Under the pieces are notes generated by a model. The model ran no database searches. It saw only the letters and a list, made by a program, of their open reading frames with translations, and was not told the origin of the DNA. Positions 1-64,000 of a stretch of 64,000 nucleotides of DNA are shown here, piece by piece. The translations under genes were made by a program, and so were the position numbers. This DNA is from Hyphomicrobiales bacterium. Lineage in GTDB: Bacteria > Pseudomonadota > Alphaproteobacteria > Rhizobiales > Rhodobiaceae. Every line of letters begins with the position of its first letter. The first letter of the stretch is position 1. The stretch lies in NCBI GenBank assembly GCA_002869065.1, contig PKTR01000005.1, forward strand, positions 186,001 through 250,000, given 5' to 3'.

Positions 1-1197
1 GACCTTGCGCAGGAAGTACTTCTCGAAGGCGATCTTCGCCAGGTGCACCCAGCGGCCGCTCGACGACCAGTTGACGTTGCGCGGCGGGTTCTGCGGCAGC
101 GCCACGAAGGCAATGCCGGTATCGCCGAAGTCAGCGAGGCAGATCGCGTTCCACGTCGCTTCATGCGTCGGCTGCTGGTTGGCGATGATCTCGGCGATGT
201 TGAGCGCCGTCGCCGTCACCATGCTCTCGATCATGTAGCCGGTCTTCGGCACACCGACCGGAACCGGGGTCGATTCGAGCGGCGCGATCGCGATGCAGAC
301 GCCGACGCCGAAGATGTTCGGATACTTCGGGTTGCGCTGGTGCTTGTCGACGACGATGAAGCCGCGCGGATTGACCAGACCGTCGATGCCGCGCACCGCG
401 CCGATGCCGCGGAAGGCCGGCAGCATCATCGAGTACTTGAACGGCAACTCGTGCGTCTGTTTCACCGAGCCGTCGTCATTGTGCTCGCTGACATGCATTG
501 TGCCGTCTTCGACCTTGTCGACCTTGGCATTGCAGATCCAGCGGATATGACGCTCGCGGAAGCCCGATTCGAGCAGGCTCTTGGTGTCGCCGACGCCGCC
601 GAGGCCGAGATGGCCCGGATAGGGCTCCGCAGTAACGAAGGTCATCGGCACCTTGTCGCGGAGGCGGCGCTTGCGCAGGTCGGTGTCCATGATCAGCGCG
701 AATTCGTAGGCCGGGCCGTAGCACGACGCGCCCTGAACGGCGCCAACGACGATCGGACCCGGATCGGCGCAGAACTTTTCCCACTTGTTGGAAGCAGAGG
801 TGGCGTGCTCGACGTCGCAGATCGACGCGGTGTAGCCGTCGGGACCGAGGCCCTCGATTTCGTCGAAGGCGAGTTCCGGACCGGTCGCGATGATCAGGTA
901 ATCGTAGGCAACGCTGTCGCCGTTCTCCAGCTCGACCTTGTTGTCGTCGGCATGAAGCTTGGTCGCGGCGCTGCAAATGAAGTCGATCTTGTGCTTGCCA
1001 AGCACCGGAGCGAGATCGATCGTTATGTCTTTCTTGCTCCGCCATTTCACCGCAACCCACGGGTTGGACGGCGTGAACTGGAAGTAAGGGACCTTGGAAA
1101 TGACCGTGACCTGATGTTCCCGGCGAAGCGCCTGGCGAACCTCATAGGCCGCGGAGATACCGCCAATGCCTCCCCCGAGCACAACAATATGTGCCAT
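1..1197 (-). CDS. sqr: Sulfide:quinone oxidoreductase (type I-like), 3' end cut by window
   Basis: Flavoprotein that oxidises sulfide to polysulfide/sulfur and passes electrons to membrane quinone. The frame is open for 399 codons from the ATG at 1197 to the window edge; the family is usually about 430 residues, so only the C-terminal tip is missing. An FAD-binding GGGIGG motif lies near residues 8-13, followed by the FQFTPSNPWVAV segment typical of SQR. Cysteines 127, 159 (in GASCYGPAYE) and 353 (in WNAICLADFG) match the three redox cysteines known from Acidithiobacillus-type SQR. The visible end, WVHLAKIAFEKYFLRKV, is the usual membrane-binding tail. It is divergent from the DUF3775 gene. 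It lies on the opposite strand, about 6 kb from the soe operon, suggesting a shared sulfur-oxidation role. Confidence 0.9.
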   Translation of the reverse strand, partial: MAHIVVLGGGIGGISAAYEVRQALRREHQVTVISKVPYFQFTPSNPWVAVKWRSKKDITIDLAPVLGKHKIDFICSAATKLHADDNKVELENGDSVAYDYLIIATGPELAFDEIEGLGPDGYTASICDVEHATSASNKWEKFCADPGPIVVGAVQGASCYGPAYEFALIMDTDLRKRRLRDKVPMTFVTAEPYPGHLGLGGVGDTKSLLESGFRERHIRWICNAKVDKVEDGTMHVSEHNDDGSVKQTHELPFKYSMMLPAFRGIGAVRGIDGLVNPRGFIVVDKHQRNPKYPNIFGVGVCIAIAPLESTPVPVGVPKTGYMIESMVTATALNIAEIIANQQPTHEATWNAICLADFGDTGIAFVALPQNPPRNVNWSSSGRWVHLAKIAFEKYFLRKV

Positions 1198-1282
1198 GAT
1201 GTTTCCTTTCCCCAACTGAACTGTGTTTTTACAAATGCCCCGTCACGGCGAGCATTTGCACACCTTAATGTTCACTACTTTC

Positions 1283-1298
1283 GAATTCAAACATATAC
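1283..1298. promoter_or_regulatory. AT-rich motif upstream of sqr, shared with the soe upstream region
   Basis: GAATTCAA followed by one base and CAT lies at 1283-1294, about 85 bp upstream of the sqr start. The same GAATTCAA-N-CAT string recurs at 6944-6955 upstream of soeA. AACATATAC (1290-1298) also recurs there in inverse orientation at 7001-7009. The context is an AT-rich island inside GC-rich DNA. A role as a common sulfur-regulator operator is inference only. Confidence 0.35.
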
Positions 1299-1481
1299 AA
1301 CAGGAGCATGGGGGTGGACATTCGTCATATCACCACCCTTTTGCCTCTTTTCTCAGAGCTGAAGCTGCGTAAGATTGGAGGCACAAACGCCGATGGCGCA
1401 TCGCCGCGCGAATTCGGCAGACATTTCGTGAATGGCGCGTCTCGCTACCGCCCAAAAACAACAAACCAAGGGAGCCAGGTC

Positions 1482-1892
1482 ATGGCGGTCGACATCACCA
1501 TTGATCCCGATACCGTCCGATTGTTCGCCCAGAAGGCACGTGCCATCGCGTCGGCGGTCGACGACACGTTCGAAGACGGTCACGAGCACGAAGTCGAGTT
1601 CGACACTCAAAACCTCAGCGACACCCATGCCCACGAAGGTTTGCGCGAGGAAGAATCGGAAAACCTGACCCGCGAAGAGCTCAAGGAACTTATCGACGAC
1701 CTCAATGTCGACGAAGCCTCCGAGCTTGTCGCCATCGTCTGGATCGGCCGCGGCGACTACGATGCCAATGACTGGGAGAGCGCCGTATCGGACGCTGCCG
1801 GCCGGGCGCAGGGGTCGACGTCGCGCTACCTGCTCGGCATGACCATGCTCGCCGACTATATCGAGGAAGGGCTCGACGCCATCGGGCGGTGA
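1482..1892 (+). CDS. DUF3775 domain protein
   Basis: A 136-residue acidic protein of unknown function. The C-terminal half carries the DUF3775 hallmark ELVAIVWIGRGDYDANDW (about residues 83-100), preceded by an acidic stretch. It has no signal peptide or membrane segment. The ATG at 1482 is chosen because a GGGAG ribosome site precedes it and because the sequence upstream of it does not look like protein of this family. It is divergent from sqr across about 280 bp that contain AT-rich promoter-like DNA. No function can be assigned from context. Confidence 0.75.
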   Translation: MAVDITIDPDTVRLFAQKARAIASAVDDTFEDGHEHEVEFDTQNLSDTHAHEGLREEESENLTREELKELIDDLNVDEASELVAIVWIGRGDYDANDWESAVSDAAGRAQGSTSRYLLGMTMLADYIEEGLDAIGR

Positions 1893-1985
1893 CCGCCGCC
1901 AGCGCCGCCAGCCCTACCCCGCCCCAATGTCGCCTGCCTGGCGAAAGCCCTACCCGTGCAATCCGATTTCGGGTTGCGCCGGCCG

Positions 1986-2062
1986 GTAAAAGGGGGAACC
2001 GGTTTTCGCAACCGCCCGATGCGGAAATAAATTGTTAGAGCGGCGGGACGATGCCGTTCCAA
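1986..2062. repeat. Dispersed CCGGTT-type repeat fragment
   Basis: The segment begins with AAAAGGGGGAACCGGTTTTC and ends near a TTAGAGC string. A second copy of the core sits at 12017-12066. From memory, the layout (GGNACCGGTT core, then TTAGAGC) resembles abundant intergenic palindromic repeats of Bradyrhizobium, Mesorhizobium and relatives. It fills most of the gap between the DUF3775 gene and the next gene. Confidence 0.45.
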
Positions 2063-2090
2063 ACGCCGTTGCCTGGGGGAGGGATCGACC

Positions 2091-2714
2091 ATGCCGCTGC
2101 AAAACCGGGTAACCCCGGCCAATGAGATCATCGCCACGCCCCACCGCGGCCTCATGATGGGCAATCGCGGTATCCTGCACGGAACCGACCGGACACTGGG
2201 CGTGGCCCGCTGGACCCATCCGCACTGGATCTCCTGCGTCACCGCTTTCAAGGGCCGGCGACGCGAGCTGATGCGCCCCGGCCGCTACACTGAGCTCTTC
2301 TTCCTCGATGAGGCGGTGGCGCTGGCGGCCGGGCACCGCCCCTGCGGCGAATGCCGCCGTGCCGACCTGAAGCATTTCCTAGCGCTGTGGCAGCAGGTTC
2401 ATGGCGGCGAGATCCCGAAGGCCGGCGACCTCGACCGCCATTTGCACAAGGCCCGCATCGACGGCCGCCGGCGGCGGCAGATCCGCCACACCGCCCCCAT
2501 CGACGACTTGCCCGATGGCACCTTCATCGCCGGAGATGGGCCGGACGACGCTTTCCTCGTCCTCGGCGACCGCCTTCTGCCCTATTCGCCGGCCGGCTAC
2601 GGCCCTGCGGAACGGCGCCCGACCGGGGTGCCGGTCTCCGTCATGACGCCACGTCCCATAGTCGCCGCGCTCAACGCCGGCTATCGACCGATCATCCATC
2701 CAAGTGCGGGATAA
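2091..2714 (+). CDS. Conserved hypothetical protein with HRPCGECRRAD motif
   Basis: A 207-residue soluble protein that I recognise only as a recurring alphaproteobacterial hypothetical. Conserved-looking blocks are ALQNRVTP-like (MPLQNRVTPANEI) at the N-terminus, GRYTELFFLDEAVALAAGHRPCGECRRAD in two adjacent parts around residues 65-92, and a proline-rich C-terminus. The CGEC pair together with nearby His could bind a metal, but only two Cys are in the motif. The start at 2091 follows a purine-rich GGGGGAGGGA tract. It is convergent with the diguanylate cyclase gene, with only six bases between their ends. Confidence 0.6.
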   Translation: MPLQNRVTPANEIIATPHRGLMMGNRGILHGTDRTLGVARWTHPHWISCVTAFKGRRRELMRPGRYTELFFLDEAVALAAGHRPCGECRRADLKHFLALWQQVHGGEIPKAGDLDRHLHKARIDGRRRRQIRHTAPIDDLPDGTFIAGDGPDDAFLVLGDRLLPYSPAGYGPAERRPTGVPVSVMTPRPIVAALNAGYRPIIHPSAG

Positions 2715-2720
2715 CGCCCG

Positions 2721-3617
2721 TCAGGCGCTGAGCCTGCGAGGTTCGACCTGCGAGCCGAGACCGATGCAATTGCGTCCCGACCGCTTGGCTTCATACAGGG
2801 CCATATCGGCGCGCTTGCTGAGTTCCGCCAGCCCCATACCGGGACCGAGCGCGGCAACACCGAAACTCGACGTCACCGAAAAACGCCCCTGATCCGACGA
2901 GACCGGCGTTCTCTCGATAATACGGCGAACGGCTTCTGCCTTCTCCACCGCCTGCGCCTCGTCGCAGTCCGGCAGCAGCCAGGCGAACTCCTCACCGCCG
3001 ATGCGGCCGAACACGCCTTCGCGGCGCGCAAACTGTCCCGCCACCTGGCAGATCACCAGATCGCCGACATCGTGCCCGTAGCGGTCGTTCACCGACTTGA
3101 AGTGATCGATATCGAGCATCACGAGCGACAGCGGCCGTCCGCCGCCCTCCTCGATCTCGGCCCGCATCCGATCGAAGAAGAAGCGCCGGTTGTATGCGCC
3201 GGTCAGCGGATCGGTCTGCGCCATGCGCAGGATTTCCTTCTGCGTGCGCACCATCCGTTCCGCGGCACGAAGGCGCGCGTTCAGCTCCGCCTCGATCGGC
3301 GGCTTGTGAAAAAAATCATCCGCGCCGCTGTCGAGCGCCTCGATCAGTTTGGCGTCCTCGCGATCCGCCGACATGACGATGACATGGATCGGGCCACGGC
3401 TTTCCGACAGGACGCGCGCTTCCCAGCACAGCTCCAGGCCACAGATCGTCTTGGTTTCGAAACTGGTGATGATCACATCGACGCCGGGCGTCTTGCGCAG
3501 GAACGCAAGCGCTTCCACCCCATCCTGAAAAGGGTGAACCACATCGCCGCGCCGCTCCAGCATCTTGCCAAGAATGCTGAGCCCGACGCGCGAAGGCTCT
3601 ACCAGCAGTACGTCCAT
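2721..3617 (-). CDS. Diguanylate cyclase with degenerate receiver domain (PleD-like)
   Basis: A 298-residue protein with an N-terminal receiver-like domain (about 1-120) and a GGDEF domain (about 130-290) that would make cyclic di-GMP from GTP. The catalytic motif is GGEEF at 207-211, with metal-binding LDIDHFK at 168-174, so the cyclase half looks active. The receiver looks inactive: the usual phospho-acceptor Asp position reads Ser52 (VIITSFE), and the N-terminal acidic pair reads Glu7-Pro8, although Lys105 is kept. The inhibitory RxxD site before GGEEF reads RREG, so product feedback is probably lost. The gene is single and convergent with the upstream hypothetical. Confidence 0.88.
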   Translation of the reverse strand: MDVLLVEPSRVGLSILGKMLERRGDVVHPFQDGVEALAFLRKTPGVDVIITSFETKTICGLELCWEARVLSESRGPIHVIVMSADREDAKLIEALDSGADDFFHKPPIEAELNARLRAAERMVRTQKEILRMAQTDPLTGAYNRRFFFDRMRAEIEEGGGRPLSLVMLDIDHFKSVNDRYGHDVGDLVICQVAGQFARREGVFGRIGGEEFAWLLPDCDEAQAVEKAEAVRRIIERTPVSSDQGRFSVTSSFGVAALGPGMGLAELSKRADMALYEAKRSGRNCIGLGSQVEPRRLSA

Positions 3618-3851
3618 TGCCTTTTGGCTTCCTCGTTTTTCGTTACCGGCAAGTTAGGGGGACACGCTTAATTGCACCTAAAAATACGCATTTTTTCCCA
3701 CCCCAATCCGCGACACGGTGAACGAAGACTTACCGCCCGGCGTCACGATCGACCGACAAGCCGAAATCGGGATAGCCGGCCGCATCCGCCGCTCGCGGTC
3801 CTCGCCACAACGCCCCTTTTCACAATGCCGGACTCGCGCCATATTCGCCCC

Positions 3852-6728
3852 ATGGCCCGATCTCCCAAATCAACCCGCGACGGCAGCACATCCGCAGCGC
3901 GGACGGAAACCGATTCCCCGCCCGGCTTCGGTGAAGCGCCACAGGCGCCGCTGACCGGCGAACCGCTCGGCGGCGCGATTTCGGAGTGGGCGCGCGACAT
4001 CGCCGAGGCAGCCGATGCGCCGGAAGACATCGCCTCGCGGCCGGCGGCCAAGAAGGCGAGCAAGCCGAAAAAAGCCGCCGATAAGCCCGTCAAGACGGCG
4101 CGCGGCACCTCGATGGGCGGCAAGGCCACCGCCAAGGCCCGCGCCAAGGGCGGCCTCAACCCGGTCGCCGGGCTCGACGTATCCCTCGAGGACGCCGGCA
4201 GCATCTCGAATGCCGGCGTGACGGCCACGGTCGACGCCCTGTCGAAGCTGATCGAGCATGGCCGCCCCGAACTGCAGGGCGACGTGTGGAAGCCGCACCG
4301 GCCGGAACGGCCGCAAAAATCCGAAGGCGGCGTGCCGATCCGGCTGGTCTCGGAATTCGAACCGCGTGGCGACCAGCCCCAGGCGATCGAGGACCTGACC
4401 GCCGGCATCAACGATGGCGAGGCGACCCAGGTGCTGCTCGGCGTCACCGGTTCGGGCAAGACATTCACCATGGCCAAGGTGATCGAGGCGACCCAGCGCC
4501 CGGCGCTTATTTTGGCGCCCAACAAGACACTCGCCGCCCAGCTCTACGGCGAGTTCAAGCAGTTCTTCCCGGACAACGCGGTCGAGTATTTCGTCTCCTA
4601 TTACGACTACTACCAGCCGGAAGCCTATGTCCCGCGCACCGACACCTATATCGAGAAGGAATCCTCGGTAAACGAGCAGATCGACCGCATGCGCCACTCG
4701 GCGACGCGCGCCGTGCTGGAACGCGACGACGTCATCATCATCGCCTCGGTGTCGTGCATCTACGGTATCGGCTCGGTCGAGACCTATACCGCGATGACCT
4801 TTGCCATCGAGGTCGGCGAGCGCATCGACCAGCGGCAGCTGCTCGCCGATCTGGTGGCGCTTCAATACCGCCGCTCCGACGCCAATTTCATCCGCGGCAC
4901 CTTCCGGGTGCGCGGCGACACCATCGAACTGTTCCCGGCCCACCTTGAAGACCGCGCCTGGCGCGTCTCGCTGTTCGGCGACGAGATCGATTCCATCGTC
5001 GAGTTCGATCCCCTCACCGGCAGGAAGAGCGGCGAGCTGAAATCGGTCAAGGTCTACGCCAACTCGCACTATGTGACGCCGCGCCCGACGCTCAATCAGG
5101 CGACCAAGGCGATCAAGGAAGAGCTCAAGCACCGGCTCGCCGAACTCGAGGCTGCCGGCCGCCTGCTCGAGGCCCAGCGCCTCGACCAGCGCACCCGTTA
5201 CGACCTCGAAATGCTCGAGGCGACCGGTTCCTGCGCCGGCATCGAGAACTATTCGCGCTACCTCACCGGCCGCAAGCCGGGCGAGCCGCCGCCGACCATG
5301 TTCGAATACCTGCCCGACAACGCGCTGGTCTTTATCGACGAAAGCCACGTCACCATCGGCCAGCTCGGCGGCATGTATCGCGGCGACTTCCGTCGCAAGG
5401 CGACGCTGGCGGAATACGGCTTCCGCCTGCCATCGTGCATGGACAACCGGCCGCTGCGGTTTGAGGAATGGGACGCCATGCGGCCGCAGACGACCTGCGT
5501 CTCGGCGACACCAGGCGGCTGGGAAATGGACCAGAGCGGCGGCGTCTTCGTCGAACAGGTCATCCGCCCGACCGGCCTGATCGATCCGCCTGTCGAAATC
5601 CGCCCGGCCAAGACCCAGGTCGACGACCTGCTCGGCGAGGTCAAGGACACCGCCAGGGCCGGCTATCGCGCACTCGTCACCACGCTGACCAAGCGCATGG
5701 CCGAGGATTTGACCGAATACCTGCACGAACAGGGCGTGCGGGTGCGCTACATGCACTCCGACATCGACACCATCGAGCGCATCGAGATCATCCGCGATCT
5801 GCGGCTCGGCGCCTTCGACGTGCTGGTCGGCATCAACCTGTTGCGCGAGGGGCTCGACATCCCCGAATGCGCGCTGGTCGCCATTCTCGATGCCGACAAG
5901 GAAGGCTTCCTGCGCTCGGAAACCTCGCTGATCCAGACCATCGGCCGTGCCGCCCGCAACGTCGACGGCCGGGTGATTCTTTACGCCGACAACATGACCG
6001 GCTCGATGGAACGGGCGATCGCCGAAACCGACCGCCGGCGCGAGAAGCAGGTCGCCTACAACACCGAGCACGGCATCACGCCGGAATCGGTCAAGAAGGC
6101 CATCGGCGACATTCTCCACTCGGTCTATGAGCAGGATCACGTCACCGTCGACACCGGCTTCGCCGAGGATGGCGGCGCGCTGGTCGGCCACAATCTGCAG
6201 GCCCATATCGCCGATCTCGAAAAGCGCATGCGCGACGCCGCCGCCGACCTCGAATTCGAGACGGCCGCCCGGCTGCGCGACGAAATCAAGCGGCTGCAGG
6301 AAACCGAGCTTGCCGTCGCCGACGACCCGATGGCCCGCCAGGCGGCGATCGACGACCGCACCGGCGGCTATCGCGGCGACAAGAAATACGGCTCCGCCGC
6401 CAATCTCCCGAGCAAAGGTTCAGGAGCGAAGAACCGGGCCGCAGGCCCGCAAGCCCGACCGGGCGCCGGCGCTGATGCGCCGCCCCGGCGGAGGTCAGCG
6501 AGCGATAGCGAGCGTTCGACCGTGAGCGAAAGCCAACTCAGCCCAAGCAAGAAGGTCCGCAAAAACACACTCGACGAAATGACCATCGGCCGGACGGAGA
6601 AGCCCCTCGGCGGAGACAATCCTGCGCCAGTGCGCCGCCACCAGGTCGGCACAGGGTCCTATGAAGATCCCGCCGACGAGAAGCAGAAGAAGCGCGGCAA
6701 GGGCAAGACCGGACGACCGGGGCGCTGA
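3852..6728 (+). CDS. uvrB: Excinuclease ABC subunit B
   Basis: UvrB is the damage-verifying helicase-like subunit of nucleotide excision repair, loaded by UvrA and cut-activating for UvrC. Walker A GVTGSGKT is at residues 197-204, 158 residues later than in E. coli, so there is a long, Lys/Ala-rich N-terminal extension of the kind seen in rhizobial UvrB. The beta-hairpin region ([12 protein letters not shown]), the Walker B-like FIDESH, helicase motif VI (QTIGRAARN) and a C-terminal UVR coiled coil (about 786-816) are intact. About 140 further residues follow; nt 6431-6530 of this tail are a dispersed repeat read in frame. The ATG at 3852 is preferred over an upstream in-frame ATG because the upstream reading lacks protein character. 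Confidence 0.95.
6431..6530 (+). repeat. GC-rich dispersed repeat, translated within uvrB
   Basis: The segment ends in GGTCAGCGAGCGATAGCGAG and CGACCGTGAGCGAA. The same end occurs at 12746-12788, and its front half (CGCAAG...GATGCGCCG) resembles 24307-24350. It lies in frame in the disordered C-terminal tail of uvrB, contributing about 33 low-complexity residues rich in Ala, Arg, Pro and Ser. Confidence 0.6.
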
Positions 6729-7272
6729 CCCATACGTCAGGCAGAGAAATACGCACGAAAGCGTCGGCGGCGCCCTCTATACGGCCGGAAATTCATTCCA
6801 CCTCCGGGTAGAATTGTGCGCCGCACAAAGTTTAGCCCCCTCACTTCCGGATGCACTTGAATCGTTTCTTCGCAAGCGCAAGATTTCTTGCTCGCACATG
6901 CGAGATTGGCTTGCGAAAACCGTATCCTTTTAGCGTTTTTCTTGAATTCAACCATGGCTTTGGCGGGCAACACGTCGAAGAGGATTGAATTAGTAAATTA
7001 GTATATGTTAATATTCGCGTCTGCCGTCCGATGGGCGGCCAGTGTGCCTCGCTCATCGGGTGTCGACGGACCGGCCCGCCGGTCGACGGTTTCGCAACGC
7101 GTCATATTTCCGCGCAGCATCGAAACCCCGTTCCCGTCCCGTGTATCGAGAAATCCGCTGGCCCCGGCGACAGCGGGCGTGTGCAACGCCGCCCGAGCCG
7201 AGAACATAAACGTTCGCCGATGCCACCCGTCATCAATGCGGGGGCACGCGACACGAGGGGGAGAGACAGCCG
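6729..7272. other. Gene-free upstream region of soeABC
   Basis: A 544-bp stretch between uvrB and soeA with no convincing gene on either strand. It is noticeably AT-richer than its surroundings around 6880-7015. It holds the palindrome TTGAATTCAA (6942-6951), the GAATTCAA-N-CAT motif shared with sqr (6944-6955) and GTATATGTT (7001-7009). These suggest the soe promoter and operator lie here, with a 5' leader of up to about 250 bases. Confidence 0.5.
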
Positions 7273-10194
7273 GTGGCGACAACCTACAAGGCCGATGCGC
7301 CCATCCCGACCGAGGACCGGTCAGGCGAACGCCGGGTCAATACGACCTGCTACATGTGCGCCTGCCGCTGCGGCATCCGCGTCACCATCAAGGACGGCAA
7401 GGTTCGCTACATCGAGGGCAACCCCGACCACCCGCTCAACAAGGGCGTGATCTGCGCCAAGGGTGCCTCCGGCATCATGAAGCAGTATTCGCCCGCCCGC
7501 CTGACCCAGCCGCTGAAGCGCAAGGCGGGCGCAGAGCGCGGCACCGGCCAGTTCGAGGCGATCAGCTGGGAGGAGACCTTCTCGATCCTCGAGGAGCGCC
7601 TCGGCGAACTGCGCGCCACCGACCCGAAGAAATTCGCCCTGTTCACCGGCCGCGACCAGATGCAGGCGCTGACCGGCCTGTTCGCCAAGCAGTACGGCAC
7701 GCCGAACTACGCCGCCCATGGCGGTTTCTGCTCGGTCAACATGGCGACCGGCATGATCTACACGATCGGCGGCTCGTTCTGGGAATTCGGCGGTCCCGAC
7801 CTCGATCGCTCCAAGCTGTTCATCATGATCGGCACGGCGGAGGATCACCACTCCAACCCGATGAAGGTCGAGCTGTCGAAGTTCAAGCGCAACGGCGGCC
7901 GCTTCATCGCGATCAACCCTGTGCGTACCGGCTATGCGGCGATCGCCGACGAATGGGTGCCGATCAAGCCGGGCACCGACGGCGCCCTGTTCCTCGCGCT
8001 GATCCACGAGATCATCGAGATGGGCCTCTATGACCGCGACTTCCTGACCAAATATTCCAACGCCGGCGAACTGGTGAACCTCGATGAGGCGTCGTCGGAA
8101 TACGGCATGTTCGTGCGCACCGAGATCCCGGTCGAGGAAGGCTGCTTCGACCCGCAGAACAAGCTGTGGTGGGACCGCAAGGCCGACAAGCCGGTCATCA
8201 CCCACACCGAGGGCGTCGATCCGCGCCTGCTCGGCGAATTCACGCTGAAGGACGGCACGCCCGTCAAGCCGGCCTTCCAACTGCTCAAGGAACGTGTCGC
8301 CAAATACACCCCGGAATGGGCCTCCTCGATCACCGGCATCCCGGTCGAGACGATCCGCCGGCTGGCGCATGAAATGGGCGTCGTCGCCCGCGACCAGAGG
8401 ATCGAACTGCCGATCGCCTGGACCGACGCCTGGGGCAACGACCACGACACGATCACCGGCAACCCGGTGTCGTTCCACGCCATGCGCGGCCTCGCCGCCC
8501 ATTCGAACGGCTTCCAGACCATTCGCGGCCTGTCGATCCTGATGTCGCTGCTCGGCACCATCGACCGGCCCGGCGGCTTCCGTCACAAGGCGCCGTTCCC
8601 GCGGCCGATCCCGCCCTGCCCGAAGACGCCGACCCACCCGGCCGCGGTCAAGCCGAACACGCCGCTCGACGGCATGCCGCTCGGCTGGCCGGCCGACCCG
8701 GACGATCTGTTCGTCGACGATGACGGCGAGCCGGTGCGCATCGACAAGGCATTCTCCTGGGAATATCCGCTGGCGGCGCACGGCCTGATGCACAACGTCA
8801 TCACCAACGCCTGGCGCGGCGACCCTTATAAGATCGACACCCTGTTCCTGTTCATGGCCAACATGGCCTGGAACTCGACGATGAACACCTCGGCCGTGCG
8901 CGACATGCTCACCGACAAGGACGAGAACGGCGAATACAAGATCCCGTTCCTCGTCGTCGCCGACGCGTTCCAGTCGGAAACCGTCGCCTATGCCGATTTG
9001 GTGCTGCCCGACACGACCTATCTCGAGCGCCACGACGTAATGTCGATGCTCGACCGGCCGATCTCGGAATATGACGGCCCGGTCGACTCGGTTCGCATCC
9101 CGGTGCTGCCGCCGACCGGCAATTCCAAGCCGTTCCAGGAAGTGCTGATCGAGCTCGGCTCGCGGCTGAAGCTGCCCGCCTTCGTCACCAAGGACGGCAA
9201 GCGCAAGTTCCGCGACTATCCCGACTTCATCGTCAATTTCGAGACCGAGCCGGGTTCCGGCATCGGCTTCCTCGCCGGCTGGCGCGGCACCGGCGGCGAG
9301 AAATCGCTGCGCGGCGAACCGAACCCGCGCCAGTGGCAGATGTATGCCGACAACAACAACCACTTCCATTATCACCTGCCGCGCTCGTACCAGTACATGC
9401 GCAACTGGAACCGCGGCTATCTCGACTGGGCGCAGCGCAACCGCCTGACCCGCTACGCCGAGCCGATCAACATCCACCTCTATTCCGAGGTGCTGCAGAG
9501 CTTCCGGCTCGCCGCCCAGGGCAAGACCATCGGCCGCCAGCCGCCCGAGCGCCTGAGGAAGCGCGTCGAGACCTATTTCGACCCGCTGCCGTTCTATTAC
9601 GAACCGCTCGAGGCGCAGCAGACAGACACCGCCAAGTATCCGCTGACCGCGCTGACCCAGCGACCGATGGCGATGTACCATTCATGGGACTCGCAAAACG
9701 CCTGGCTGCGTCAGATCCACACCCACAACTACCTCTATGTGAACCCGAAGATGGCGCAGGGCCTCGGCATCGAGGACGGCGACTGGATCTGGGTCGAATC
9801 GCAATGGGGCAAGGTGCGCTGCATGTGCCGCTTCTCCGAAGCGCTCGAGCCGGGCACCGTGTGGACCTGGAACGCCATCGGCAAGGCCGCCGGCGCCTGG
9901 AACCTCGACAATGACGCCAACGAATCCCAGAAGGGCTTCCTGCTGAACCACGTCATGTCCGAGGAACTGCCGCCCGACCCGACGACCGGCTACCGCTTCT
10001 CCAACTCGGATCCGCTGACCGGTCAGGCCGCCTGGTTCGACGTGCGCGTGCGCATCTTCAAGGCCGATGCCGGCGAGGCCAAGCAGAGCTATCCGCAATT
10101 CAAGCCGATGCCGGTTCTCCCCGGCGTCTCCAAGCGCCCGAAGATCTGGCAAACCCTGTTCGGTTCCGGCAAGGACGCCGGCACGAGCGCGTAA
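7273..10194 (+). CDS. soeA: Cytoplasmic sulfite dehydrogenase, molybdopterin subunit SoeA
   Basis: Catalytic subunit of a DMSO-reductase-family complex. By family resemblance it oxidises sulfite to sulfate with electrons leaving through SoeB and SoeC to quinone. A 973-residue protein, close to known SoeA length. The N-terminal 4Fe-4S ligands are Cys26, Cys29, Cys33 and Cys61; Cys153 in HGGFCSVN is the likely molybdenum ligand. There is no Tat signal peptide, which fits a cytoplasm-facing enzyme and separates it from periplasmic polysulfide, thiosulfate or tetrathionate reductases. The start is GTG at 7273 behind a GGGGGAG site. First gene of a tight three-gene operon. A related reductase role remains possible, but the sqr context favours sulfite oxidation. 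Confidence 0.85.
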   Translation: MATTYKADAPIPTEDRSGERRVNTTCYMCACRCGIRVTIKDGKVRYIEGNPDHPLNKGVICAKGASGIMKQYSPARLTQPLKRKAGAERGTGQFEAISWEETFSILEERLGELRATDPKKFALFTGRDQMQALTGLFAKQYGTPNYAAHGGFCSVNMATGMIYTIGGSFWEFGGPDLDRSKLFIMIGTAEDHHSNPMKVELSKFKRNGGRFIAINPVRTGYAAIADEWVPIKPGTDGALFLALIHEIIEMGLYDRDFLTKYSNAGELVNLDEASSEYGMFVRTEIPVEEGCFDPQNKLWWDRKADKPVITHTEGVDPRLLGEFTLKDGTPVKPAFQLLKERVAKYTPEWASSITGIPVETIRRLAHEMGVVARDQRIELPIAWTDAWGNDHDTITGNPVSFHAMRGLAAHSNGFQTIRGLSILMSLLGTIDRPGGFRHKAPFPRPIPPCPKTPTHPAAVKPNTPLDGMPLGWPADPDDLFVDDDGEPVRIDKAFSWEYPLAAHGLMHNVITNAWRGDPYKIDTLFLFMANMAWNSTMNTSAVRDMLTDKDENGEYKIPFLVVADAFQSETVAYADLVLPDTTYLERHDVMSMLDRPISEYDGPVDSVRIPVLPPTGNSKPFQEVLIELGSRLKLPAFVTKDGKRKFRDYPDFIVNFETEPGSGIGFLAGWRGTGGEKSLRGEPNPRQWQMYADNNNHFHYHLPRSYQYMRNWNRGYLDWAQRNRLTRYAEPINIHLYSEVLQSFRLAAQGKTIGRQPPERLRKRVETYFDPLPFYYEPLEAQQTDTAKYPLTALTQRPMAMYHSWDSQNAWLRQIHTHNYLYVNPKMAQGLGIEDGDWIWVESQWGKVRCMCRFSEALEPGTVWTWNAIGKAAGAWNLDNDANESQKGFLLNHVMSEELPPDPTTGYRFSNSDPLTGQAAWFDVRVRIFKADAGEAKQSYPQFKPMPVLPGVSKRPKIWQTLFGSGKDAGTSA

Positions 10195-10208
10195 AGGAGG
10201 ACGGCCCC

Positions 10209-10940
10209 ATGACACAGCTAGCCCTCATCATCGACCTCAATGTCTGCGTCGGCTGCCACGCCTGCGTGACCTCGTGCAAGGAGTGGAACACCGGCGGTCT
10301 CGCCGGCCCGCTGTCGGACCTGCGCCCCTACGGCAAGGACCCGACCGGCACGTTCTTCAACCGCGTGCAGACCTTCGAGGTCGGCGAATACCCGAACACC
10401 GAGACGGTCCACTTCCCGAAATCCTGCCTGCATTGCGAGGAGCCGCCCTGCGTGCCCGTGTGCCCGACCGGCGCCTCCTACAAGCGCAAGGAAGACGGCA
10501 TCGTGCTGGTCGACTACGACAAGTGCATCGGCTGCAAATACTGCTCCTGGGCCTGTCCTTACGGCGCGCGCGAGCTCGACGAGAACCAGAAGGTGATGAA
10601 GAAGTGTACCCTCTGCGTCGACCGCATCTATGACCAGGCGCTGCCGGAAAAGGAGCGCAAGCCCGCCTGCGTCCTGTCCTGCCCGACTAGCGCCCGCCTG
10701 TTCGGCGACATCCACGACCCCGAATCGCAGGTGTCCAGAGCGATCCGCGAGGACGGCGGCTACGAGCTGATGCCGGAATGGGGCACAAAGCCGGCCAACC
10801 ACTACCTGCCGCGCCGCAAGACCCGCATCCATCTGCACGAAGACGAACTGGTGCGCTCGGACAATCCGCTCAAGAAAGAAGAGCCGCAGCCCAAGCCCGC
10901 CTTCAACGAGCCGACGTCAGACGACGTCATGACCTGGTAA
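10209..10940 (+). CDS. soeB: Sulfite dehydrogenase iron-sulfur subunit SoeB
   Basis: Electron-transfer subunit of 243 residues, predicted to carry four 4Fe-4S clusters between SoeA and the membrane anchor. Four Cys groups are visible: CVGCHACVTSC near the N-terminus, CLHCEEPPCVPVCP, CIGCKYCSWACP, and the split CTLC...CVLSCP pair. Length and Cys layout match DmsB/PsrB/SoeB proteins. A strong AAAGGAGG site precedes the ATG, and only 14 bases separate it from soeA, so the two are co-translated. No signal peptide, in line with a cytoplasmic location. Confidence 0.88.
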   Translation: MTQLALIIDLNVCVGCHACVTSCKEWNTGGLAGPLSDLRPYGKDPTGTFFNRVQTFEVGEYPNTETVHFPKSCLHCEEPPCVPVCPTGASYKRKEDGIVLVDYDKCIGCKYCSWACPYGARELDENQKVMKKCTLCVDRIYDQALPEKERKPACVLSCPTSARLFGDIHDPESQVSRAIREDGGYELMPEWGTKPANHYLPRRKTRIHLHEDELVRSDNPLKKEEPQPKPAFNEPTSDDVMTW

Positions 10941-10961
10941 CCAGAGAACGGAGACAGACCC

Positions 10962-11942
10962 ATGCATCCGGCTTTTTCCGTGATCTTCCTCACCGTCCTG
11001 ATGGGCATCGGCCAGGGTATCTACCTCGCTATGCTGACGGCCGAGATCTACATCTATTTCGACCTGCTGCCCGAGCTGCCCGACAACGTTTTTTACGTCA
11101 TCGGTTCGGTGTTGGCCGCGCTGTTCCTGGCCGGCGGCCTTGCCGCCTCGTTCGCCCATCTCGGCCGCCCCGAGCGGGCCTGGCGAGCGGCAGCGCAATG
11201 GCGCACCTCGTGGCTGTCGCGTGAAGTCCTTCTCGTGCCGGCCGTCGTCGGCGTCGTGCTGATCTACGGCCTGCTCTATTTCTTCGACTGGAACCCGGTG
11301 CTGATCGATCGCGTCGACGCCCCGCCGGTCCGCCTGTCGCTGATCATCGCCTCGCTCGGCACGCTGCTGTCGTTCGGCCTGTTCGTCTGCACCGCGATGA
11401 TCTACGCCTGCGTCAAGTTCCTGCAGGAATGGCACTCGCCGCTCACCGTGATCAACTACATCACGCTCGGCGGCGCATCGGGCTTCGTCTTCACCGCGGC
11501 CTACGCGTCCTTCGTCGCGCCGGAGCTGACAAGTTTCTACGGCGGCTGGGCCATCGTGATCACCGTGGTGGCGCTGATCACCCGCGGCGCCTCGCTGATC
11601 CGTAACGCCCGCCTGAGGCCGAAATCCTCGCCGCAGACCGCAATCGGCGTGCATCACCGCAAGATCGTGCAGAAGACGCAGGGCTCCATGGGTGGCTCGT
11701 TCAACACCCGCGAGTTCTTCCATCACCGTTCGGCGATGTTCCTGAAGTCGCTGCGCTGGATCTTCCTCGCCAGCGTCTTCGTCCTGCCCATCGTACTTGT
11801 CGGCACCGGCATCGCCACGGGCCTGCACGAGCCGTTCATCGTCGCCTTCGCGATCCAGTTCCTCGGCCTTCTGGTCGAGCGCTGGTATTTCTTCGCCGAG
11901 GCGAACCACCCGCAGAACATCTACTACCAGTCGATCGCCTAG
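10962..11942 (+). CDS. soeC: Sulfite dehydrogenase membrane anchor SoeC
   Basis: A 326-residue polytopic membrane protein of the DmsC/NrfD type that anchors SoeAB and passes electrons to quinone. The N-terminus (HPAFSVIFLTVLMGIGQGIY) starts the first hydrophobic helix, and several more follow through about residue 290, with a short hydrophilic loop around 215-250. It is the last gene of the operon, 21 bases after soeB, and is followed by a strong hairpin terminator. The DmsC-like rather than classical NrfD-like sequence matches what is described for SoeC. Confidence 0.85.
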   Translation: MHPAFSVIFLTVLMGIGQGIYLAMLTAEIYIYFDLLPELPDNVFYVIGSVLAALFLAGGLAASFAHLGRPERAWRAAAQWRTSWLSREVLLVPAVVGVVLIYGLLYFFDWNPVLIDRVDAPPVRLSLIIASLGTLLSFGLFVCTAMIYACVKFLQEWHSPLTVINYITLGGASGFVFTAAYASFVAPELTSFYGGWAIVITVVALITRGASLIRNARLRPKSSPQTAIGVHHRKIVQKTQGSMGGSFNTREFFHHRSAMFLKSLRWIFLASVFVLPIVLVGTGIATGLHEPFIVAFAIQFLGLLVERWYFFAEANHPQNIYYQSIA

Positions 11943-11969
11943 CGAGTGTGACCCCGCGAACCTCTCCTG

Positions 11970-12006
11970 GAGGGCCGGCATCGGGGAATGCCGGCCCTCT
12001 TTTTTG
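11970..12006 (+). terminator. Rho-independent terminator of soeABC
   Basis: A perfect 12-bp stem (GAGGGCCGGCAT pairing with ATGCCGGCCCTC) with a 6-base loop, followed directly by six T residues, 27 bases after the soeC stop codon. Confidence 0.93.
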
Positions 12007-12016
12007 CCAAGCGTGT

Positions 12017-12066
12017 TCCCAAAAAGGGGGAACCGGTTTTTGGACAAGAACTCGCGCCACAAAAGA
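12017..12066. repeat. Dispersed CCGGTT-type repeat fragment, second copy
   Basis: The core GGGGGAACCGGTTTT is shared with the copy at 1986-2062. Here CCAAAAA and TTTTTGG flank the core as an inverted repeat, and a CACAAAAGAACC string follows. It sits between the soe terminator and the EVE gene and shows no coding character. Confidence 0.45.
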
Positions 12067-12149
12067 ACCCCCTCGCCGGGCTGGACAAGCCGCCCCATAT
12101 TCGGGCATTGCCGGACAACGGAATTCACACGCACGAAAGGGAGCGGCGC

Positions 12150-12578
12150 ATGGCCTACTGGCTGTTCAAATCGGAACCCAACACCTGGTCCTGGGACGAT
12201 CAGGTGAAACAGGGCGACGCGGGCGAAGAGTGGGACGGCGTGCGCAACTACCAGGCGCGCAACAACATGCGCGCCATGAAGGTCGGCGAGCGCGGCTTCT
12301 TCTACCATTCGGTCAACGAGAAGCAGGTCGTCGGCATCATCGAGGTCGTCGCCGAGGCGCACCCGGATTCCAAGACCGACGATCCGCGCTGGGAGTGCGT
12401 CGACATCAAGGCCGTCGCGCCCTTCGTCACCCCGGTGACGCTCGACGACGTCAAATCGCACCCGCAGCTCGAAACCATGGTGCTGGCGACCAATTCGCGC
12501 CTCTCCGTGCAGCCGGTGAGCGACGAGGAATGGGCGATCATCTGCGCCATGGGCGGTGTCGACCCGGACAAGATCTGA
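12150..12578 (+). CDS. EVE domain-containing protein
   Basis: A 142-residue single-domain protein of the EVE family (PUA/YTH-like fold), which in characterised members binds modified bases in DNA or RNA. The start MAYWLFKSEPNTWSWDD, the WDGVRNYQARNNMRAM segment and the FYHSVNEKQVVGI strand are the standard EVE signatures, and the length is normal. The ATG at 12150 follows an AAAGGGAG site. It is a stand-alone housekeeping-type copy; no restriction or phage-defence partner is adjacent. Confidence 0.85.
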   Translation: MAYWLFKSEPNTWSWDDQVKQGDAGEEWDGVRNYQARNNMRAMKVGERGFFYHSVNEKQVVGIIEVVAEAHPDSKTDDPRWECVDIKAVAPFVTPVTLDDVKSHPQLETMVLATNSRLSVQPVSDEEWAIICAMGGVDPDKI

Positions 12579-12609
12579 CCGGCACCCGCCCCTTTTCCGG
12601 GTGGACCCA

Positions 12610-12651
12610 CATGAGGTCAGTCGGCAACGCGAACGCACGACCGTAGGCGTA
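12610..12651 (+). repeat. Partial copy of GC-rich dispersed repeat
   Basis: A degenerate copy of the repeat end seen at 12746-12788: CATGAGGTCAGT, a changed middle, then GCGAACGCACGACCGT. The direct repeat pair lies about 136 bases apart in the gap before the DUF6614-like gene. Confidence 0.5.
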
Positions 12652-12689
12652 AAGAATTGACTTGCGAGCGGCCCGTTTTGCGTATCACT

Positions 12690-12788
12690 TCGAACCCGTA
12701 GGGTTCGCAAGCGCGACTGCGCGTCGCCCGGTCAGGGCGCGCCCGCATGAGGTCAGTGAGCGAAGCGAACGCACGACCGTGAGCGAAC
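12690..12788 (+). repeat. GC-rich dispersed repeat, full copy
   Basis: About 99 bp made of short palindromes (AACCCGTAGGGTT, GCGCGACTGCGC) and ending GTCAGTGAGCGAAGCGAACG plus CGACCGTGAGCGAA. It ends four bases before the next start codon, so the element supplies the upstream region and ribosome site of the following gene. Related copies are at 6431-6530 (inside uvrB) and 24289-24486. Confidence 0.55.
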
Positions 12789-12792
12789 AGAA

Positions 12793-13143
12793 ATGAACAT
12801 CTACCACGCCTTCGTCAGCCTGAAGCCCGGCACATCGGATACGGCCTTTGCGGATGCGCTCGCCACCTATCTCGATGCGCTGAAGGCCGACGGCAAGCTC
12901 GCCGGCTGGCGGTTGATGCGCCGCAAGCTCGGCCTCGGATCGGCCGATCTCGGTGAATTCCACATCATGATGGAAGTGGAGAACCTGGCGCAGCTCGACG
13001 ATGCCTTTTCGCTGGTCGCAAGCCGCGCCGGCACGGTCGAGGCACAACACCACGGCGTCAACAGCATGGTCGCCTCGGCGAGCTTCGCGCTCTACCGCGA
13101 TTTCCCCGACCCGGTGCGAAAACGCGGCGAAGAAAAGTTCTGA
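12793..13143 (+). CDS. DUF6614-like small protein
   Basis: A 116-residue soluble protein of unknown function. The segments MNIYHAFVSLKPG, GWRLMRRKLGLG, LGEFHIMMEVENLAQLD and ALYRDFPDPVRKRGEEKF agree with what I remember of the DUF6614 family, a ferredoxin-like-fold group without known activity. No catalytic motif is visible. The start ATG follows a dispersed repeat, and the ribosome site is only a weak GAGCGAACAG. It is followed after 24 bases by the methyltransferase gene, so the two may be co-transcribed. Confidence 0.7.
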   Translation: MNIYHAFVSLKPGTSDTAFADALATYLDALKADGKLAGWRLMRRKLGLGSADLGEFHIMMEVENLAQLDDAFSLVASRAGTVEAQHHGVNSMVASASFALYRDFPDPVRKRGEEKF

Positions 13144-13167
13144 CCCCACGGAAAAGGCGCGCGCGGA

Positions 13168-13893
13168 ATGACCGATATCCTTTCTCCCATTCCGCCGCGC
13201 ACCGTCGACCGGCGCGCCTTCATCCTGAACAACACCGCGCTGCAGCCGGTCCCGCACGCCCCTGAGATCCGCCTTCACCTCGCCGACGAGGCGACCGAGC
13301 TGTGGTCGCGCACCGAAGAGGAACTCGGCGAACTCGGGCTACCGCCACCGTTCTGGGCCTTCGCCTGGGCCGGCGGGCAGGCGCTCGCCCGCTTCATTCT
13401 CGACCACCCCGACACCGTCGCGGGCAAGCGTGTGCTCGATTTCGCCTCCGGCTCCGGGCTCGTTGCCATCGCCGCCTGCATGGCCGGCGCGGCAAGCGTC
13501 ACGGCAATCGATATCGACGCCTTCTCCGCCATCGCCATCGGCGTCAACGCCGCGGCCAACGGCGTCGACATCACCGTCGACCATGCCGACGTCCTCGGCA
13601 CGCCGACGGTCGGTTTCGACGTCATCCTCGCCGGCGATGTGTTCTATGAAAAGCCGATGGCCGACCGTGTGCTCCCCTGGCTGTCCGCCGCCGAGCGGTT
13701 GGGCACTCTATGCCTCGTCGGCGACCCAGGCCGCGCCTACCTGCCGAAGGATCGTCTCGACCTCTGCGCCACCTATTCCGTGCCGACGACGCGCGAACTC
13801 GAAGACAGCGAAGTCAAGATGACCAATGTCTGGCGCCTGAAAGCCGCCGCCGGCAGTCCCGACCTCACGCCGCCGGGCAAAGCGGCAGCATGA
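13168..13893 (+). CDS. Class I SAM methyltransferase, METTL20/MTF16-like
   Basis: A 241-residue methyltransferase with a Rossmann SAM site (VLDFASGSGLVAIAA, about residues 90-104) and an acidic end of strand 2 (AIDID). The post-strand-4 motif reads GDVFYEKP, with the D-x-x-Y pattern of family-16 methyltransferases. In alphaproteobacteria the closest characterised type is the lysine methyltransferase of electron-transfer flavoprotein beta (METTL20-like); that substrate is inferred, not shown. It overlaps the downstream Rieske gene by ATGA, so the two are translationally coupled. Confidence 0.75.
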   Translation: MTDILSPIPPRTVDRRAFILNNTALQPVPHAPEIRLHLADEATELWSRTEEELGELGLPPPFWAFAWAGGQALARFILDHPDTVAGKRVLDFASGSGLVAIAACMAGAASVTAIDIDAFSAIAIGVNAAANGVDITVDHADVLGTPTVGFDVILAGDVFYEKPMADRVLPWLSAAERLGTLCLVGDPGRAYLPKDRLDLCATYSVPTTRELEDSEVKMTNVWRLKAAAGSPDLTPPGKAAA

Positions 13894-14267
13894 CCGCCGC
13901 CGCCGCCCTCATCGCCCGCTTCGCTGGCAGCCGCCTGCTCGCCGCCTCAACGCTCGGCGATCCCGATGCGCAAAGCGTGGTGCTCGGCGAGGGAGCGGAC
14001 CGGCTCGACGTGGTCGTCATCCGCGTCGGCGGCGCGATATCGGCCTTCGTCAACGAGTGCCCGCATGCCTTCACCACGCTGGAGACGTTCGACGGGCAAT
14101 TCCTCGACCGCGAAGATCCCGACATTCTGGTCTGCTCGACCCATGGCGCCCGCTTCCGACGTGGCGACGGGCTTTGCGTCGCCGGCCCCTGCCGCGACAA
14201 ACGCCTGATCCCGGTTCCCCTGCATATTGCGGACGGCGAAATCGCCATTGCCGCGACGTCGCGCTAG
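13890..14267 (+). CDS. Rieske-type [2Fe-2S] ferredoxin-like protein
   Basis: A 125-residue soluble protein with the Rieske cluster motif: Cys57 and His59 (ECPHA), then Cys82 and His85 (VCSTHGARF). It fits stand-alone Rieske ferredoxins of the nitrite-reductase-small-subunit type, which shuttle electrons to oxygenases or reductases. No signal peptide or transmembrane helix is present, so it is not the bc1 Rieske protein. The ATG overlaps the stop of the methyltransferase gene (ATGA). No partner oxygenase is adjacent, so its redox partner is unknown. Confidence 0.82.
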   Translation: MTAAAALIARFAGSRLLAASTLGDPDAQSVVLGEGADRLDVVVIRVGGAISAFVNECPHAFTTLETFDGQFLDREDPDILVCSTHGARFRRGDGLCVAGPCRDKRLIPVPLHIADGEIAIAATSR

Positions 14268-14401
14268 GTGCGGGAAAAACCGCCCTACCAAAGTTCGACC
14301 AACGAAGCGTGGATTTACGCGCTGAGCGCCAGCATAATGCGCGCTGAATGAATTCGCCGCCGCAAAGGCGCGTCGTAGGGAATTCGTCTGGGAGGAATAG
14401 T

Positions 14402-16351
14402 ATGCATAACGAAGTTTTCCCGGTTCCGGCGGAAATCGCCGAACGGGCTTATGTCGACAACGACAAATACCTTGAAATGTACAAGCAGTCGGTCGAAGAC
14501 CCGGCAGCTTTCTGGGGCGAGCACGGCAAGCGTCTCGACTGGATCAAGCCCTACACGACGGTCAAGAACACGTCGTACGATTACGACAACGTTTCCATCA
14601 AATGGTTCGAGGACGGCACGCTGAACGTCTCGGCGAACTGTATCGACCGCCACCTCGCCACCCGTGGCGACCAGGTCGCGATCATCTGGGAAGGCGACAG
14701 CCCGGAAGACGACGAAAAGATCACCTACCGCCAGCTGCATGAGCGCGTTTCGCGCCTTGCCAGCGCGATGAAGGACCACGGCGTCAAGAAGGGTGACCGC
14801 GTCACCCTGTACCTGCCGATGATCCCGGAAGCCGCTTACGCGATGCTCGCCTGCACCCGCATCGGCGCCGTGCACTCGATCGTCTTCGGCGGCTTCTCGC
14901 CGGATTCGCTCGCCGGCCGCATCGAGGACTGCGGTTCCAACTTCGTCATCACCGCCGACGAGGGCCTGCGCGGTTCGCGCAAGGTGCCGCTGAAGGCCAA
15001 CACCGACCGCGCGATCGAGATCGCCGAGGGTGACGGCGCCAAGGTCGACAAGGTGTTCGTCGTGCGCCGTACCGGCGGTGACGTGAACATGAAGGAAGGC
15101 CGCGACGTCTGGTATGACGAGGCGGTTGCGGCCGCGTCGCCGGACTGCCCGCCGGAAGAGATGAACGCCGAAGACCCGCTGTTCATCCTCTACACCTCGG
15201 GCTCGACCGGCAAGCCGAAGGGCGTGATGCACACCACCGGCGGCTACCTGCTCTATGTCGCGATGACCCACCAGTATGTCTTCGACTACCATGACGGCGA
15301 CGTCTACTGGTGCACCGCGGATGTGGGCTGGGTCACCGGCCACAGCTACATCGTCTATGGCCCGCTCGCCAACGGCGCCACCACGCTGATGTTCGAAGGC
15401 GTGCCGACCTATCCGTCCCCGGCCCGTTTCTGGGAAGTGGTCGACAAGCACAACGTCAACATCTTCTACACCGCGCCGACCGCCATCCGCTCGCTGATGG
15501 GCGCCGGCGACGAGCACGTCACCAAGACCAGCCGCAAGTCGCTGCGCATCCTCGGATCGGTCGGTGAGCCGATCAATCCGGAAGCCTGGATGTGGTACCA
15601 CGAGATCGTTGGCGACAAGCGCTGCCCGATCGTCGACACCTGGTGGCAGACCGAAACCGGCGGCATCCTGATCACCCCGCTGCCGGGCGCCACGGCCCTG
15701 AAGCCGGGCTCCGCGACCCGTCCGTTCTTCGGCATCCAGCCGCAGATCGTCGACGCCGAGGGCGTCGTGCTCGAGGGCGCGACCGAGGGCAACCTCGTCA
15801 TCGCCGACAGCTGGCCGGGCCAGATGCGCACCGTCTATGGCGACCACGAGCGCTTCGTGCAGACCTACTTCGCCACCTACAAGGGCAAGTACTTCACCGG
15901 TGACGGCTGCCGCCGCGACGAAGACGGCTACTACTGGATCACCGGCCGCGTCGACGACGTCATCAACGTCTCCGGCCACCGCATGGGCACCGCGGAAGTC
16001 GAATCCGCGCTGGTCGCCCATCCCAAGGTCTCCGAAGCCGCCGTCGTCGGTTACCCGCACGACGTCAAGGGCCAGGGCATCTACGCCTATGTCACGCTGA
16101 TGGAAGGCGAGGAACCGAGCGACGAGCTGCGCAAGGAACTCGTCACCTGGGTCCGCAAGGAGATCGGTCCGATCGCCTCGCCGGATCTCATCCAGTGGGC
16201 GCCGGGCCTGCCGAAGACCCGCTCGGGCAAGATCATGCGCCGCATCCTGCGCAAGATCGCCGAGGACTCGTTCGACAACCTCGGCGACACCTCGACGCTG
16301 GCCGATCCGGGCGTCGTCGACGACCTGATCGACAACCGCCAGAACCGCTAA
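14402..16351 (+). CDS. acs: Acetyl-CoA synthetase
   Basis: Converts acetate, ATP and CoA to acetyl-CoA through an acetyl-adenylate. The 649-residue length is standard. The adenylate-forming signature [20 protein letters not shown] and the WWQTETGG motif are present. The C-terminal [12 protein letters not shown] contains Lys610, the residue whose acetylation by Pat-type enzymes switches Acs off. The ATG at 14402 is chosen over an upstream in-frame ATG because GGGAGGAA sits at good spacing. Monocistronic, with its own terminator. Confidence 0.97.
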
Positions 16352-16392
16352 AACGCGCTCAGTCGAAAAGGTTCGGCAAACGCCGCAAAAAC

Positions 16393-16427
16393 AAAAGGTC
16401 GGAGAGCAAACTCTCCGGCCTTTTTTG
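16393..16427 (+). terminator. Rho-independent terminator of acs
   Basis: Stem GGTCGGAGAG pairing with CTCTCCGGCC (one G-T pair) around a CAAA loop, A-rich before and followed by six T residues, about 45 bases after the acs stop. Confidence 0.93.
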
Positions 16428-16512
16428 TTGTCCACCTGCAGGACGCCCTCGCGGGGCGGCGCCATTCGAGAACCGCACACGAGGCACAGCCTTATCTCTT
16501 CTCGCTCCCGTC

Positions 16513-16647
16513 ATCCTCCGGCTTGACCGGAGGATCGGCCGGCAAGACGCACGTCCCCCAATTTGACCCCCCAAAAACCCGCCGATGGCGCCCCAACACA
16601 CACCCGCCGTGCATGTTGAGAACGATCCTCCGGTCAAGCCGGAGGAT
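16513..16647. repeat. REP-like doublet in inverted orientation (REPIN-like)
   Basis: Two copies of a palindrome with arms ATCCTCCGG and CCGGAGGAT. The first (16513-16535) has loop CTTGA and the second (16625-16647) loop TCAAG, so the second is the reverse complement of the first, 89 bases apart. Flanking GTC and GAC are also inverted. A near-identical doublet is at 41079-41214 and a single copy at 52398-52420. No RAYT transposase gene is in the window. Confidence 0.85.
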
Positions 16648-16716
16648 GACGTCGTTGGGATGTGGAACAAGCCTGGCGGTACGTGGCACGCCACAAAACC
16701 CACACACTCCGCGTCA

Positions 16717-16735
16717 CCCCGGACTTGATCCGGGG
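16717..16735. repeat. REP-like palindrome, CCCCGGA variant
   Basis: Arms CCCCGGA and TCCGGGG around a CTTGA loop. It keeps the loop of the neighbouring ATCCTCCGG palindromes while both arms have changed together, which supports hairpin formation being the conserved property. Confidence 0.7.
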
Positions 16736-16829
16736 CCTATTGCCCCTCTCGACGCGGCATGACGCAGCGACTAGAAGCGCGCCCCTCGCCCCACCCGCAG
16801 GCGCCGTTACTTGGCTCCACCGCCATTAG

Positions 16830-16850
16830 ATGCCGGGTCAAGCCCGGCAT
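16830..16850. repeat. REP-like palindrome, ATGCCGGG variant
   Basis: Arms ATGCCGGG and CCCGGCAT around a TCAAG loop, followed by GAC. Fourth palindrome in the 544-bp gene-free stretch 16352-16895; apart from these palindromes and the acs terminator I see nothing there. Confidence 0.7.
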
Positions 16851-16895
16851 GACGCCGCGCAAAGGACCAGTACCGCAGTCCCACGAAGCCACGCT

Positions 16896-17057
16896 CTAGT
16901 GGCAGTGCACCCGTCCCGCCTTGCGGTCCATGTGGCAGCACTGACCGGCCGGCGAACTCTTGCGGCAGCCGCCGCCATGGGCATCCGCCGTCGGCAGATA
17001 GGCAAATGTCGTGAAAGCCATCGTCGCGACGGCCAGGGCTGCAATCCAGATCTTCAT
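16896..17057 (-). CDS. Small secreted Cys/His-rich peptide
   Basis: A 53-residue protein. Residues 1-26 form a signal peptide (basic start, hydrophobic core, cleavage likely after TADA or ADAH), leaving a mature peptide of about 27 residues, HGGGCRKSSPAGQCCHMDRK plus AGRVHCH. Four Cys and several His suggest metal binding or disulfides. The layout resembles YHYH/Excalibur-type small domains, but I cannot place it in a characterised family. The start at 17057 has a GAGGAGTG site, and the upstream 17090-17150 DNA is AT-rich and promoter-like. The gene ends next to REP-like palindromes. Confidence 0.6.
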   Translation of the reverse strand: MKIWIAALAVATMAFTTFAYLPTADAHGGGCRKSSPAGQCCHMDRKAGRVHCH

Positions 17058-17185
17058 GACGCACTCCTCTACTTCAACCAGAGAGGGCATCGTCATCGAA
17101 TATCGTATTTTTAGCAATGGATACAATATGCACTAATAAATTGCATTTGCAGAGACCAAATTCACAAACCCGTCCACCAGCCCAG

Positions 17186-17608
17186 CTACTCTTCGCCGTT
17201 TTCGAAATCCCCCGGCAGAGCCGGCAGCGACGGATCCATATAGTCCCACCACGGCGCGCGGCGCGCATAGACGATCATCTCGGGCTCGAGAAAATCGGGG
17301 TCGTCGAGAGCGGACGCGATCGGGAAGACGTGGTCCGGCATGCCCGAGGTCGTCGAATAGACCGGCGACCCGCAGACCGGACAGAACCGGCGACTGACGA
17401 TGTTGCCACTGTCGGCCGCCCGCTCGTAGGTGGTGACATCGCCGCTCACGGAAAACGCCTCACGCGGGACCGCGACATGGGTGCCGTGGCCGGTCCCGCT
17501 CGATTTGCGGCAGTCGATGCAATGGCAATGCAGAACGGATTGCGGCTCGGCCGTGCACTCGAAGCGCACCGCGCCGCACAGGCATCCGCCGCTAAACCCC
17601 TTGGCCAT
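17186..17608 (-). CDS. GFA family (glutathione-dependent formaldehyde-activating-like) protein
   Basis: A 140-residue zinc protein of the GFA/CENP-V fold. The zinc ligands are visible: Cys9 and Cys11 (GGCLCGAV), Cys28, Cys30 and Cys33 (CHCIDCRK), and Cys76 and Cys79 (CPVCGSP). Family members are linked to glutathione adducts, but the proposed formaldehyde activity is disputed, so the substrate is left open. The ATG at 17608 is set by the conserved N-terminus; the frame extends upstream without protein character. It lies 28 bases downstream of the SDHAF4-like gene and is probably co-transcribed with it. Confidence 0.85.
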   Translation of the reverse strand: MAKGFSGGCLCGAVRFECTAEPQSVLHCHCIDCRKSSGTGHGTHVAVPREAFSVSGDVTTYERAADSGNIVSRRFCPVCGSPVYSTTSGMPDHVFPIASALDDPDFLEPEMIVYARRAPWWDYMDPSLPALPGDFENGEE

Positions 17609-17636
17609 GACGTGTTCCCCGCCTTCGTTTCGGCAC

Positions 17637-17894
17637 TCAAAAATCCGACAGGATTCCCTTTTTTTCCCAGTCGCCGTAGCGGGTCGGCTCGAGACCGTCC
17701 TTGCGCCCACCGAGTTCCTTCGGCAAAGCCGGCTCGGCCTCGCTCGCCTTGCGCCGTTCCTCGGCTTCCTTAAGCGCCCGCTGAGCCGCCGGCGGCAACT
17801 CCTCGAACGACCGCCGGTGCGGCGTTTCCCGCGCCTCAACATCGGTCCCCGTCGCTTCGCCTGCATCCATGCCTGTCTCGGTTTCGTTCACCAT
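17637..17894 (-). CDS. DUF1674/SDHAF4-like succinate dehydrogenase assembly factor
   Basis: An 85-residue protein whose C-terminal 40 residues carry the DUF1674 signature ([20 protein letters not shown] then EKKGILSDF), the bacterial counterpart of mitochondrial SDHAF4, which binds flavinated SdhA during complex II assembly. The N-terminal half is charged and probably disordered. I set the start at the ATG at 17894; an upstream in-frame start would add unrelated residues. Divergent from htpX; no sdh genes are nearby. Confidence 0.82.
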
Positions 17895-18043
17895 TTCGCG
17901 TTCCGGCTCGCGCCGCCTCACCTTACCAATCCGTAAGCCGCGCAAATCTTGCGCAGACAAGTCATGCTCACCATCATATAAGGCGACCGGGCCTGCTGCC
18001 AAACGCTGGAAGCGGGCTCCTTCGAGACGAGGAAACGCCTCTT

Positions 18044-19099
18044 ATGAACACCATGCGCACGGCAATGCTGCTTGCGGTCATGACCGCGCTCTTCATGGGC
18101 GTCGGCGCCATGATCGGTGGCCAGGCCGGTATGATGATCGCCTTCCTCATCGCCGCGGCGATGAACATCTTCGGCTACTGGAACGCCGACAAGATGGTGC
18201 TGCGCATGCACAATGCGCACGAAATCGGCGAGCACAATGCGCCGGAGTTCTTCGCCATCGTGCGCGAACTCGCCACCCGCGCCGATCTGCCGATGCCGCG
18301 CGTCTACCTCATCGACGAAAACCAGCCGAACGCCTTTGCCACCGGCCGCAACCCGGAAAACGCCGCCGTTGCCGCCACCACCGGCTTGCTCAACCGGCTG
18401 AGCCGCGACGAGATCGCCGGCGTCATGGCGCATGAGCTGGCGCATGTGAAGAACCGTGACACGCTGACCATGACGATCACCGCGACGCTGGCCGGCGCGA
18501 TTTCCATGCTCGGCAATTTCGCCCTGTTCTTCGGCGGCAACCGCAACAACAACCCGCTCGGCATCATCGGCGTGCTGCTCGCCATGATCGTCGCCCCGCT
18601 CGCGGCCATGATGGTGCAGATGGCAATCAGCCGGACGCGCGAATACGCCGCCGACCGCATGGGCGCGGAAATCGCCGGCAACCCGCTGTCGCTGGCGAGC
18701 GCGCTCCAAAAGATCGCCGGCGATGCGAGCCACATCGAAAACACGCACGCCGAAGCGAACCCGGCCACCGCGCACATGTTCATCATCAACCCGTTGTCGG
18801 GCGCGCGCATGGACAATCTGTTCTCCACCCACCCGGCGACCGAAAACCGCGTCGCCGCGCTGGTCGACATGGCCAATGGCGGGCGCGGCCAAACAACCCA
18901 ATACCCGTCGGAGCCCGCTCGGCATCAAGCCCGCCACCCGTCGCGCCACGAACCGCAACAACCCGATCCGCATGGCAGCACCGGCGGGGCAGGCCCGTGG
19001 GGCCACTCTCCGTCCGATCCGCGCGCCGACAGCGGCCGCCGCACACCATCGGCCGGTAGCCGCGATACCTCCAGCCCGCGCCGTGGACCGTGGGGATGA
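18044..19099 (+). CDS. htpX: Membrane zinc metalloprotease HtpX
   Basis: Membrane-bound M48 protease for quality control of damaged membrane proteins. A 351-residue protein with two hydrophobic helices at the N-terminus, the zinc motif HELAH (His130, Glu131, His134), two more membrane segments at about 140-200, and the third ligand Glu in the [12 protein letters not shown] segment. The last 60 residues are a Pro/Ser/His-rich low-complexity tail longer than in E. coli. The stop overlaps the start of rsmB (ATGA). Confidence 0.95.
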
Positions 19100-20523
19100 G
19101 CGAAACCGGGACCACAAAGGGACGCCGGCCGCATAAGGGCGGCGCGTCCAGCCAGAGCCGCTCCGGCAATCGCCCGCGCGGCGGCAATCGCCCGCCGAGC
19201 CACAAGAAGGCGCAGGTCGGGCTCGCGGCCCGGCGTCTTGCCATCGATATCATCGAGGCCGTCACCGACCGCGGCCATCTGCTCGACACCGAACTTGATC
19301 CCGAAACCGGCCACGCCGGTTACCGCGCCGTCATCGCCAAAGACCGCGCGCTGGTGCGCGCCATGGTCACGCTGACCCTGCGCCGCCTCGGCCAGATCGA
19401 CGACGCCCTGTCCCGTCTCATCGACAAGCCGCTGCCGAAAAAGGCTGCCCGCGTGCGCCACGTGTTGCGCGTCGCCGCCGCCCAGATCCTGTTCATGGAC
19501 GTCGCAGACCACGCCGCTGTCGACCTCGCGGTCGCGGTGACTGCCGGCGACGGCCGCATTGCCGGCTGGAAGGGGCTCGTCAACGGCGTCGCCCGCAATC
19601 TTGTGCGCCAGCGCGAGGAAATTCTCGCCGATCAGGACGATGTCCGCCTCAACACCGCCGACTGGCTGTGGGCGCGCTGGACCGCCGCCTATGGCGAGGA
19701 AACCGTGCGCCGCTTCGCCGCCATGCACATGCTGGAGCCGAGCCTCGACATTAGCGTCAAGAGCGATCCCGCAAGCTGGGCGGAGCGGCTCAATGCCACC
19801 GTGCTGCCGACCGGATCGCTGCGGCTGATACCGAAAGGCCTCGTCGAGCATATCGACGGCTATGGCGAGGGGGCCTGGTGGGTACAGGACGCCGCCGCGG
19901 CCCTCCCCGCCCGGTTGCTGGGCGACGTCTCGGGCCTGCGCGTCGCCGATCTGTGTGCCGCGCCCGGCGGCAAGACCGCGCAGCTGGCGTCTGCCGGTGC
20001 CGACGTCACCGCCGTCGATATCTCGAAACCGCGCGCTGAACGGCTTCGCGCCAATCTCAAGCGCCTCGGTCTCAAAGCCAATGTCGTCATCGCCGATCTG
20101 CTCGACTGGCAGCCCGACGAACCCTTCGACGCCATTCTGCTCGACGCGCCTTGTTCCTCGACCGGCACCATCCGCCGCCACCCCGACGTGGCCCTGCGCA
20201 AGACCGATACGGATATCGCCGCGCTCGCCGATCTGCAGCAAAAAATCCTCGACCGCGCCCTCACCTGGCTGAAGCCGGGCGGCCTTCTCGTCTATTGCAC
20301 CTGCTCGCTGGAGCCCGAAGAAGGCGGGGACCAGATCGCCGCGCTGCTCGCCCGCAGTGACATGGCGGAGCGCGTTCCCATTACCCCCGACGAACTCGGC
20401 GGCCTTGCCGAACTGGTGACGCCAGAGGGCGATATGCGCACCCTTCCCCACCATCTGAAGCTTGAGGACGACCGGCTTTCCGGTCTCGACGGCTTCTTTG
20501 CCGCGCGCCTCCGTCGCCGGTAA
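19096..20523 (+). CDS. rsmB: 16S rRNA m5C967-type methyltransferase RsmB
   Basis: NOL1/NOP2/Sun-family enzyme that methylates a cytosine in 16S rRNA. A 475-residue protein with a basic N-terminal tail, a NusB-like helical domain (about 40-170) and a Rossmann methyltransferase domain. SAM motif I is [13 protein letters not shown], motif IV is [10 protein letters not shown] and motif VI is [11 protein letters not shown]; the two motif Cys are the release and nucleophilic residues. The ATG at 19096 overlaps the htpX stop; an upstream GTG at 19090 is in frame but unlikely. Confidence 0.93.
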
Positions 20524-20610
20524 ACCGGGCCCAACAACGCAAGAAACCGGTGCAAAACCTCATCCGCGACGTCATTTACCCGGCAATTTACCGGTAATTT
20601 CAACGCTATG

Positions 20611-20630
20611 ATAACCTTAATCCCGGTTAT
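20611..20630. promoter_or_regulatory. Inverted repeat upstream of heparinase-like gene
   Basis: ATAACC and GGTTAT separated by 8 bases, overlapping a TATACT promoter-like hexamer (20628-20633). A 10-bp palindrome TTACCGGTAA lies just upstream (20588-20597). The arrangement suits an operator, but no regulator can be named. Confidence 0.4.
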
Positions 20631-20704
20631 ACTGGCCGATGGGGGAGGCTGGGTTCCTGTGCCGATGGCGATTCGCCGGGCGCCTGGGAGCCGTGAAGGA
20701 GGCA

Positions 20705-22489
20705 ATGGCGGCCATGGCGTTTCTGGCGCTGTCCGATCAGGCTCGGATGTGGCAGCTATCGGCGGCGTGGTTGTGGCGCAAGGCCGGTGGCTGGATCCAT
20801 GCCGGCCCGTTCGCACGCCTGACCCTGTCGGGCCCGACCCCCGATCGCCTGCTCATCGCCCCGCAGGATATCCGAACCTCGGACCCGACACTGGCCGCCG
20901 ACTATTACGCCGGACGCTTCGCCTTCCTCGGCCAGACCGTCGAATGCGGCGGCCGCTCGCCCTTCGAGATGCCGCCGCCGTCCGAAGAATGGGCGCGCAC
21001 CCTGCACGGTTTTGGCTGGCTGCGCCATTTGCGCGCCTCGGAACGGGCGCTGTCGCAGACCAATGCCCGCGCGCTGGTCGATGACTGGTTGAAGGTTATC
21101 CCGCGCAAGCACCCGATCGCCTGGGACAGCGACGTCGCCAGCCGCCGGCTGATGTCCTGGCTGTCGCAGTCGCCGCTTATCCTGGAAGACTGCAACCGCG
21201 GCTTCTACCGCCGCTTCATGCGCGCCATTGCCCGCCACATCAGTTTCCTGCGCCGTGCCATCGAGCAGAGCCCGTCCGGCATGCCGCGTATGCGCATCGC
21301 CCTTGCGCTGTCCTCCGCTTCGGTGTCGATTGCCGGCTCGAACCGCTTCATGCGCCAGTGCGCCCGCCGCCTTGATGCCGAACTCGCCGCGCAGATCCTG
21401 CCCGATGGCGGTCATGTGTCGCGCAACCCGGCTGCGATCATCGAAATCCTCGCCGACATCCTGCCGATCCGCCAGGCCCTGAACGCGCGCGGCATCGCCC
21501 CCTCGCAGACGATGATGAACGCCGTCGACCGCATGATGCCGATGCTGCGCTTCTTCCGTCACGGCGACGGCACGTTTGCCCATTTCAACGGCATGGGTTT
21601 CACGCCGAGCGATCTCGTCGCCACCATTCTTGCCTATGACGACGCCCGCGGCGCACCGGCCAACAATGCCGGCCATTCCGGCTATCAACGCCTGACCGCC
21701 GGCCGCACCCTGGTGATTGCCGATACCGGCCCGCCCCCGCCCGCCGAACTGAGCGGTCAGGCCCATGCCGGTTGCCTGTCGTTCGAAATGAGTTCCGGCA
21801 CCAACCTGCTCATCGTCAATTGCGGCGTTCCGGCCCGTAACAATGAGGAATGGCACCGGGTCGCCCGCTCGACCGCCGCCCATTCGGTCGCCGTACTCAA
21901 CGACACCTCCTCCTGCCGCTTCCTGTCGTCCTCGCTGACCAAAGTGTTTGGCCGGCCGATCGTCGCCGGTCCGAACCGCGTTGCCGTCAGCCGCCGCGAC
22001 GACAACGGGCTGGTCAACGTGACGGCCAGCCATGACGGTTACCAGCGCCGCTTCCACGTCGTGCATGAACGCAGTTTCATGCTGTCCGGCGAGGGCGGCA
22101 CCTTGATCGGCATCGACCGCTTCAGCACCGGCGGGCGCGCCCTCAAGAAAGGCGAGGACGAAGTTGCCATCCGTTTTCACCTGCACCCGGATGTCCGCGC
22201 CAACAGCACCGGCGGCGGCACCGGCGCGCTGCTGATCTGCCCGGACGGTGAAGTCTGGGATTTCGATGTCCACAGCCACGAGCCCGGCGACGACGAAGCG
22301 ATGGCGCTCGAAGTGTTGATCGAGGAATCGGTCTATCTCGCCGACCCGCACGGCTTCCGCCGCAACGAGCAGATCGTCGTCTATGGCCGGCTCTCTGATA
22401 TCACCACGGTAACGTGGACCCTGACGCGCCAGCCGCCGGCCGCTTCGGCACAACGCACCAGCGGCGAAACGCCGGAACTCCCGCTCTAG
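20705..22489 (+). CDS. Heparinase II/III family protein
   Basis: About 594 residues. The N-terminal half is an alpha-helical toroid (about 90-300, with [20 protein letters not shown] and [14 protein letters not shown] motifs) and the C-terminal half a beta-sandwich typical of the heparinase II/III polysaccharide lyases. No signal peptide is obvious, so the substrate and location are uncertain; a cell-envelope polysaccharide or metabolic role is inference. In many rhizobia I recall this gene sitting between rsmB and purH, as here. The start is uncertain: ATGs at 20639, 20705 and 20714 are in frame, and a GGAGG site at 20698-20702 suggests one of the latter two. Confidence 0.82.
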
Positions 22490-22598
22490 TTTTCCCGGCT
22501 CTTTGCCCCGCCGCCTTTTGTCCGACTACCCGATGCCGGCAAAACGTGCTATCGGCCCCGCATCTTTCCAGCCCGAGTCACCAATGAGGGGTCGCCTG

Positions 22599-24215
22599 AT
22601 GTCGATCAGCCCGAAATCCGTTCCCGTTCCCGATCAGGTCGCCGTCAAGCGCGCCCTGCTGTCCGTATCAGACAAGACCGGCCTGATCGAGTTCGCCCGT
22701 GCGCTCGGCGAGCGCGGCGTCGAACTGGTCTCGACCGGCGGCACCCGCAAGGCCATCGCCGATGCCGGCGTCGCCGTCGCCGATATCAGCGAAGTGACCG
22801 GCTTTCCCGAGATCATGGATGGCCGCGTGAAGACGCTGCATCCGAGCGTGCATGGTGGCCTGCTTGCCATCCGCGACGACGCCGACCACGCCGCCGCGAT
22901 GAAGGAACATGGCATCGTCGGCATCGATCTGGTGGTGGTGAACCTCTACCCGTTCGAGGAAACGATTGCCGGCGGCGCCGATGCCGCAACCGCGATCGAG
23001 AACATCGATATCGGCGGCCCGGCAATGATCCGCGCATCCGCCAAGAACCACGCCTATGTCGCCGTCGTCACCGACCCGGCCGACTATAGCGCCGTGCTCG
23101 ACACGCTGGCCGCGACCGGCGGTTCGTCGACCATCGAACTGCGCCGCAAGCTCGCCGCCAAGGCGTTTGCCCGCACTGCGTCGTACGATGCCGCGATCTC
23201 GACCTGGTTCGCCGCCGAACTGGGCGATACCGCGCCCGAGCGCCGCACCATCTCCGGCACGCTTGCCCAGACGTTGCGCTATGGCGAGAACCCGCACCAG
23301 TCCGCCGCCTTCTATCGCACCGCGCAGGATCGCCCGGGCGTTGCCTCGGCCCGCCAGCTGCAGGGCAAGGAACTCTCCTACAACAACATCAACGACACCG
23401 ATGCGGCCTATGAGCTCGTTGCCGAATTCGACCCGGCGCGCACCGCAGCCGTCGCCATCATCAAGCACGCCAATCCGTGCGGCGTCGCCGAGGGCGCGAC
23501 CCTGCTCGATGCCTACGAAAAGGCACTTGCCTGCGATCCCGTCTCGGCTTTCGGCGGCATCGTCGCGCTGAACCGCACGCTTGATGCCGAAGCGGCCACG
23601 AAGATCGTCGAGATCTTCACCGAGGTGATCATCGCCCCCGACGCAACCGACGAAGCGATCGCCATCGTCGCGAGCAAGAAGAACCTGCGCCTGCTCATCG
23701 CCGGCACGCTGCCCGATCCGCGCGAGAAGGGCACCACCTTCCGTTCGGTCGCCGGTGGTTTCCTGTCGCAGACCCGCGACGCGGCCTGCGTCGACGATCT
23801 GGAACTGAAGGTCGTCACCAAGCGCGCGCCGAGCGAGGAAGAACTCGCCGACCTGCGCTTCGCCTTCCGCGTTGCCAAGCACGTCAAGTCGAACACCATC
23901 GTCTACGCCAAGGACGGCGCGACGGTTGGCGTCGGCGCCGGCCAGATGAGCCGCGTCGACTCGGCCCGCATCGCCGCACGCAAGGCGGAAGACGCCGCCG
24001 AGGCCGCCGGCAACGCCGTGCCGCTGACCAAGGGGTCTGTGGTCGCCTCCGACGCCTTCTTCCCGTTTGCAGATGGCCTCTTGGCCGCTGTCGAGGCAGG
24101 CGCCACGGCGGTGATCCAGCCGGGCGGCTCGATGCGCGACGACGAAGTCATCAAGGCCGCCGACGAAGCCGGCCTCGCCATGGTCTTCACCGGCGTGCGC
24201 CACTTCCGCCACTAG
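22599..24215 (+). CDS. purH: Bifunctional AICAR transformylase/IMP cyclohydrolase
   Basis: Catalyses the last two steps of purine synthesis, from AICAR via FAICAR to IMP. A 538-residue protein with an MGS-like cyclohydrolase domain (about 10-200: [27 protein letters not shown]) and a transformylase domain (about 200-538) containing the catalytic KHANPCG segment and the RYGENPHQ motif. The ATG at 22599 follows GAGGGG at good spacing; the longer reading from 22503 is not family-like. Followed by a terminator. Confidence 0.97.
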
Positions 24216-24238
24216 TTTCTGGAAGATTGAACAGCGAA

Positions 24239-24272
24239 GGCCGGAGGCGCTGCCGCGTTTCCGGCTTTTTTC
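24239..24272 (+). terminator. Rho-independent terminator of purH
   Basis: Stem GCCGGA/TCCGGC with an inner GC-rich stem-loop, followed by six T residues, 24 bases past the purH stop. Confidence 0.85.
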
Positions 24273-24288
24273 GTTGCGAAATCAAACT

Positions 24289-24486
24289 TCGCCCGGCCCG
24301 AAGGGCCGCAAGGCCGAACGGCCGTCGGCGCTTATGCGCCGCGCCCGCGCAGGCTTGAGCATCGTGCAGCCAATTGGAACAATTGGCGTCGACAAAGATG
24401 CGGCAAAACAAAGGGATAGAGCATATCGGCGATTCAACTTGAACGCAGAATGCTCTGACGCGCAGCGCGCTCAACCGTGAGCGAGA
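24289..24486. repeat. GC-rich dispersed repeat, apparently split by a second element
   Basis: The left part (24289-24352: GGCCGCAAGGCCGAACGGCC, then GGCGCTTATGCGCCG) matches the front of the uvrB repeat, and the right part (24466-24486: CGCTCAACCGTGAGCGA) matches its end. The ~99-bp two-hairpin element 24357-24455 sits between them, which reads as a nested insertion. The gap between purH and the MFS gene contains only these repeats and the terminator. Confidence 0.5.
24357..24455 (+). repeat. Two-hairpin dispersed element, copy A (complete)
   Basis: A 99-bp element starting GAGCAT and ending ATGCTC. It contains hairpin 1 (CCAATTG-GAA-CAATTGG), the block GTCGACAAAGATGCGGCAAA, and hairpin 2 (GAGCAT, GGCG, TTCAA then TTGAA, CGC, ATGCTC). 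Copies B and C are at 33226-33272 (reverse, truncated) and 37936-38033. Confidence 0.85.
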
Positions 24487-24499
24487 TTCAAACCGCCGG

Positions 24500-25891
24500 C
24501 TAGGCCTCGCCCTCCGCCTGCACGAGCGTCAGCAAACCAGCACCGACGACGAGGAACGCCAGAATGCTGGCGATGCCGATCCGCTGATCGGCGGTGACGG
24601 CCGTGACCCCGGCCACCACCAGCGGCCCGAGGAAGCTCGTCACCTTGCCGGAGAATGCGAACAGGCCGAAGAACTGGGTGATGTGCGTCTTGGGCGCGAG
24701 CACGATCAACAGCGTGCGCGAGGCGGCCTGGATCGGCCCGGCAGCAAGCCCGATGAGGCCGCCGAAGACGAGGTAGAAAACCTCGCCGGGCGACGAGAAC
24801 AGCCCGCCCTCGCCGGCTGGCGCAACCGGCACGACGAACAGCACATGGCTTGCGTCCACTGACAGCACACCGACCGCGCCGGCCATCAGCACCCATAGCG
24901 CGCCACCGATCACCGCTTTCGGCCCGAAGCGATCGTCGAGCCGCCCACCGGCGAGCGCCCCGATGGTGCCGGTGATCGTCAGCCAGATGCCGAAAATGCC
25001 GATCTCGATGGTCTGCCAACCGAAAATCCCCGCCGCATAAATGCCGCCGAAGGCGAACAGCGCGACAAGCCCATCGGTATAAGCCATGCGTGCGACGAGG
25101 AAGAGAAACACCGGCCGGTGCTCGCCGAGCGTACCGATCGTGTGCTTGAGGTCGGCAAGACCTGCCCGCACCGCTGCACCAAGCGCCACCCGCTGCTTGC
25201 CGTCCGGCGTGAACAGCATCAGCGGCACGATGAGGATAGCGAGCCACAGCGCCGAGAACGGTCCGCTGAACCGGTCGCCCTCGCGCAAGGCCGGATCGAG
25301 CCCGAACAGCGGCTCCAGCCCAAACAACGTCAGCCCGCTATCCGGACTGCCGGCGATGAAGCCGAGCACAATGACAAGGCTGATCAGCCCGCCGACATAG
25401 CCGATCGCCCAGCCGCTGCCCGACAGACGGCCGATCCGGTGGGGTGGCACCAGCGAGGGCATCATCGCATTGGTGAAGACGGTGGCGAACTCCGCCCCGA
25501 CCGTACCGATGGCAAAGGCGATCAGCACCGGCACGATCATGTCCGGCGCGCCGGGTTGGCCATACCAAAGCACCAGTGCGGCCAGGATCGTCATGATCGT
25601 GAAGACGGCGATCCAGGGTTTGCGCCGCCCGCTGGCATCGGCAATCGCGCCGAGCACCGGCGAGGCAATGGCGATGACGAAGCCGGCGATGCCGGTCGCA
25701 AGGCCCCACAGCGACTGCCCCTCGGCGGGCGTGGCGGCAATCGCGGTGGCGAAATAGGGCGCGTAGACGAAGGTGGTGACGAGCGTGAACCACGGCTGAA
25801 CCGCGGCATCGAACAACAGCCAGCCGGCAACGCCCGCCCGCCCGGCATAGGCGGGCTCATCCGCCGAAACGCCCCCGATTGTCCCCGTCAT
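24500..25891 (-). CDS. MFS transporter, UMF1/Atg22-like
   Basis: A 463-residue membrane protein with about 12 hydrophobic helices. The N-terminal AGWLLFDAAVQPWFTLVTTF segment and the IADASGRRKPW loop after helix 2 are typical of the UMF1 (vacuole effluxer Atg22-like) branch of the major facilitator superfamily. The substrate cannot be told from sequence. The start at 25891 gives the family N-terminus; there is no strong ribosome site. It begins 13 bases after the stop of the giant GDH gene on the same strand, so the two are likely co-transcribed. Confidence 0.82.
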   Translation of the reverse strand: MTGTIGGVSADEPAYAGRAGVAGWLLFDAAVQPWFTLVTTFVYAPYFATAIAATPAEGQSLWGLATGIAGFVIAIASPVLGAIADASGRRKPWIAVFTIMTILAALVLWYGQPGAPDMIVPVLIAFAIGTVGAEFATVFTNAMMPSLVPPHRIGRLSGSGWAIGYVGGLISLVIVLGFIAGSPDSGLTLFGLEPLFGLDPALREGDRFSGPFSALWLAILIVPLMLFTPDGKQRVALGAAVRAGLADLKHTIGTLGEHRPVFLFLVARMAYTDGLVALFAFGGIYAAGIFGWQTIEIGIFGIWLTITGTIGALAGGRLDDRFGPKAVIGGALWVLMAGAVGVLSVDASHVLFVVPVAPAGEGGLFSSPGEVFYLVFGGLIGLAAGPIQAASRTLLIVLAPKTHITQFFGLFAFSGKVTSFLGPLVVAGVTAVTADQRIGIASILAFLVVGAGLLTLVQAEGEA

Positions 25892-25904
25892 TCCAGCGCC
25901 GGCC

Positions 25905-28900
25905 TCACAATCCGCTGAGATCGGCCAGAAGGCCGGCGGCAACCGCGAGCCGCGACACCGACAGCGTGCCGCTGTCGACGATATTGGCAACCGTCTCGTT
26001 GGTGCGTTCGACCTCTTCGCGCCGTTCGGCAAGCCATGCAGAAAGGCCGTTATCGCCACCGTCTGCGGCCAGCACTTCCGCCGTGATCAGGCGATGCGCC
26101 TCGGCAAGGGTCCGTCGCGCCCGGTCGAGCGCCAGCCCGTCGAAATAGTCGCGCACCTTCATCGCCCGGGCGAGACCATCCAGCCGGCTGATGCGGAAAT
26201 GACTGGCGACCGTGAAGAACGAGCCCGCCACCGCGTCGAGCGGCTTTCCGGTTTCCTCGGCGACGAGGATGATGTCGGGGATCATGGCGAACAGCGGCAG
26301 CCGTGCGACCCGGTCGGCGAGCTCTTCGCCAACCCCGGCCTCTTTCCACGCCGTGGCGATGTCCTTGTAGCGCTCCAGCGTCGCTTCCGGCAGCGCGCTG
26401 TCGAGCGTCGGCGACAGCGCTTCGAGCCCGCCGCTGAACCGTTCGACCACCGCCGCGATGCCTTCGCGGAACGACACGTTGCGCAGGAACCACACGACCT
26501 GTTCGAGGATCAGATCCTGCACACCGCGATAGAGTTCGAGCTGCACGGCGCCGGGCACCTTGGTGTCGAGCGCGTCGATCGCGTCGTTCAGCTCGGTCAG
26601 CCCGTAGGCGTCGCGCACGGCGGCAAAGCCCTGCGCGATTTCCGCCGGCGTTGCCCCGGTCTGGTCGCCGACCCGCACCATCATGGTCGGACCGCCGCGA
26701 TTGATCATCGAGTTCGCCAGCATGGTGGAAATGATCTCACGTCGCAGCCGGTGACCGGCGATCTCGCCGTGATAGGCGTCGCGCATCTCGAGCGGGAAAT
26801 AGCGGAACAGCTCGCGCCCGAGATAGGCATCGTCCGGCACGCTCGACGCCACCAGTTCGTCGAACAGGGTGATCTTGGCATAGGCGAGCAGGACGCCGAT
26901 CTCAGGCCGGGTCAGGCAATCGCCCGCCGCTTCCAGATCGTTGAGCGCCAGTTCGTCCGGCAGCTCCTCCACCTCGCGGTCGAGCAGGTCGCGCGCCTCG
27001 AGATCCTGCATGAAATGGCGCTGGTAGCCGAAGTCCTCCGCCCCGCGCCCCTCGGCAAGCGAGATCGCAAGCGTCTGCAGATAGTTGTTGCGCAGAACGA
27101 GCCGCCCGACCTCTTCGGTCATGGTGACAAGCAGCTTGTTGCGGCGGCGGGTATCGAGGGTGCGGGCACGGATCGCCGCGCCCAGTGCAATCTTGATGTT
27201 GACCTCGACGTCGGACGAGTTGACGCCCGCCGAGTTGTCGATGGCGTCGGAATTGCATCGCCCGCCGCGCCGGCTGAACTCGATACGCGCAAGCTGCGTC
27301 ATGCCGAGATTGGCACCCTCGCCAACCACCTTGCAGCCGAAATCCGACGCCGGAATGCGGATCGCGTCATTGGCGCGATCGCCGACCTCGGCGTCGGTCT
27401 CGGCGGACGCCCGCACATAGGTGCCAATGCCGCCGAACCAGAACAGGTCGACCTGCATCTTGAGGATCGCCGTGATGATCTCCTGCGGCGGCGCCTTCGA
27501 TTTTCGAAGCCCAAGCAGCTCCTGAATCTGTTTGGACAACGGGATCGATTTCATCGACCGCGAGAACACCCCGCCGCCTTCCGAGATCAGCGATGTGTCG
27601 TAGTCCTGCCAGCTCGACCGGCCGAGGCCGAACATGCGCTCGCGCTCGGCGTAGGACTTGTCGATATCCGGGTCAGGATCGAAGAAGATGTCGCGATGGT
27701 CGAAGGCCGCGACGAGCTTGATTGCCCGCGATAGCAGCATGCCATTGCCGAACACATCGCCGGACATGTCGCCGACGCCGGCCACCGTGAACGGCGTCGT
27801 CTGGATATCGATATCCATCTCGCGGAAGTGGCGCTTAACGGCCTCCCACGCACCGCGCGCGGTAATGCCCATCTTCTTGTGGTCGTAACCGGCCGAACCG
27901 CCGGAGGCAAACGCGTCTCCGAGCCAGAAGCCATGCGCTTCCGAGATGCCGTTGGCGGTGTCGGAGAAGGTCGCCGTGCCCTTGTCGGCGGCGACGACGA
28001 GATAGGGGTCGTCGCCGTCGTGGCGCACCACCTGATAGGGCGGAATGATCCGGTCGCCCTCGAGATTGTCGGTGACGTCGAGCAGCGTCGAGACGAAGAT
28101 CTTGTAGGCCTCGGTGCCTTCGGCGAAGATCTCCTCGCGACTACCGCCTTCCGGCAGCCATTTCGGCACGAAGCCGCCCTTGGAGCCGACTGGCACGATA
28201 ACCGCGTTCTTGACCTGTTGCGCCTTGACGAGGCCGAGAATCTCGGTGCGGAAATCCTGCGGCCGGTCCGACCAGCGCAAGCCGCCGCGCGCGACCATGC
28301 CGAAGCGCAGATGCACGCCCTCGACCCGCGGGCTGTAGACGAAGATTTCGCGGAACGGCCGCGGCGCCGGCAATTCGTCGATCTGCCGCGGATTGAGCTT
28401 GAAGGCAATCGTCGGCCGGTTCATGCCGTGCGCATCGACCTGGAAGAAATTGGTCCGCAGAATGGCCGACAGGAGATTGAGGAAACGCCGCAGGATGCGG
28501 TCGTCGTCGAGGCTCGACACCTCGTCGAGGCCGGCGATGATCTCCTGTTCGATCCGTGCCGAACCGAGCGAGCGGTCATTGTCGTCGCGCCCGGGTGCAA
28601 AACGCAGATGGAACAGCTCGGCAAACCGCGCCGCCGTCTGCGGATAGCGATTCAGCGTGCCCCACATATAGTCCTGCGAATAGGGAATGCGGGCCTGCCG
28701 CAGATAGCGCGACAGGGCGCGCAGCATGGCGATGTCGCGCCAGTTGAGATCGGCGTTGAGCACGAGCGCATTGTAGCCGTCGCTCTCCGCCTCCTTGCCC
28801 CAAACCGCCATGAACAGAGCTTCGAGCCGGCCATCGAGTTCGTCGGTCAGCTCGATTGGCACACCGCCGCGCCGCTCAAGGCTCATGTCGTGCAGGAAGA

Positions 28901-30743
28901 TTTCGCCCTGACCGCCCGACGGCTCGATCTTGTAGGTCCGCTCGTTGATGACGCGGAAGCCCATCTGTTCCAGGATCGGCACGCGCTCCGACAGCGGGAT
29001 CGGCCATGTCCGGTTATACAGCTTGAGGCTCACCCGGGCGCCGGCGTCTCCCTTGCGCAGATAGAAGTCGATGCCGGTCGGCTCGTCCGCCGACATCTTT
29101 TCGATGATGCGCAGATCCTTCAGCGTCGCCTTGTGGGTGAACGCCTCGCGATAGGCCGCGGAAAAGGCATGCGCGTAGCGCTCGAACAGCGTGCGCGCGG
29201 TCTCCGGATCGAACCCCGACTTGAGCGCAACGCGGAAGCCGTCGGCCCAGGTGCGCATCAGATCCGAGATCGCCGCCTCGATCGCCTCCTGGTCCGGGCT
29301 CGGCGTCTCGCCCTTGTAACGGCCAATGATGAAATGGACACGCGCCAGCCCCTGATCGAGGAACACCACCGACCAGGCGGAGATGACGCCGTCATACAGG
29401 CCCGACAGCAATTCGCCGATCTTGAAGCGCACATCGGTCGTGTAGTGATCGCGCGGCACGAAGACGAGCACGGAAACGAAGCGGTCGAATTTGTCGCGTC
29501 GTGGCAGCACCCGCACGCGCGGCCGCTCGAACAGCTCCAGGATCGCCATCGCATTGTCGAACAGGATCTGTTCGTCGCCCTGGAAGAACTCGTCGCGCGG
29601 ATAGGATTCCAGCACGTTGAGCAGCGCCTTGCCGGAATGGCTGGCGGGATCGTAGCCGGCCTGGGTGAGGATGCGGTCGACCTTGCGCCGGATATAGGGA
29701 ATGGTGCGCGTCGAGCGGGTGTAGGCGGTCGAGGTGAACAGACCGACCATCCTCAGTTCGCCGGACAGCTGACCGTCCTCGCCAAACAGCTTGACGCCGA
29801 TATAGTCCATGTGGACCCGGCGATGGACACGCGACTTCACATTCGCCTTGGTGATGATGAGAAGTTCCGGCCGCATCAGGAAGTCGCGGATCTCCGGCGT
29901 CATGGTCACCAACTCGGAGCCACGCCTGAGAACCTTCACGTTGGCATCGCGCAGCAGACCGAGACCGGTCGCCTTGTCGCTGGCCATCACGCCCTGGGTG
30001 GCATCGCCCTGATAGATGTAGTCGCGCACGCCGAGGAAGGTGAAATTGGCATCGACCAGCCATTCCATGAACTGGATCGCCTCGGCCAGTTCATCGACCG
30101 GCAGCGGCGGTGGCGTCTCCTTGTAGCTGGCCAGCACCTCCTTGACCCGCGCCATCATCGGCTGCCAGTCCTCGACCGCCTGGCGGACCTCGCCGAACAG
30201 GCTCTCCAGACGGGCAACCAGCTGCTCGCGCTCGCTGAGCGAGTCGATCCGCGACACATGAACCGCGATGACGCTTTCGCGCGCGAAGCCTTTGTCGGCT
30301 TCGCGGCTCGCCAGACCGCCGAAATCCGTCAGCTTGCCCTTCTTGTCGCGCTTGATGGCAACGACCGGATGCAGAACCAGTTGCACCTCGATCCCGGCAT
30401 CGTGCAGTTCGCCCATCACCGAGTCGACGAGGAACGGCATATTGTCGTTGATCACCTCGATCGCCGTCACCGCCTGATGGGCCGTGCCCGCGCCGTCGAA
30501 ATCGGGATTGTGGATGTGCACGGCGGGACTACCGGCAACGCGGCCTGCCATCGTCTTCCACAGGCTCTCGGCAAAGGCAGCCAGTTCGGCCGGCGTGTAA
30601 GTCACCAGATCCTGCGCGGCGCCGCGTTCGTAGATCGCTTCGGCAAATGCCGCAATCGACGGCGTCTTTTCATGCGCCTTGCGCAGCAGCGCGGCGGCGG
30701 CATCGACACGCACTTCTTTTTCCGCGTCCTTGAGGTCGGGCAT
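25905..30743 (-). CDS. gdh2: NAD-specific glutamate dehydrogenase, large (GDH-180 type)
   Basis: Oxidatively deaminates glutamate to 2-oxoglutarate and ammonium with NAD+, a catabolic enzyme. 1,612 residues, the usual size of the L-GDH180 class: a long N-terminal region with ACT-like modules (about 1-500), the catalytic core with EIFVYSPRVEGVHLRFGMVA, GGLRWSDRPQDFRTE and VPVGSKGGFVPK, and an extended C-terminal helical region. The ATG at 30743 is chosen because AGGAGG lies 8 bases upstream; the nearer ATG at 30749 would leave only two bases. Transcribed toward the MFS gene. Confidence 0.95.
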   Translation of the reverse strand: MPDLKDAEKEVRVDAAAALLRKAHEKTPSIAAFAEAIYERGAAQDLVTYTPAELAAFAESLWKTMAGRVAGSPAVHIHNPDFDGAGTAHQAVTAIEVINDNMPFLVDSVMGELHDAGIEVQLVLHPVVAIKRDKKGKLTDFGGLASREADKGFARESVIAVHVSRIDSLSEREQLVARLESLFGEVRQAVEDWQPMMARVKEVLASYKETPPPLPVDELAEAIQFMEWLVDANFTFLGVRDYIYQGDATQGVMASDKATGLGLLRDANVKVLRRGSELVTMTPEIRDFLMRPELLIITKANVKSRVHRRVHMDYIGVKLFGEDGQLSGELRMVGLFTSTAYTRSTRTIPYIRRKVDRILTQAGYDPASHSGKALLNVLESYPRDEFFQGDEQILFDNAMAILELFERPRVRVLPRRDKFDRFVSVLVFVPRDHYTTDVRFKIGELLSGLYDGVISAWSVVFLDQGLARVHFIIGRYKGETPSPDQEAIEAAISDLMRTWADGFRVALKSGFDPETARTLFERYAHAFSAAYREAFTHKATLKDLRIIEKMSADEPTGIDFYLRKGDAGARVSLKLYNRTWPIPLSERVPILEQMGFRVINERTYKIEPSGGQGEIFLHDMSLERRGGVPIELTDELDGRLEALFMAVWGKEAESDGYNALVLNADLNWRDIAMLRALSRYLRQARIPYSQDYMWGTLNRYPQTAARFAELFHLRFAPGRDDNDRSLGSARIEQEIIAGLDEVSSLDDDRILRRFLNLLSAILRTNFFQVDAHGMNRPTIAFKLNPRQIDELPAPRPFREIFVYSPRVEGVHLRFGMVARGGLRWSDRPQDFRTEILGLVKAQQVKNAVIVPVGSKGGFVPKWLPEGGSREEIFAEGTEAYKIFVSTLLDVTDNLEGDRIIPPYQVVRHDGDDPYLVVAADKGTATFSDTANGISEAHGFWLGDAFASGGSAGYDHKKMGITARGAWEAVKRHFREMDIDIQTTPFTVAGVGDMSGDVFGNGMLLSRAIKLVAAFDHRDIFFDPDPDIDKSYAERERMFGLGRSSWQDYDTSLISEGGGVFSRSMKSIPLSKQIQELLGLRKSKAPPQEIITAILKMQVDLFWFGGIGTYVRASAETDAEVGDRANDAIRIPASDFGCKVVGEGANLGMTQLARIEFSRRGGRCNSDAIDNSAGVNSSDVEVNIKIALGAAIRARTLDTRRRNKLLVTMTEEVGRLVLRNNYLQTLAISLAEGRGAEDFGYQRHFMQDLEARDLLDREVEELPDELALNDLEAAGDCLTRPEIGVLLAYAKITLFDELVASSVPDDAYLGRELFRYFPLEMRDAYHGEIAGHRLRREIISTMLANSMINRGGPTMMVRVGDQTGATPAEIAQGFAAVRDAYGLTELNDAIDALDTKVPGAVQLELYRGVQDLILEQVVWFLRNVSFREGIAAVVERFSGGLEALSPTLDSALPEATLERYKDIATAWKEAGVGEELADRVARLPLFAMIPDIILVAEETGKPLDAVAGSFFTVASHFRISRLDGLARAMKVRDYFDGLALDRARRTLAEAHRLITAEVLAADGGDNGLSAWLAERREEVERTNETVANIVDSGTLSVSRLAVAAGLLADLSGL

Positions 30744-31153
30744 GGGCATTCCTCCTGGTCGGCAACGCCTTTTGGCCTCACGTCCCACCGGACGCTTGAA
30801 CCGGCCACGGCATTGCTCGGGCCATGCCGCGGCGGCGGACGACCCGAATGCTGTTGGACCCTGGACCCGGCGACACCGGCTTGCCTGAGGGCGGCGACAA
30901 CCATCGACCGGGTGCGGTCATCATGTCGCAGCGAGGTTAACCGAATCGTCACCGGCCCGACAGGGGAAACACCCGTCATTTTGATCGCTTGAACAATCCG
31001 TGATCGCGCAGGCAAAAGACCGCGCCGAGCCCGCCCGCACAGGCGCGCTCCACTTTTCCCGCGGCGCCCGCTTCCCGGCGCGGTACGCTTTGCTCTACAA
31101 CAGTGGAAACGCCGAACGAGGCGACAACGATAATCACCAGGGGGAAAGAACCG
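30744..31153. other. Divergent intergenic region, gdh2 / AhpD-like gene
   Basis: A 410-bp region between two divergent genes, presumably holding both promoters. I see the GDH ribosome site at its left end and GGGGAAAG at its right end. No convincing gene, terminator or dispersed repeat is visible. Confidence 0.4.
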
Positions 31154-31747
31154 ATGTCCGAAGATCCGATCCGCCAGCAGGGCCGCGAACGCTCTGTCAT
31201 CGCACTCGATCTGCCGATGGCCGATCTGAGCGAGGATACCAGGGCCTATTTCGACAAATGCGACGAGAAGCTCGGCCTCGTGCCCAACGTGCTGAAGGCC
31301 TACGCCTTCGACGAAGCCAAGCTGAACGCCTTCAGCATGCTCTACAACGACACCATGCTGGCGCCATCCGGCCTATCGAAGCTGGAGCGCGAGATGATCG
31401 CCGTCGTCGTCTCCTCGATCAACCATTGCCACTACTGCATCGTCGCCCATGGCGCCGCCGTGCGGCAGTATTCCGGCGATCCCGAGCTCGGCGAGCTGAT
31501 GGCGATCAACTACCGCGCCGCCGAACTGTCGCCGCGCCACCGCGCCATGCTCGACTTCGCCACCAAGCTGACCGAAACGCCGGCCAAGATGGGCGAGGCC
31601 GACCGTCAGGCGCTGCGCGACGTCGGCTTCAGCGAGCGCGACATCTGGGATGTCGCCGCCGTCGTCGGCTTCTTCAACATGTCCAACCGCATGGCCTCGG
31701 CGACCGCGATGGAGCCGAACCCGGAATACCACGGCCAGTATCGCTGA
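31154..31747 (+). CDS. Peroxidase-related AhpD/CMD-family protein
   Basis: A 197-residue all-helical protein of the alkylhydroperoxidase D / carboxymuconolactone decarboxylase superfamily (uncharacterised peroxidase-related enzyme branch). The redox motif is Cys92-His-Tyr-Cys95 followed by His99 (NHCHYCIVAHG), as needed for thiol-based peroxide reduction. The ATG at 31154 has a GGGGAAAG site. No peroxiredoxin partner is adjacent. It has its own promoter region and a strong terminator, so it is probably monocistronic and perhaps stress-responsive (inference). Confidence 0.85.
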   Translation: MSEDPIRQQGRERSVIALDLPMADLSEDTRAYFDKCDEKLGLVPNVLKAYAFDEAKLNAFSMLYNDTMLAPSGLSKLEREMIAVVVSSINHCHYCIVAHGAAVRQYSGDPELGELMAINYRAAELSPRHRAMLDFATKLTETPAKMGEADRQALRDVGFSERDIWDVAAVVGFFNMSNRMASATAMEPNPEYHGQYR

Positions 31748-31773
31748 CCGCAACCGACAAAAGCGCACCTAAG

Positions 31774-31806
31774 AGCCCCCGCCTCGTGCGGGGGTTTATT
31801 TTTGGG
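31774..31806 (+). terminator. Rho-independent terminator after AhpD-like gene
   Basis: Seven-base stem CCCCCGC/GCGGGGG with loop CTCGT, then a T-rich tail, about 29 bases past the stop codon. Confidence 0.88.
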
Positions 31807-31907
31807 CACACACACGCAACACCTGTATATCTATTAGCTATTTCTACTATTGCGTGTTTTTGCGATGCGGCTACACTCCCTCGCGGGTTCATTGGGAGGG
31901 TTCAGTC

Positions 31908-32468
31908 ATGTTGGCGGAGTTCTGGGAGTTTTTCGGTCAGGCGGACCGCATGGCGGTGATCATGATCACCGGTATCTTCATCATCGTGGCAGGCTTCGTC
32001 ATCGCTCTGCTGCGCGGTCACCACCTCGGCAACGCCTTCGTCATCGGTCTTGGTGTCATCCTCGCCGGGGCGCCGATCATCTCGCATTTCAGCCTGACGC
32101 CCACCGGCGGCTTCACAGTGAAGATGCAGGAATTGACGGAAGACGTGTCGCGTCTCGCCAAGACCAACAAGGCGGCCATCGCGGATCTCAAGAACGCTGT
32201 CTCGGCGATCAACACGGCACTGGTGAAGATCGAACCGATCATGAAATCGAAGATCACCTTCTCCGAAATCCGCACCATGCCGCCATCCGGCCCCGAGCAC
32301 GTGGCGGCCAGTCCGGATATCGGCAGCCTCGAGGATGAATACGCGCGGCAACTGTCGACCATCACCGGCAAGATCTCCACGCTGGAAACCACGCTCAAGC
32401 AATCCGACACATTGCAGGACAAGGTGGAGCGCAGCCTGATGGAACTGAACAGCGCCGTTTCGCGCTGA
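31908..32468 (+). CDS. Hypothetical membrane protein with coiled coil
   Basis: A 186-residue protein I do not recognise. Two hydrophobic segments lie at about residues 15-40 and 45-65 (MAVIMITGIFIIVAGFVIAL; FVIGLGVILAGAPII). A region of about 120 residues with heptad-like leucines and few glycines then follows (LTEDVSRLAKTNKAAIADLK, and ISTLETTLKQSDTLQDKVER near the end), likely a coiled coil. A GGGAGGG site precedes the ATG at 31908, and the upstream 31820-31865 stretch is AT-rich and promoter-like. It could act as a small envelope scaffold; this is inference only. Confidence 0.6.
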   Translation: MLAEFWEFFGQADRMAVIMITGIFIIVAGFVIALLRGHHLGNAFVIGLGVILAGAPIISHFSLTPTGGFTVKMQELTEDVSRLAKTNKAAIADLKNAVSAINTALVKIEPIMKSKITFSEIRTMPPSGPEHVAASPDIGSLEDEYARQLSTITGKISTLETTLKQSDTLQDKVERSLMELNSAVSR

Positions 32469-32564
32469 GCGGCCCCTCAGCGGCCGGCGTGGGTCTTGAC
32501 CTTGCCGCCCGCAGGCGTCATGACGAGGGCAACAAACGCCTTCTCAAGAAATCCGCAGGGTTCC

Positions 32565-33170
32565 ATGGACAAGTTCACCACGCTGACCGCCGTCGCTGCT
32601 CCCATGAAGCTGATCAATATCGACACCGATATGATCATCCCCAAGCAGTTCCTGAAGACGATCAAGCGCACCGGCCTCGGCAAGTCGCTGTTCTACGAAA
32701 TGCGCTTCGACGAGGCCGGCAACGAAAACCCGGATTTCGTGCTCAACAAGCCGTCCTACCGCAACGCGCAGATCCTGATCGCCGGCGACAATTTCGGCTG
32801 TGGCTCGAGCCGCGAGCACGCGCCCTGGGCGCTGCTCGACTTCGGCATCCGTTGTGTGATCTCGACGAGCTTCGCCGACATCTTCTACAACAACTGCTTC
32901 AAGAACGGCATTCTGCCGATCCGCGTGTCGCAGGAAGAGCTCGACAAGCTGTTCGACGACGCCGAGCGCGGCGCCAACGCGACGCTGACCGTCGATCTCG
33001 AAGCGCAGGAAATCAAGGGGCCGGACGGCGGTAGCATCTCGTTCGAGGTAGACCCGTTCCGCAAGCATTGCCTGCTGAACGGTCTCGACGATATCGGCCT
33101 GACGCTGGAAAAGGCCGCCTCGATCGACGCCTACGAGGCCAAGGCCGCCGAGAGCCGCCCCTGGGCCTGA
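32565..33170 (+). CDS. leuD: 3-isopropylmalate dehydratase small subunit
   Basis: Small (swivel) subunit that joins LeuC to isomerise 2- and 3-isopropylmalate in leucine synthesis. A 201-residue protein with [18 protein letters not shown] near the N-terminus and the aconitase-fold motif [17 protein letters not shown] in the centre, both intact. The ATG at 32565 gives the family N-terminus. leuC is not in the window, as is common in alphaproteobacteria where leuC and leuD lie apart. It ends in a strong terminator. Confidence 0.95.
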
Positions 33171-33191
33171 TTTTTCCGGTACCGGAAACGC

Positions 33192-33220
33192 AAAAAGCGC
33201 GGATCGCTCCGCGCTTTTTT
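33192..33220. terminator. Terminator after leuD, possibly bidirectional
   Basis: Stem AAAAAGCGCGGA/TCCGCGCTTTTT around a TCGC loop, with A and T runs on either side, so it could stop leuD on the plus strand and the small YjfB-like gene on the minus strand. A truncated dispersed element begins only about 5 bases beyond it. Confidence 0.9.
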
Positions 33221-33225
33221 CATAT

Positions 33226-33272
33226 CCGCATCTTTGTCGACGCCAATTGTTCCAATTGGCTGCACGATGCTC
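33226..33272 (-). repeat. Two-hairpin dispersed element, copy B (truncated)
   Basis: The first 47 bases of the element in reverse orientation: GAGCATCGTGCAG, hairpin 1 (CCAATTG-GAA-CAATTGG) and GTCGACAAAGATGCGG, breaking off at the leuD terminator. Its first two bases (GA) complete the TGA stop codon of the minus-strand gene ending at 33271. Confidence 0.8.
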
Positions 33273-33474
33273 ACGCCGTGGTGTCGACCACGAGCCCCAT
33301 GCCGGGCGGCGGCGCGGCGGCGGCCTGAGCGCCCGCGGCGGCGACCTCTTCGATCATCGACGCCATGGCGAGCTGCGCATCCTGCGCGCTTTTCATCATC
33401 GACATCTGCGCATTCTGCGCGGCCTGCGCCTGATTGGCGGCGACCATCGCGCCTGCAAGGGCGGCAACATCCAT
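33271..33474 (-). CDS. Small YjfB-like putative motility protein
   Basis: A 67-residue Ala/Met/Gln-rich protein starting MDVAALAGAMVAANQAQAAQ and ending PPPGMGLVVDTTA. The MDIxAL start, amphipathic middle and proline/glycine-linked hydrophobic tail resemble the YjfB-like family, labelled putative motility proteins without proven function. The start at 33474 has a weak site (AGGAGTAGC in the transcript sense). The stop codon TGA is formed at the junction with the dispersed element, so the natural C-terminus might have been slightly altered. No flagellar gene is nearby. Confidence 0.5.
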   Translation of the reverse strand: MDVAALAGAMVAANQAQAAQNAQMSMMKSAQDAQLAMASMIEEVAAAGAQAAAAPPPGMGLVVDTTA

Positions 33475-33545
33475 CGCGGCTACTCCTGTTCAGCCTGCAA
33501 GCCTAGCGGGCCCGGGTTAACCGGAGGTTGCCCCGATCGTACACA

Positions 33546-33584
33546 CGAAAAAGGGCTGCGAACGGCATTCCGCCCGCAGCCCTT
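33546..33584 (-). terminator. Terminator downstream of the zinc-ribbon gene
   Basis: Read on the minus strand: AAGGGCTGCG pairs with CGCAGCCCTT across a 14-base loop, then TTTCG, about 45 bases past the stop at 33630. Confidence 0.85.
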
Positions 33585-33629
33585 CAAACATCGCTCAACG
33601 GATGGCTCCGCCACCCGACGACGAAACGG

Positions 33630-33824
33630 TCAGACCGCTTCGCAGACCATGTCCTGACCGCAGCACATCGGCGACTTGATCTTGCCGTGGCCGTTCGGGC
33701 ACTTGGAAATCTGCACGGACGTCCCGTTGTCGAGCGTCAGCGTATCGTTGACGAGCGGCGCGTCGCATTTGGCGCAGGTCGCGTTGACCCCCATTCCGCA
33801 GACGCTGCAGGTGTAAGTCGCCAT
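33630..33824 (-). CDS. Small zinc-ribbon protein
   Basis: A 64-residue protein with seven well-placed cysteines: CSVC (residues 6-9), CAKC (17-20), a single Cys in SKCPNGHGKI and a CC pair plus Cys near the end (MCCGQDMVC). This suggests one or two zinc ribbons. I know it as a recurring alphaproteobacterial hypothetical with no assigned role. A GGGGAGG site precedes the ATG at 33824, and it has its own terminator, so it is a genuine independent gene. Confidence 0.75.
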   Translation of the reverse strand: MATYTCSVCGMGVNATCAKCDAPLVNDTLTLDNGTSVQISKCPNGHGKIKSPMCCGQDMVCEAV

Positions 33825-33914
33825 GATGGCCTCCCCTTATTCGTAAATTGAATGTTCGGTGCGTCGACCCTATCAGCGCCCGGCCCGACGCCACAAGACT
33901 CCAGAACCGCGCAT

Positions 33915-34553
33915 CTACCAGCCCATCACCTTTTCCACCGCTGGCACGATGCGCTCGACGATGATTGCAACGCCTTTCGGGTTCGGATGCATGCCGTCGG
34001 CAAGGTTGAGCGACGGGTCGGCGGCAACACCGTCGAGAAAGAAGGGATAGAGCGCGACCCCTTCGGCCTCGGCGATCTCGCCATAGATCGGGTTGAACGC
34101 CTCCTCGTAATCCGGCCCCATATTCGGCGGCACCTGCATACCGGCGAGAAGCACCTTGATGCCGCGCTCCTTCAGCCGCTGAACGATGCCTGTCAGCGCC
34201 TTTTTCGTCTCGGCCGGGTCGATCCCGCGCAACGCGTCATTGGCGCCAAGCTCGACGATCACCAGGTCGACACCCTCGCCGACGGACCAGTCGAGCCGAG
34301 CAAGCCCGCCGCTCGCCGTGTCGCCGGATACGCCGGCATCGATCACCGTCACATCGTGCCCCCGCGCCTTGAGTGCATCCGCGAGCTGCGGCGCGAACCC
34401 CTCGCCCGCCGGCAGCATGTAGCCCGCCGTCAGGCTGTCGCCGAAGGCAACGATGGTCGCCGGCTCTGCCCGGCTTGCCGCCGACGTTCCGAAAACGGCC
34501 AGAAAAACCGCAAGCATGGCAAACAATCGGCTGGACTGAAAAAAGCTTCGCAT
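33915..34553 (-). CDS. tesA: Periplasmic arylesterase/thioesterase, SGNH (GDSL) family
   Basis: A 212-residue secreted esterase. A signal peptide covers about residues 1-29 (FAMLAVFLAVFGTSAASRAE), then the GDSL block with nucleophile Ser40 (FGDSLTAGY), Gly and Asn of blocks II and III (ELGANDALRG) and the Asp/His pair in DGMHPN. This matches TesA/multifunctional esterase. It is divergent from an ABC ATPase-permease pair, reproducing the tesA / ybbA-ybbP arrangement of E. coli. The start at 34553 is set by the signal peptide. Confidence 0.92.
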   Translation of the reverse strand: MRSFFQSSRLFAMLAVFLAVFGTSAASRAEPATIVAFGDSLTAGYMLPAGEGFAPQLADALKARGHDVTVIDAGVSGDTASGGLARLDWSVGEGVDLVIVELGANDALRGIDPAETKKALTGIVQRLKERGIKVLLAGMQVPPNMGPDYEEAFNPIYGEIAEAEGVALYPFFLDGVAADPSLNLADGMHPNPKGVAIIVERIVPAVEKVMGW

Positions 34554-34658
34554 CGACACCGTCTCTTTCCTTGGATCGGCCGGCCTGTTGCCCCATATGG
34601 GACCATAAGCCTTTCTCCCCGGGGCTCCTCCCCGAACCGCAATATAGGGTCCTCCACC

Positions 34659-35354
34659 GTGTCGCGACCAGTCATCGATCTTGCCGACGTCCACCTCTCA
34701 CTCGGCAGCGGCGCCAGCCGCGTGCACATTCTGAAAGGTGTCTCGCTGGCAATCGAGGCCGGCGAAAGCGTCGGCATCGTCGGCCCGTCGGGGTCGGGCA
34801 AGTCGACGCTGCTGATGGTCATGGCCGGGCTCGAACGCGCCGATGAAGGCCGCGTCACCGTTGCCGGCGAGGACCTCGGCACGCTCGATGAAAGCGCGCT
34901 GGCGAAGTTTCGCGGCAGCACGGTCGGTATCGTCTTCCAGTCGTTCCACCTCATTCCGACCATGACGGCGCTCGAAAACGTCGCCGTCCCGCTTGAGCTG
35001 CAGGGCGCCCGCGATGCCTTTGAGCGCGCCCGCACCGAGCTCGCTTCCGTCGGCCTTGCCGATCGCGGCCACCACTATCCAACCGAACTTTCCGGCGGCG
35101 AGCAGCAGCGCGTCGCCATCGCGCGCGCCCTCGTTGCCGCGCCCCCGGTGCTAATCGCCGACGAGCCGACCGGCAATCTCGACGAGGCGAACGGCCGCCA
35201 GATCGCCGATCTGATGTTCGAGAAAGCCGCCGACCGCGGCACCACGCTGGTGCTGGTCAGCCATGACGTGGCCCTCGCGCGCCGCTGCGACCGCACCATC
35301 GAGATGCATTCCGGCGAAATCACCCCGGCGCGCATGCCGGAGATGGCATCGTGA
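34659..35354 (+). CDS. ybbA: ABC transporter ATP-binding protein, YbbA/LolD-like
   Basis: A 231-residue ATPase of the MacB/LolD subfamily that powers FtsX-like permeases acting on envelope substrates, not classical import. Walker A GPSGSGKST, Q-loop VFQSFHLIPTM, signature LSGGEQQRVAIARAL, Walker B VLIADEPTG and the switch His in LVSHD are intact. The start is GTG at 34659. The stop overlaps the GTG start of the permease gene by four bases (GTGA). It is divergent from tesA. Confidence 0.92.
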   Translation: MSRPVIDLADVHLSLGSGASRVHILKGVSLAIEAGESVGIVGPSGSGKSTLLMVMAGLERADEGRVTVAGEDLGTLDESALAKFRGSTVGIVFQSFHLIPTMTALENVAVPLELQGARDAFERARTELASVGLADRGHHYPTELSGGEQQRVAIARALVAAPPVLIADEPTGNLDEANGRQIADLMFEKAADRGTTLVLVSHDVALARRCDRTIEMHSGEITPARMPEMAS

Positions 35355-37936
35355 GCACCGCATCCGCCCCATCGCCTGCAGCAGGCCGACCGACGCTGGC
35401 CGTTGCCTCGCGCTTCGCCTTTCGCGAACTGCGCGGCGGGCTGAAGGGCTTCTACATCTTCCTTGCCTGCATCGCGCTCGGCGTCATGACGATTGCCGGC
35501 GTCGGCTCGCTGTCACGCGCGCTCACCGAAGGCATCGCCAGTGAAGGCCAGTCGATCCTCGGTGGCGATCTCGCCTTTGCCATCGTGCAGCGGCAGGTGA
35601 ACGATGACGAACGCCGCTTCCTGGAGACCGCCCGCAGCCTCAGCGAAGTGGCGACGTTGCGCGCCATGGGCCGCGTCGAGGAAAGCGCGACACAGACACT
35701 CGTCGAATTGAAGGCCGTCGACGCCACCTATCCGCTCTACGGCACGCTCGCGCTCGAAGACGGCGGCGATTTCCGCCCCCGGCTCGAGAAGACCGACGGC
35801 CTGTGGGGCGCGCTTGCCGAAGCAACCCTGCTTGCCCGCCTCGACCGCAAGGTCGGCGATACGATCTCGCTCGGCCGCACGTCAGTGCGCATCACCGGCG
35901 TGATCAAGAGCGAACCCGACCGGCTCAGCGGACGGGCGGTCTTTGGCCCGCGCCTGCTGATTTCCGAAAAAGCACTGCCCGACACCGGTCTGATCCGGCC
36001 CGGCAGCCTCGTCACCTGGGTTTACCGGGTTCGCCTCAACGACACCGGCATCGCCTCCAACGAGGCCATCGCCCGCTTCACCGAAAGCGCGAAAGCAGCC
36101 TTCCCCGAAGCCGGCTGGCGCATCCGCTCACGCACCGAGGCCGCCCCCGGCCTGACCCGCAACATCGCCCGCTTCGCCCAGTTCCTCACCCTCGTCGGCC
36201 TGACCGCCCTCGTTGTCGGCGGCGTCGGCGTCGCCAACGCAGTGCGCGCCCATCTCGACGGCCGCCGCGAGGTGATCGCGACCTATCGCTGCCTCGGCGC
36301 CACCGCCGGCTTCGTCTTCGCGGTCTATCTGATCCAGATCCTGACGCTTGCCGGCATCGGCATCGTCATCGGCCTGATCGCGGGCGCGGCAATCCCCTTC
36401 ATAGCGGGCGCCTTCCTGGCGCAGCTCCTGCCCTTTACGGCGGCGATCGGCGTCTATCCGCAGGAACTGGCGCTCGCCACCGTCTACGGCGTGCTGACCA
36501 CGCTTGCCTTCGCGCTCTGGCCGCTCGGCCATGCCGGCGAAGTGCCGCCGACCGCGCTGTTCCGCGACCGTGCCGGATCGAGCCGGCGCTGGCCGCGTGC
36601 ACCCTATATCGTCGCGACCGCCATCGCCGTCGCGGCCCTTGCGGCAATCGCCATCGTGCTCGCCGACGATCCGCGCATCGCCATCGTCTACACGATCGCC
36701 ACCGTCGCCATCTTCATCGTGCTGCGCGGTGTCGCCATTGCGATCATGGCGCTTGCCAGACGCCTGCCGCGCGCGCGCTCGACGGTTCTCCGGCTCGCCG
36801 TCGGCAACATCCACCGCAAGGGCGCGCTGACCCCGACGGTCGTGCTTTCACTCGGCCTTGGCCTTGCCCTTATCGTCACCCTGTCCCTGATCGACGGCAA
36901 CCTGCGCCACCAGATCACCTCGAACCTGCCGGAACAGGCGCCGAGCTTCTTCTTCCTCGACATCCAGAGCGCCGAAGTGCCGGCTTTCGAAGCCCTCATC
37001 GCCAAATCCGCGCCCGACGGCAAGCTCCAGCGCGTACCGATGCTGCGTGGCCGCATCACCGCCCTGCAGGGCGTGCCGGCCGACCAGTTGAAGGGAACGC
37101 CGGCGGCCGCATGGGTGCTGCGCGGCGACCGCGGCCTGACCTACTCCGCCGAGCTGCCCGCCAACAGCACGCTGGAAGCCGGTGAATGGTGGCCAAAGGA
37201 CTATTCCGGCCCGCCGCTCGTCTCCTTTGCCGCCGAACTCGCCGGCGAACTGGGTCTTTCCATCGGCGACACCGTCTCCGTCAACGTGCTCGGCCGCGAG
37301 ATCACCGCAAAGATCGCCAATCTGCGCGGCGTCGAATGGGAATCGCTCGCGATCAACTTCGTCATGGTGTTCTCGCCGAACACCTTTGCCGGCGCCCCCC
37401 ACCCGCATCTGGCCACCCTCACCTTCGCCGATGGCGGCAGCCCGGAGCGGGAAATAGCCGTGTTGAAAGACGTCGCAAAAGATTTCCCGACGGTGACCGC
37501 GATCCGCGTCAAGGACGCGCTCTCCACCATCAACGATCTGCTCTCGCAGCTTGCCATCGCCATTCGCGCCGCCGCCTCGATCACTCTGATCGCCAGCGTT
37601 CTGGTGCTCGGCGGCGCACTCGCCTCGAGCCACCGCCACCGCATTTACGACGCCGTCATCCTCAAGACGCTCGGCGCCACGCGCTCGACCCTCATTACGG
37701 CTTTCGGGCTCGAATATCTGCTGATCGGGCTCGCCACGGCACTGTTCGGCGTCTTCGCCGGCATCGCGGCAGCCTGGGCCGTCGTCGCCCGCGTCATGAA
37801 CCTGCCGTTCATCGTCCTGCCGGAAGTGGCGCTCGTCGCCGCGCTCGGTGCCATGACCCTGTCGCTGGTCTTCGGCCTGGTCGGAACATGGCGCGTTCTC
37901 GGCGAAAAACCGGCCCCGGCCCTGCGTAATCAGTAG
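35351..37936 (+). CDS. ybbP: FtsX-like permease, YbbP family
   Basis: An 861-residue membrane subunit partner of YbbA. One hydrophobic helix lies near residues 35-55 (FYIFLACIALGVMTIAGVGS), then a large periplasmic domain, a cluster of helices at about 270-480, a second soluble domain and three or four C-terminal helices (about 720-855). This double-FtsX layout is that of YbbP. The substrate is unknown in any organism I recall; an envelope or lipid role is inferred. It starts with GTG coupled to ybbA. The last base of its TAG stop is the first base of a dispersed repeat. Confidence 0.9.
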   Translation: MSTASAPSPAAGRPTLAVASRFAFRELRGGLKGFYIFLACIALGVMTIAGVGSLSRALTEGIASEGQSILGGDLAFAIVQRQVNDDERRFLETARSLSEVATLRAMGRVEESATQTLVELKAVDATYPLYGTLALEDGGDFRPRLEKTDGLWGALAEATLLARLDRKVGDTISLGRTSVRITGVIKSEPDRLSGRAVFGPRLLISEKALPDTGLIRPGSLVTWVYRVRLNDTGIASNEAIARFTESAKAAFPEAGWRIRSRTEAAPGLTRNIARFAQFLTLVGLTALVVGGVGVANAVRAHLDGRREVIATYRCLGATAGFVFAVYLIQILTLAGIGIVIGLIAGAAIPFIAGAFLAQLLPFTAAIGVYPQELALATVYGVLTTLAFALWPLGHAGEVPPTALFRDRAGSSRRWPRAPYIVATAIAVAALAAIAIVLADDPRIAIVYTIATVAIFIVLRGVAIAIMALARRLPRARSTVLRLAVGNIHRKGALTPTVVLSLGLGLALIVTLSLIDGNLRHQITSNLPEQAPSFFFLDIQSAEVPAFEALIAKSAPDGKLQRVPMLRGRITALQGVPADQLKGTPAAAWVLRGDRGLTYSAELPANSTLEAGEWWPKDYSGPPLVSFAAELAGELGLSIGDTVSVNVLGREITAKIANLRGVEWESLAINFVMVFSPNTFAGAPHPHLATLTFADGGSPEREIAVLKDVAKDFPTVTAIRVKDALSTINDLLSQLAIAIRAAASITLIASVLVLGGALASSHRHRIYDAVILKTLGATRSTLITAFGLEYLLIGLATALFGVFAGIAAAWAVVARVMNLPFIVLPEVALVAALGAMTLSLVFGLVGTWRVLGEKPAPALRNQ

Positions 37937-38033
37937 AGCATCGTGCAGCCAATTGTTCCAATTGGCGTCGACAAAGGTGCGGCAAAACAAGCCGATAGCC
38001 ATTTTGGCAATTCAGGCTGAATGTAAAATACTC
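37936..38033 (+). repeat. Two-hairpin dispersed element, copy C (complete)
   Basis: A 98-bp copy starting GAGCATCGTGCAG, with hairpin 1 as CCAATTG-TTC-CAATTGG (spacer inverted compared with copies A and B), the block GTCGACAAAGGTGCGGCAAA, and hairpin 2 (CATTTT...ATTCA-GGC-TGAAT...AAAATA). It begins within the TAG stop codon of ybbP and may serve as its transcript end. Confidence 0.85.
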
Positions 38034-38069
38034 CAGCCAGCCGGGGCGCCTCTGCCGAAAAACGTAAAC

Positions 38070-38205
38070 CGGCGGACACCATCACGCCGATTTTGATCCG
38101 CCGAAGTCTTGCTTCGGTCACGCCGACCACCCATATTCCTTGCAAGGCCCCGCGTGCAGTGCGTGCGCGGGACAGTGAGTTTTGAACCTGGAGAGGTTTG
38201 TCTAC
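38070..38205 (+). ncRNA. Putative ybhL-type structured leader RNA
   Basis: Three stems lie in the 5' region of the Bax-inhibitor-family gene: CGGCGGA/TCCGCCG (38070-38076 with 38097-38103), CCGAAG/CTTCGG (38101-38106 with 38112-38117) and CCCGCG/CGCGGG (38149-38154 with 38166-38171). The ybhL leader is a known conserved RNA motif upstream of ybhL homologues in alphaproteobacteria, which fits the position; the assignment rests on context and stems, not on a covariance search. Boundaries are approximate. Confidence 0.5.
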
Positions 38206-38988
38206 ATGACCAACAACCCGAATCCCTACGCGCGCTTCGGCACCCCTGTTGGCCGGGCTGGCGCGGCTGACATTGATGCTGGCCTGCGCTCCTACATGCT
38301 GCGCGTTTACAACTACATGGCCATCGGCCTGGCGATCACCGGCCTTGCCGCCATCGCCATCTTCAACATGGCGGTGACCAACGATCCGGCGGCGGCAGCC
38401 GCCCAGATCCGCGGCGGCACATATCTCACCAGCCTCGGCGTCGCGCTCTACACCAGCCCGCTGAAGTGGGTCGTCATTCTCGCCCCGCTCGCCATGGTGA
38501 TGTTCCTGTCGTTCCGCGTTCACAAGATGAGCGTCGGCGCAGCGCAGGCGACCTTCTGGGTCTACGCGGCCCTTGTCGGCCTGTCGCTATCGTCGATCTT
38601 CCTCGTCTACACCCACGGCTCGATTGCCCGCGTGTTCTTCATCACCGCGGCCTCCTTCGGTGCGCTCAGCCTGTTCGGCTACACCACCAAGAAGGACCTG
38701 TCGGCCTGGGGCTCGTTCCTGTTCATGGGCCTGATCGGCATCATCATCGCCTCGCTGGTGAACATCTTCCTCGCCTCCTCGGCGCTGCAGTTCGCCATCT
38801 CGGTGATCGGCGTGCTCGTCTTCGCCGGCCTGACGGCCTACGACACGCAGCAGATCAAGGAGATGTACTACGAGTATGACGACAGCACCGTCGCCGGCCG
38901 CAAGGCGGTCATGGGCGCGCTGCGTCTCTACCTCGACTTCATCAACCTGTTCATCATGCTGCTGCAGCTGTTCGGCAACCGCGAATAG
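38206..38988 (+). CDS. ybhL: Bax inhibitor-1/YccA (YbhL) family membrane protein
   Basis: A 260-residue inner-membrane protein with seven hydrophobic helices after a short Asn/Pro-rich N-terminus, typical of the BI-1/TMBIM family. The C-terminal LYLDFINLFIMLLQLFGNR is the family hallmark. Bacterial members are proposed to affect ion leak or protease FtsH; the precise role is unsettled. The ATG at 38206 follows GGAGAGG at good spacing. Upstream lies a structured leader, downstream a strong terminator, so it forms its own transcription unit. Confidence 0.93.
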   Translation: MTNNPNPYARFGTPVGRAGAADIDAGLRSYMLRVYNYMAIGLAITGLAAIAIFNMAVTNDPAAAAAQIRGGTYLTSLGVALYTSPLKWVVILAPLAMVMFLSFRVHKMSVGAAQATFWVYAALVGLSLSSIFLVYTHGSIARVFFITAASFGALSLFGYTTKKDLSAWGSFLFMGLIGIIIASLVNIFLASSALQFAISVIGVLVFAGLTAYDTQQIKEMYYEYDDSTVAGRKAVMGALRLYLDFINLFIMLLQLFGNRE

Positions 38989-39011
38989 TCGCCAGCCTCG
39001 ATCAAAACGAC

Positions 39012-39046
39012 AAAAGGGCGCGATTTTTCGCGCCCTTTTCTTTTCC
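39012..39046 (+). terminator. Rho-independent terminator of ybhL
   Basis: A perfect 12-bp stem AAAAGGGCGCGA/TCGCGCCCTTTT with a TTTT loop and T-rich tail, 23 bases after the stop. Confidence 0.94.
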
Positions 39047-39110
39047 GGCGTAGTATCCTGCGGAAGATACCTCCCCCGCGCCCAAGATCGTTTCTGCCGG
39101 AATATTCGCC

Positions 39111-39647
39111 ATGACCACCACTCCAACCCTGCGCGCAGCCACCAAGGCCGACATCCCCGCCATCACCGCCATCTATGGCGCCGAGGTCCGCAACGCCCGC
39201 GCCTCCTTCGAACTGGACCCGCCGAGCGAAGCCGAGATGCGCAGCCGCTGGAAGAGCCTCGTCGACGGCGGCTATCCCTATATCGTTGCCGAGATCGACG
39301 GCGAGGTCGCCGGCTTCGGCTATTGCGGGCCCTACCGGCTGCGCCCGGCCTATTACTGGACGGTCGAGGATTCGGTCTATGTCGACCCGCGCTTCCGCGG
39401 CCGCAGCCTCGGGCTGACGCTCCTCAGCGAAGTGATGAAGCTCGCCGAAGAGGCCGGCTTCCGCCAGGCCGTCGCGGTCATCGGCGATTCCGCCAACCAC
39501 GCCTCGGTCCGCCTGCACGCCCGCCTCGGCTTCCGCCCCGTCGGCACGCTGCAGAACGTCGGCTACAAGCACGAACGCTGGCTCGACACGGTTCTGATGC
39601 AAAAGACGCTTGGAGAAGGGGCGGAGACAGCGCCCAAGGGGAAGTAG
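39111..39647 (+). CDS. GNAT N-acetyltransferase, phosphinothricin-acetyltransferase-like
   Basis: A 178-residue acetyl-CoA-dependent N-acetyltransferase. Features of the Bar/Pat-like (MddA/YncA) group are visible: the ITAIYGAEVRNARASFE N-terminal helix, the ED-x-VYV strand (VEDSVYVDPRFRGRSLGLTL, which contains the CoA pyrophosphate loop RGRSLG), and SANHASVRLHARLGFRPVGT. The natural substrate of such homologues is often methionine sulfone or sulfoximine; that is family knowledge only. The next gene, on the opposite strand, ends 15 bases away and is of different base composition. Confidence 0.88.
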   Translation: MTTTPTLRAATKADIPAITAIYGAEVRNARASFELDPPSEAEMRSRWKSLVDGGYPYIVAEIDGEVAGFGYCGPYRLRPAYYWTVEDSVYVDPRFRGRSLGLTLLSEVMKLAEEAGFRQAVAVIGDSANHASVRLHARLGFRPVGTLQNVGYKHERWLDTVLMQKTLGEGAETAPKGK

Positions 39648-39662
39648 TCGAGAAATTGGTAA

Positions 39663-40874
39663 CTAGTCGAGAGCATTTGGAAGGCCGTTGCCAATAATCA
39701 AATTATCGTAATCTGGTGTCTCGCCGTCGATGCGCTTCAGCAATGCTGTCCTTACCGCACCTGTCACAATCTCAAATTTCTGATAGTCCCCATCCTTGAG
39801 ATTCAACGATCCACTGTGCACAGCCTCCGACCCCAAATCATACCAACGCTTCACCGCTTCAAAAATTTCCCGGCGATCCAAAATCTCTTCTGCTGCATAA
39901 AAAGCTGCCCGCAAAGACAATCGATATCTATATTCGCCCTCCTTAGAGCCATCCAAAAAAAGGGCTTCAAGGCACGTTCGAAGGTCGATCGCGCGCTGAA
40001 CCACGCCTGTTTCCGAAAGACAATCATTGAGCTTCGCCATGGGGATACGAAGTTTCTTGCGCCATTTTGTATTCAGCGCAGCGAATTTTTTGTAGCGCAA
40101 TTCCGCTCGTTGAGGATCAAATCCGATGATCGGGGAATCCAAATAGACGGGTGTTCTGCGGGAATGGAGAGCGTAGGTAATATTGTCGTTTGCGCGCGGA
40201 ACTTCATCCGCCTGAATGACAGCCGAAGCAGCTATCTGCAACCCTCGACGGGAGATGAGGGAAAGCAACGCTATACGATCCTCCAAGTGCTCGATCACAG
40301 GGAAATCATCGGCCGTGTGCCGGTTCGGCCATGCCGCAGCGTCTCGGATATGCCGATTGACAGAGAATTCCTGACAAACCAAGTAATCACTTACGCCGAA
40401 CAGTTCGGCGCTCTGTATCCAGTTGTCACGAATGGCTCGGACAGGGGCATGCATGCGATGGACTATCTTGATGTCATTGGCAAATGACGCGTTTTCATCG
40501 GAGCTTCCGCAATAAAGCCCCTCCACCAGAACGATGCGATACGCCCGGACCTTCTCGTTTTTTAAGTAGCGAAACACGTCGGCCATCGCGCCTTCCGGAT
40601 CCGTCTCGACAGCCCGGCGCACCACCCATCTAAATAGATCCATTCTAGTGAATGGAGCGCCAATCGAGGCAATGCCGTGTACGTGGTTCTCATCGAACTT
40701 CTGAAATCTGGGAATCTCGGAAAAATATTTCGATAGCCTCTCAAATCTCGGGTGCCGGTCAAACTCGAACCAATAACGAGCCGTCCCGTCTACATCACGC
40801 GCTTCCCGAGAGTTCAAGATCGCCATTCCAACGGTTGCATTTCTGAGTTCGGCAATCACCTCATCGGGTTCCAT
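39663..40874 (-). CDS. Accessory protein of unknown function with HEPN-like C-terminus
   Basis: A 403-residue protein I cannot name. The first ~280 residues form an undefined domain (MDLFRWVVRRAVETDPEGAM, CQEFSVNRHIRDAAAWPNRH are typical stretches). The last ~120 residues are helical: RTCLEALFLDGSKEGEYRYR, then AEEILDRREIFEAVKRWYDL ending GSEAVHSGSL. This resembles ApeA-type HEPN modules with an R/K-x4-6-H-like end. Codon use and base composition are clearly AT-richer than in the neighbours, pointing to horizontal transfer. The start at 40874 has a GAGGAAAG site. It lies next to REP-like doublets. A defence or nuclease role is only a hypothesis. Confidence 0.55.
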   Translation of the reverse strand: MEPDEVIAELRNATVGMAILNSREARDVDGTARYWFEFDRHPRFERLSKYFSEIPRFQKFDENHVHGIASIGAPFTRMDLFRWVVRRAVETDPEGAMADVFRYLKNEKVRAYRIVLVEGLYCGSSDENASFANDIKIVHRMHAPVRAIRDNWIQSAELFGVSDYLVCQEFSVNRHIRDAAAWPNRHTADDFPVIEHLEDRIALLSLISRRGLQIAASAVIQADEVPRANDNITYALHSRRTPVYLDSPIIGFDPQRAELRYKKFAALNTKWRKKLRIPMAKLNDCLSETGVVQRAIDLRTCLEALFLDGSKEGEYRYRLSLRAAFYAAEEILDRREIFEAVKRWYDLGSEAVHSGSLNLKDGDYQKFEIVTGAVRTALLKRIDGETPDYDNLIIGNGLPNALD

Positions 40875-41078
40875 CGGACACCACTTTCCTCGTTTCTTTG
40901 GATTCGCGACTCCTTTAGCGAAGCATATCGCCGAACCGGCCGAATGCGAGACACAAGCTCCCAGTACCACTCAACGGCCCTTCGCCCCCGTACGGTCGAC
41001 TACCTCCCGTTAGCGAGCGCAACCATCATTGCACCGGCCTTAGCCACCCATCCTCCGGTCCCATCCCCAACCTGCGTC

Positions 41079-41214
41079 ATCCTCCGGCTTGACCGGAGGA
41101 TCGCTCTCGGCACGCTCCGGCGGTGCGTTTCGAGCCGAACGGACACCCTCGCCGGTTCAAGAAACGCCGATGCATTGCGCATGGCGGACCGATCCTCCGG
41201 TCAAGCCGGAGGAT
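41079..41214. repeat. REP-like doublet in inverted orientation (REPIN-like), second copy
   Basis: Palindromes at 41079-41101 (loop CTTGA) and 41192-41214 (loop TCAAG), the second inverted, 90 bases apart. The arms ATCCTCCGG/CCGGAGGAT are identical to those of the doublet at 16513-16647, while the sequence between the palindromes differs. Confidence 0.85.
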
Positions 41215-41332
41215 GGCGCGTGCAAGAGGTCCCGGAAGTGCCAGATCAAGCCACGTCGGCGCGAAAACCCATTGCCGACCCTCCGCCAACCCGACATGTC
41301 CCCATCGTCCCTCTACCCCAGTGCACCCAAAA

Positions 41333-41360
41333 CAAAAAAACGGCCCCCAACGGAACCGCT
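41333..41360 (-). terminator. Terminator of the lolA-like gene
   Basis: Minus-strand stem CGGTTCC/GGGGCCG (two G-T pairs) around GTTG, followed by seven T residues, about 70 bases past the stop at 41430. Confidence 0.8.
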
Positions 41361-41429
41361 TTCGAGTGTTCTGCCCGCTCTAAACGCGCGCTGACGACCG
41401 TAAGTCGCCACCCTCACCGCTCCACGACC

Positions 41430-42098
41430 CTATTTCGTGCGGCCGCGGTCGAGCATGAAGTGGCGGTAGTTGATGCGGAACAGCTTGTCGCTCGCCGGCT
41501 TGCCGGTTTCCACATTGTAGATCGCGACGGAGGTGTCGCCCTGCGCATCGGTGACGGTCCACTGCTTCAGTTCGTGGGTGCGCCCGTCGAACATCAGCGT
41601 CAGCTTGCCGTCGCCAAAGGCGCTCTCTTCCTCGATGGTGATCGTGACGAGATCCGGCTCGACCACCACATTGGTGATCTTGGCGTCGGCGGTCAGGTCG
41701 ATGTGATCGGCGAGCAGAAAGCGCAGCGGCGTCTTGTTGAGCGGCCACACGTCCTGCGTCGCCAGCCGCGTGTCGACCACGGCGACCGACTCGCCGTCGG
41801 CGACGATCTGCATGCGCGCCGGCTTGGCATATTCGAACCGCACCTTGCCCGGGCGGGCGAGGTGGAAGGTGCCTTCGGTGCGCGAGCCGTTCGGCGCGAA
41901 CTGCACGAAGTCGCCCTGCATGGTGCGGATGCCGTTGAAGTAGTCGTTGATCTTGCCGAGAACTTCCTTCTGCTCCTCGTTGAGATTGGCCGCCGCCGGC
42001 TGCGCGCCGGCAAGGCTGACCGCCGCGGAGAAGGCGGCAACAACGAGCGCCATGGTCATCGGGCGCAGCAGGGAAAGAATGCGGGTGCGGGCGAACAT
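41430..42098 (-). CDS. lolA: LolA-like outer-membrane lipoprotein carrier protein
   Basis: A 222-residue periplasmic protein. A long signal peptide (about 1-37, ending AGAQPAAA) precedes a LolA-type half-barrel: IRTMQGDFVQFAPNGSRTEG, FHLARPGKVRFEYAKPA, ADGESVAVVDTRLATQDVWP and TPLRFLLADHIDL. LolA shuttles lipoproteins from LolCDE to the outer membrane; divergent alphaproteobacterial homologues such as this one are usually given that role. The start at 42098 has a GGAGA site; an earlier in-frame ATG at 42155 would only lengthen the N-terminus. It is downstream of ftsK on the same strand. Confidence 0.85.
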   Translation of the reverse strand: MFARTRILSLLRPMTMALVVAAFSAAVSLAGAQPAAANLNEEQKEVLGKINDYFNGIRTMQGDFVQFAPNGSRTEGTFHLARPGKVRFEYAKPARMQIVADGESVAVVDTRLATQDVWPLNKTPLRFLLADHIDLTADAKITNVVVEPDLVTITIEEESAFGDGKLTLMFDGRTHELKQWTVTDAQGDTSVAIYNVETGKPASDKLFRINYRHFMLDRGRTK

Positions 42099-42214
42099 GC
42101 GTCGTCTCCGTCTGGTCGTGTCTCTGGCGCGCGGCGCAAAGCGCACGCTGCTCATTTTCTCCCCGTCCTGTCGCACGCCTCTATGGCGAGTTTGCGACCG
42201 GCGGAGCCGATTTA

Positions 42215-44878
42215 TCAGTCGTACTCTTCACGCTCGGGCACGAGGATTTCCCGCTTGCCCGCATGGTTGGCAGAACCGACCACGCCTTCCTGCTCCATCC
42301 GCTCGATGATCGAGGCCGCCCGGTTGTAGCCGATCGACAGGCGGCGCTGGATGTAGCTGGTCGAGGCCTTGCGGTCGCGCAGAACGACGGCGACGGCCTT
42401 GTCGTAGAGATCGTTGGAGTCGTCATCACCGCTCGACAGCATTTCGAACTGGCTCGGCTCCTGCTCGTCCTCGTTGGTCACCTGATCGAGATACTCCGGC
42501 GAGCCCTGGCACTTCAGATGGGCGACGATGTCCTCCACCTCGCCATCGGCGACGAACGGACCGTGCACGCGCTGGATGCGCCCGCCGCCGGCCATGTAGA
42601 GCATGTCGCCCATGCCGAGCAGCTGCTCCGCGCCCTGCTCGCCGAGAATGGTGCGGCTGTCGATCTTCGACGTCACCTGGAACGAGATGCGCGTCGGGAA
42701 GTTCGCCTTGATGGTGCCGGTGATGACGTCGACCGAGGGGCGCTGCGTCGCCATGATGATGTGGATGCCGGCGGCGCGTGCCATCTGCGCCAGCCGCTGG
42801 ATCGCGCCTTCGATGTCCTTGCCGGCGACCATCATCAGGTCGGCCATCTCGTCGACGATCACAACGATATAGGGCATCGGCTGCAGATCGAGCTCTTCTT
42901 CCTCGTAGATCGCCTCGCCGGTCTCGCGGTCGAACCCGGTCTGCACCGTGCGCGAGATCACCTCGCCCTTCTTCAGCGCCTGCGCGACGCGGGTGTTGTA
43001 GCCGTCGATGTTGCGCACGCCGAGCTTCGACATGTTGCGGTAGCGATCTTCCATCTCGCGCACCGTCCACTTCAGCGCGACAACGGCCTTTTTCGGGTCG
43101 GTCACCACCGGCGACAGCAGATGCGGGATGCCGTCATAGACGGAGAGTTCGAGCATCTTCGGGTCGATCATGATCAGCTTGCACTGGTCCGGCGACATCC
43201 GGTAGAGCAACGACAGGATCATGGTGTTGATCGACACCGACTTGCCCGAGCCGGTGGTGCCGGCCACGAGCAGATGCGGCATGCGGGCGAGATCGGCAAT
43301 CACCGGCTCACCGCCGATCGTCTTGCCGAGGCACATCGGCAGCTTGGCCTTCGACTTCTCGAAGTCCTGCGAGGCGAGCAGCTCGCGCAGATAGACCGTC
43401 TCGCGGCGCTGGTTCGGCAGTTCGATGCCGATCGCGTTCTTGCCCGGAATGACGGCGACGCGGGCCGAGATCGCGCTCATCGAGCGGGCGATATCATCGG
43501 CAAGGCCGATCACCCGCGACGACTTGATGCCGGGCGCGGGTTCGAGTTCATAGAGCGTAACGACGGGACCCGGGCGCACGGCCATGATCTCGCCGCGCAC
43601 GCCGAAATCCTCCAGCACGCCTTCGAGCAGGCGGGCGTTCTGTTCCAGCGCATCCGCGCTCATGCCCGGCTTGCGCCCGGTCGCCTGCGGCTCGGCGAGC
43701 AGTTGCAGCGGCGGGTATTCGTAGGCTTCCAGATTGATCAGCGCCGGCTGCGCCTCGCGCAGCACGCGACGGCCGGGCTTCAGGCTCGGCGCCGGCTCAT
43801 CGACCCGAACGCGCGTTGTGCGCGGCGGTTCCGATACGGGCATGGCGCGGGCCGGCTCCGGCTCGGGAACCTGACGGAACAGATCGTCTTCGTCGGCGAG
43901 GTCGGCTTCATAGAGCGCCTCGTCGTCGCGGTCCTCGCCATGCCAGCGCGGCTCGACCCGGTCGCCCTTGTAGAACTCCTCAAGCCCGTCATCCTCCGCT
44001 CCGAGGATCGACTGGCGTGCCTGACGGCCGATCTCTTTCAGCTTCGATGCCGACGCACGCGGCTTCTTCACCGACAGTACGTCGCGCCGACGTCGGAACA
44101 GCACGCGCTGCACCAGCGTCTTCGCCGACAGGCCGAAATGGGCGAGCGCGCCGAAGGTCGTCGCGAAACGGCCGCCCTCTTCCTCGTCGTCATCGTCGTA
44201 GTCGTCGACAACCGGCTGCGCCTTGCGCTTGGCCGCGCGTTTGTCGTTCACGGCGCGCTTCGCCTGTTTCTTCGCCTTCGCCTCGACGGCTGCATCCGCC
44301 GGCGCCCCTTGCGGCCAGCCGCAGGCATGCACGAAGAAGGCAAGCGCGGCGATGCCGAACACCGCGGCCACGGCCATTGCCGGAACGCCGAGCAGCGGCG
44401 CACCGAGGAACGCCATCGGCAGCCGCAAAACGAAATCGCCGACGACACCACCGAGCCCGGTCGGCAGCGGCCAGGTCACCGGCGGGGAAATCACGGCAAA
44501 CAGCCCCGTGGCGAGCAGCACCGCCAGCGCCCAGCTCGCGATACGCCGCCGGGTGATCGAAACCGTGCGGCCGAACACCATCCGCCAGCCCCACACCGCG
44601 ACCGGCAGCAGGATCACCGCCGCGCCGATACCGACGATCTGGATCAGGCTGTCGGCGATGAGCGCACCCGGCGTGCCGAGCAGATTGCGCACCGGCCCGT
44701 CGGTCGCATTGTTCAGGCTCGGATCGGTCACCGACCAGCTCGCCAGCGCGGCGGAAAGCACCGCGACTCCGGCCAGCATCACGAGGCCGATCGGCACCGA
44801 CAGATTGCGCCGCAGGAACGAGACATCCTCGTCGCGATCGACCATCAGGGGCGGAGGAGATGTGCGGGATGCGCGCAT
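42215..44878 (-). CDS. ftsK: DNA translocase FtsK
   Basis: Septum-anchored motor that clears and orients chromosome ends during division. 887 residues: four or five N-terminal membrane helices (about 25-195), a charged linker, the RecA-like motor with Walker [13 protein letters not shown] and Walker [12 protein letters not shown], and a C-terminal winged-helix gamma domain ([20 protein letters not shown] onward) that reads KOPS-type sites. All are intact. The start at 44878 gives the family N-terminus. It begins 14 bases after the stop of the aminotransferase gene, with lolA downstream. Confidence 0.96.
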
Positions 44879-44892
44879 GAAACCGTTGCCTG

Positions 44893-46122
44893 TCACCCAA
44901 GCGTTGCCACGATGCGCGTCAGCGCCTGTTCGGTCTCGTCCTGTGAGACGACCAGAGCGACGCGGATAAACGGAGTTCCGGGATTGCTGCCGCTGCCATC
45001 GACGGCAGCAAGATATTCGCCCGGTATGACCTTGACGCCGGCCTCGCGCCACAGCCGCATGGCGACCTCCTCACCAGACCCGAAAGCACGCGTGTCGAGC
45101 CACAGGAAGAAGCCGCCCGCCGGCGTCGATGCGCCGTAGCGGCCGGCAAGAATGCGTTCGGCAGCGGCGAATTTGTCGTTGTAGAGACGCCGGTTTTCCG
45201 CGACATGCGCCTCGTCGGCAAAGGCAGCGGTTGCCACCGCCTGCACGGGCAGCGGCACCTGAGGACCCGCCATGTTGCGGAACCGCGTCCACTCGGCGAG
45301 GAACGCCGGATCGCCCGCGGCGAAACCGCAGCGCAGGCCCGGCAGGTTCGAACGCTTCGACAGCGAATTGAACGTGACGACACGGGAAAGGTCGCGGTCG
45401 GAGCCGGCAATCGCTTCCAGCACGCCGACCGGCGGCGCGTCGCGGTAGATTTCGGAATAGCACTCGTCGGCGAACAGCATGAAGCGGTGCTTGCGGGCGA
45501 GCGCGATCAGATCGAGCCAGAGCTCGCGCGACGCCGTCGTGCCCTGCGGCGCGGTCGGCGAGGCGACGAAGGCACACACGACCCGGTCGAGCAGATCGGG
45601 ATCGAGGGCTGCTGGATCGGGCAGAAAGCCGGTTTCGGCACTGACCTCGAAATAGACCGCCTCGGCGCCGATCGCATGCGCGGCCGCGCCATAGGCGTGA
45701 TAGAACGGATTCGGCAGCAGGATGACCGGCCGGCTCGTGTCCTTTTTCGGATCGCCAAGCGCCAGATCGCGCGCCGTGATCGCCGCCAGAAACAGCCCCT
45801 CACGCGATCCCGACAGGGCGACGACGCCGTCTTCCTTGCCGATCAAACCACCAAGGCCGTAGCGCTGTTCCAGCCAGTCGACGACGCCCAAGCGAAACGC
45901 CTCATTGCCCATGATCGGCGGATAGCGTCCGAATTCGGCCGTGTGTTCGGCCAGCACCGGCGCGACGAAATCCGGCACCGGGTGACGCGGTTCGCCGATC
46001 GTCATATCGACCGTCGGCTCAACACCCGGCGCGATGCCGTCGAGAAGCGCGGCAAGGCGACGAAACGGCGACTGACCGGCTACCTTTGCCTCAGGCTTTC
46101 TCGATGTCTCGGTGCTCGACAT
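44893..46122 (-). CDS. Class I/II PLP aminotransferase (DapC-like)
   Basis: A 409-residue fold-type I aminotransferase. The PLP lysine is in [15 protein letters not shown], with the cofactor-contacting [10 protein letters not shown] and the carboxylate-binding Arg in the C-terminal IRVALVV. It is closest to the group annotated as succinyldiaminopimelate aminotransferase (DapC) or general aspartate-family aminotransferases; the exact substrate is uncertain. dapF lies about 2 kb away on the other strand, which mildly supports a lysine-pathway role. Likely first gene of an aminotransferase-ftsK-lolA transcription unit. Confidence 0.82.
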
Positions 46123-46312
46123 GACTGCGCTGCATTTCCAATTGCTGCCGCGCCCCGCCATCGCAGGCGGAACGCGCTCTGCATGGACGCTACCAGCCGG
46201 GTGGTTAAGTGTTCTTTAACCAAGCGGGCGCGGTTCGGGCATACGCCCGATTTCCGCACGGTTCGCAGCTCTTTGATGGCAAGCCCGCGCGGCTGGCGAG
46301 CACAGGCAAATG

Positions 46313-46795
46313 TCAGTCGCGGAAGAAAAGTGATTCGGCCTCGGCGTCGAGTGCGTCGAGCCGGTCCTGCACGCGGGCGAGGCCCCGTGCCGTTTCCTGC
46401 AGACGTGCCGTGAAGTCCTGCTGCACCCGGCGCGCGAGGTCCGGAAACTCCTGCAGGATACGGCGGAACAGCGAGCGGCGAATGAGAATGACGCGGGTGC
46501 GTTCGTTGACCACCGCGCGGTTGGTGCGCTCGGTATCGACCATCAGCGCCAGTTCGCCGATCAGCGTGCCCGGCCCCGCGCGGCCGATCGGCTCGTCATT
46601 GGGCCCGAACAGCTCGAGCGCGCCCGAAACCACCACATAGGCCGAGTCGGCGCGATCGCCCTGTTCATACAGCACCGAGCCGGCGCTCAGGTCGCGGTCT
46701 TCCGCCCCGAAGGCGAGCAGCCGCAACTGATCGTCGGCGAAATCCTCGAACAGAGAAACCCGCTGCAGAGCACTGATGTCGTCATTGAGGCTCAT
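46313..46795 (-). CDS. Cyclic nucleotide-binding domain protein
   Basis: A 160-residue protein consisting of a single cNMP-binding beta-roll (about 10-120) followed by a short helical tail. The phosphate-binding cassette region reads IGRAGPGTLIGELALMVDTERTNRAVVNE. There is no helix-turn-helix, so it is not a full Crp/Fnr transcription factor. It may sense cAMP or c-di-GMP, or act as a partner protein. It lies 23 bases downstream of the OmpR-type regulator on the same strand, so the two are probably one operon and functionally linked. Confidence 0.85.
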   Translation of the reverse strand: MSLNDDISALQRVSLFEDFADDQLRLLAFGAEDRDLSAGSVLYEQGDRADSAYVVVSGALELFGPNDEPIGRAGPGTLIGELALMVDTERTNRAVVNERTRVILIRRSLFRRILQEFPDLARRVQQDFTARLQETARGLARVQDRLDALDAEAESLFFRD

Positions 46796-46818
46796 GCGCC
46801 CGCCCGATCCCGAAAGTC

Positions 46819-47502
46819 TTATGGAACGAGCTTATACCCGCCCGCTTCGGTTACGAGAAGCTCCGCGTTCGACGGATCCGCCTCGATCTTTTGCCGCAGC
46901 CGGTAGATGTGCGTTTCGAGCGTGTGCGTGGTGACGCCCGAATTGTAGCCCCACACCTCATGCAGCAGCACGTCGCGCGTCACCGGCTTCTCGCCGGCGC
47001 GGTAGAGAAACTTCAGGATCGAGGTTTCCTTCTCGGTCAGCCGGATCTTGGCGCCGCGCTCGTTGAGCAGCAGCTTCGCGCTCGGCCGAAACGTGTAGGG
47101 ACCGATGGAAAAGGTCGCGTCCTCGCTCTGCTCGTACTGCCGCAGATGGGCGCGCAGCCGCGCCAGCAACACCGCGAACTTGAACGGCTTGACCACATAG
47201 TCGTTGGCGCCGGCCTCAAGGCCGAGAATGGTATCGGAATCCGTGTCGTGTCCGGTCAGCATGATGATCGGCGCGGTGAAGCCGCCCTTGCGCAGCACCT
47301 TGACCGCCTCGCGCCCGTCCATGTCGGGCAGGCCGACATCCATCAGCAACAGATCGATGTGCTCGCCGCGCGCCATCTGGATGCCCTTGGTGGCGGTCGG
47401 CGCCTGCACGGTATCGAATTCCTCGTACAGCGAAAGTTGCTCGACGAGAGCACCGCGCAAATCGTCGTCATCGTCGATAATCAGGATCTTGCGCGCGGTC
47501 AT
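46819..47502 (-). CDS. OmpR/PhoB-family response regulator
   Basis: A 227-residue two-component regulator. The receiver domain (1-120) has the acidic pocket Asp10-Asp13, phospho-acceptor Asp55 (LLLMDVGLPD), the conserved Thr in MLTGHD and Lys in VVKPFK. The C-terminal winged helix (about 130-225) includes RLTEKETSILKFLYRAGEKP and VETHIYRLRQKIE-like sequence. It is an orphan with no histidine kinase nearby; its only partner is the downstream cNMP-binding gene. The target genes cannot be told from sequence. Confidence 0.92.
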   Translation of the reverse strand: MTARKILIIDDDDDLRGALVEQLSLYEEFDTVQAPTATKGIQMARGEHIDLLLMDVGLPDMDGREAVKVLRKGGFTAPIIMLTGHDTDSDTILGLEAGANDYVVKPFKFAVLLARLRAHLRQYEQSEDATFSIGPYTFRPSAKLLLNERGAKIRLTEKETSILKFLYRAGEKPVTRDVLLHEVWGYNSGVTTHTLETHIYRLRQKIEADPSNAELLVTEAGGYKLVP

Positions 47503-47668
47503 TCTCGTCCCCAGCCCTTGGTTAAATCGATTTGCCGTTTCGTCATTCTCAATGAAACAGCTTCCAGTGCGAATATAGTTGGGTCTTTAACGCCTTAAAT
47601 GCGAGTGTTGAAAGATGCCGCGTTTGTCGAACGCGGTCAAATCAGCTTCACAAACAGGTGAGCGCATC

Positions 47669-48232
47669 GTGTCCCGCAATCTGAGGCAGCAGGCTTACAG
47701 CATCCCCGACACCACGACCCGGGTTATCCGTGTGCGCACGCTGTCGGCGGCCGCCAGAACGGGCTGGCTGACACTCGGGCCGCTGCGCTTCCCCTGCGCC
47801 ATCGGCCGGAACGGCATCACGAGACGAGGCCGAGAAGGCGACTGGGCAACGCCGGCCGGACGCTATCGCCTGCTCGCCGTCTTCTACCGCGCCGACCGTG
47901 GGTCCCGCCCCCGTACGCTATTGCCGGTTCGCGCGACCCGGCCCGACGACGGCTGGTGCGATGCGCCGGGCGACCGCAACTACAATAGCCACGTCCGCCG
48001 CCCCTACCCAGCCTCGAGCGAAACCCTGTGGCGCGACGACTGCCTCTACGACATCTCGGTGGTACTCGATCACAACCAGCGCCCGCGCAAACGCAACGAC
48101 GGCAGCGCCATCTTCTTTCATGTCGCCAAGCCCGGATTTCCGCCGACGGCGGGCTGCATTGCCATCTCCGCGCCGGCAATGCGTTGCATCCTTGCCGCAG
48201 CAGGCCGCGATTGCGTCATCGAAATCGGCTGA
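47669..48232 (+). CDS. L,D-transpeptidase-like (YkuD) protein
   Basis: A 187-residue protein of the short COG3786 YkuD-like group, which lacks a signal peptide. The catalytic block is His151 with Cys163 in FFHVAKPGFPPTAGCIAIS, plus CAIGRNGI and EGDWATPAGRYRL upstream. Members may form or edit peptidoglycan cross-links; without an export signal the location here is uncertain. I choose the GTG at 47669 because AGGTGA lies seven bases upstream; an ATG at 47615 would add 18 residues. It is followed by dapF on the same strand. Confidence 0.82.
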   Translation: MSRNLRQQAYSIPDTTTRVIRVRTLSAAARTGWLTLGPLRFPCAIGRNGITRRGREGDWATPAGRYRLLAVFYRADRGSRPRTLLPVRATRPDDGWCDAPGDRNYNSHVRRPYPASSETLWRDDCLYDISVVLDHNQRPRKRNDGSAIFFHVAKPGFPPTAGCIAISAPAMRCILAAAGRDCVIEIG

Positions 48233-48322
48233 ATGCCGCGCAATATCGCCGGTCCCACTGGCAATCGGCGCGGGTTTCCGCCATATAGAGGCGAGAAATT
48301 CCTACGAACGGAACAAGCGCAG

Positions 48323-49195
48323 ATGACGCGGCCGCTTTCTTTTTTGAAGATGAACGGGCTCGGCAACGACTTCGTCGTTATCGATGTGCGCCGCGCGCCC
48401 ATGCGCCTCGACCGCGACACGATCCGCGCCATCGCCGACCGTGAGGGCGGCATCGGCTGCGACCAGTTCATCACCATCGAGACCTCGCCGGTCGGTGTCG
48501 ACGCCTTCATGCGCATCGACAACGCCGATGGCAGTGAGGTTGCCGCCTGCGGCAACGCCACCCGCTGCATCGGCCATCTGCTGATGGAAGAAACCGGCAA
48601 GGACGCCGTCACCATCCAGACCCGCGCCGGCCTCTTGATCGCGCGCCGCTCGGACAACGGCATGGTTTCGGTCGACATGGGAATGCCGAAGTTCGGCTGG
48701 CAGGACATTCCGCTTGCCGAAGAATTCCGCGACACCCGCGCGATCGAGCTGCAGATCGGCCCGATCGACGCGCCGACCCTGCATTCGCCGTCGGTGGTCA
48801 ATGTCGGCAACCCGCATGCGATCTTCTGGGTCGACAACGACGTCGAGAGCTACGAGCTGGAACGTTCCGGCCCGGTGCTCGAACAGCACCCGATCTTCCC
48901 CGAGGGCGCCAACATCTCGCTGGCTCAGGTCACCGCGCCCGACGCGCTGACGCTGAAGGTCTGGGAGCGCGGCGTCGGCCTGACCCGCGCCTGCGGCACC
49001 GCCGCCTGCGCCGCCGCCGTTGCCGCCGCTCGCACCAGGCGCACCGGCCGCACCGTCACCGTGACGCTGCCCGGCGGGCCGCTGATCATCGAGTGGCGCG
49101 AGGCGGACGACCACATCATCATGACCGGCCCGATCGAGACCGAGTTTTCCGGCACCATCGATCTCGACACGCTGACCTGGCAAAAGGCGGCGTGA
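48323..49195 (+). CDS. dapF: Diaminopimelate epimerase
   Basis: Interconverts LL- and meso-diaminopimelate for lysine and peptidoglycan synthesis. A 290-residue protein of normal length. The two catalytic cysteines are Cys76 ([11 protein letters not shown]) and Cys224 (TRACGTAAC), each in its family motif. The ATG at 48323 starts [16 protein letters not shown], the usual N-terminus; the upstream in-frame stretch is not protein-like. It starts a conserved dapF-mtaB-ftsY-yciB series with short gaps (7, 21 and 20 bases). Confidence 0.97.
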
Positions 49196-49202
49196 CCCTG
49201 GC

Positions 49203-50459
49203 ATGGCTATCGATTTCCTGACCTTCGGCTGCCGGCTGAACACCTACGAATCCGAGGTGATGCGCCGCGAGGCCGCTGCCGCCGGCATCGACAACGCCGT
49301 CGTCGTCAACACCTGCGCGGTGACGGCCGAGGCCGTGCGTCAGGCGCGCCAGGCAATCCGGCGCGCCAAGCGCGCCAACCCGGACGCCCGCATTCTCGTC
49401 ACCGGCTGCGCCGCGCAGACCGAGCCCGCCACTTTCGCCGACATGGACGAAGTCGATCTTGTGCTCGGCAATCAGGAAAAGCTGGAAGCGGCAAGCTGGC
49501 AAAAGATCGCCGACTTCGGCCTCGACGCCGAGGAAAAGGTCCGCGTCGGCGACATCATGGCGGTGCGCGAGACGGCGGCCCATCTGGTCGACGGACTCGA
49601 AGGCCGCGCCCGCGCCTTCGTCCAGGTCCAGAACGGCTGCGACCACCGCTGCACTTTCTGCATCATTCCCTATGGCCGCGGGCCCTCGCGCTCGGTGCCG
49701 ATGGGCGCCGCCATCGCCGAGATCCGCCGCCTGGTCGAAAACGGCTACAACGAGATCGTGCTGACGGGCGTCGACCTGACCAGCTACGGCCACGACCTGC
49801 CCGGCGCGCCGAGCCTCGGGTCGCTCACCCGCCGCATCCTGCGCAACGTGCCGGAGCTGCGCCGGCTGCGCCTGTCGTCGATCGATTCCATCGAGGCCGA
49901 CGACGCGCTGATCCGCGCCTTTGCCGAGGAAGACCGGCTGATGCCGCATCTCCACCTCTCGCTGCAGGCCGGCGACAACATGATCCTCAAGCGCATGAAG
50001 CGCCGCCACAGCCGCGAGGACTCAATTCGTTTCTGTGAGGATATGCGCCGGCTGCGCCCGGACATGGTGTTCGGCGCCGACCTCATCGCCGGCTTCCCCA
50101 CCGAGACCGACACCATGTTCGCCAACAGCGTCGATCTGGTCGAGGCCTGTGGCCTGACCTTCCTGCACGTCTTCCCGTATTCGCCGCGCCCCGGCACGCC
50201 GGCAGCGCGCATGCCGCAGCTTCCGCGCCAGCTCATCAAGGACCGCGCCGCGCTGCTGCGCGAGGCCGGCAACGCCGCCTTCGAACGACACCTGACCGGC
50301 GAAGTCGGCCGCAAGCGCAGCGTGCTCATCGAGCGCGACGGCCTCGGCCGCACCGAACATTTCACCGAGACAAGCCTTGTCGGCGGCACACCGGGCGACA
50401 TCGTCCCCGTCACCATCGTCGGCCACACCCATAGCCAGTTGTTGGCGCAGGCGGCCTGA
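49203..50459 (+). CDS. mtaB: tRNA t6A37 methylthiotransferase MtaB
   Basis: Radical-SAM methylthiotransferase that converts t6A37 to ms2t6A37 in tRNAs decoding ANN codons. 418 residues: the N-terminal UPF0004 domain with Cys10, Cys38 and Cys69 holding the auxiliary cluster, the radical-SAM CxxxCxxC at Cys146, Cys150 and Cys153 (NGCDHRCTFCIIPYGRGPSR), and a C-terminal TRAM-like domain (about 355-415). It lacks features that would make it MiaB or RimO. Second gene of the dapF series. Confidence 0.93.
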   Translation: MAIDFLTFGCRLNTYESEVMRREAAAAGIDNAVVVNTCAVTAEAVRQARQAIRRAKRANPDARILVTGCAAQTEPATFADMDEVDLVLGNQEKLEAASWQKIADFGLDAEEKVRVGDIMAVRETAAHLVDGLEGRARAFVQVQNGCDHRCTFCIIPYGRGPSRSVPMGAAIAEIRRLVENGYNEIVLTGVDLTSYGHDLPGAPSLGSLTRRILRNVPELRRLRLSSIDSIEADDALIRAFAEEDRLMPHLHLSLQAGDNMILKRMKRRHSREDSIRFCEDMRRLRPDMVFGADLIAGFPTETDTMFANSVDLVEACGLTFLHVFPYSPRPGTPAARMPQLPRQLIKDRAALLREAGNAAFERHLTGEVGRKRSVLIERDGLGRTEHFTETSLVGGTPGDIVPVTIVGHTHSQLLAQAA

Positions 50460-50480
50460 CGACCGCGCGCCGGAGGACCC

Positions 50481-51716
50481 ATGGCGGAAGAAAAGAAACG
50501 CGGCCTGTTCAAGCGCCTGTTCGGCGGCAAGGGCGAGGAAACCGCGACCCCTGAAGAGCAGCTCGAAGAGCGCGTCATCGAGCAGGCGGAAGCTCCGACG
50601 GAGACCGCGCCCGAGGAGACGATCCCCGAGCCGGTCGAGGCGGAAACCGCAGAGCCTGAATCGCCCGCACCCGTCGATGAGGCTCCGGCGGAGGAAGCTC
50701 TCGCCGAAGCGGCACCCGATGTCGAAGAGCCGGCAGCAGAACCCGAAGCCGAACCCGCTCCAGCCGAAGAGCCTGCGGAAGAGCCGAAGGCGGAAAAGGT
50801 TTCCTGGTTCCAGCGCCTGAAGAAGGGCCTCGGCCGCTCGTCGCACGCGCTGACCGACGGCATCAGCTCCATCTTTCGTAAACGGAAGCTCGATGACGAG
50901 ACGCTTGAGGAGCTGGAAGACATCCTCATCCAGTCCGACCTTGGCGTCGAAACCGCGATGGCGATCACCGAGCGCCTCGCCGATGGCCGCTACGACAAGG
51001 AAATCTCCGACGAGGAAGTCCGCAAGGTGCTCGCCGAAGAGGTCGAGGCGGTGCTCGAACCGGTCGCGCAGCCGCTCACCGTCGATGCCGGCCACGCGCC
51101 GCATGTGATCCTCGTCGTCGGCGTCAACGGCACCGGCAAGACAACCACCATCGGCAAGCTCGCCGCGAAGTTCCGCGCGCAAGGCCACAAGGTGATGCTG
51201 GCCGCCGGCGACACCTTCCGCGCCGCGGCCATCGAGCAGCTGAAGATCTGGGGCGACCGGGTCGGCGCGCCGGTGATTTCGCGCGATGCCGGATCCGACG
51301 CCGCCGGCCTTGTCTTCGACGCCATGCGCGAGGCCAAGGAAACCCCGACCGACGTCCTTCTGATCGACACCGCCGGACGGCTGCAGAACAAGGCCGAGCT
51401 GATGGCCGAGCTCGAAAAAGTCGTGCGCGTCATCAGGAAGCACGACGAGACCGCGCCGCACAGCGTGCTTTTGACGCTTGATGCCACCACCGGGCAGAAC
51501 GCGCTCAATCAGGTCGAGATCTTCCGCGACAAGGCCGGCGTCACCGGGCTTGCCATGACCAAGCTCGACGGCACCGCGCGCGGCGGCATCCTCGTCGCCA
51601 TCGCCGCCAAGCACAAGCTGCCGGTGCATTTCATCGGCGTCGGCGAAGGGGTCGACGACCTCGAACCCTTCGATGCCGGCGACTTCGCCAAGGCCATCGC
51701 CGGTTTCGCCGAATAA
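50481..51716 (+). CDS. ftsY: Signal recognition particle receptor FtsY
   Basis: SRP receptor GTPase that docks ribosome-SRP complexes to the Sec translocon. A 411-residue protein with an acidic A domain (about 15-110, Glu/Pro/Ala-rich) that binds membrane, followed by the N domain and the G domain. The G domain holds GVNGTGKTTTIGKLA (P-loop), DTAGRLQNK (G3) and TKLDGTARGG (G4-G5). The first 15 residues (AEEKKRGLFKRLFGG) form a basic amphipathic segment for membrane contact. Third gene of the dapF series. Confidence 0.97.
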   Translation: MAEEKKRGLFKRLFGGKGEETATPEEQLEERVIEQAEAPTETAPEETIPEPVEAETAEPESPAPVDEAPAEEALAEAAPDVEEPAAEPEAEPAPAEEPAEEPKAEKVSWFQRLKKGLGRSSHALTDGISSIFRKRKLDDETLEELEDILIQSDLGVETAMAITERLADGRYDKEISDEEVRKVLAEEVEAVLEPVAQPLTVDAGHAPHVILVVGVNGTGKTTTIGKLAAKFRAQGHKVMLAAGDTFRAAAIEQLKIWGDRVGAPVISRDAGSDAAGLVFDAMREAKETPTDVLLIDTAGRLQNKAELMAELEKVVRVIRKHDETAPHSVLLTLDATTGQNALNQVEIFRDKAGVTGLAMTKLDGTARGGILVAIAAKHKLPVHFIGVGEGVDDLEPFDAGDFAKAIAGFAE

Positions 51717-51736
51717 ACACGAGCACCGAAAGCGCC

Positions 51737-52360
51737 ATGACCGACCAGACCAACCGCGCCACGCCGTCGTCCGGCTTCAAGTTCCTCCTGGACTTCGGCC
51801 CGCTCGTCGTCTTCTTCGCCACCTACATGCTGGCGAGCCCCGTCACCATCGGCGGCGAGACCTACAAACCGCTGGTCGTCGCCGGCGTCGTGCTTGCCGT
51901 GCTGACCGTCATCGCGCTCGCCGTCTCCTATGTGCGCTACAAGCACATCCCGACCATGCCGGCGGTGTCCGGCGTCCTCGTCGTCTTCTTCGTCACCCTG
52001 TCGGTGATCCTCAACGACGCGACCTTCTTCAAGATCAAGCCGACCATCGTCTATTGCCTGTTCGCGGTCGCGCTGCTCGGCGGCCTCGCCTTTGGCAAAT
52101 ACTTCCTCGCCAAGCTGTTCGATGGCGCCTTTCACCTCGACGAGGCGGGCTGGCGAAAGCTGACGCTGCGCTGGGGCCTGTTCTTCCTCGTCATGGCCGT
52201 CGTCAACGAAGCCGTCTGGCGCAATTTCTCTGAGGAAAGCTGGGTCACCTTCAAGACCTTCGGCTTCCTGCCGCTCACCGTCATCTTCGCCATCGCCCAG
52301 GTCCCGCTGATGCAGAAGCACGCGGTCGAGCAGGAAGAGGAAGACGGCGCAGAAGGCTGA
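51737..52360 (+). CDS. yciB: Inner membrane septation protein A (YciB/IspZ)
   Basis: A 207-residue protein with five or six hydrophobic helices. The signatures FLLDFGPLVVFF, GVLVVFFVTLSVILNDATFF and RWGLFFLVMAVVNEAVWRNF are those of YciB, which interacts with envelope and division proteins. It has a Glu-rich C-terminal tail. Last gene of the dapF-mtaB-ftsY-yciB series; no clear terminator follows, only a REP-like palindrome at 52398-52420. Confidence 0.94.
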   Translation: MTDQTNRATPSSGFKFLLDFGPLVVFFATYMLASPVTIGGETYKPLVVAGVVLAVLTVIALAVSYVRYKHIPTMPAVSGVLVVFFVTLSVILNDATFFKIKPTIVYCLFAVALLGGLAFGKYFLAKLFDGAFHLDEAGWRKLTLRWGLFFLVMAVVNEAVWRNFSEESWVTFKTFGFLPLTVIFAIAQVPLMQKHAVEQEEEDGAEG

Positions 52361-52397
52361 GCGGCGTCCGCACGCTGATTGTTCGAGCCGAGCAACG

Positions 52398-52420
52398 ATC
52401 CTCCGGTCAAGCCGGAGGAT
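52398..52420. repeat. Single REP-like palindrome
   Basis: Arms ATCCTCCGG/CCGGAGGAT with a TCAAG loop and GAC after it, identical to the second member of the doublet at 16513-16647. It lies between two convergent genes and could act as a transcription end. Confidence 0.8.
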
Positions 52421-52442
52421 GACGATATGTCGGGATGCCTCC

Positions 52443-53189
52443 TCAACTGTTCCGCAAAATCCGCGTCGCAAGTCCGGGAAGCAGGCAGTCGAGCCAGCGC
52501 AGCACCCGGGTCTTTCCGACCCAGACGATATCGCGGCCACGGCGCAGCCCACTCAGAACATCGGCCGCCGCCGCGTCGGCCGAGATTTTCTTGCCCGACC
52601 GCCCCGCCGTCATGGCCGTGTCCACATAGGACATCACAACGTCGATCATCCGCACCGTCGGCGCGGCATCCTCGCAGCGGAAGCGCAGGCTGCGCGTCAG
52701 GTTGCGCAACCCCGCCTTGGTCGCGCAATAGACCGGCGCGGTGCGCTTCGGCACGATGGCAAGACCCGACGTGATGTTGACCACCGCCGCCTCGTCCTGA
52801 CGCGCCAGAACCGGCATAAGCCCGAGCGACAGCAGTGCCGGCGCCGTCAGGTTGAGTTCCACTTCGGCGCGCATCTGATCGGCAAGACCGGCATCGCCGA
52901 GCCCCGTCGCCGGTAAATTCACCTGCATCCCGGCATTGTTGACGAGCAGCGCCAGATCGGGCCAGCGCTCAGCCACCTCCTCGATGAGCCGCACCTGATC
53001 GCCCGGCCGCGAGAGATCGGCGGCGATGGCCTCGGCATCCGGCAGTGTGGCCGCGACGGCCTCGGCGCGGGCCAGATCGCGCCCGCTCAGGATCACCTTC
53101 GCGCCTTCCGCCGCCAGCGCCCGCGCGATGGCGAGCCCGATGCCGGCGGTGCCGCCCGTGACAAGCGCTCGTTTTCCGTCAAGCCGCAT
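52443..53189 (-). CDS. Short-chain dehydrogenase/reductase
   Basis: A 248-residue SDR of the classical type. The nucleotide-binding motif TGGTAGIGLA (about 11-20), NNAG, catalytic Ser in NITSG and the YxxxK pair (PVYCATKAG) are all present, so it should be active. The C-terminal FRCEDAAPTVRMIDVVMSYV and DTAMTAGRSGKKISADAAA segments resemble DltE-like SDRs of unknown substrate. Its start overlaps the end of the methyltransferase gene by 11 bases, so the two form a coupled operon read away from the TetR gene. Confidence 0.88.
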   Translation of the reverse strand: MRLDGKRALVTGGTAGIGLAIARALAAEGAKVILSGRDLARAEAVAATLPDAEAIAADLSRPGDQVRLIEEVAERWPDLALLVNNAGMQVNLPATGLGDAGLADQMRAEVELNLTAPALLSLGLMPVLARQDEAAVVNITSGLAIVPKRTAPVYCATKAGLRNLTRSLRFRCEDAAPTVRMIDVVMSYVDTAMTAGRSGKKISADAAAADVLSGLRRGRDIVWVGKTRVLRWLDCLLPGLATRILRNS

Positions 53190-53766
53190 GGTCTTTCCTC
53201 CGGGTGATCCGCCAGACGGTCGCCGGCGGGAAGTTGCGATAGGTGTGACCGACCCGCTGCGTCCGAAGGCCGAGCCGAGCGAGTACGGACGGCGCGATCG
53301 GGCAGCGCGGGCCGTAGGTGAACTGGTTGAGCGCCGCGCCGTCGCGCAGCAGCGCGAAACAGCCGGCGAGGATCCCGAGAACCTGGCCCTTCGGCATCGA
53401 AAGCAGCGGCAGACCGCTGATCGCCGCGCCATGCAGCCGCGGCCCGGTCTCATTCAGCCGGTGCAGCTGTCCGGCATCCATGTTGTGCACCCGCGCGGCG
53501 GGAAAGCGGTCGCTCATCAGCGCGGCGAAGTCCGGCCCCGCCTCGATCAGGGTCAGATCGGCCTCGGCGACACCTCGCTGCAGGAGCGCACGGGTGAACA
53601 CCCCGGTGCCGGGACCGAGTTCCAGAAGCGGACCGCTGTCCGGCCCGATCCCCGTGGTGATGAGGCCGGCCAAGCTTTCGCTCGAGGGGATGAGCGAGGC
53701 GACGCGCAGCGGTGCGCCGAGCCAGGCCCGAAAGAAAAGAAGCGTGTCTGTCATCAGGTTCTTCAT
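53179..53766 (-). CDS. SAM-dependent methyltransferase, PmtA-like
   Basis: A 195-residue class I methyltransferase with motif I in LLELGPGTGVFTRALL and an acidic motif II residue (LIEAGPDF). Size and motifs resemble the Rhodobacter/Sinorhizobium-type phosphatidylethanolamine N-methyltransferases and KsgA-like enzymes; a lipid substrate is a guess supported only by this resemblance. Starts at 53766 or 53754 are possible. It is the first gene of an operon with the SDR, divergent from a TetR gene, with a palindromic operator between them. Confidence 0.72.
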   Translation of the reverse strand: MKNLMTDTLLFFRAWLGAPLRVASLIPSSESLAGLITTGIGPDSGPLLELGPGTGVFTRALLQRGVAEADLTLIEAGPDFAALMSDRFPAARVHNMDAGQLHRLNETGPRLHGAAISGLPLLSMPKGQVLGILAGCFALLRDGAALNQFTYGPRCPIAPSVLARLGLRTQRVGHTYRNFPPATVWRITRRKDHAA

Positions 53767-53792
53767 TGCGTTGAGTGAGGATGCAGCTATGA

Positions 53793-53810
53793 TGCGAGCA
53801 ATTGCTCACA
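53793..53810. promoter_or_regulatory. Palindromic operator between TetR gene and methyltransferase-SDR operon
   Basis: TGCGAGCAATTGCTCACA is an 18-bp palindrome, perfect over the central 12 bases (GAGCAATTGCTC). It lies in the 61-bp gap between the divergent starts, just beside a TATGAT promoter-like hexamer (53788-53793). Size and position fit a TetR-family operator that would repress both directions. Confidence 0.65.
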
Positions 53811-53827
53811 TTGAAAAATCGCATTCC

Positions 53828-54451
53828 ATGACCGCACCCAATTCCACCGTCAACGTCCGAAAACAGCCGCGGCAGGCGCGCTCGCAGGCGACCGTCGCGG
53901 CAATCCTTGAGGCTGCTGCTCGCATTCTGGAAACCGACGGCCTGCCCGCTTTCACCACCAATGCGGTCGCGGAGCGGGCCGGAGTGAGCATAGGCAGCCT
54001 CTACCAGTACTTCCCGGCGCGCGAAGCGCTGCTGGCAACATTGATCCGCAACAAGCGCGAAGGCCTGCTCGCCGCGCTTGAAGAAGCGACACACCAACCT
54101 CAGAGCGACGACCTGTCAGCTTTGGTTGCAGCACTGGTGCGGGCTGGGATCGCCCATTGGCGGAGATATCCGGGCCTGACCCGCAGCCTCAGCTACGCCG
54201 AGGCGCTGTTGCCGATGAACACCGAGACATTGGAGTTGAAGCGGCGGATCCTGACGGTCATCGCGGATGCGCTCGCCCGCCACGGGATGAACAATCCGGC
54301 GGAAGCCGCGCGCGATCTGGCGGCGCTCACCTATGGCATGACGGACGCGACCGGCGCGTTCGGCCCGAGCGATCCGGAAACGCTGGAGGCGCGGATCGTT
54401 CGCGCAGCTATCGGTTATCTCGGCGACGACAGGGATATCGGAGCGGCCTGA
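53828..54451 (+). CDS. TetR/AcrR-family transcriptional regulator
   Basis: A 207-residue one-component repressor. The N-terminal helix-turn-helix (about 15-60) reads RSQATVAAILEAAARILETD, then TTNAVAERAGVSIGSLYQYF, the canonical TetR DNA-binding unit; the C-terminal helices form the ligand-binding part. I choose the ATG at 53828 because the operator palindrome would otherwise lie inside the gene; ATGs at 53789 and 53792 are in frame. Divergent from the methyltransferase-SDR operon, which it most likely controls. Confidence 0.88.
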   Translation: MTAPNSTVNVRKQPRQARSQATVAAILEAAARILETDGLPAFTTNAVAERAGVSIGSLYQYFPAREALLATLIRNKREGLLAALEEATHQPQSDDLSALVAALVRAGIAHWRRYPGLTRSLSYAEALLPMNTETLELKRRILTVIADALARHGMNNPAEAARDLAALTYGMTDATGAFGPSDPETLEARIVRAAIGYLGDDRDIGAA

Positions 54452-54479
54452 CCGCGAACTGCCGAGCCCGGCTTGGGGC

Positions 54480-55028
54480 CTACCGAAGGCTGTCCATGAT
54501 CAGCACGAGAAGGGCCTCCTCGCCGACAGCCTCGTAGGAATGCGCGACGTCGCCGGGATAGCGGAAATAGTCCCCCGGCCCGAGATCGACCAGCTCGTCG
54601 AGCGGCCCCACACTTACCTTGCCATGACACACCAGCGCGTGCTCGAGCGTACCCTGCGGATGCGGATCGGCGCGCCGCACCGCGCCCGGCAGCAAACGGA
54701 TGCGATAGATATCGCGCCGCCGATCCGGTGGGCATTTGTCGAGCAGAACAGTGGAAAACTCCGACTGACCGGACGCCAGGCCCACCCCCTCGCCGGCCCG
54801 GACAAGCTGGCTGCGCGACGACGCGCCCTCAAACAGAGAGCTGAAGGGAATGTCGAGCGCCACCGCAATCGCCCAGAGCGTCTCGACATTTGGATTGCCC
54901 TTTCCCGATTCGAGCTGAGAAAGCGTCGATTTGGCCAGATTGGCTTTGGCGGCAAGCGCGGAAAGGCTCATCTGCGCAAGCTCCCGCTCGCGCCGGATGG
55001 CCGCTGCAATAATGGCATTTGGCGTCAT
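54480..55028 (-). CDS. XRE-family regulator with cupin sensor domain
   Basis: A 182-residue regulator with an N-terminal XRE helix-turn-helix (about 15-65: LSALAAKANLAKSTLSQLES) and a C-terminal cupin (about 100-180: DPHPQGTLEHALVCHGKVSV, then GPGDYFRYPGDVAHSYEAVG), where a small ligand or metal would bind. It is divergent from azlCD across a 93-bp region with a perfect inverted repeat, so it is the probable regulator of amino-acid export by AzlCD. This gene pair is a recurrent arrangement. Confidence 0.9.
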   Translation of the reverse strand: MTPNAIIAAAIRRERELAQMSLSALAAKANLAKSTLSQLESGKGNPNVETLWAIAVALDIPFSSLFEGASSRSQLVRAGEGVGLASGQSEFSTVLLDKCPPDRRRDIYRIRLLPGAVRRADPHPQGTLEHALVCHGKVSVGPLDELVDLGPGDYFRYPGDVAHSYEAVGEEALLVLIMDSLR

Positions 55029-55051
55029 ATCGTTCGTTTTAAACTTTCATC

Positions 55052-55094
55052 GTTCGTCTTGACGAACATCTCCCATTCGTTCATTATATCGAAC
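55052..55094. promoter_or_regulatory. Operator/promoter region of azlCD and its XRE regulator
   Basis: GTTCGTCTTGACGAAC (55052-55067) is a perfect 7-2-7 inverted repeat. It contains TTGACG (55059-55064), which stands 17 bases before CATTAT, a plausible -35/-10 pair reading into azlC. A weaker half-site pair, GTTC (55079-55082) and GAAC (55091-55094), follows, and another CGTTCG lies at 55031-55036. This suggests cooperative binding by the XRE-cupin protein. Confidence 0.6.
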
Positions 55095-55121
55095 ATCGTT
55101 TCATCAATCCAGTGCAAGCCA

Positions 55122-55835
55122 ATGTCTCATCAAGCGCTCCCGTTGCCAATCTCCCAGCCGCAGGAGTTTCGAAGCGGCTTCCGCGACATCATTCCGCTCT
55201 CCTTCGGGGTTGCGATCTATGGCGCGGCCTTTGGGCTTCTCGCGGCGCAGCAAGGCATGGACGCGCCGACGACCGGCATCATGGGAGGCCTCGTGTTTGC
55301 CGGCGCGTCCCAGATCGTCGCGATGGAACGCCTGGGCGCAGGCGTCGGGCTGACCATCGCCGTGATCGCAGGCCTGGCGCTCAATCTGCGCGTGCTGCTG
55401 ATGACCGCATCGCTGCGCAGCGAATTCGCCGGCCGGCCGCTCTGGCAGATCCTGCTCGGGGTTCACCTGACGACGGATGAGAATTGGGTATTGATGCACG
55501 CGACCCGCACCGCCGGACGGCCTGCCGGCTACTGGTTTCTGCTTGGCGGCGGGGTCAACCTGTTCGTGGTCTGGGTCGCCTCGACGGCAGCGGGCGCCGC
55601 CTTCGCCAGCGCCCTTCCCGATCTGGCCTCGCTCGGCATGGACTTCGCCTTCACGGCCGCCTTCATCCTGCTTCTGACCGGGCTGTGGCGCGGACGGCAG
55701 GACCTGTCGCCCTGGATCATCTCGGCCGTCACGGCAGGCGGCATCGCCCTGACCCTGCCGGTCGATCCGTCCTGGGGGCTGATTGCAGGCGCGATCGCGG
55801 GCGCGAGCTTTGCGGCGGTACGACATCATGGATGA
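55122..55835 (+). CDS. azlC: Branched-chain amino acid exporter, large subunit AzlC
   Basis: A 237-residue membrane protein with about six or seven hydrophobic segments, of the LIV-E/AzlC family that exports branched-chain amino acids together with the small subunit AzlD. FRDIIPLSFGVAIYGAAFGL, MGGLVFAGASQIVAMERLGA and GVHLTTDENWVLM are family motifs. Its 3' end overlaps azlD by eight bases. It is controlled in all likelihood by the divergent XRE-cupin gene. Confidence 0.92.
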   Translation: MSHQALPLPISQPQEFRSGFRDIIPLSFGVAIYGAAFGLLAAQQGMDAPTTGIMGGLVFAGASQIVAMERLGAGVGLTIAVIAGLALNLRVLLMTASLRSEFAGRPLWQILLGVHLTTDENWVLMHATRTAGRPAGYWFLLGGGVNLFVVWVASTAAGAAFASALPDLASLGMDFAFTAAFILLLTGLWRGRQDLSPWIISAVTAGGIALTLPVDPSWGLIAGAIAGASFAAVRHHG

Positions 55836-56121
55836 CCACACGCTTCTCATTGCCGGACTCGCGGCCGGCACGTACGCGATCCGCCTCGGGGGCTATCTGC
55901 TCGGCTCCGCCCTTCCGTCCGAGGGGCCGACAGCAAGCGCGTTGTCCGCCTTGCCCGGCAGCCTCATCGCGGCCCTTCTCACCGTCATCGTCGTTCAGGC
56001 CGGACCGGCCGAATGGGGCGCGGCGGCGATCTCGCTGGCGGTTGCCCTGTGGACCCGCAGTCTTCCAATCACAATGCTTGTCGGCGTCGCCGCCGTTTGG
56101 CTGCTACGCACTCTCGCTTAG
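55828..56121 (+). CDS. azlD: Branched-chain amino acid exporter, small subunit AzlD
   Basis: A 97-residue protein with three hydrophobic segments and the AzlD pattern (TYAIRLGGYLLGS, LPGSLIAALLTVIVVQAG, ITMLVGVAAVWLLRTL). It is translationally coupled to azlC by an eight-base overlap. Convergent with the acidic disordered-protein gene, with 28 bases between. Confidence 0.88.
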   Translation: MDDHTLLIAGLAAGTYAIRLGGYLLGSALPSEGPTASALSALPGSLIAALLTVIVVQAGPAEWGAAAISLAVALWTRSLPITMLVGVAAVWLLRTLA

Positions 56122-56149
56122 ACTGGCTGTTCGCCAACAGGACGGCCCG

Positions 56150-56773
56150 CTATGTCGCGAGATCGGTCTTGCTGCCGCAGGAGGGCGCAGGCGGCGCGGC
56201 CCCGTATGGGTTTGCAGCCGGAACAGGGGACGCCGTGGGGCCCGGCTCTTGTTCGTCAACGACATCGTAGAGCGTGAGCGGTTCTTCGCCCGTTGCGACC
56301 GCGGTCGCGGCCGCTTCCCCGCTCTCGGGCGCTGCGGGCTGTGCGATGTGTTCGGCAAGGTCTGGAGCCTCCGCGGAACCGGAGCCAACAGCCGGGTTGG
56401 AATCGCTCACAAGCAGCATCGCGGGATCGTCGCCCACCTCCGCTCCTGCCGGCTCTGCGTCCGCCGCACCTTCATCCTCGACGGCAGCCGTCCAGGCATG
56501 ATCGGAGCGAATGGCAACGGGCGCGACATGGTCGAGCACCCTGTGGCCGACATCGGCATAGCTGGGGCCAGCCGGCTGCGGCGCGCGATGTTCCTCGCCA
56601 TCGCCGAAAGCGTCCTCGGTCGCGGTATCGACCAGCACCGACGCGTCCTCGTCTTCACGCGCGGTTTCTTCGTCCTGCGATTTGCCATGACGCTGCCGGC
56701 GCTCCGGGTCCTTGCCGACCAGGCGACGGAACAGGCTGTTCACAACCGTACTCGGCGGCGCGATCGTCTGCAT
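56150..56773 (-). CDS. Acidic, largely disordered protein of unknown function
   Basis: A 207-residue protein I do not recognise. The first ~35 residues are basic (VNSLFRRLVGKDPERRQRHG), and the rest is rich in Ala, Glu, Asp and Pro with few hydrophobics and no domain signature, so it is likely disordered. A perfect AGGAGG at eight bases before the ATG at 56773 argues that it is a real, well-translated gene. No signal peptide. The upstream 380 bases separate it from acnA on the same strand. Confidence 0.55.
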   Translation of the reverse strand: MQTIAPPSTVVNSLFRRLVGKDPERRQRHGKSQDEETAREDEDASVLVDTATEDAFGDGEEHRAPQPAGPSYADVGHRVLDHVAPVAIRSDHAWTAAVEDEGAADAEPAGAEVGDDPAMLLVSDSNPAVGSGSAEAPDLAEHIAQPAAPESGEAAATAVATGEEPLTLYDVVDEQEPGPTASPVPAANPYGAAPPAPSCGSKTDLAT

Positions 56774-57155
56774 GGGCGCGGCCTCCTGGCAACGCTGGGA
56801 CAATTCGCACGCCTTATCGAGGCGCCTGAAATGCCCCGCCTCTTTGTCGGCGCGCGCTCTCTGCCGAGAGGGCGCGCCAGGCGCATTCTGCGCGGCGAAG
56901 ATTAACAGAATCTGCGTTGATTATGGTTAACAAATGGTTAATGCGAAATGTTCGCCGAAACAAAGAAAGTCATTTGAATAAACGTCTTCATGATTTCCGC
57001 ACAAGTGACTGACACGGCGGAAAGAAACAGCGCGCTTGTTCGAGGCCTAGACTTGCACGAATGGTCGCCACCTCGCGGCCACCCGCGCAAACGAAAAGGG
57101 CGCCGCGATGTCGCGACGCCCTCTTGCAATGCGTGTCGGGCAAAGCCCTCAGTGA
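56774..57155. other. Gap between the acidic-protein gene and acnA
   Basis: A 382-bp region. It holds the acnA terminator at its right end and an AT-rich stretch (56900-56960, with TTAACAAATGGTTAATG) that could be the promoter of the acidic-protein gene. I see no further gene. Confidence 0.45.
57093..57123 (-). terminator. Rho-independent terminator of acnA
   Basis: Minus-strand stem GGGCGTCGCGA/TCGCGGCGCCC (one G-T pair) with a two-base apex, then TTTTCG, about 33 bases past the acnA stop. Confidence 0.88.
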
Positions 57156-59867
<2,712 letters not shown>

Positions 59868-60209
59868 GTGTTGACGATCCCCTCTTTCGCGGTGCGGCCG
59901 GTTTGCGTGCGTGGGACACGACACGTTGCGGCCTGAAGCGGTATCCGGTATCGGTGATGCCGGTGTTCGTAGTCGTCCAGTGCGCTACCGCAATATCAGC
60001 CAGGGAATTGGCTGCCGCGACAGCACAGATTGCGAGCCGTATAGCGAATTTTGCACTGCGAAGCCAGACGAACAAAAGTCTTGCCAGCTCCGCGCACCCA
60101 ACATACCCACCCGGGACGCGCACACCCCATTGGCGGGATCGAACAGACCACCGGACCCGGCCGGGTCCGCCAAGAGGCAAGGTCGGGGCGCGGGTCCCGG
60201 AAAACGGTG
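59868..60209. other. Divergent promoter region, acnA / ccmA
   Basis: A 342-bp region between divergent starts, expected to hold both promoters. Apart from the acnA ribosome site I see no clear operator, terminator or small gene. Confidence 0.4.
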
Positions 60210-60827
60210 ATGACCACGCTCACTTTAGAAGGAAAAGGCCTGATTTGCGAACGCGGCGGCCGGCGCGTCTTCACCGACGTCGATTTCTCCGTCTCGAGCG
60301 GCGAAGCGCTGGTCGTGACCGGCCCGAACGGCGCCGGCAAATCGAGCCTGTTGCGCACCATCACCGGTCTGGTCAAACAGGTCGAGGGAACACTGACCCT
60401 GCACGGCGGCGACCCCGAGCTTTCCGTCGGCGCCCAGTGCCACTATTTCGGCCACGAGAATGCGCTGAAGCTGCAGCTCACCGTCACCGAGAATGTTGAT
60501 TTCTGGCACCGCTATTATGGCGACACCGGCACCAGCGTGGCTGAAGCGCTCGAAACCGTACGCCTCGCCCAGCTGAGCCATTTGCCGGCCGCGGTTTTGT
60601 CCGCTGGCCAGCGCCGCCGTCTTTCGCTTGCCCGCCTGATCGTCTCGCGCCGCCCCGTCTGGCTGCTCGACGAGCCGACGGCTGCGCTCGATGCCGCCAG
60701 CGAAAAGCGGCTCGGAGAACTCATGACATCGCATCTGCTCGATGACGGCATCGTCATCGCCGTTACCCACAGCAATCTGCCGCTGGCCGAAACGAAATCC
60801 CTCAAGCTCGGCGAGGTGCGGCCATGA
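60210..60827 (+). CDS. ccmA: Cytochrome c biogenesis ATP-binding export protein CcmA
   Basis: ATPase of the CcmABCD complex, which releases holo-CcmE for cytochrome c maturation. A 205-residue protein with Walker A GPNGAGKSS, signature LSAGQRRRLSLARL and Walker B VWLLDEPTAALD; the family often has this shortened signature. Starts at ATG 60210 (a GTG at 60207 is possible). Its stop overlaps the start of ccmB (ATGATGA). Confidence 0.95.
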   Translation: MTTLTLEGKGLICERGGRRVFTDVDFSVSSGEALVVTGPNGAGKSSLLRTITGLVKQVEGTLTLHGGDPELSVGAQCHYFGHENALKLQLTVTENVDFWHRYYGDTGTSVAEALETVRLAQLSHLPAAVLSAGQRRRLSLARLIVSRRPVWLLDEPTAALDAASEKRLGELMTSHLLDDGIVIAVTHSNLPLAETKSLKLGEVRP

Positions 60828-61495
60828 TGAGCGCCATGTCGGCCCTGTTCGTGCGCGAGATCCGCCTTGCCGTGCGCGTCGGCGGCGGCGCGCTGATGGG
60901 CGTGCTGTTCTTCCTCACCGTGGTGACGGTCATTCCCTTCGGCATCGGCCCCGACCTCAAGCTTCTCGCCCGCATCGGCCCGGCCATCCTGTGGATCGGC
61001 GCCCTGCTCGCCACCCTGCTCGGCCTCGACCGGCTGTTTCAGACCGAGCGTGAGGACGGCACCCTCGATCTCATCCTGCTCGGGGAGCACCCGCTCGAAC
61101 TGGTCGTCTTCGTCAAGGCGATGGCGCACTGGGTGGCGACCGGCCTGCCGCTGGTGCTTGCCGCCCCGATCCTGGCAATCTTCGTCAATCTTGAACCGCT
61201 GGCGATCGGCGCCGTCGTCGTCACGCTTGCTGTCGGCACCCCGGCGCTCACCCTGGTCGGCGCGATCGGCGCAGCGCTCACCGTATCGCTGAGGCGTGGC
61301 GGCGTGCTTCTGGCGATCCTCGTTCTGCCGCTGACGATCCCGGTGCTTATCTTCGGCGTTTCCGCCGCCAACGCGGCGATCACCCAGCCGACGCCGTTCC
61401 TGACGCCGTTCCTCTTCATGTGCGCCCTGTCGCTGATGTCGGCAGTCCTCGGACCCGTTGCGGCGGCCGCGGCCCTGCGCTTGGCAGCGGAATAG
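60824..61495 (+). CDS. ccmB: Heme exporter protein CcmB
   Basis: A 223-residue permease subunit of CcmABCD with six hydrophobic helices. VREIRLAVRVGGGALMGVLF at the N-terminus and the LLGLDRLFQTEREDGTLDLI segment are family hallmarks. Translationally coupled to ccmA. A 144-bp gap separates it from the next gene, a secreted protein not normally part of ccm operons. Confidence 0.95.
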   Translation: MMSAMSALFVREIRLAVRVGGGALMGVLFFLTVVTVIPFGIGPDLKLLARIGPAILWIGALLATLLGLDRLFQTEREDGTLDLILLGEHPLELVVFVKAMAHWVATGLPLVLAAPILAIFVNLEPLAIGAVVVTLAVGTPALTLVGAIGAALTVSLRRGGVLLAILVLPLTIPVLIFGVSAANAAITQPTPFLTPFLFMCALSLMSAVLGPVAAAAALRLAAE

Positions 61496-61639
61496 CCCTG
61501 TCAAGCAGTCCGCACCGGCTGAACATCGGTGCGGGGCGGCCCCGAAATCACCCTATTGTCGCCCCGTTTCGGCCCCGCTCAGGCCGAACTTCGCCGACCT
61601 GATTGACCCCGCAAACTTCATTGCTACGGGGTCAGACGA

Positions 61640-62353
61640 ATGAAACGCACAATTTCCCTTGGCTGCCTGACAGCGCTCGTCATCGCGGCAGGCACGCCCG
61701 CAACGCTCGCATCCGAGCAATCCACACCGGCACCGAAGCCGGCGCAGGCTTCACAAGATATGGGCGTCCAGAACGTTCCCGAGCCGGAACGGCCAGCAGC
61801 CGTCCGCAAGGCCGAACCAGTCGCGAAGGAAAGCGAAGCGGAAACGCCGGTGGTTGAAGCTGAAGACAGCGGCTCGGCCGAACCTAAAAAGGTTGCCTCC
61901 GCCAAACCTCAAGCTGCCGCCGCAGCACCCGCCGCCAAGCCCGCGACGAACACCGCGAAAAATACCGAGGGCGCCGTCATCTTCCATGACGACGGCGGCA
62001 AGTACTGCATTGGTGGCACCGCCTGCGCACGCTATTGCGCCAGCGACGACCGCGCCTGCACGGCAAAGTTCAGCTACGTCGTCACCCTCGACGCACCGGC
62101 CTATATCGACACCATTCAGGTCAACGCCCATGACGATATCGGCAAGAGCAAACGCTCCAAACTCGTCGTCAAGGTCAACGGCAAGACCCTCGACGAAAAG
62201 CCGGTCTACCGCCTCGGCTCCGCGATCGGCCTGAAAGCCGGCGTCGTCGGCCAAACCATCACCATCGAATCCGCGCACCAGTACAACGGCTTCCTGCGCG
62301 GCGGCGACGAGGCGATGATCTGGGACATCTTAGTCTTCGGCGGCCGCGGTTGA
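61640..62353 (+). CDS. Secreted protein of unknown function inserted in the ccm cluster
   Basis: A 237-residue protein with a signal peptide (about 1-24, ending TLASE), an Ala/Pro/Glu-rich linker (about 25-108) and a compact C-terminal domain (about 109-237) with four clustered Cys (KYCIGGTACARYCASDDRAC), probably two disulfides or a metal site. I do not recognise the domain; the strand-rich pattern suggests a beta-sandwich. It sits between ccmB and ccmC, which are usually adjacent. A role in cytochrome c maturation is possible by position but not shown. Confidence 0.65.
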   Translation: MKRTISLGCLTALVIAAGTPATLASEQSTPAPKPAQASQDMGVQNVPEPERPAAVRKAEPVAKESEAETPVVEAEDSGSAEPKKVASAKPQAAAAAPAAKPATNTAKNTEGAVIFHDDGGKYCIGGTACARYCASDDRACTAKFSYVVTLDAPAYIDTIQVNAHDDIGKSKRSKLVVKVNGKTLDEKPVYRLGSAIGLKAGVVGQTITIESAHQYNGFLRGGDEAMIWDILVFGGRG

Positions 62354-62465
62354 TCAACGACAAGTCAGAGCACCGCGCCCACGCGGCAGAGGTTGACGAT
62401 AGTGTCGCAGGGTGGTGGACAGCGCAGGCAAACGACATAATTTGACCGAGGTCATGGGCTTCTAA

Positions 62466-62650
62466 GGCTCAGGACTTATTAATCCTGCCATTGTGCGGGA
62501 GCGGACTTGTTCGCTGACAAGGCGGGGAGCCGCCGGAAACCGTCCGGTTTTCAAGGCTGCCTCACATCGTTCAGCGGGAAAATGCGCCCCGCCCTTCGGG
62601 TTTGGCTGACGCGGCCAGACAGGATGCGCAGGATTAATAGGTTCCGGGCC
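62466..62650. mobile_element. MITE-like element between ccm genes
   Basis: A 185-bp non-coding segment with 23-bp terminal inverted repeats (62466-62488 and 62628-62650) matching at 19 of 23 positions. Both share TATTAATCCTGC in the inner part. It is flanked by TAA on the left and TAG on the right, possibly a short target duplication. The interior has GC-rich hairpins but no reading frame. The rest of the 345-bp gap 62354-62698 shows no gene. An alternative is a structured RNA, since outer flanks GGGCT/AGCCC also pair. Confidence 0.6.
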
Positions 62651-62698
62651 TAGCCCTTTTCGTTGAGAAACCGGAAAACCATCGGTACAAATGGCGCC

Positions 62699-63460
62699 AT
62701 GACTGACACCACCGCCTCAACCAGCCGCCTTTGGGCACTCGCAAACCCGACCCGTTTCCTGGGTTTCGTGGATCGCCTGCTGCCGTGGCTCATCGGCCTG
62801 ACGGTCGTCACTTTCGTCGTCGGACTGTATCTGTCGTTCTTCTACGCGCCGGCGGACTACCAGCAGGGCAACACCGTGCGGATCATGTTCATCCATGTTC
62901 CCGCCGCCTGGCTCGCCATGTTCGCCTATACGATGATGTCGATCTCCTCGGTCGGCCTCCTCGTGTGGAAGCACCCGCTCGCCGATGTTTCGGCCAAGAG
63001 TGCCGCGCCGGTCGGTGCGGCCTTCACATTCCTGTCGCTGATCACCGGCTCGCTCTGGGGCAAGCCGATGTGGGGCACCTGGTGGGAATGGGACGCCCGC
63101 ATGACCTCGGTGTTGATCCTGTTCATCATGTATCTCGGCCTGATTGCGCTGTGGCGCTCGATCGAGGATCCGATCCGCGCCGGCAAGGCCGCCGCCGTGC
63201 TCGTCCTCGTCGGCTTCGTCAACATCCCGATCATCAAGTTCTCGGTCGAATGGTGGAACACGCTGCACCAACCGGCCAGCGTCATGCGCCTCGACGGCCC
63301 GACGATCCATCACACCATCCTCATCCCGTTGCTCGCCATGGCCATTGCGTTCACGCTCCTGTTCACGGTGTTGCATCTGATGGTGATGCGCAACGAGATC
63401 CTGCGCCGCCGTATTCGCACGCTGCGCATGCTCGAAGCCTCCAACGCCGGAGCGGAGTGA
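62699..63460 (+). CDS. ccmC: Heme exporter/transfer protein CcmC
   Basis: A 253-residue membrane protein that loads heme onto CcmE. Six hydrophobic helices, the tryptophan-rich heme-handling loop WWEWDAR at 128-134 and the flanking His66 (FIHVPAAW) plus a second His (around 195) match CcmC. The ATG at 62699 sits just after the MITE-like element, so ccmC may need its own promoter. ccmD follows five bases after the stop. Confidence 0.94.
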   Translation: MTDTTASTSRLWALANPTRFLGFVDRLLPWLIGLTVVTFVVGLYLSFFYAPADYQQGNTVRIMFIHVPAAWLAMFAYTMMSISSVGLLVWKHPLADVSAKSAAPVGAAFTFLSLITGSLWGKPMWGTWWEWDARMTSVLILFIMYLGLIALWRSIEDPIRAGKAAAVLVLVGFVNIPIIKFSVEWWNTLHQPASVMRLDGPTIHHTILIPLLAMAIAFTLLFTVLHLMVMRNEILRRRIRTLRMLEASNAGAE

Positions 63461-63465
63461 CCGCC

Positions 63466-63648
63466 ATGTTCGAACTCGGCCGCCACGCCGGCTTTATCAT
63501 CGCCTCCTACGGCATCGCGCTTGCGGTGGTGATCGCGCTGATCGTCTGGATCCGCGTCGACTATGGCATCCAGCGCCGCCTGCTCGCCGAGCTTGAGGCC
63601 CGCGGCATGCGCCGCCGTTCCGACCATCGTGACGAGAAACACTCATGA
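63466..63648 (+). CDS. ccmD: Heme exporter protein CcmD
   Basis: A 60-residue protein with a single membrane helix (about 9-30) and a basic cytoplasmic tail, needed for release of holo-CcmE from CcmABC. The conserved short N-terminus GRHAGFIIASYG is clear. It lies between ccmC and ccmG; its stop overlaps the ccmG start (ATGA). Confidence 0.9.
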   Translation: MFELGRHAGFIIASYGIALAVVIALIVWIRVDYGIQRRLLAELEARGMRRRSDHRDEKHS

Positions 63649-64000
63649 GCGACAGCAACGACGAACCGACGGGCGGCGAAGACACCCCGCGCAAAGGCCC
63701 TTCGCTGCTGGTACTGCTGCCGCTGGTGATCTTCGCCGGCATGGTGGCGCTGTTTTTCTACCAGCTCAGTGCCGGCCGCGATCCCTCGATCCTGCCGTCC
63801 GCGCTGATCCACAAGCAGGCGCCGCAGTTCGACCTCGGCCCGCTTCCGGGCGTCACACTGAACGGCAAGGAAGTCCCCGGCCTCAAGCGCGCCGATCTCG
63901 ACGGCAAGGTGACGCTGTTGAACTTCTGGGCCTCGTGGTGCGTGCCCTGCCGTCAGGAACACCCGATCCTGCTTGAACTGCAGAAGGACAGCCGCTTCCA
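63645..64000 (+). CDS. ccmG: Thiol:disulfide interchange protein CcmG/DsbE (cut by window edge)
   Basis: A membrane-anchored thioredoxin-like reductase that keeps apocytochrome c cysteines reduced for heme ligation. 118 residues are visible: a short cytoplasmic start, one membrane helix (about 20-40), and the thioredoxin fold with active site WCVPC (Cys99 and Cys102). The C-terminal half lies beyond the window. Coupled to ccmD by ATGA. Confidence 0.92.
   Translation, partial: MSDSNDEPTGGEDTPRKGPSLLVLLPLVIFAGMVALFFYQLSAGRDPSILPSALIHKQAPQFDLGPLPGVTLNGKEVPGLKRADLDGKVTLLNFWASWCVPCRQEHPILLELQKDSRF

Follow-up and report, generated by a model that had tools for sequence, protein, structure and literature searches.

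Bacterial immunity depends centrally on HEPN RNases, which are recognized chiefly by their Rx4-6H motif. A stretch of 64,000 nucleotides from a Hyphomicrobiales bacterium (contig PKTR01000005.1, positions 186,001 to 250,000; hereafter the window) carries a gene that the initial annotation took for a single-gene defence cargo, likening the C-terminal helices of its product to the HEPN domain of ApeA-type proteins. The locus raises the question of what this protein is related to, and of what such a domain might do when, as we found, the motif by which these enzymes are recognized is broken.

A foreign gene at a point of rearrangement

The reading frame of the gene is unbroken across 403 codons and is preceded by a ribosome-binding-like sequence (Table 1), with an alternative GTG start at 40970, which would give a protein of 435 aa, as a further possibility. 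Its G+C content is 51% (0.55 at third positions) against approximately 65% in the region, and its codon adaptation to the other genes of the window is 0.378 (mean 0.666, sd 0.103). Of the 45 genes compared it fits worst, no lower value being found among the other 44, which are candidates picked by a simple rule on composition. These figures bear out the deviating base composition and codon use remarked on earlier, and the gene, which is present in one copy in its own genome, is of foreign origin.

Table 1 Features of the locus, in window coordinates.
Feature	Coordinates	Strand	Basis
Gene for a 403-aa stand-alone ApeA-related HEPN protein	39663..40874	-	Intact ORF, ATG start
GAGGAAA, ribosome-binding-like	40885..40891	-	10 nt before the ATG, read from sequence
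N-terminal region, residues 1-250, unassigned fold, putative sensor or regulatory role	40125..40874	-	No Pfam or PADLOC match
C-terminal HEPN-like core, residues 279-382	39729..40040	-	28-member profile against the PDB; phrog_28161 match
Degenerate Rx4H motif, G348-S-E-A-V-H353, glycine for arginine	39816..39833	-	28-member alignment
R299 codon, arginine private to three members	39978..39980	-	R in 3/3 members without the motif arginine, 0/25 others
E303 codon, conserved acidic residue in the earlier predicted helix	39966..39968	-	E in 27/28 members; aligns with LWIAIE of Ec2ApeA
Synteny-breakpoint segment, GNAT gene to LolA gene, holding the HEPN-like gene and a REP doublet	39648..41429	.	Sister-genome comparison
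REP-like inverted doublet	41074..41219	.	33-nt inverted arms, 41074-41106 and 41187-41219

No match to the gene was obtained in the two sister genomes of its genus (one of three genomes of the family was positive, namely its own). Both sister genomes, G060 and G012, conserve an FtsX-Bax1-GNAT block and an AAT-FtsK-LolA block, whose match to the window reaches up to a few tens of bases from the breakpoint segment. The two blocks lie approximately 37 kb apart in the sister genomes, with GNAT and LolA co-oriented, whereas in the window these two genes face each other, which places the HEPN-like gene at a rearrangement point. A search of the gene's own genome with a putative ORF located after LolA in one of the sister genomes gave no match. 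No tRNA was found in the window and no Rfam family at 39000-42500.

The REP doublets said to lie beside the gene were confirmed by the inverted 33-nt arms, and the 23-nt core of the repeat has five exact copies in the window against none in 100 shuffles. The doublet is real, yet not specific to the HEPN-like gene; a further inverted pair is found at 16513/16625. The palindrome-like core forms two inverted doublets, at 16513-16647 and 41079-41214, with a start-to-start spacing of 112-113 nt, and a single exact copy is located at 52398-52420.

A rare family of HEPN-like proteins

In single-sequence scans, the window protein matched no family in Pfam, PADLOC or NCBIfam, and a phmmer search against the PDB returned nothing credible. 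In PHROGs it matched phrog_28161 (E 7.6e-7) through residues 298-363, hence the C-terminal part only, and had one more match at chance level. This phage family of unannotated function was also matched, at E ≤ 0.01, by 17 of the 28 members of the family described below. Neither genome contigs nor viral contigs yielded a relative when scanned with the single protein, and three more viral scans and tblastn against phages were negative too; no phage-borne member was thus found, despite the existence of phrog_28161. On plasmids, tblastn retrieved two Cupriavidus proteins annotated as 'HEPN domain-containing protein' (WP_150373976.1 and WP_220631740.1). These are similar to the window protein in length (422 and 435 aa) and layout, with approximately 29% identity over the matched C-terminal part, but retain the arginine of the HEPN motif and lack one at position 299.

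Searches at increasing taxonomic depth matched 6 of 397 genomes of the order (single protein), 13 of 385 of the class (profile A1) and 3 of 398 of the phylum (profile A2), the source genome being included in each count. Profile A3 matched 6 of 369 genomes in the class of a further member-bearing genome, G850, and a Roseibium member was the sole match of profile A2 among 87 genomes of its family. The family is rare. Distinct members from the fetched loci that passed E 1e-3 against A3, itself built from 12 of the members later gathered with it, make up the 28-member set; the collecting profiles reward the motif, and relatives without it may be undercounted. Locus L015 (genome G398), whose match lies at a contig edge, stands outside the set. 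Genome G850 harbours two members (L050/L060 and L066) that fall in different subgroups of the tree and both carry the motif arginine. Pfam scans of 12 members gave weak single matches to HEPN_RiboL-PSP (E 0.096) and DUF3644 (E 0.23), with none for the window protein, and among the matches listed in a search of open-access papers we recognized no description of this HEPN-like family or of an arginine swap in it.

Relation of the C-terminal domain to ApeA

Searched against the PDB, a 28-member profile of the C-terminal ~120 residues (A9) placed five solved ApeA chains on top, with E-values from 2.6e-5 to 0.0021 that, where alignments were shown, sum over two stretches; for Ec2ApeA these score 3.8 and 0.17 separately, and significance comes from the sum. 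The chains were those of Ec2ApeA (four sequences, best E 2.6e-5) and Ec3ApeA (0.0021, identified by partial name), followed by two designed knot proteins (0.012 and 0.046) and by Ec1ApeA (0.063, also identified by partial name). In the alignment with Ec2ApeA, LWIAIE corresponds to DLxIALE of the family and YRTRNLIVH to YDLRSKxVH; the order of the E helix and RNLIVH is correct with the 28-member profile, as it is with a 12-member profile (E 0.003). Judged from these profile alignments, the C-terminal domain is homologous to the HEPN domain of ApeA. The likeness to that domain first seen in the AVHSG segment of the window protein therefore holds when the family profile is used, with five ApeA chains on top, and was not recovered with the single sequence.

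A profile-profile comparison with three PF18739 proteins, the C-terminal part included, was not significant, which counts against close membership in ApeA. The PADLOC ApeA models matched none of nine family members (the window protein and eight others), and PF18739 had no match in the gene's own genome. As a control, PF18739 scored above its cut-off in 3 of 121 genomes, and the PADLOC ApeA models matched both of the proteins from these that were scanned (two of the three). Since the Pfam and PADLOC models of ApeA gave no match, we consider the protein ApeA-related and do not file it as ApeA. Compared with Ec2ApeA (PDB 9hxd and siblings; PF18739, HEPN_Apea), it has in common a C-terminal HEPN domain in which an E helix is followed by the Rx4H helix, and differs in size (403 against 593 aa), in spacing (the aligned stretches are 20 profile positions apart, those of Ec2ApeA 106 residues) and in the glycine that stands in place of the motif arginine.

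When the three members without the motif arginine were given a profile of their own, its search of the PDB listed no ApeA chain at E-values of up to 5. Ribosomal protein L23 was matched by the motif region with this profile (E 0.028) and by one member (E 0.013), which we attribute to chance.

Loss of the motif arginine and a private arginine at position 299

The motif R-[SN]-x3-H is found in 25 of the 28 members, the arginine being absent from the remaining three, and both the motif histidine (H353) and Y345 are present in all 28. In the window protein the HEPN Rx4-6H motif is broken, with the histidine in place and the arginine missing, a feature that the initial annotation missed and that is new in this analysis. 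The motif reads GSEAVH in the window protein, ASTAVH in Roseibium aggregatum IAM 12614 (L002 = L049) and TSKSIH in an alphaproteobacterial metagenome-assembled genome (L009 = L048). All three proteins retain E303, Y345, S349 and H353; elsewhere in the family the only exception at the E303 column is a histidine in L020, whose row is doubtful there.

Four residues before E303, an arginine (R299) occurs in exactly the three members that lack the motif arginine, the other 25 having G, A, S, C, M, I, L, V, T or F at this position. The trio agrees in 21 columns of the alignment, and position 299 is the sole one with a residue absent from all other members. An alignment-free reading anchored on the motif gave the same pattern in the 27 members with E303. 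Both the loss of the motif arginine and the private R299 are shown by these data. In a test that ignores relatedness, 9 of 3275 other triples shared a private arginine, as did 3 of the 860 whose identity was similar. In a tree of 27 of the 28 members (L014 was left out as too short), the trio lies on one side of a branch with support 89/80 and has long end branches; this grouping means that the arginine swap may be a single old event. The R299 pattern suggests a relocated catalytic arginine.

As the motif arginine is absent, RNase activity is not to be assumed, and the main rival explanation is a catalytically dead HEPN domain that merely binds RNA, a nucleotide or a partner, the protein acting as a sensor, scaffold or regulator. 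The arginine is gone in all three members found of the sublineage. It was reported to be required in PrrC and in the KEN domain of RNase L, and HEPN domains without any conserved polar residues are read as binding domains (PMC3710099). Against this explanation, H353, S349, Y345 and E303 are kept in three proteins whose C-terminal domains share only 26-29% pairwise identity; some of these residues should have been lost from a dead domain, and their retention at such distance argues against simple decay. The privacy of R299 to the same three proteins also tells against a dead domain, which we regard as fairly unlikely.

Two described kinds of HEPN protein, likened here to the window protein by description only, lack the canonical motif as well. 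The HEPN effector of retron-Kva2 (type IX) has no canonical motif and is reported to need H64 and R122, residues far apart in sequence (PMC13405049); unlike the window gene, it belongs to a retron operon with other proteins. In the Parep1/8 HEPN-T families the histidine is kept and the motif arginine lost, and other conserved basic residues are proposed as stand-ins (PMC3710099). They differ from the window protein in being archaeal and listed with the nucleotidyltransferase-associated HEPN group. The HEPN RNases studied are described as apparently metal-independent, with the motif histidine essential in several and the arginine in some (PMC3710099).

The missing arginine could also mark a decaying foreign gene of no current function, a notion with which its single copy, its absence from the matches in two sister genomes and the great rarity of the family would agree. 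We consider this very improbable, given the frame intact over 403 codons, the ribosome-binding-like site and the fact that the loss is common to two far-off proteins, that of Roseibium and that of the alphaproteobacterial metagenome-assembled genome, on account of which it probably predates the arrival of the gene in this genome.

N-terminal region and structure prediction

Outside the C-terminal domain no Pfam or PADLOC match was obtained, in keeping with the earlier remark that the N-terminal part resembles nothing known. Two relatives can be aligned with the region throughout its length. No relation between the N-terminal parts of the window protein and ApeA emerged when profiles were compared with those of three PF18739 proteins; ApeA-NTD1 is described as a domain of ~300 aa consisting mostly of beta strands (PMC3710099).

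From three sequences AlphaFold produced no model fit for use, the mean pLDDT being 36.7 over the whole protein and 49.5 over its C-terminal part, and at these values we make no claim on the fold. The C-terminal model consists entirely of helices, at its low mean pLDDT, and the helix to which E303 is assigned comes from these low-confidence models. A Foldseek search with it had no match at E ≤ 0.001 and listed a HEPN toxin at rank 22 (E 6.2), a result set aside for want of a usable model.

One candidate for the N-terminal part of the trio was rejected. The homing endonuclease I-MsoI appeared in the PDB search at E 2.3e-5, a value that arises from double counting of one 58-residue match in a duplicated chain, with E about 0.08 for I-MsoI chains taken singly. 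Unlike this value, the sum obtained for ApeA joins two distinct segments of the profile, correctly ordered.

Neighbourhoods of relatives

We examined nine relatives, with at least ~8 kb of context if the record was long enough, and ran PADLOC on ten chosen neighbours from five of these loci. Defence-type genes lie near five of the nine. Immediately upstream of L042, the Roseibium member without the motif arginine, is a divergent helicase-DUF2290 pair (PADLOC E 1.8e-300 and 9.6e-78), with DUF4238, HipA-like and relaxase genes also nearby. L007 is accompanied by an AbiC/AbiP-like protein and by genes annotated as Wadjet, L044 adjoins a weakly NucC-like PD-(D/E)xK protein and has an integrase too, at L008 there are an HNH restriction-type gene and another whose annotation is integrase family, and L054 has a PDC-M28B candidate and an integrase within ~6 kb. 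An integrase and no recognized defence gene were seen at L043, and at L045, L048 and L053 no defence or mobile gene was recognized by eye or annotation. The suggestion that homologues may cluster near defence genes is supported by five of the nine relatives and not by the three without a recognized defence or mobile neighbour.

Three further observations concern these loci. At L044 (4238-8650), a 1470-aa protein without Pfam or PADLOC match is encoded between the integrase and the PD-(D/E)xK protein. At L008 (5906-10468), on a Cupriavidus pinatubonensis plasmid, the HNH nuclease, 'phage integrase family' and HEPN genes overlap or lie within a few bases of one another in an operon-like manner. 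Upstream of the family member at L045 (7962-8478) lie two small genes that look like a BrnT/BrnA toxin-antitoxin pair.

The window gene itself has no defence neighbour and is flanked by the GNAT and LolA genes. Its stand-alone placement, shared with L048, and the putative BrnT/BrnA-like pair beside L045 would suit an active HEPN RNase outside defence, which might be a toxin in a toxin-antitoxin or stress system or else the product of an accessory gene that serves the cell, and HEPN toxins are common. There is, however, no partner gene in the window, where the flanking GNAT and LolA blocks are those present in both sister genomes without the HEPN-like gene, and defence-type genes lie near five of the nine relatives, so that a role of this kind appears improbable.

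Proposed function

Our leading, if tentative, reading, whose probability we put somewhat below even, is that the window protein is a phage-triggered defence RNase of abortive-infection type, however its active site is built. The more specific proposal of an ApeA-related lineage of defence RNases, encoded by a single gene with a putative N-terminal sensor, in which the catalytic arginine moved to position 299 while the histidine was kept, is unlikely to be right in every part. For the leading reading we infer a course of events in which the N-terminal part would sense an infection trigger or hold the HEPN domain off and, once the trigger is sensed, HEPN dimers would cut RNA in the cell, thereby protecting against phage. 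The active site of the sublineage would have been rewired after the Rx4H arginine was lost (G348 in the window protein), with R299, on the earlier helix four residues before E303, as a possible stand-in beside H353.

A rare, foreign, single-gene ApeA-related HEPN protein is in itself ordinary; what is unusual is an active site that is broken and possibly rebuilt. The family escapes the Pfam and PADLOC models tried, though several of its members are located near defence genes. The R299/H353 pair offers a direct two-residue test of the proposal. If it is true, a HEPN active site can be re-plumbed inside one family, and annotation and searches based on the motif would call active HEPN enzymes dead.
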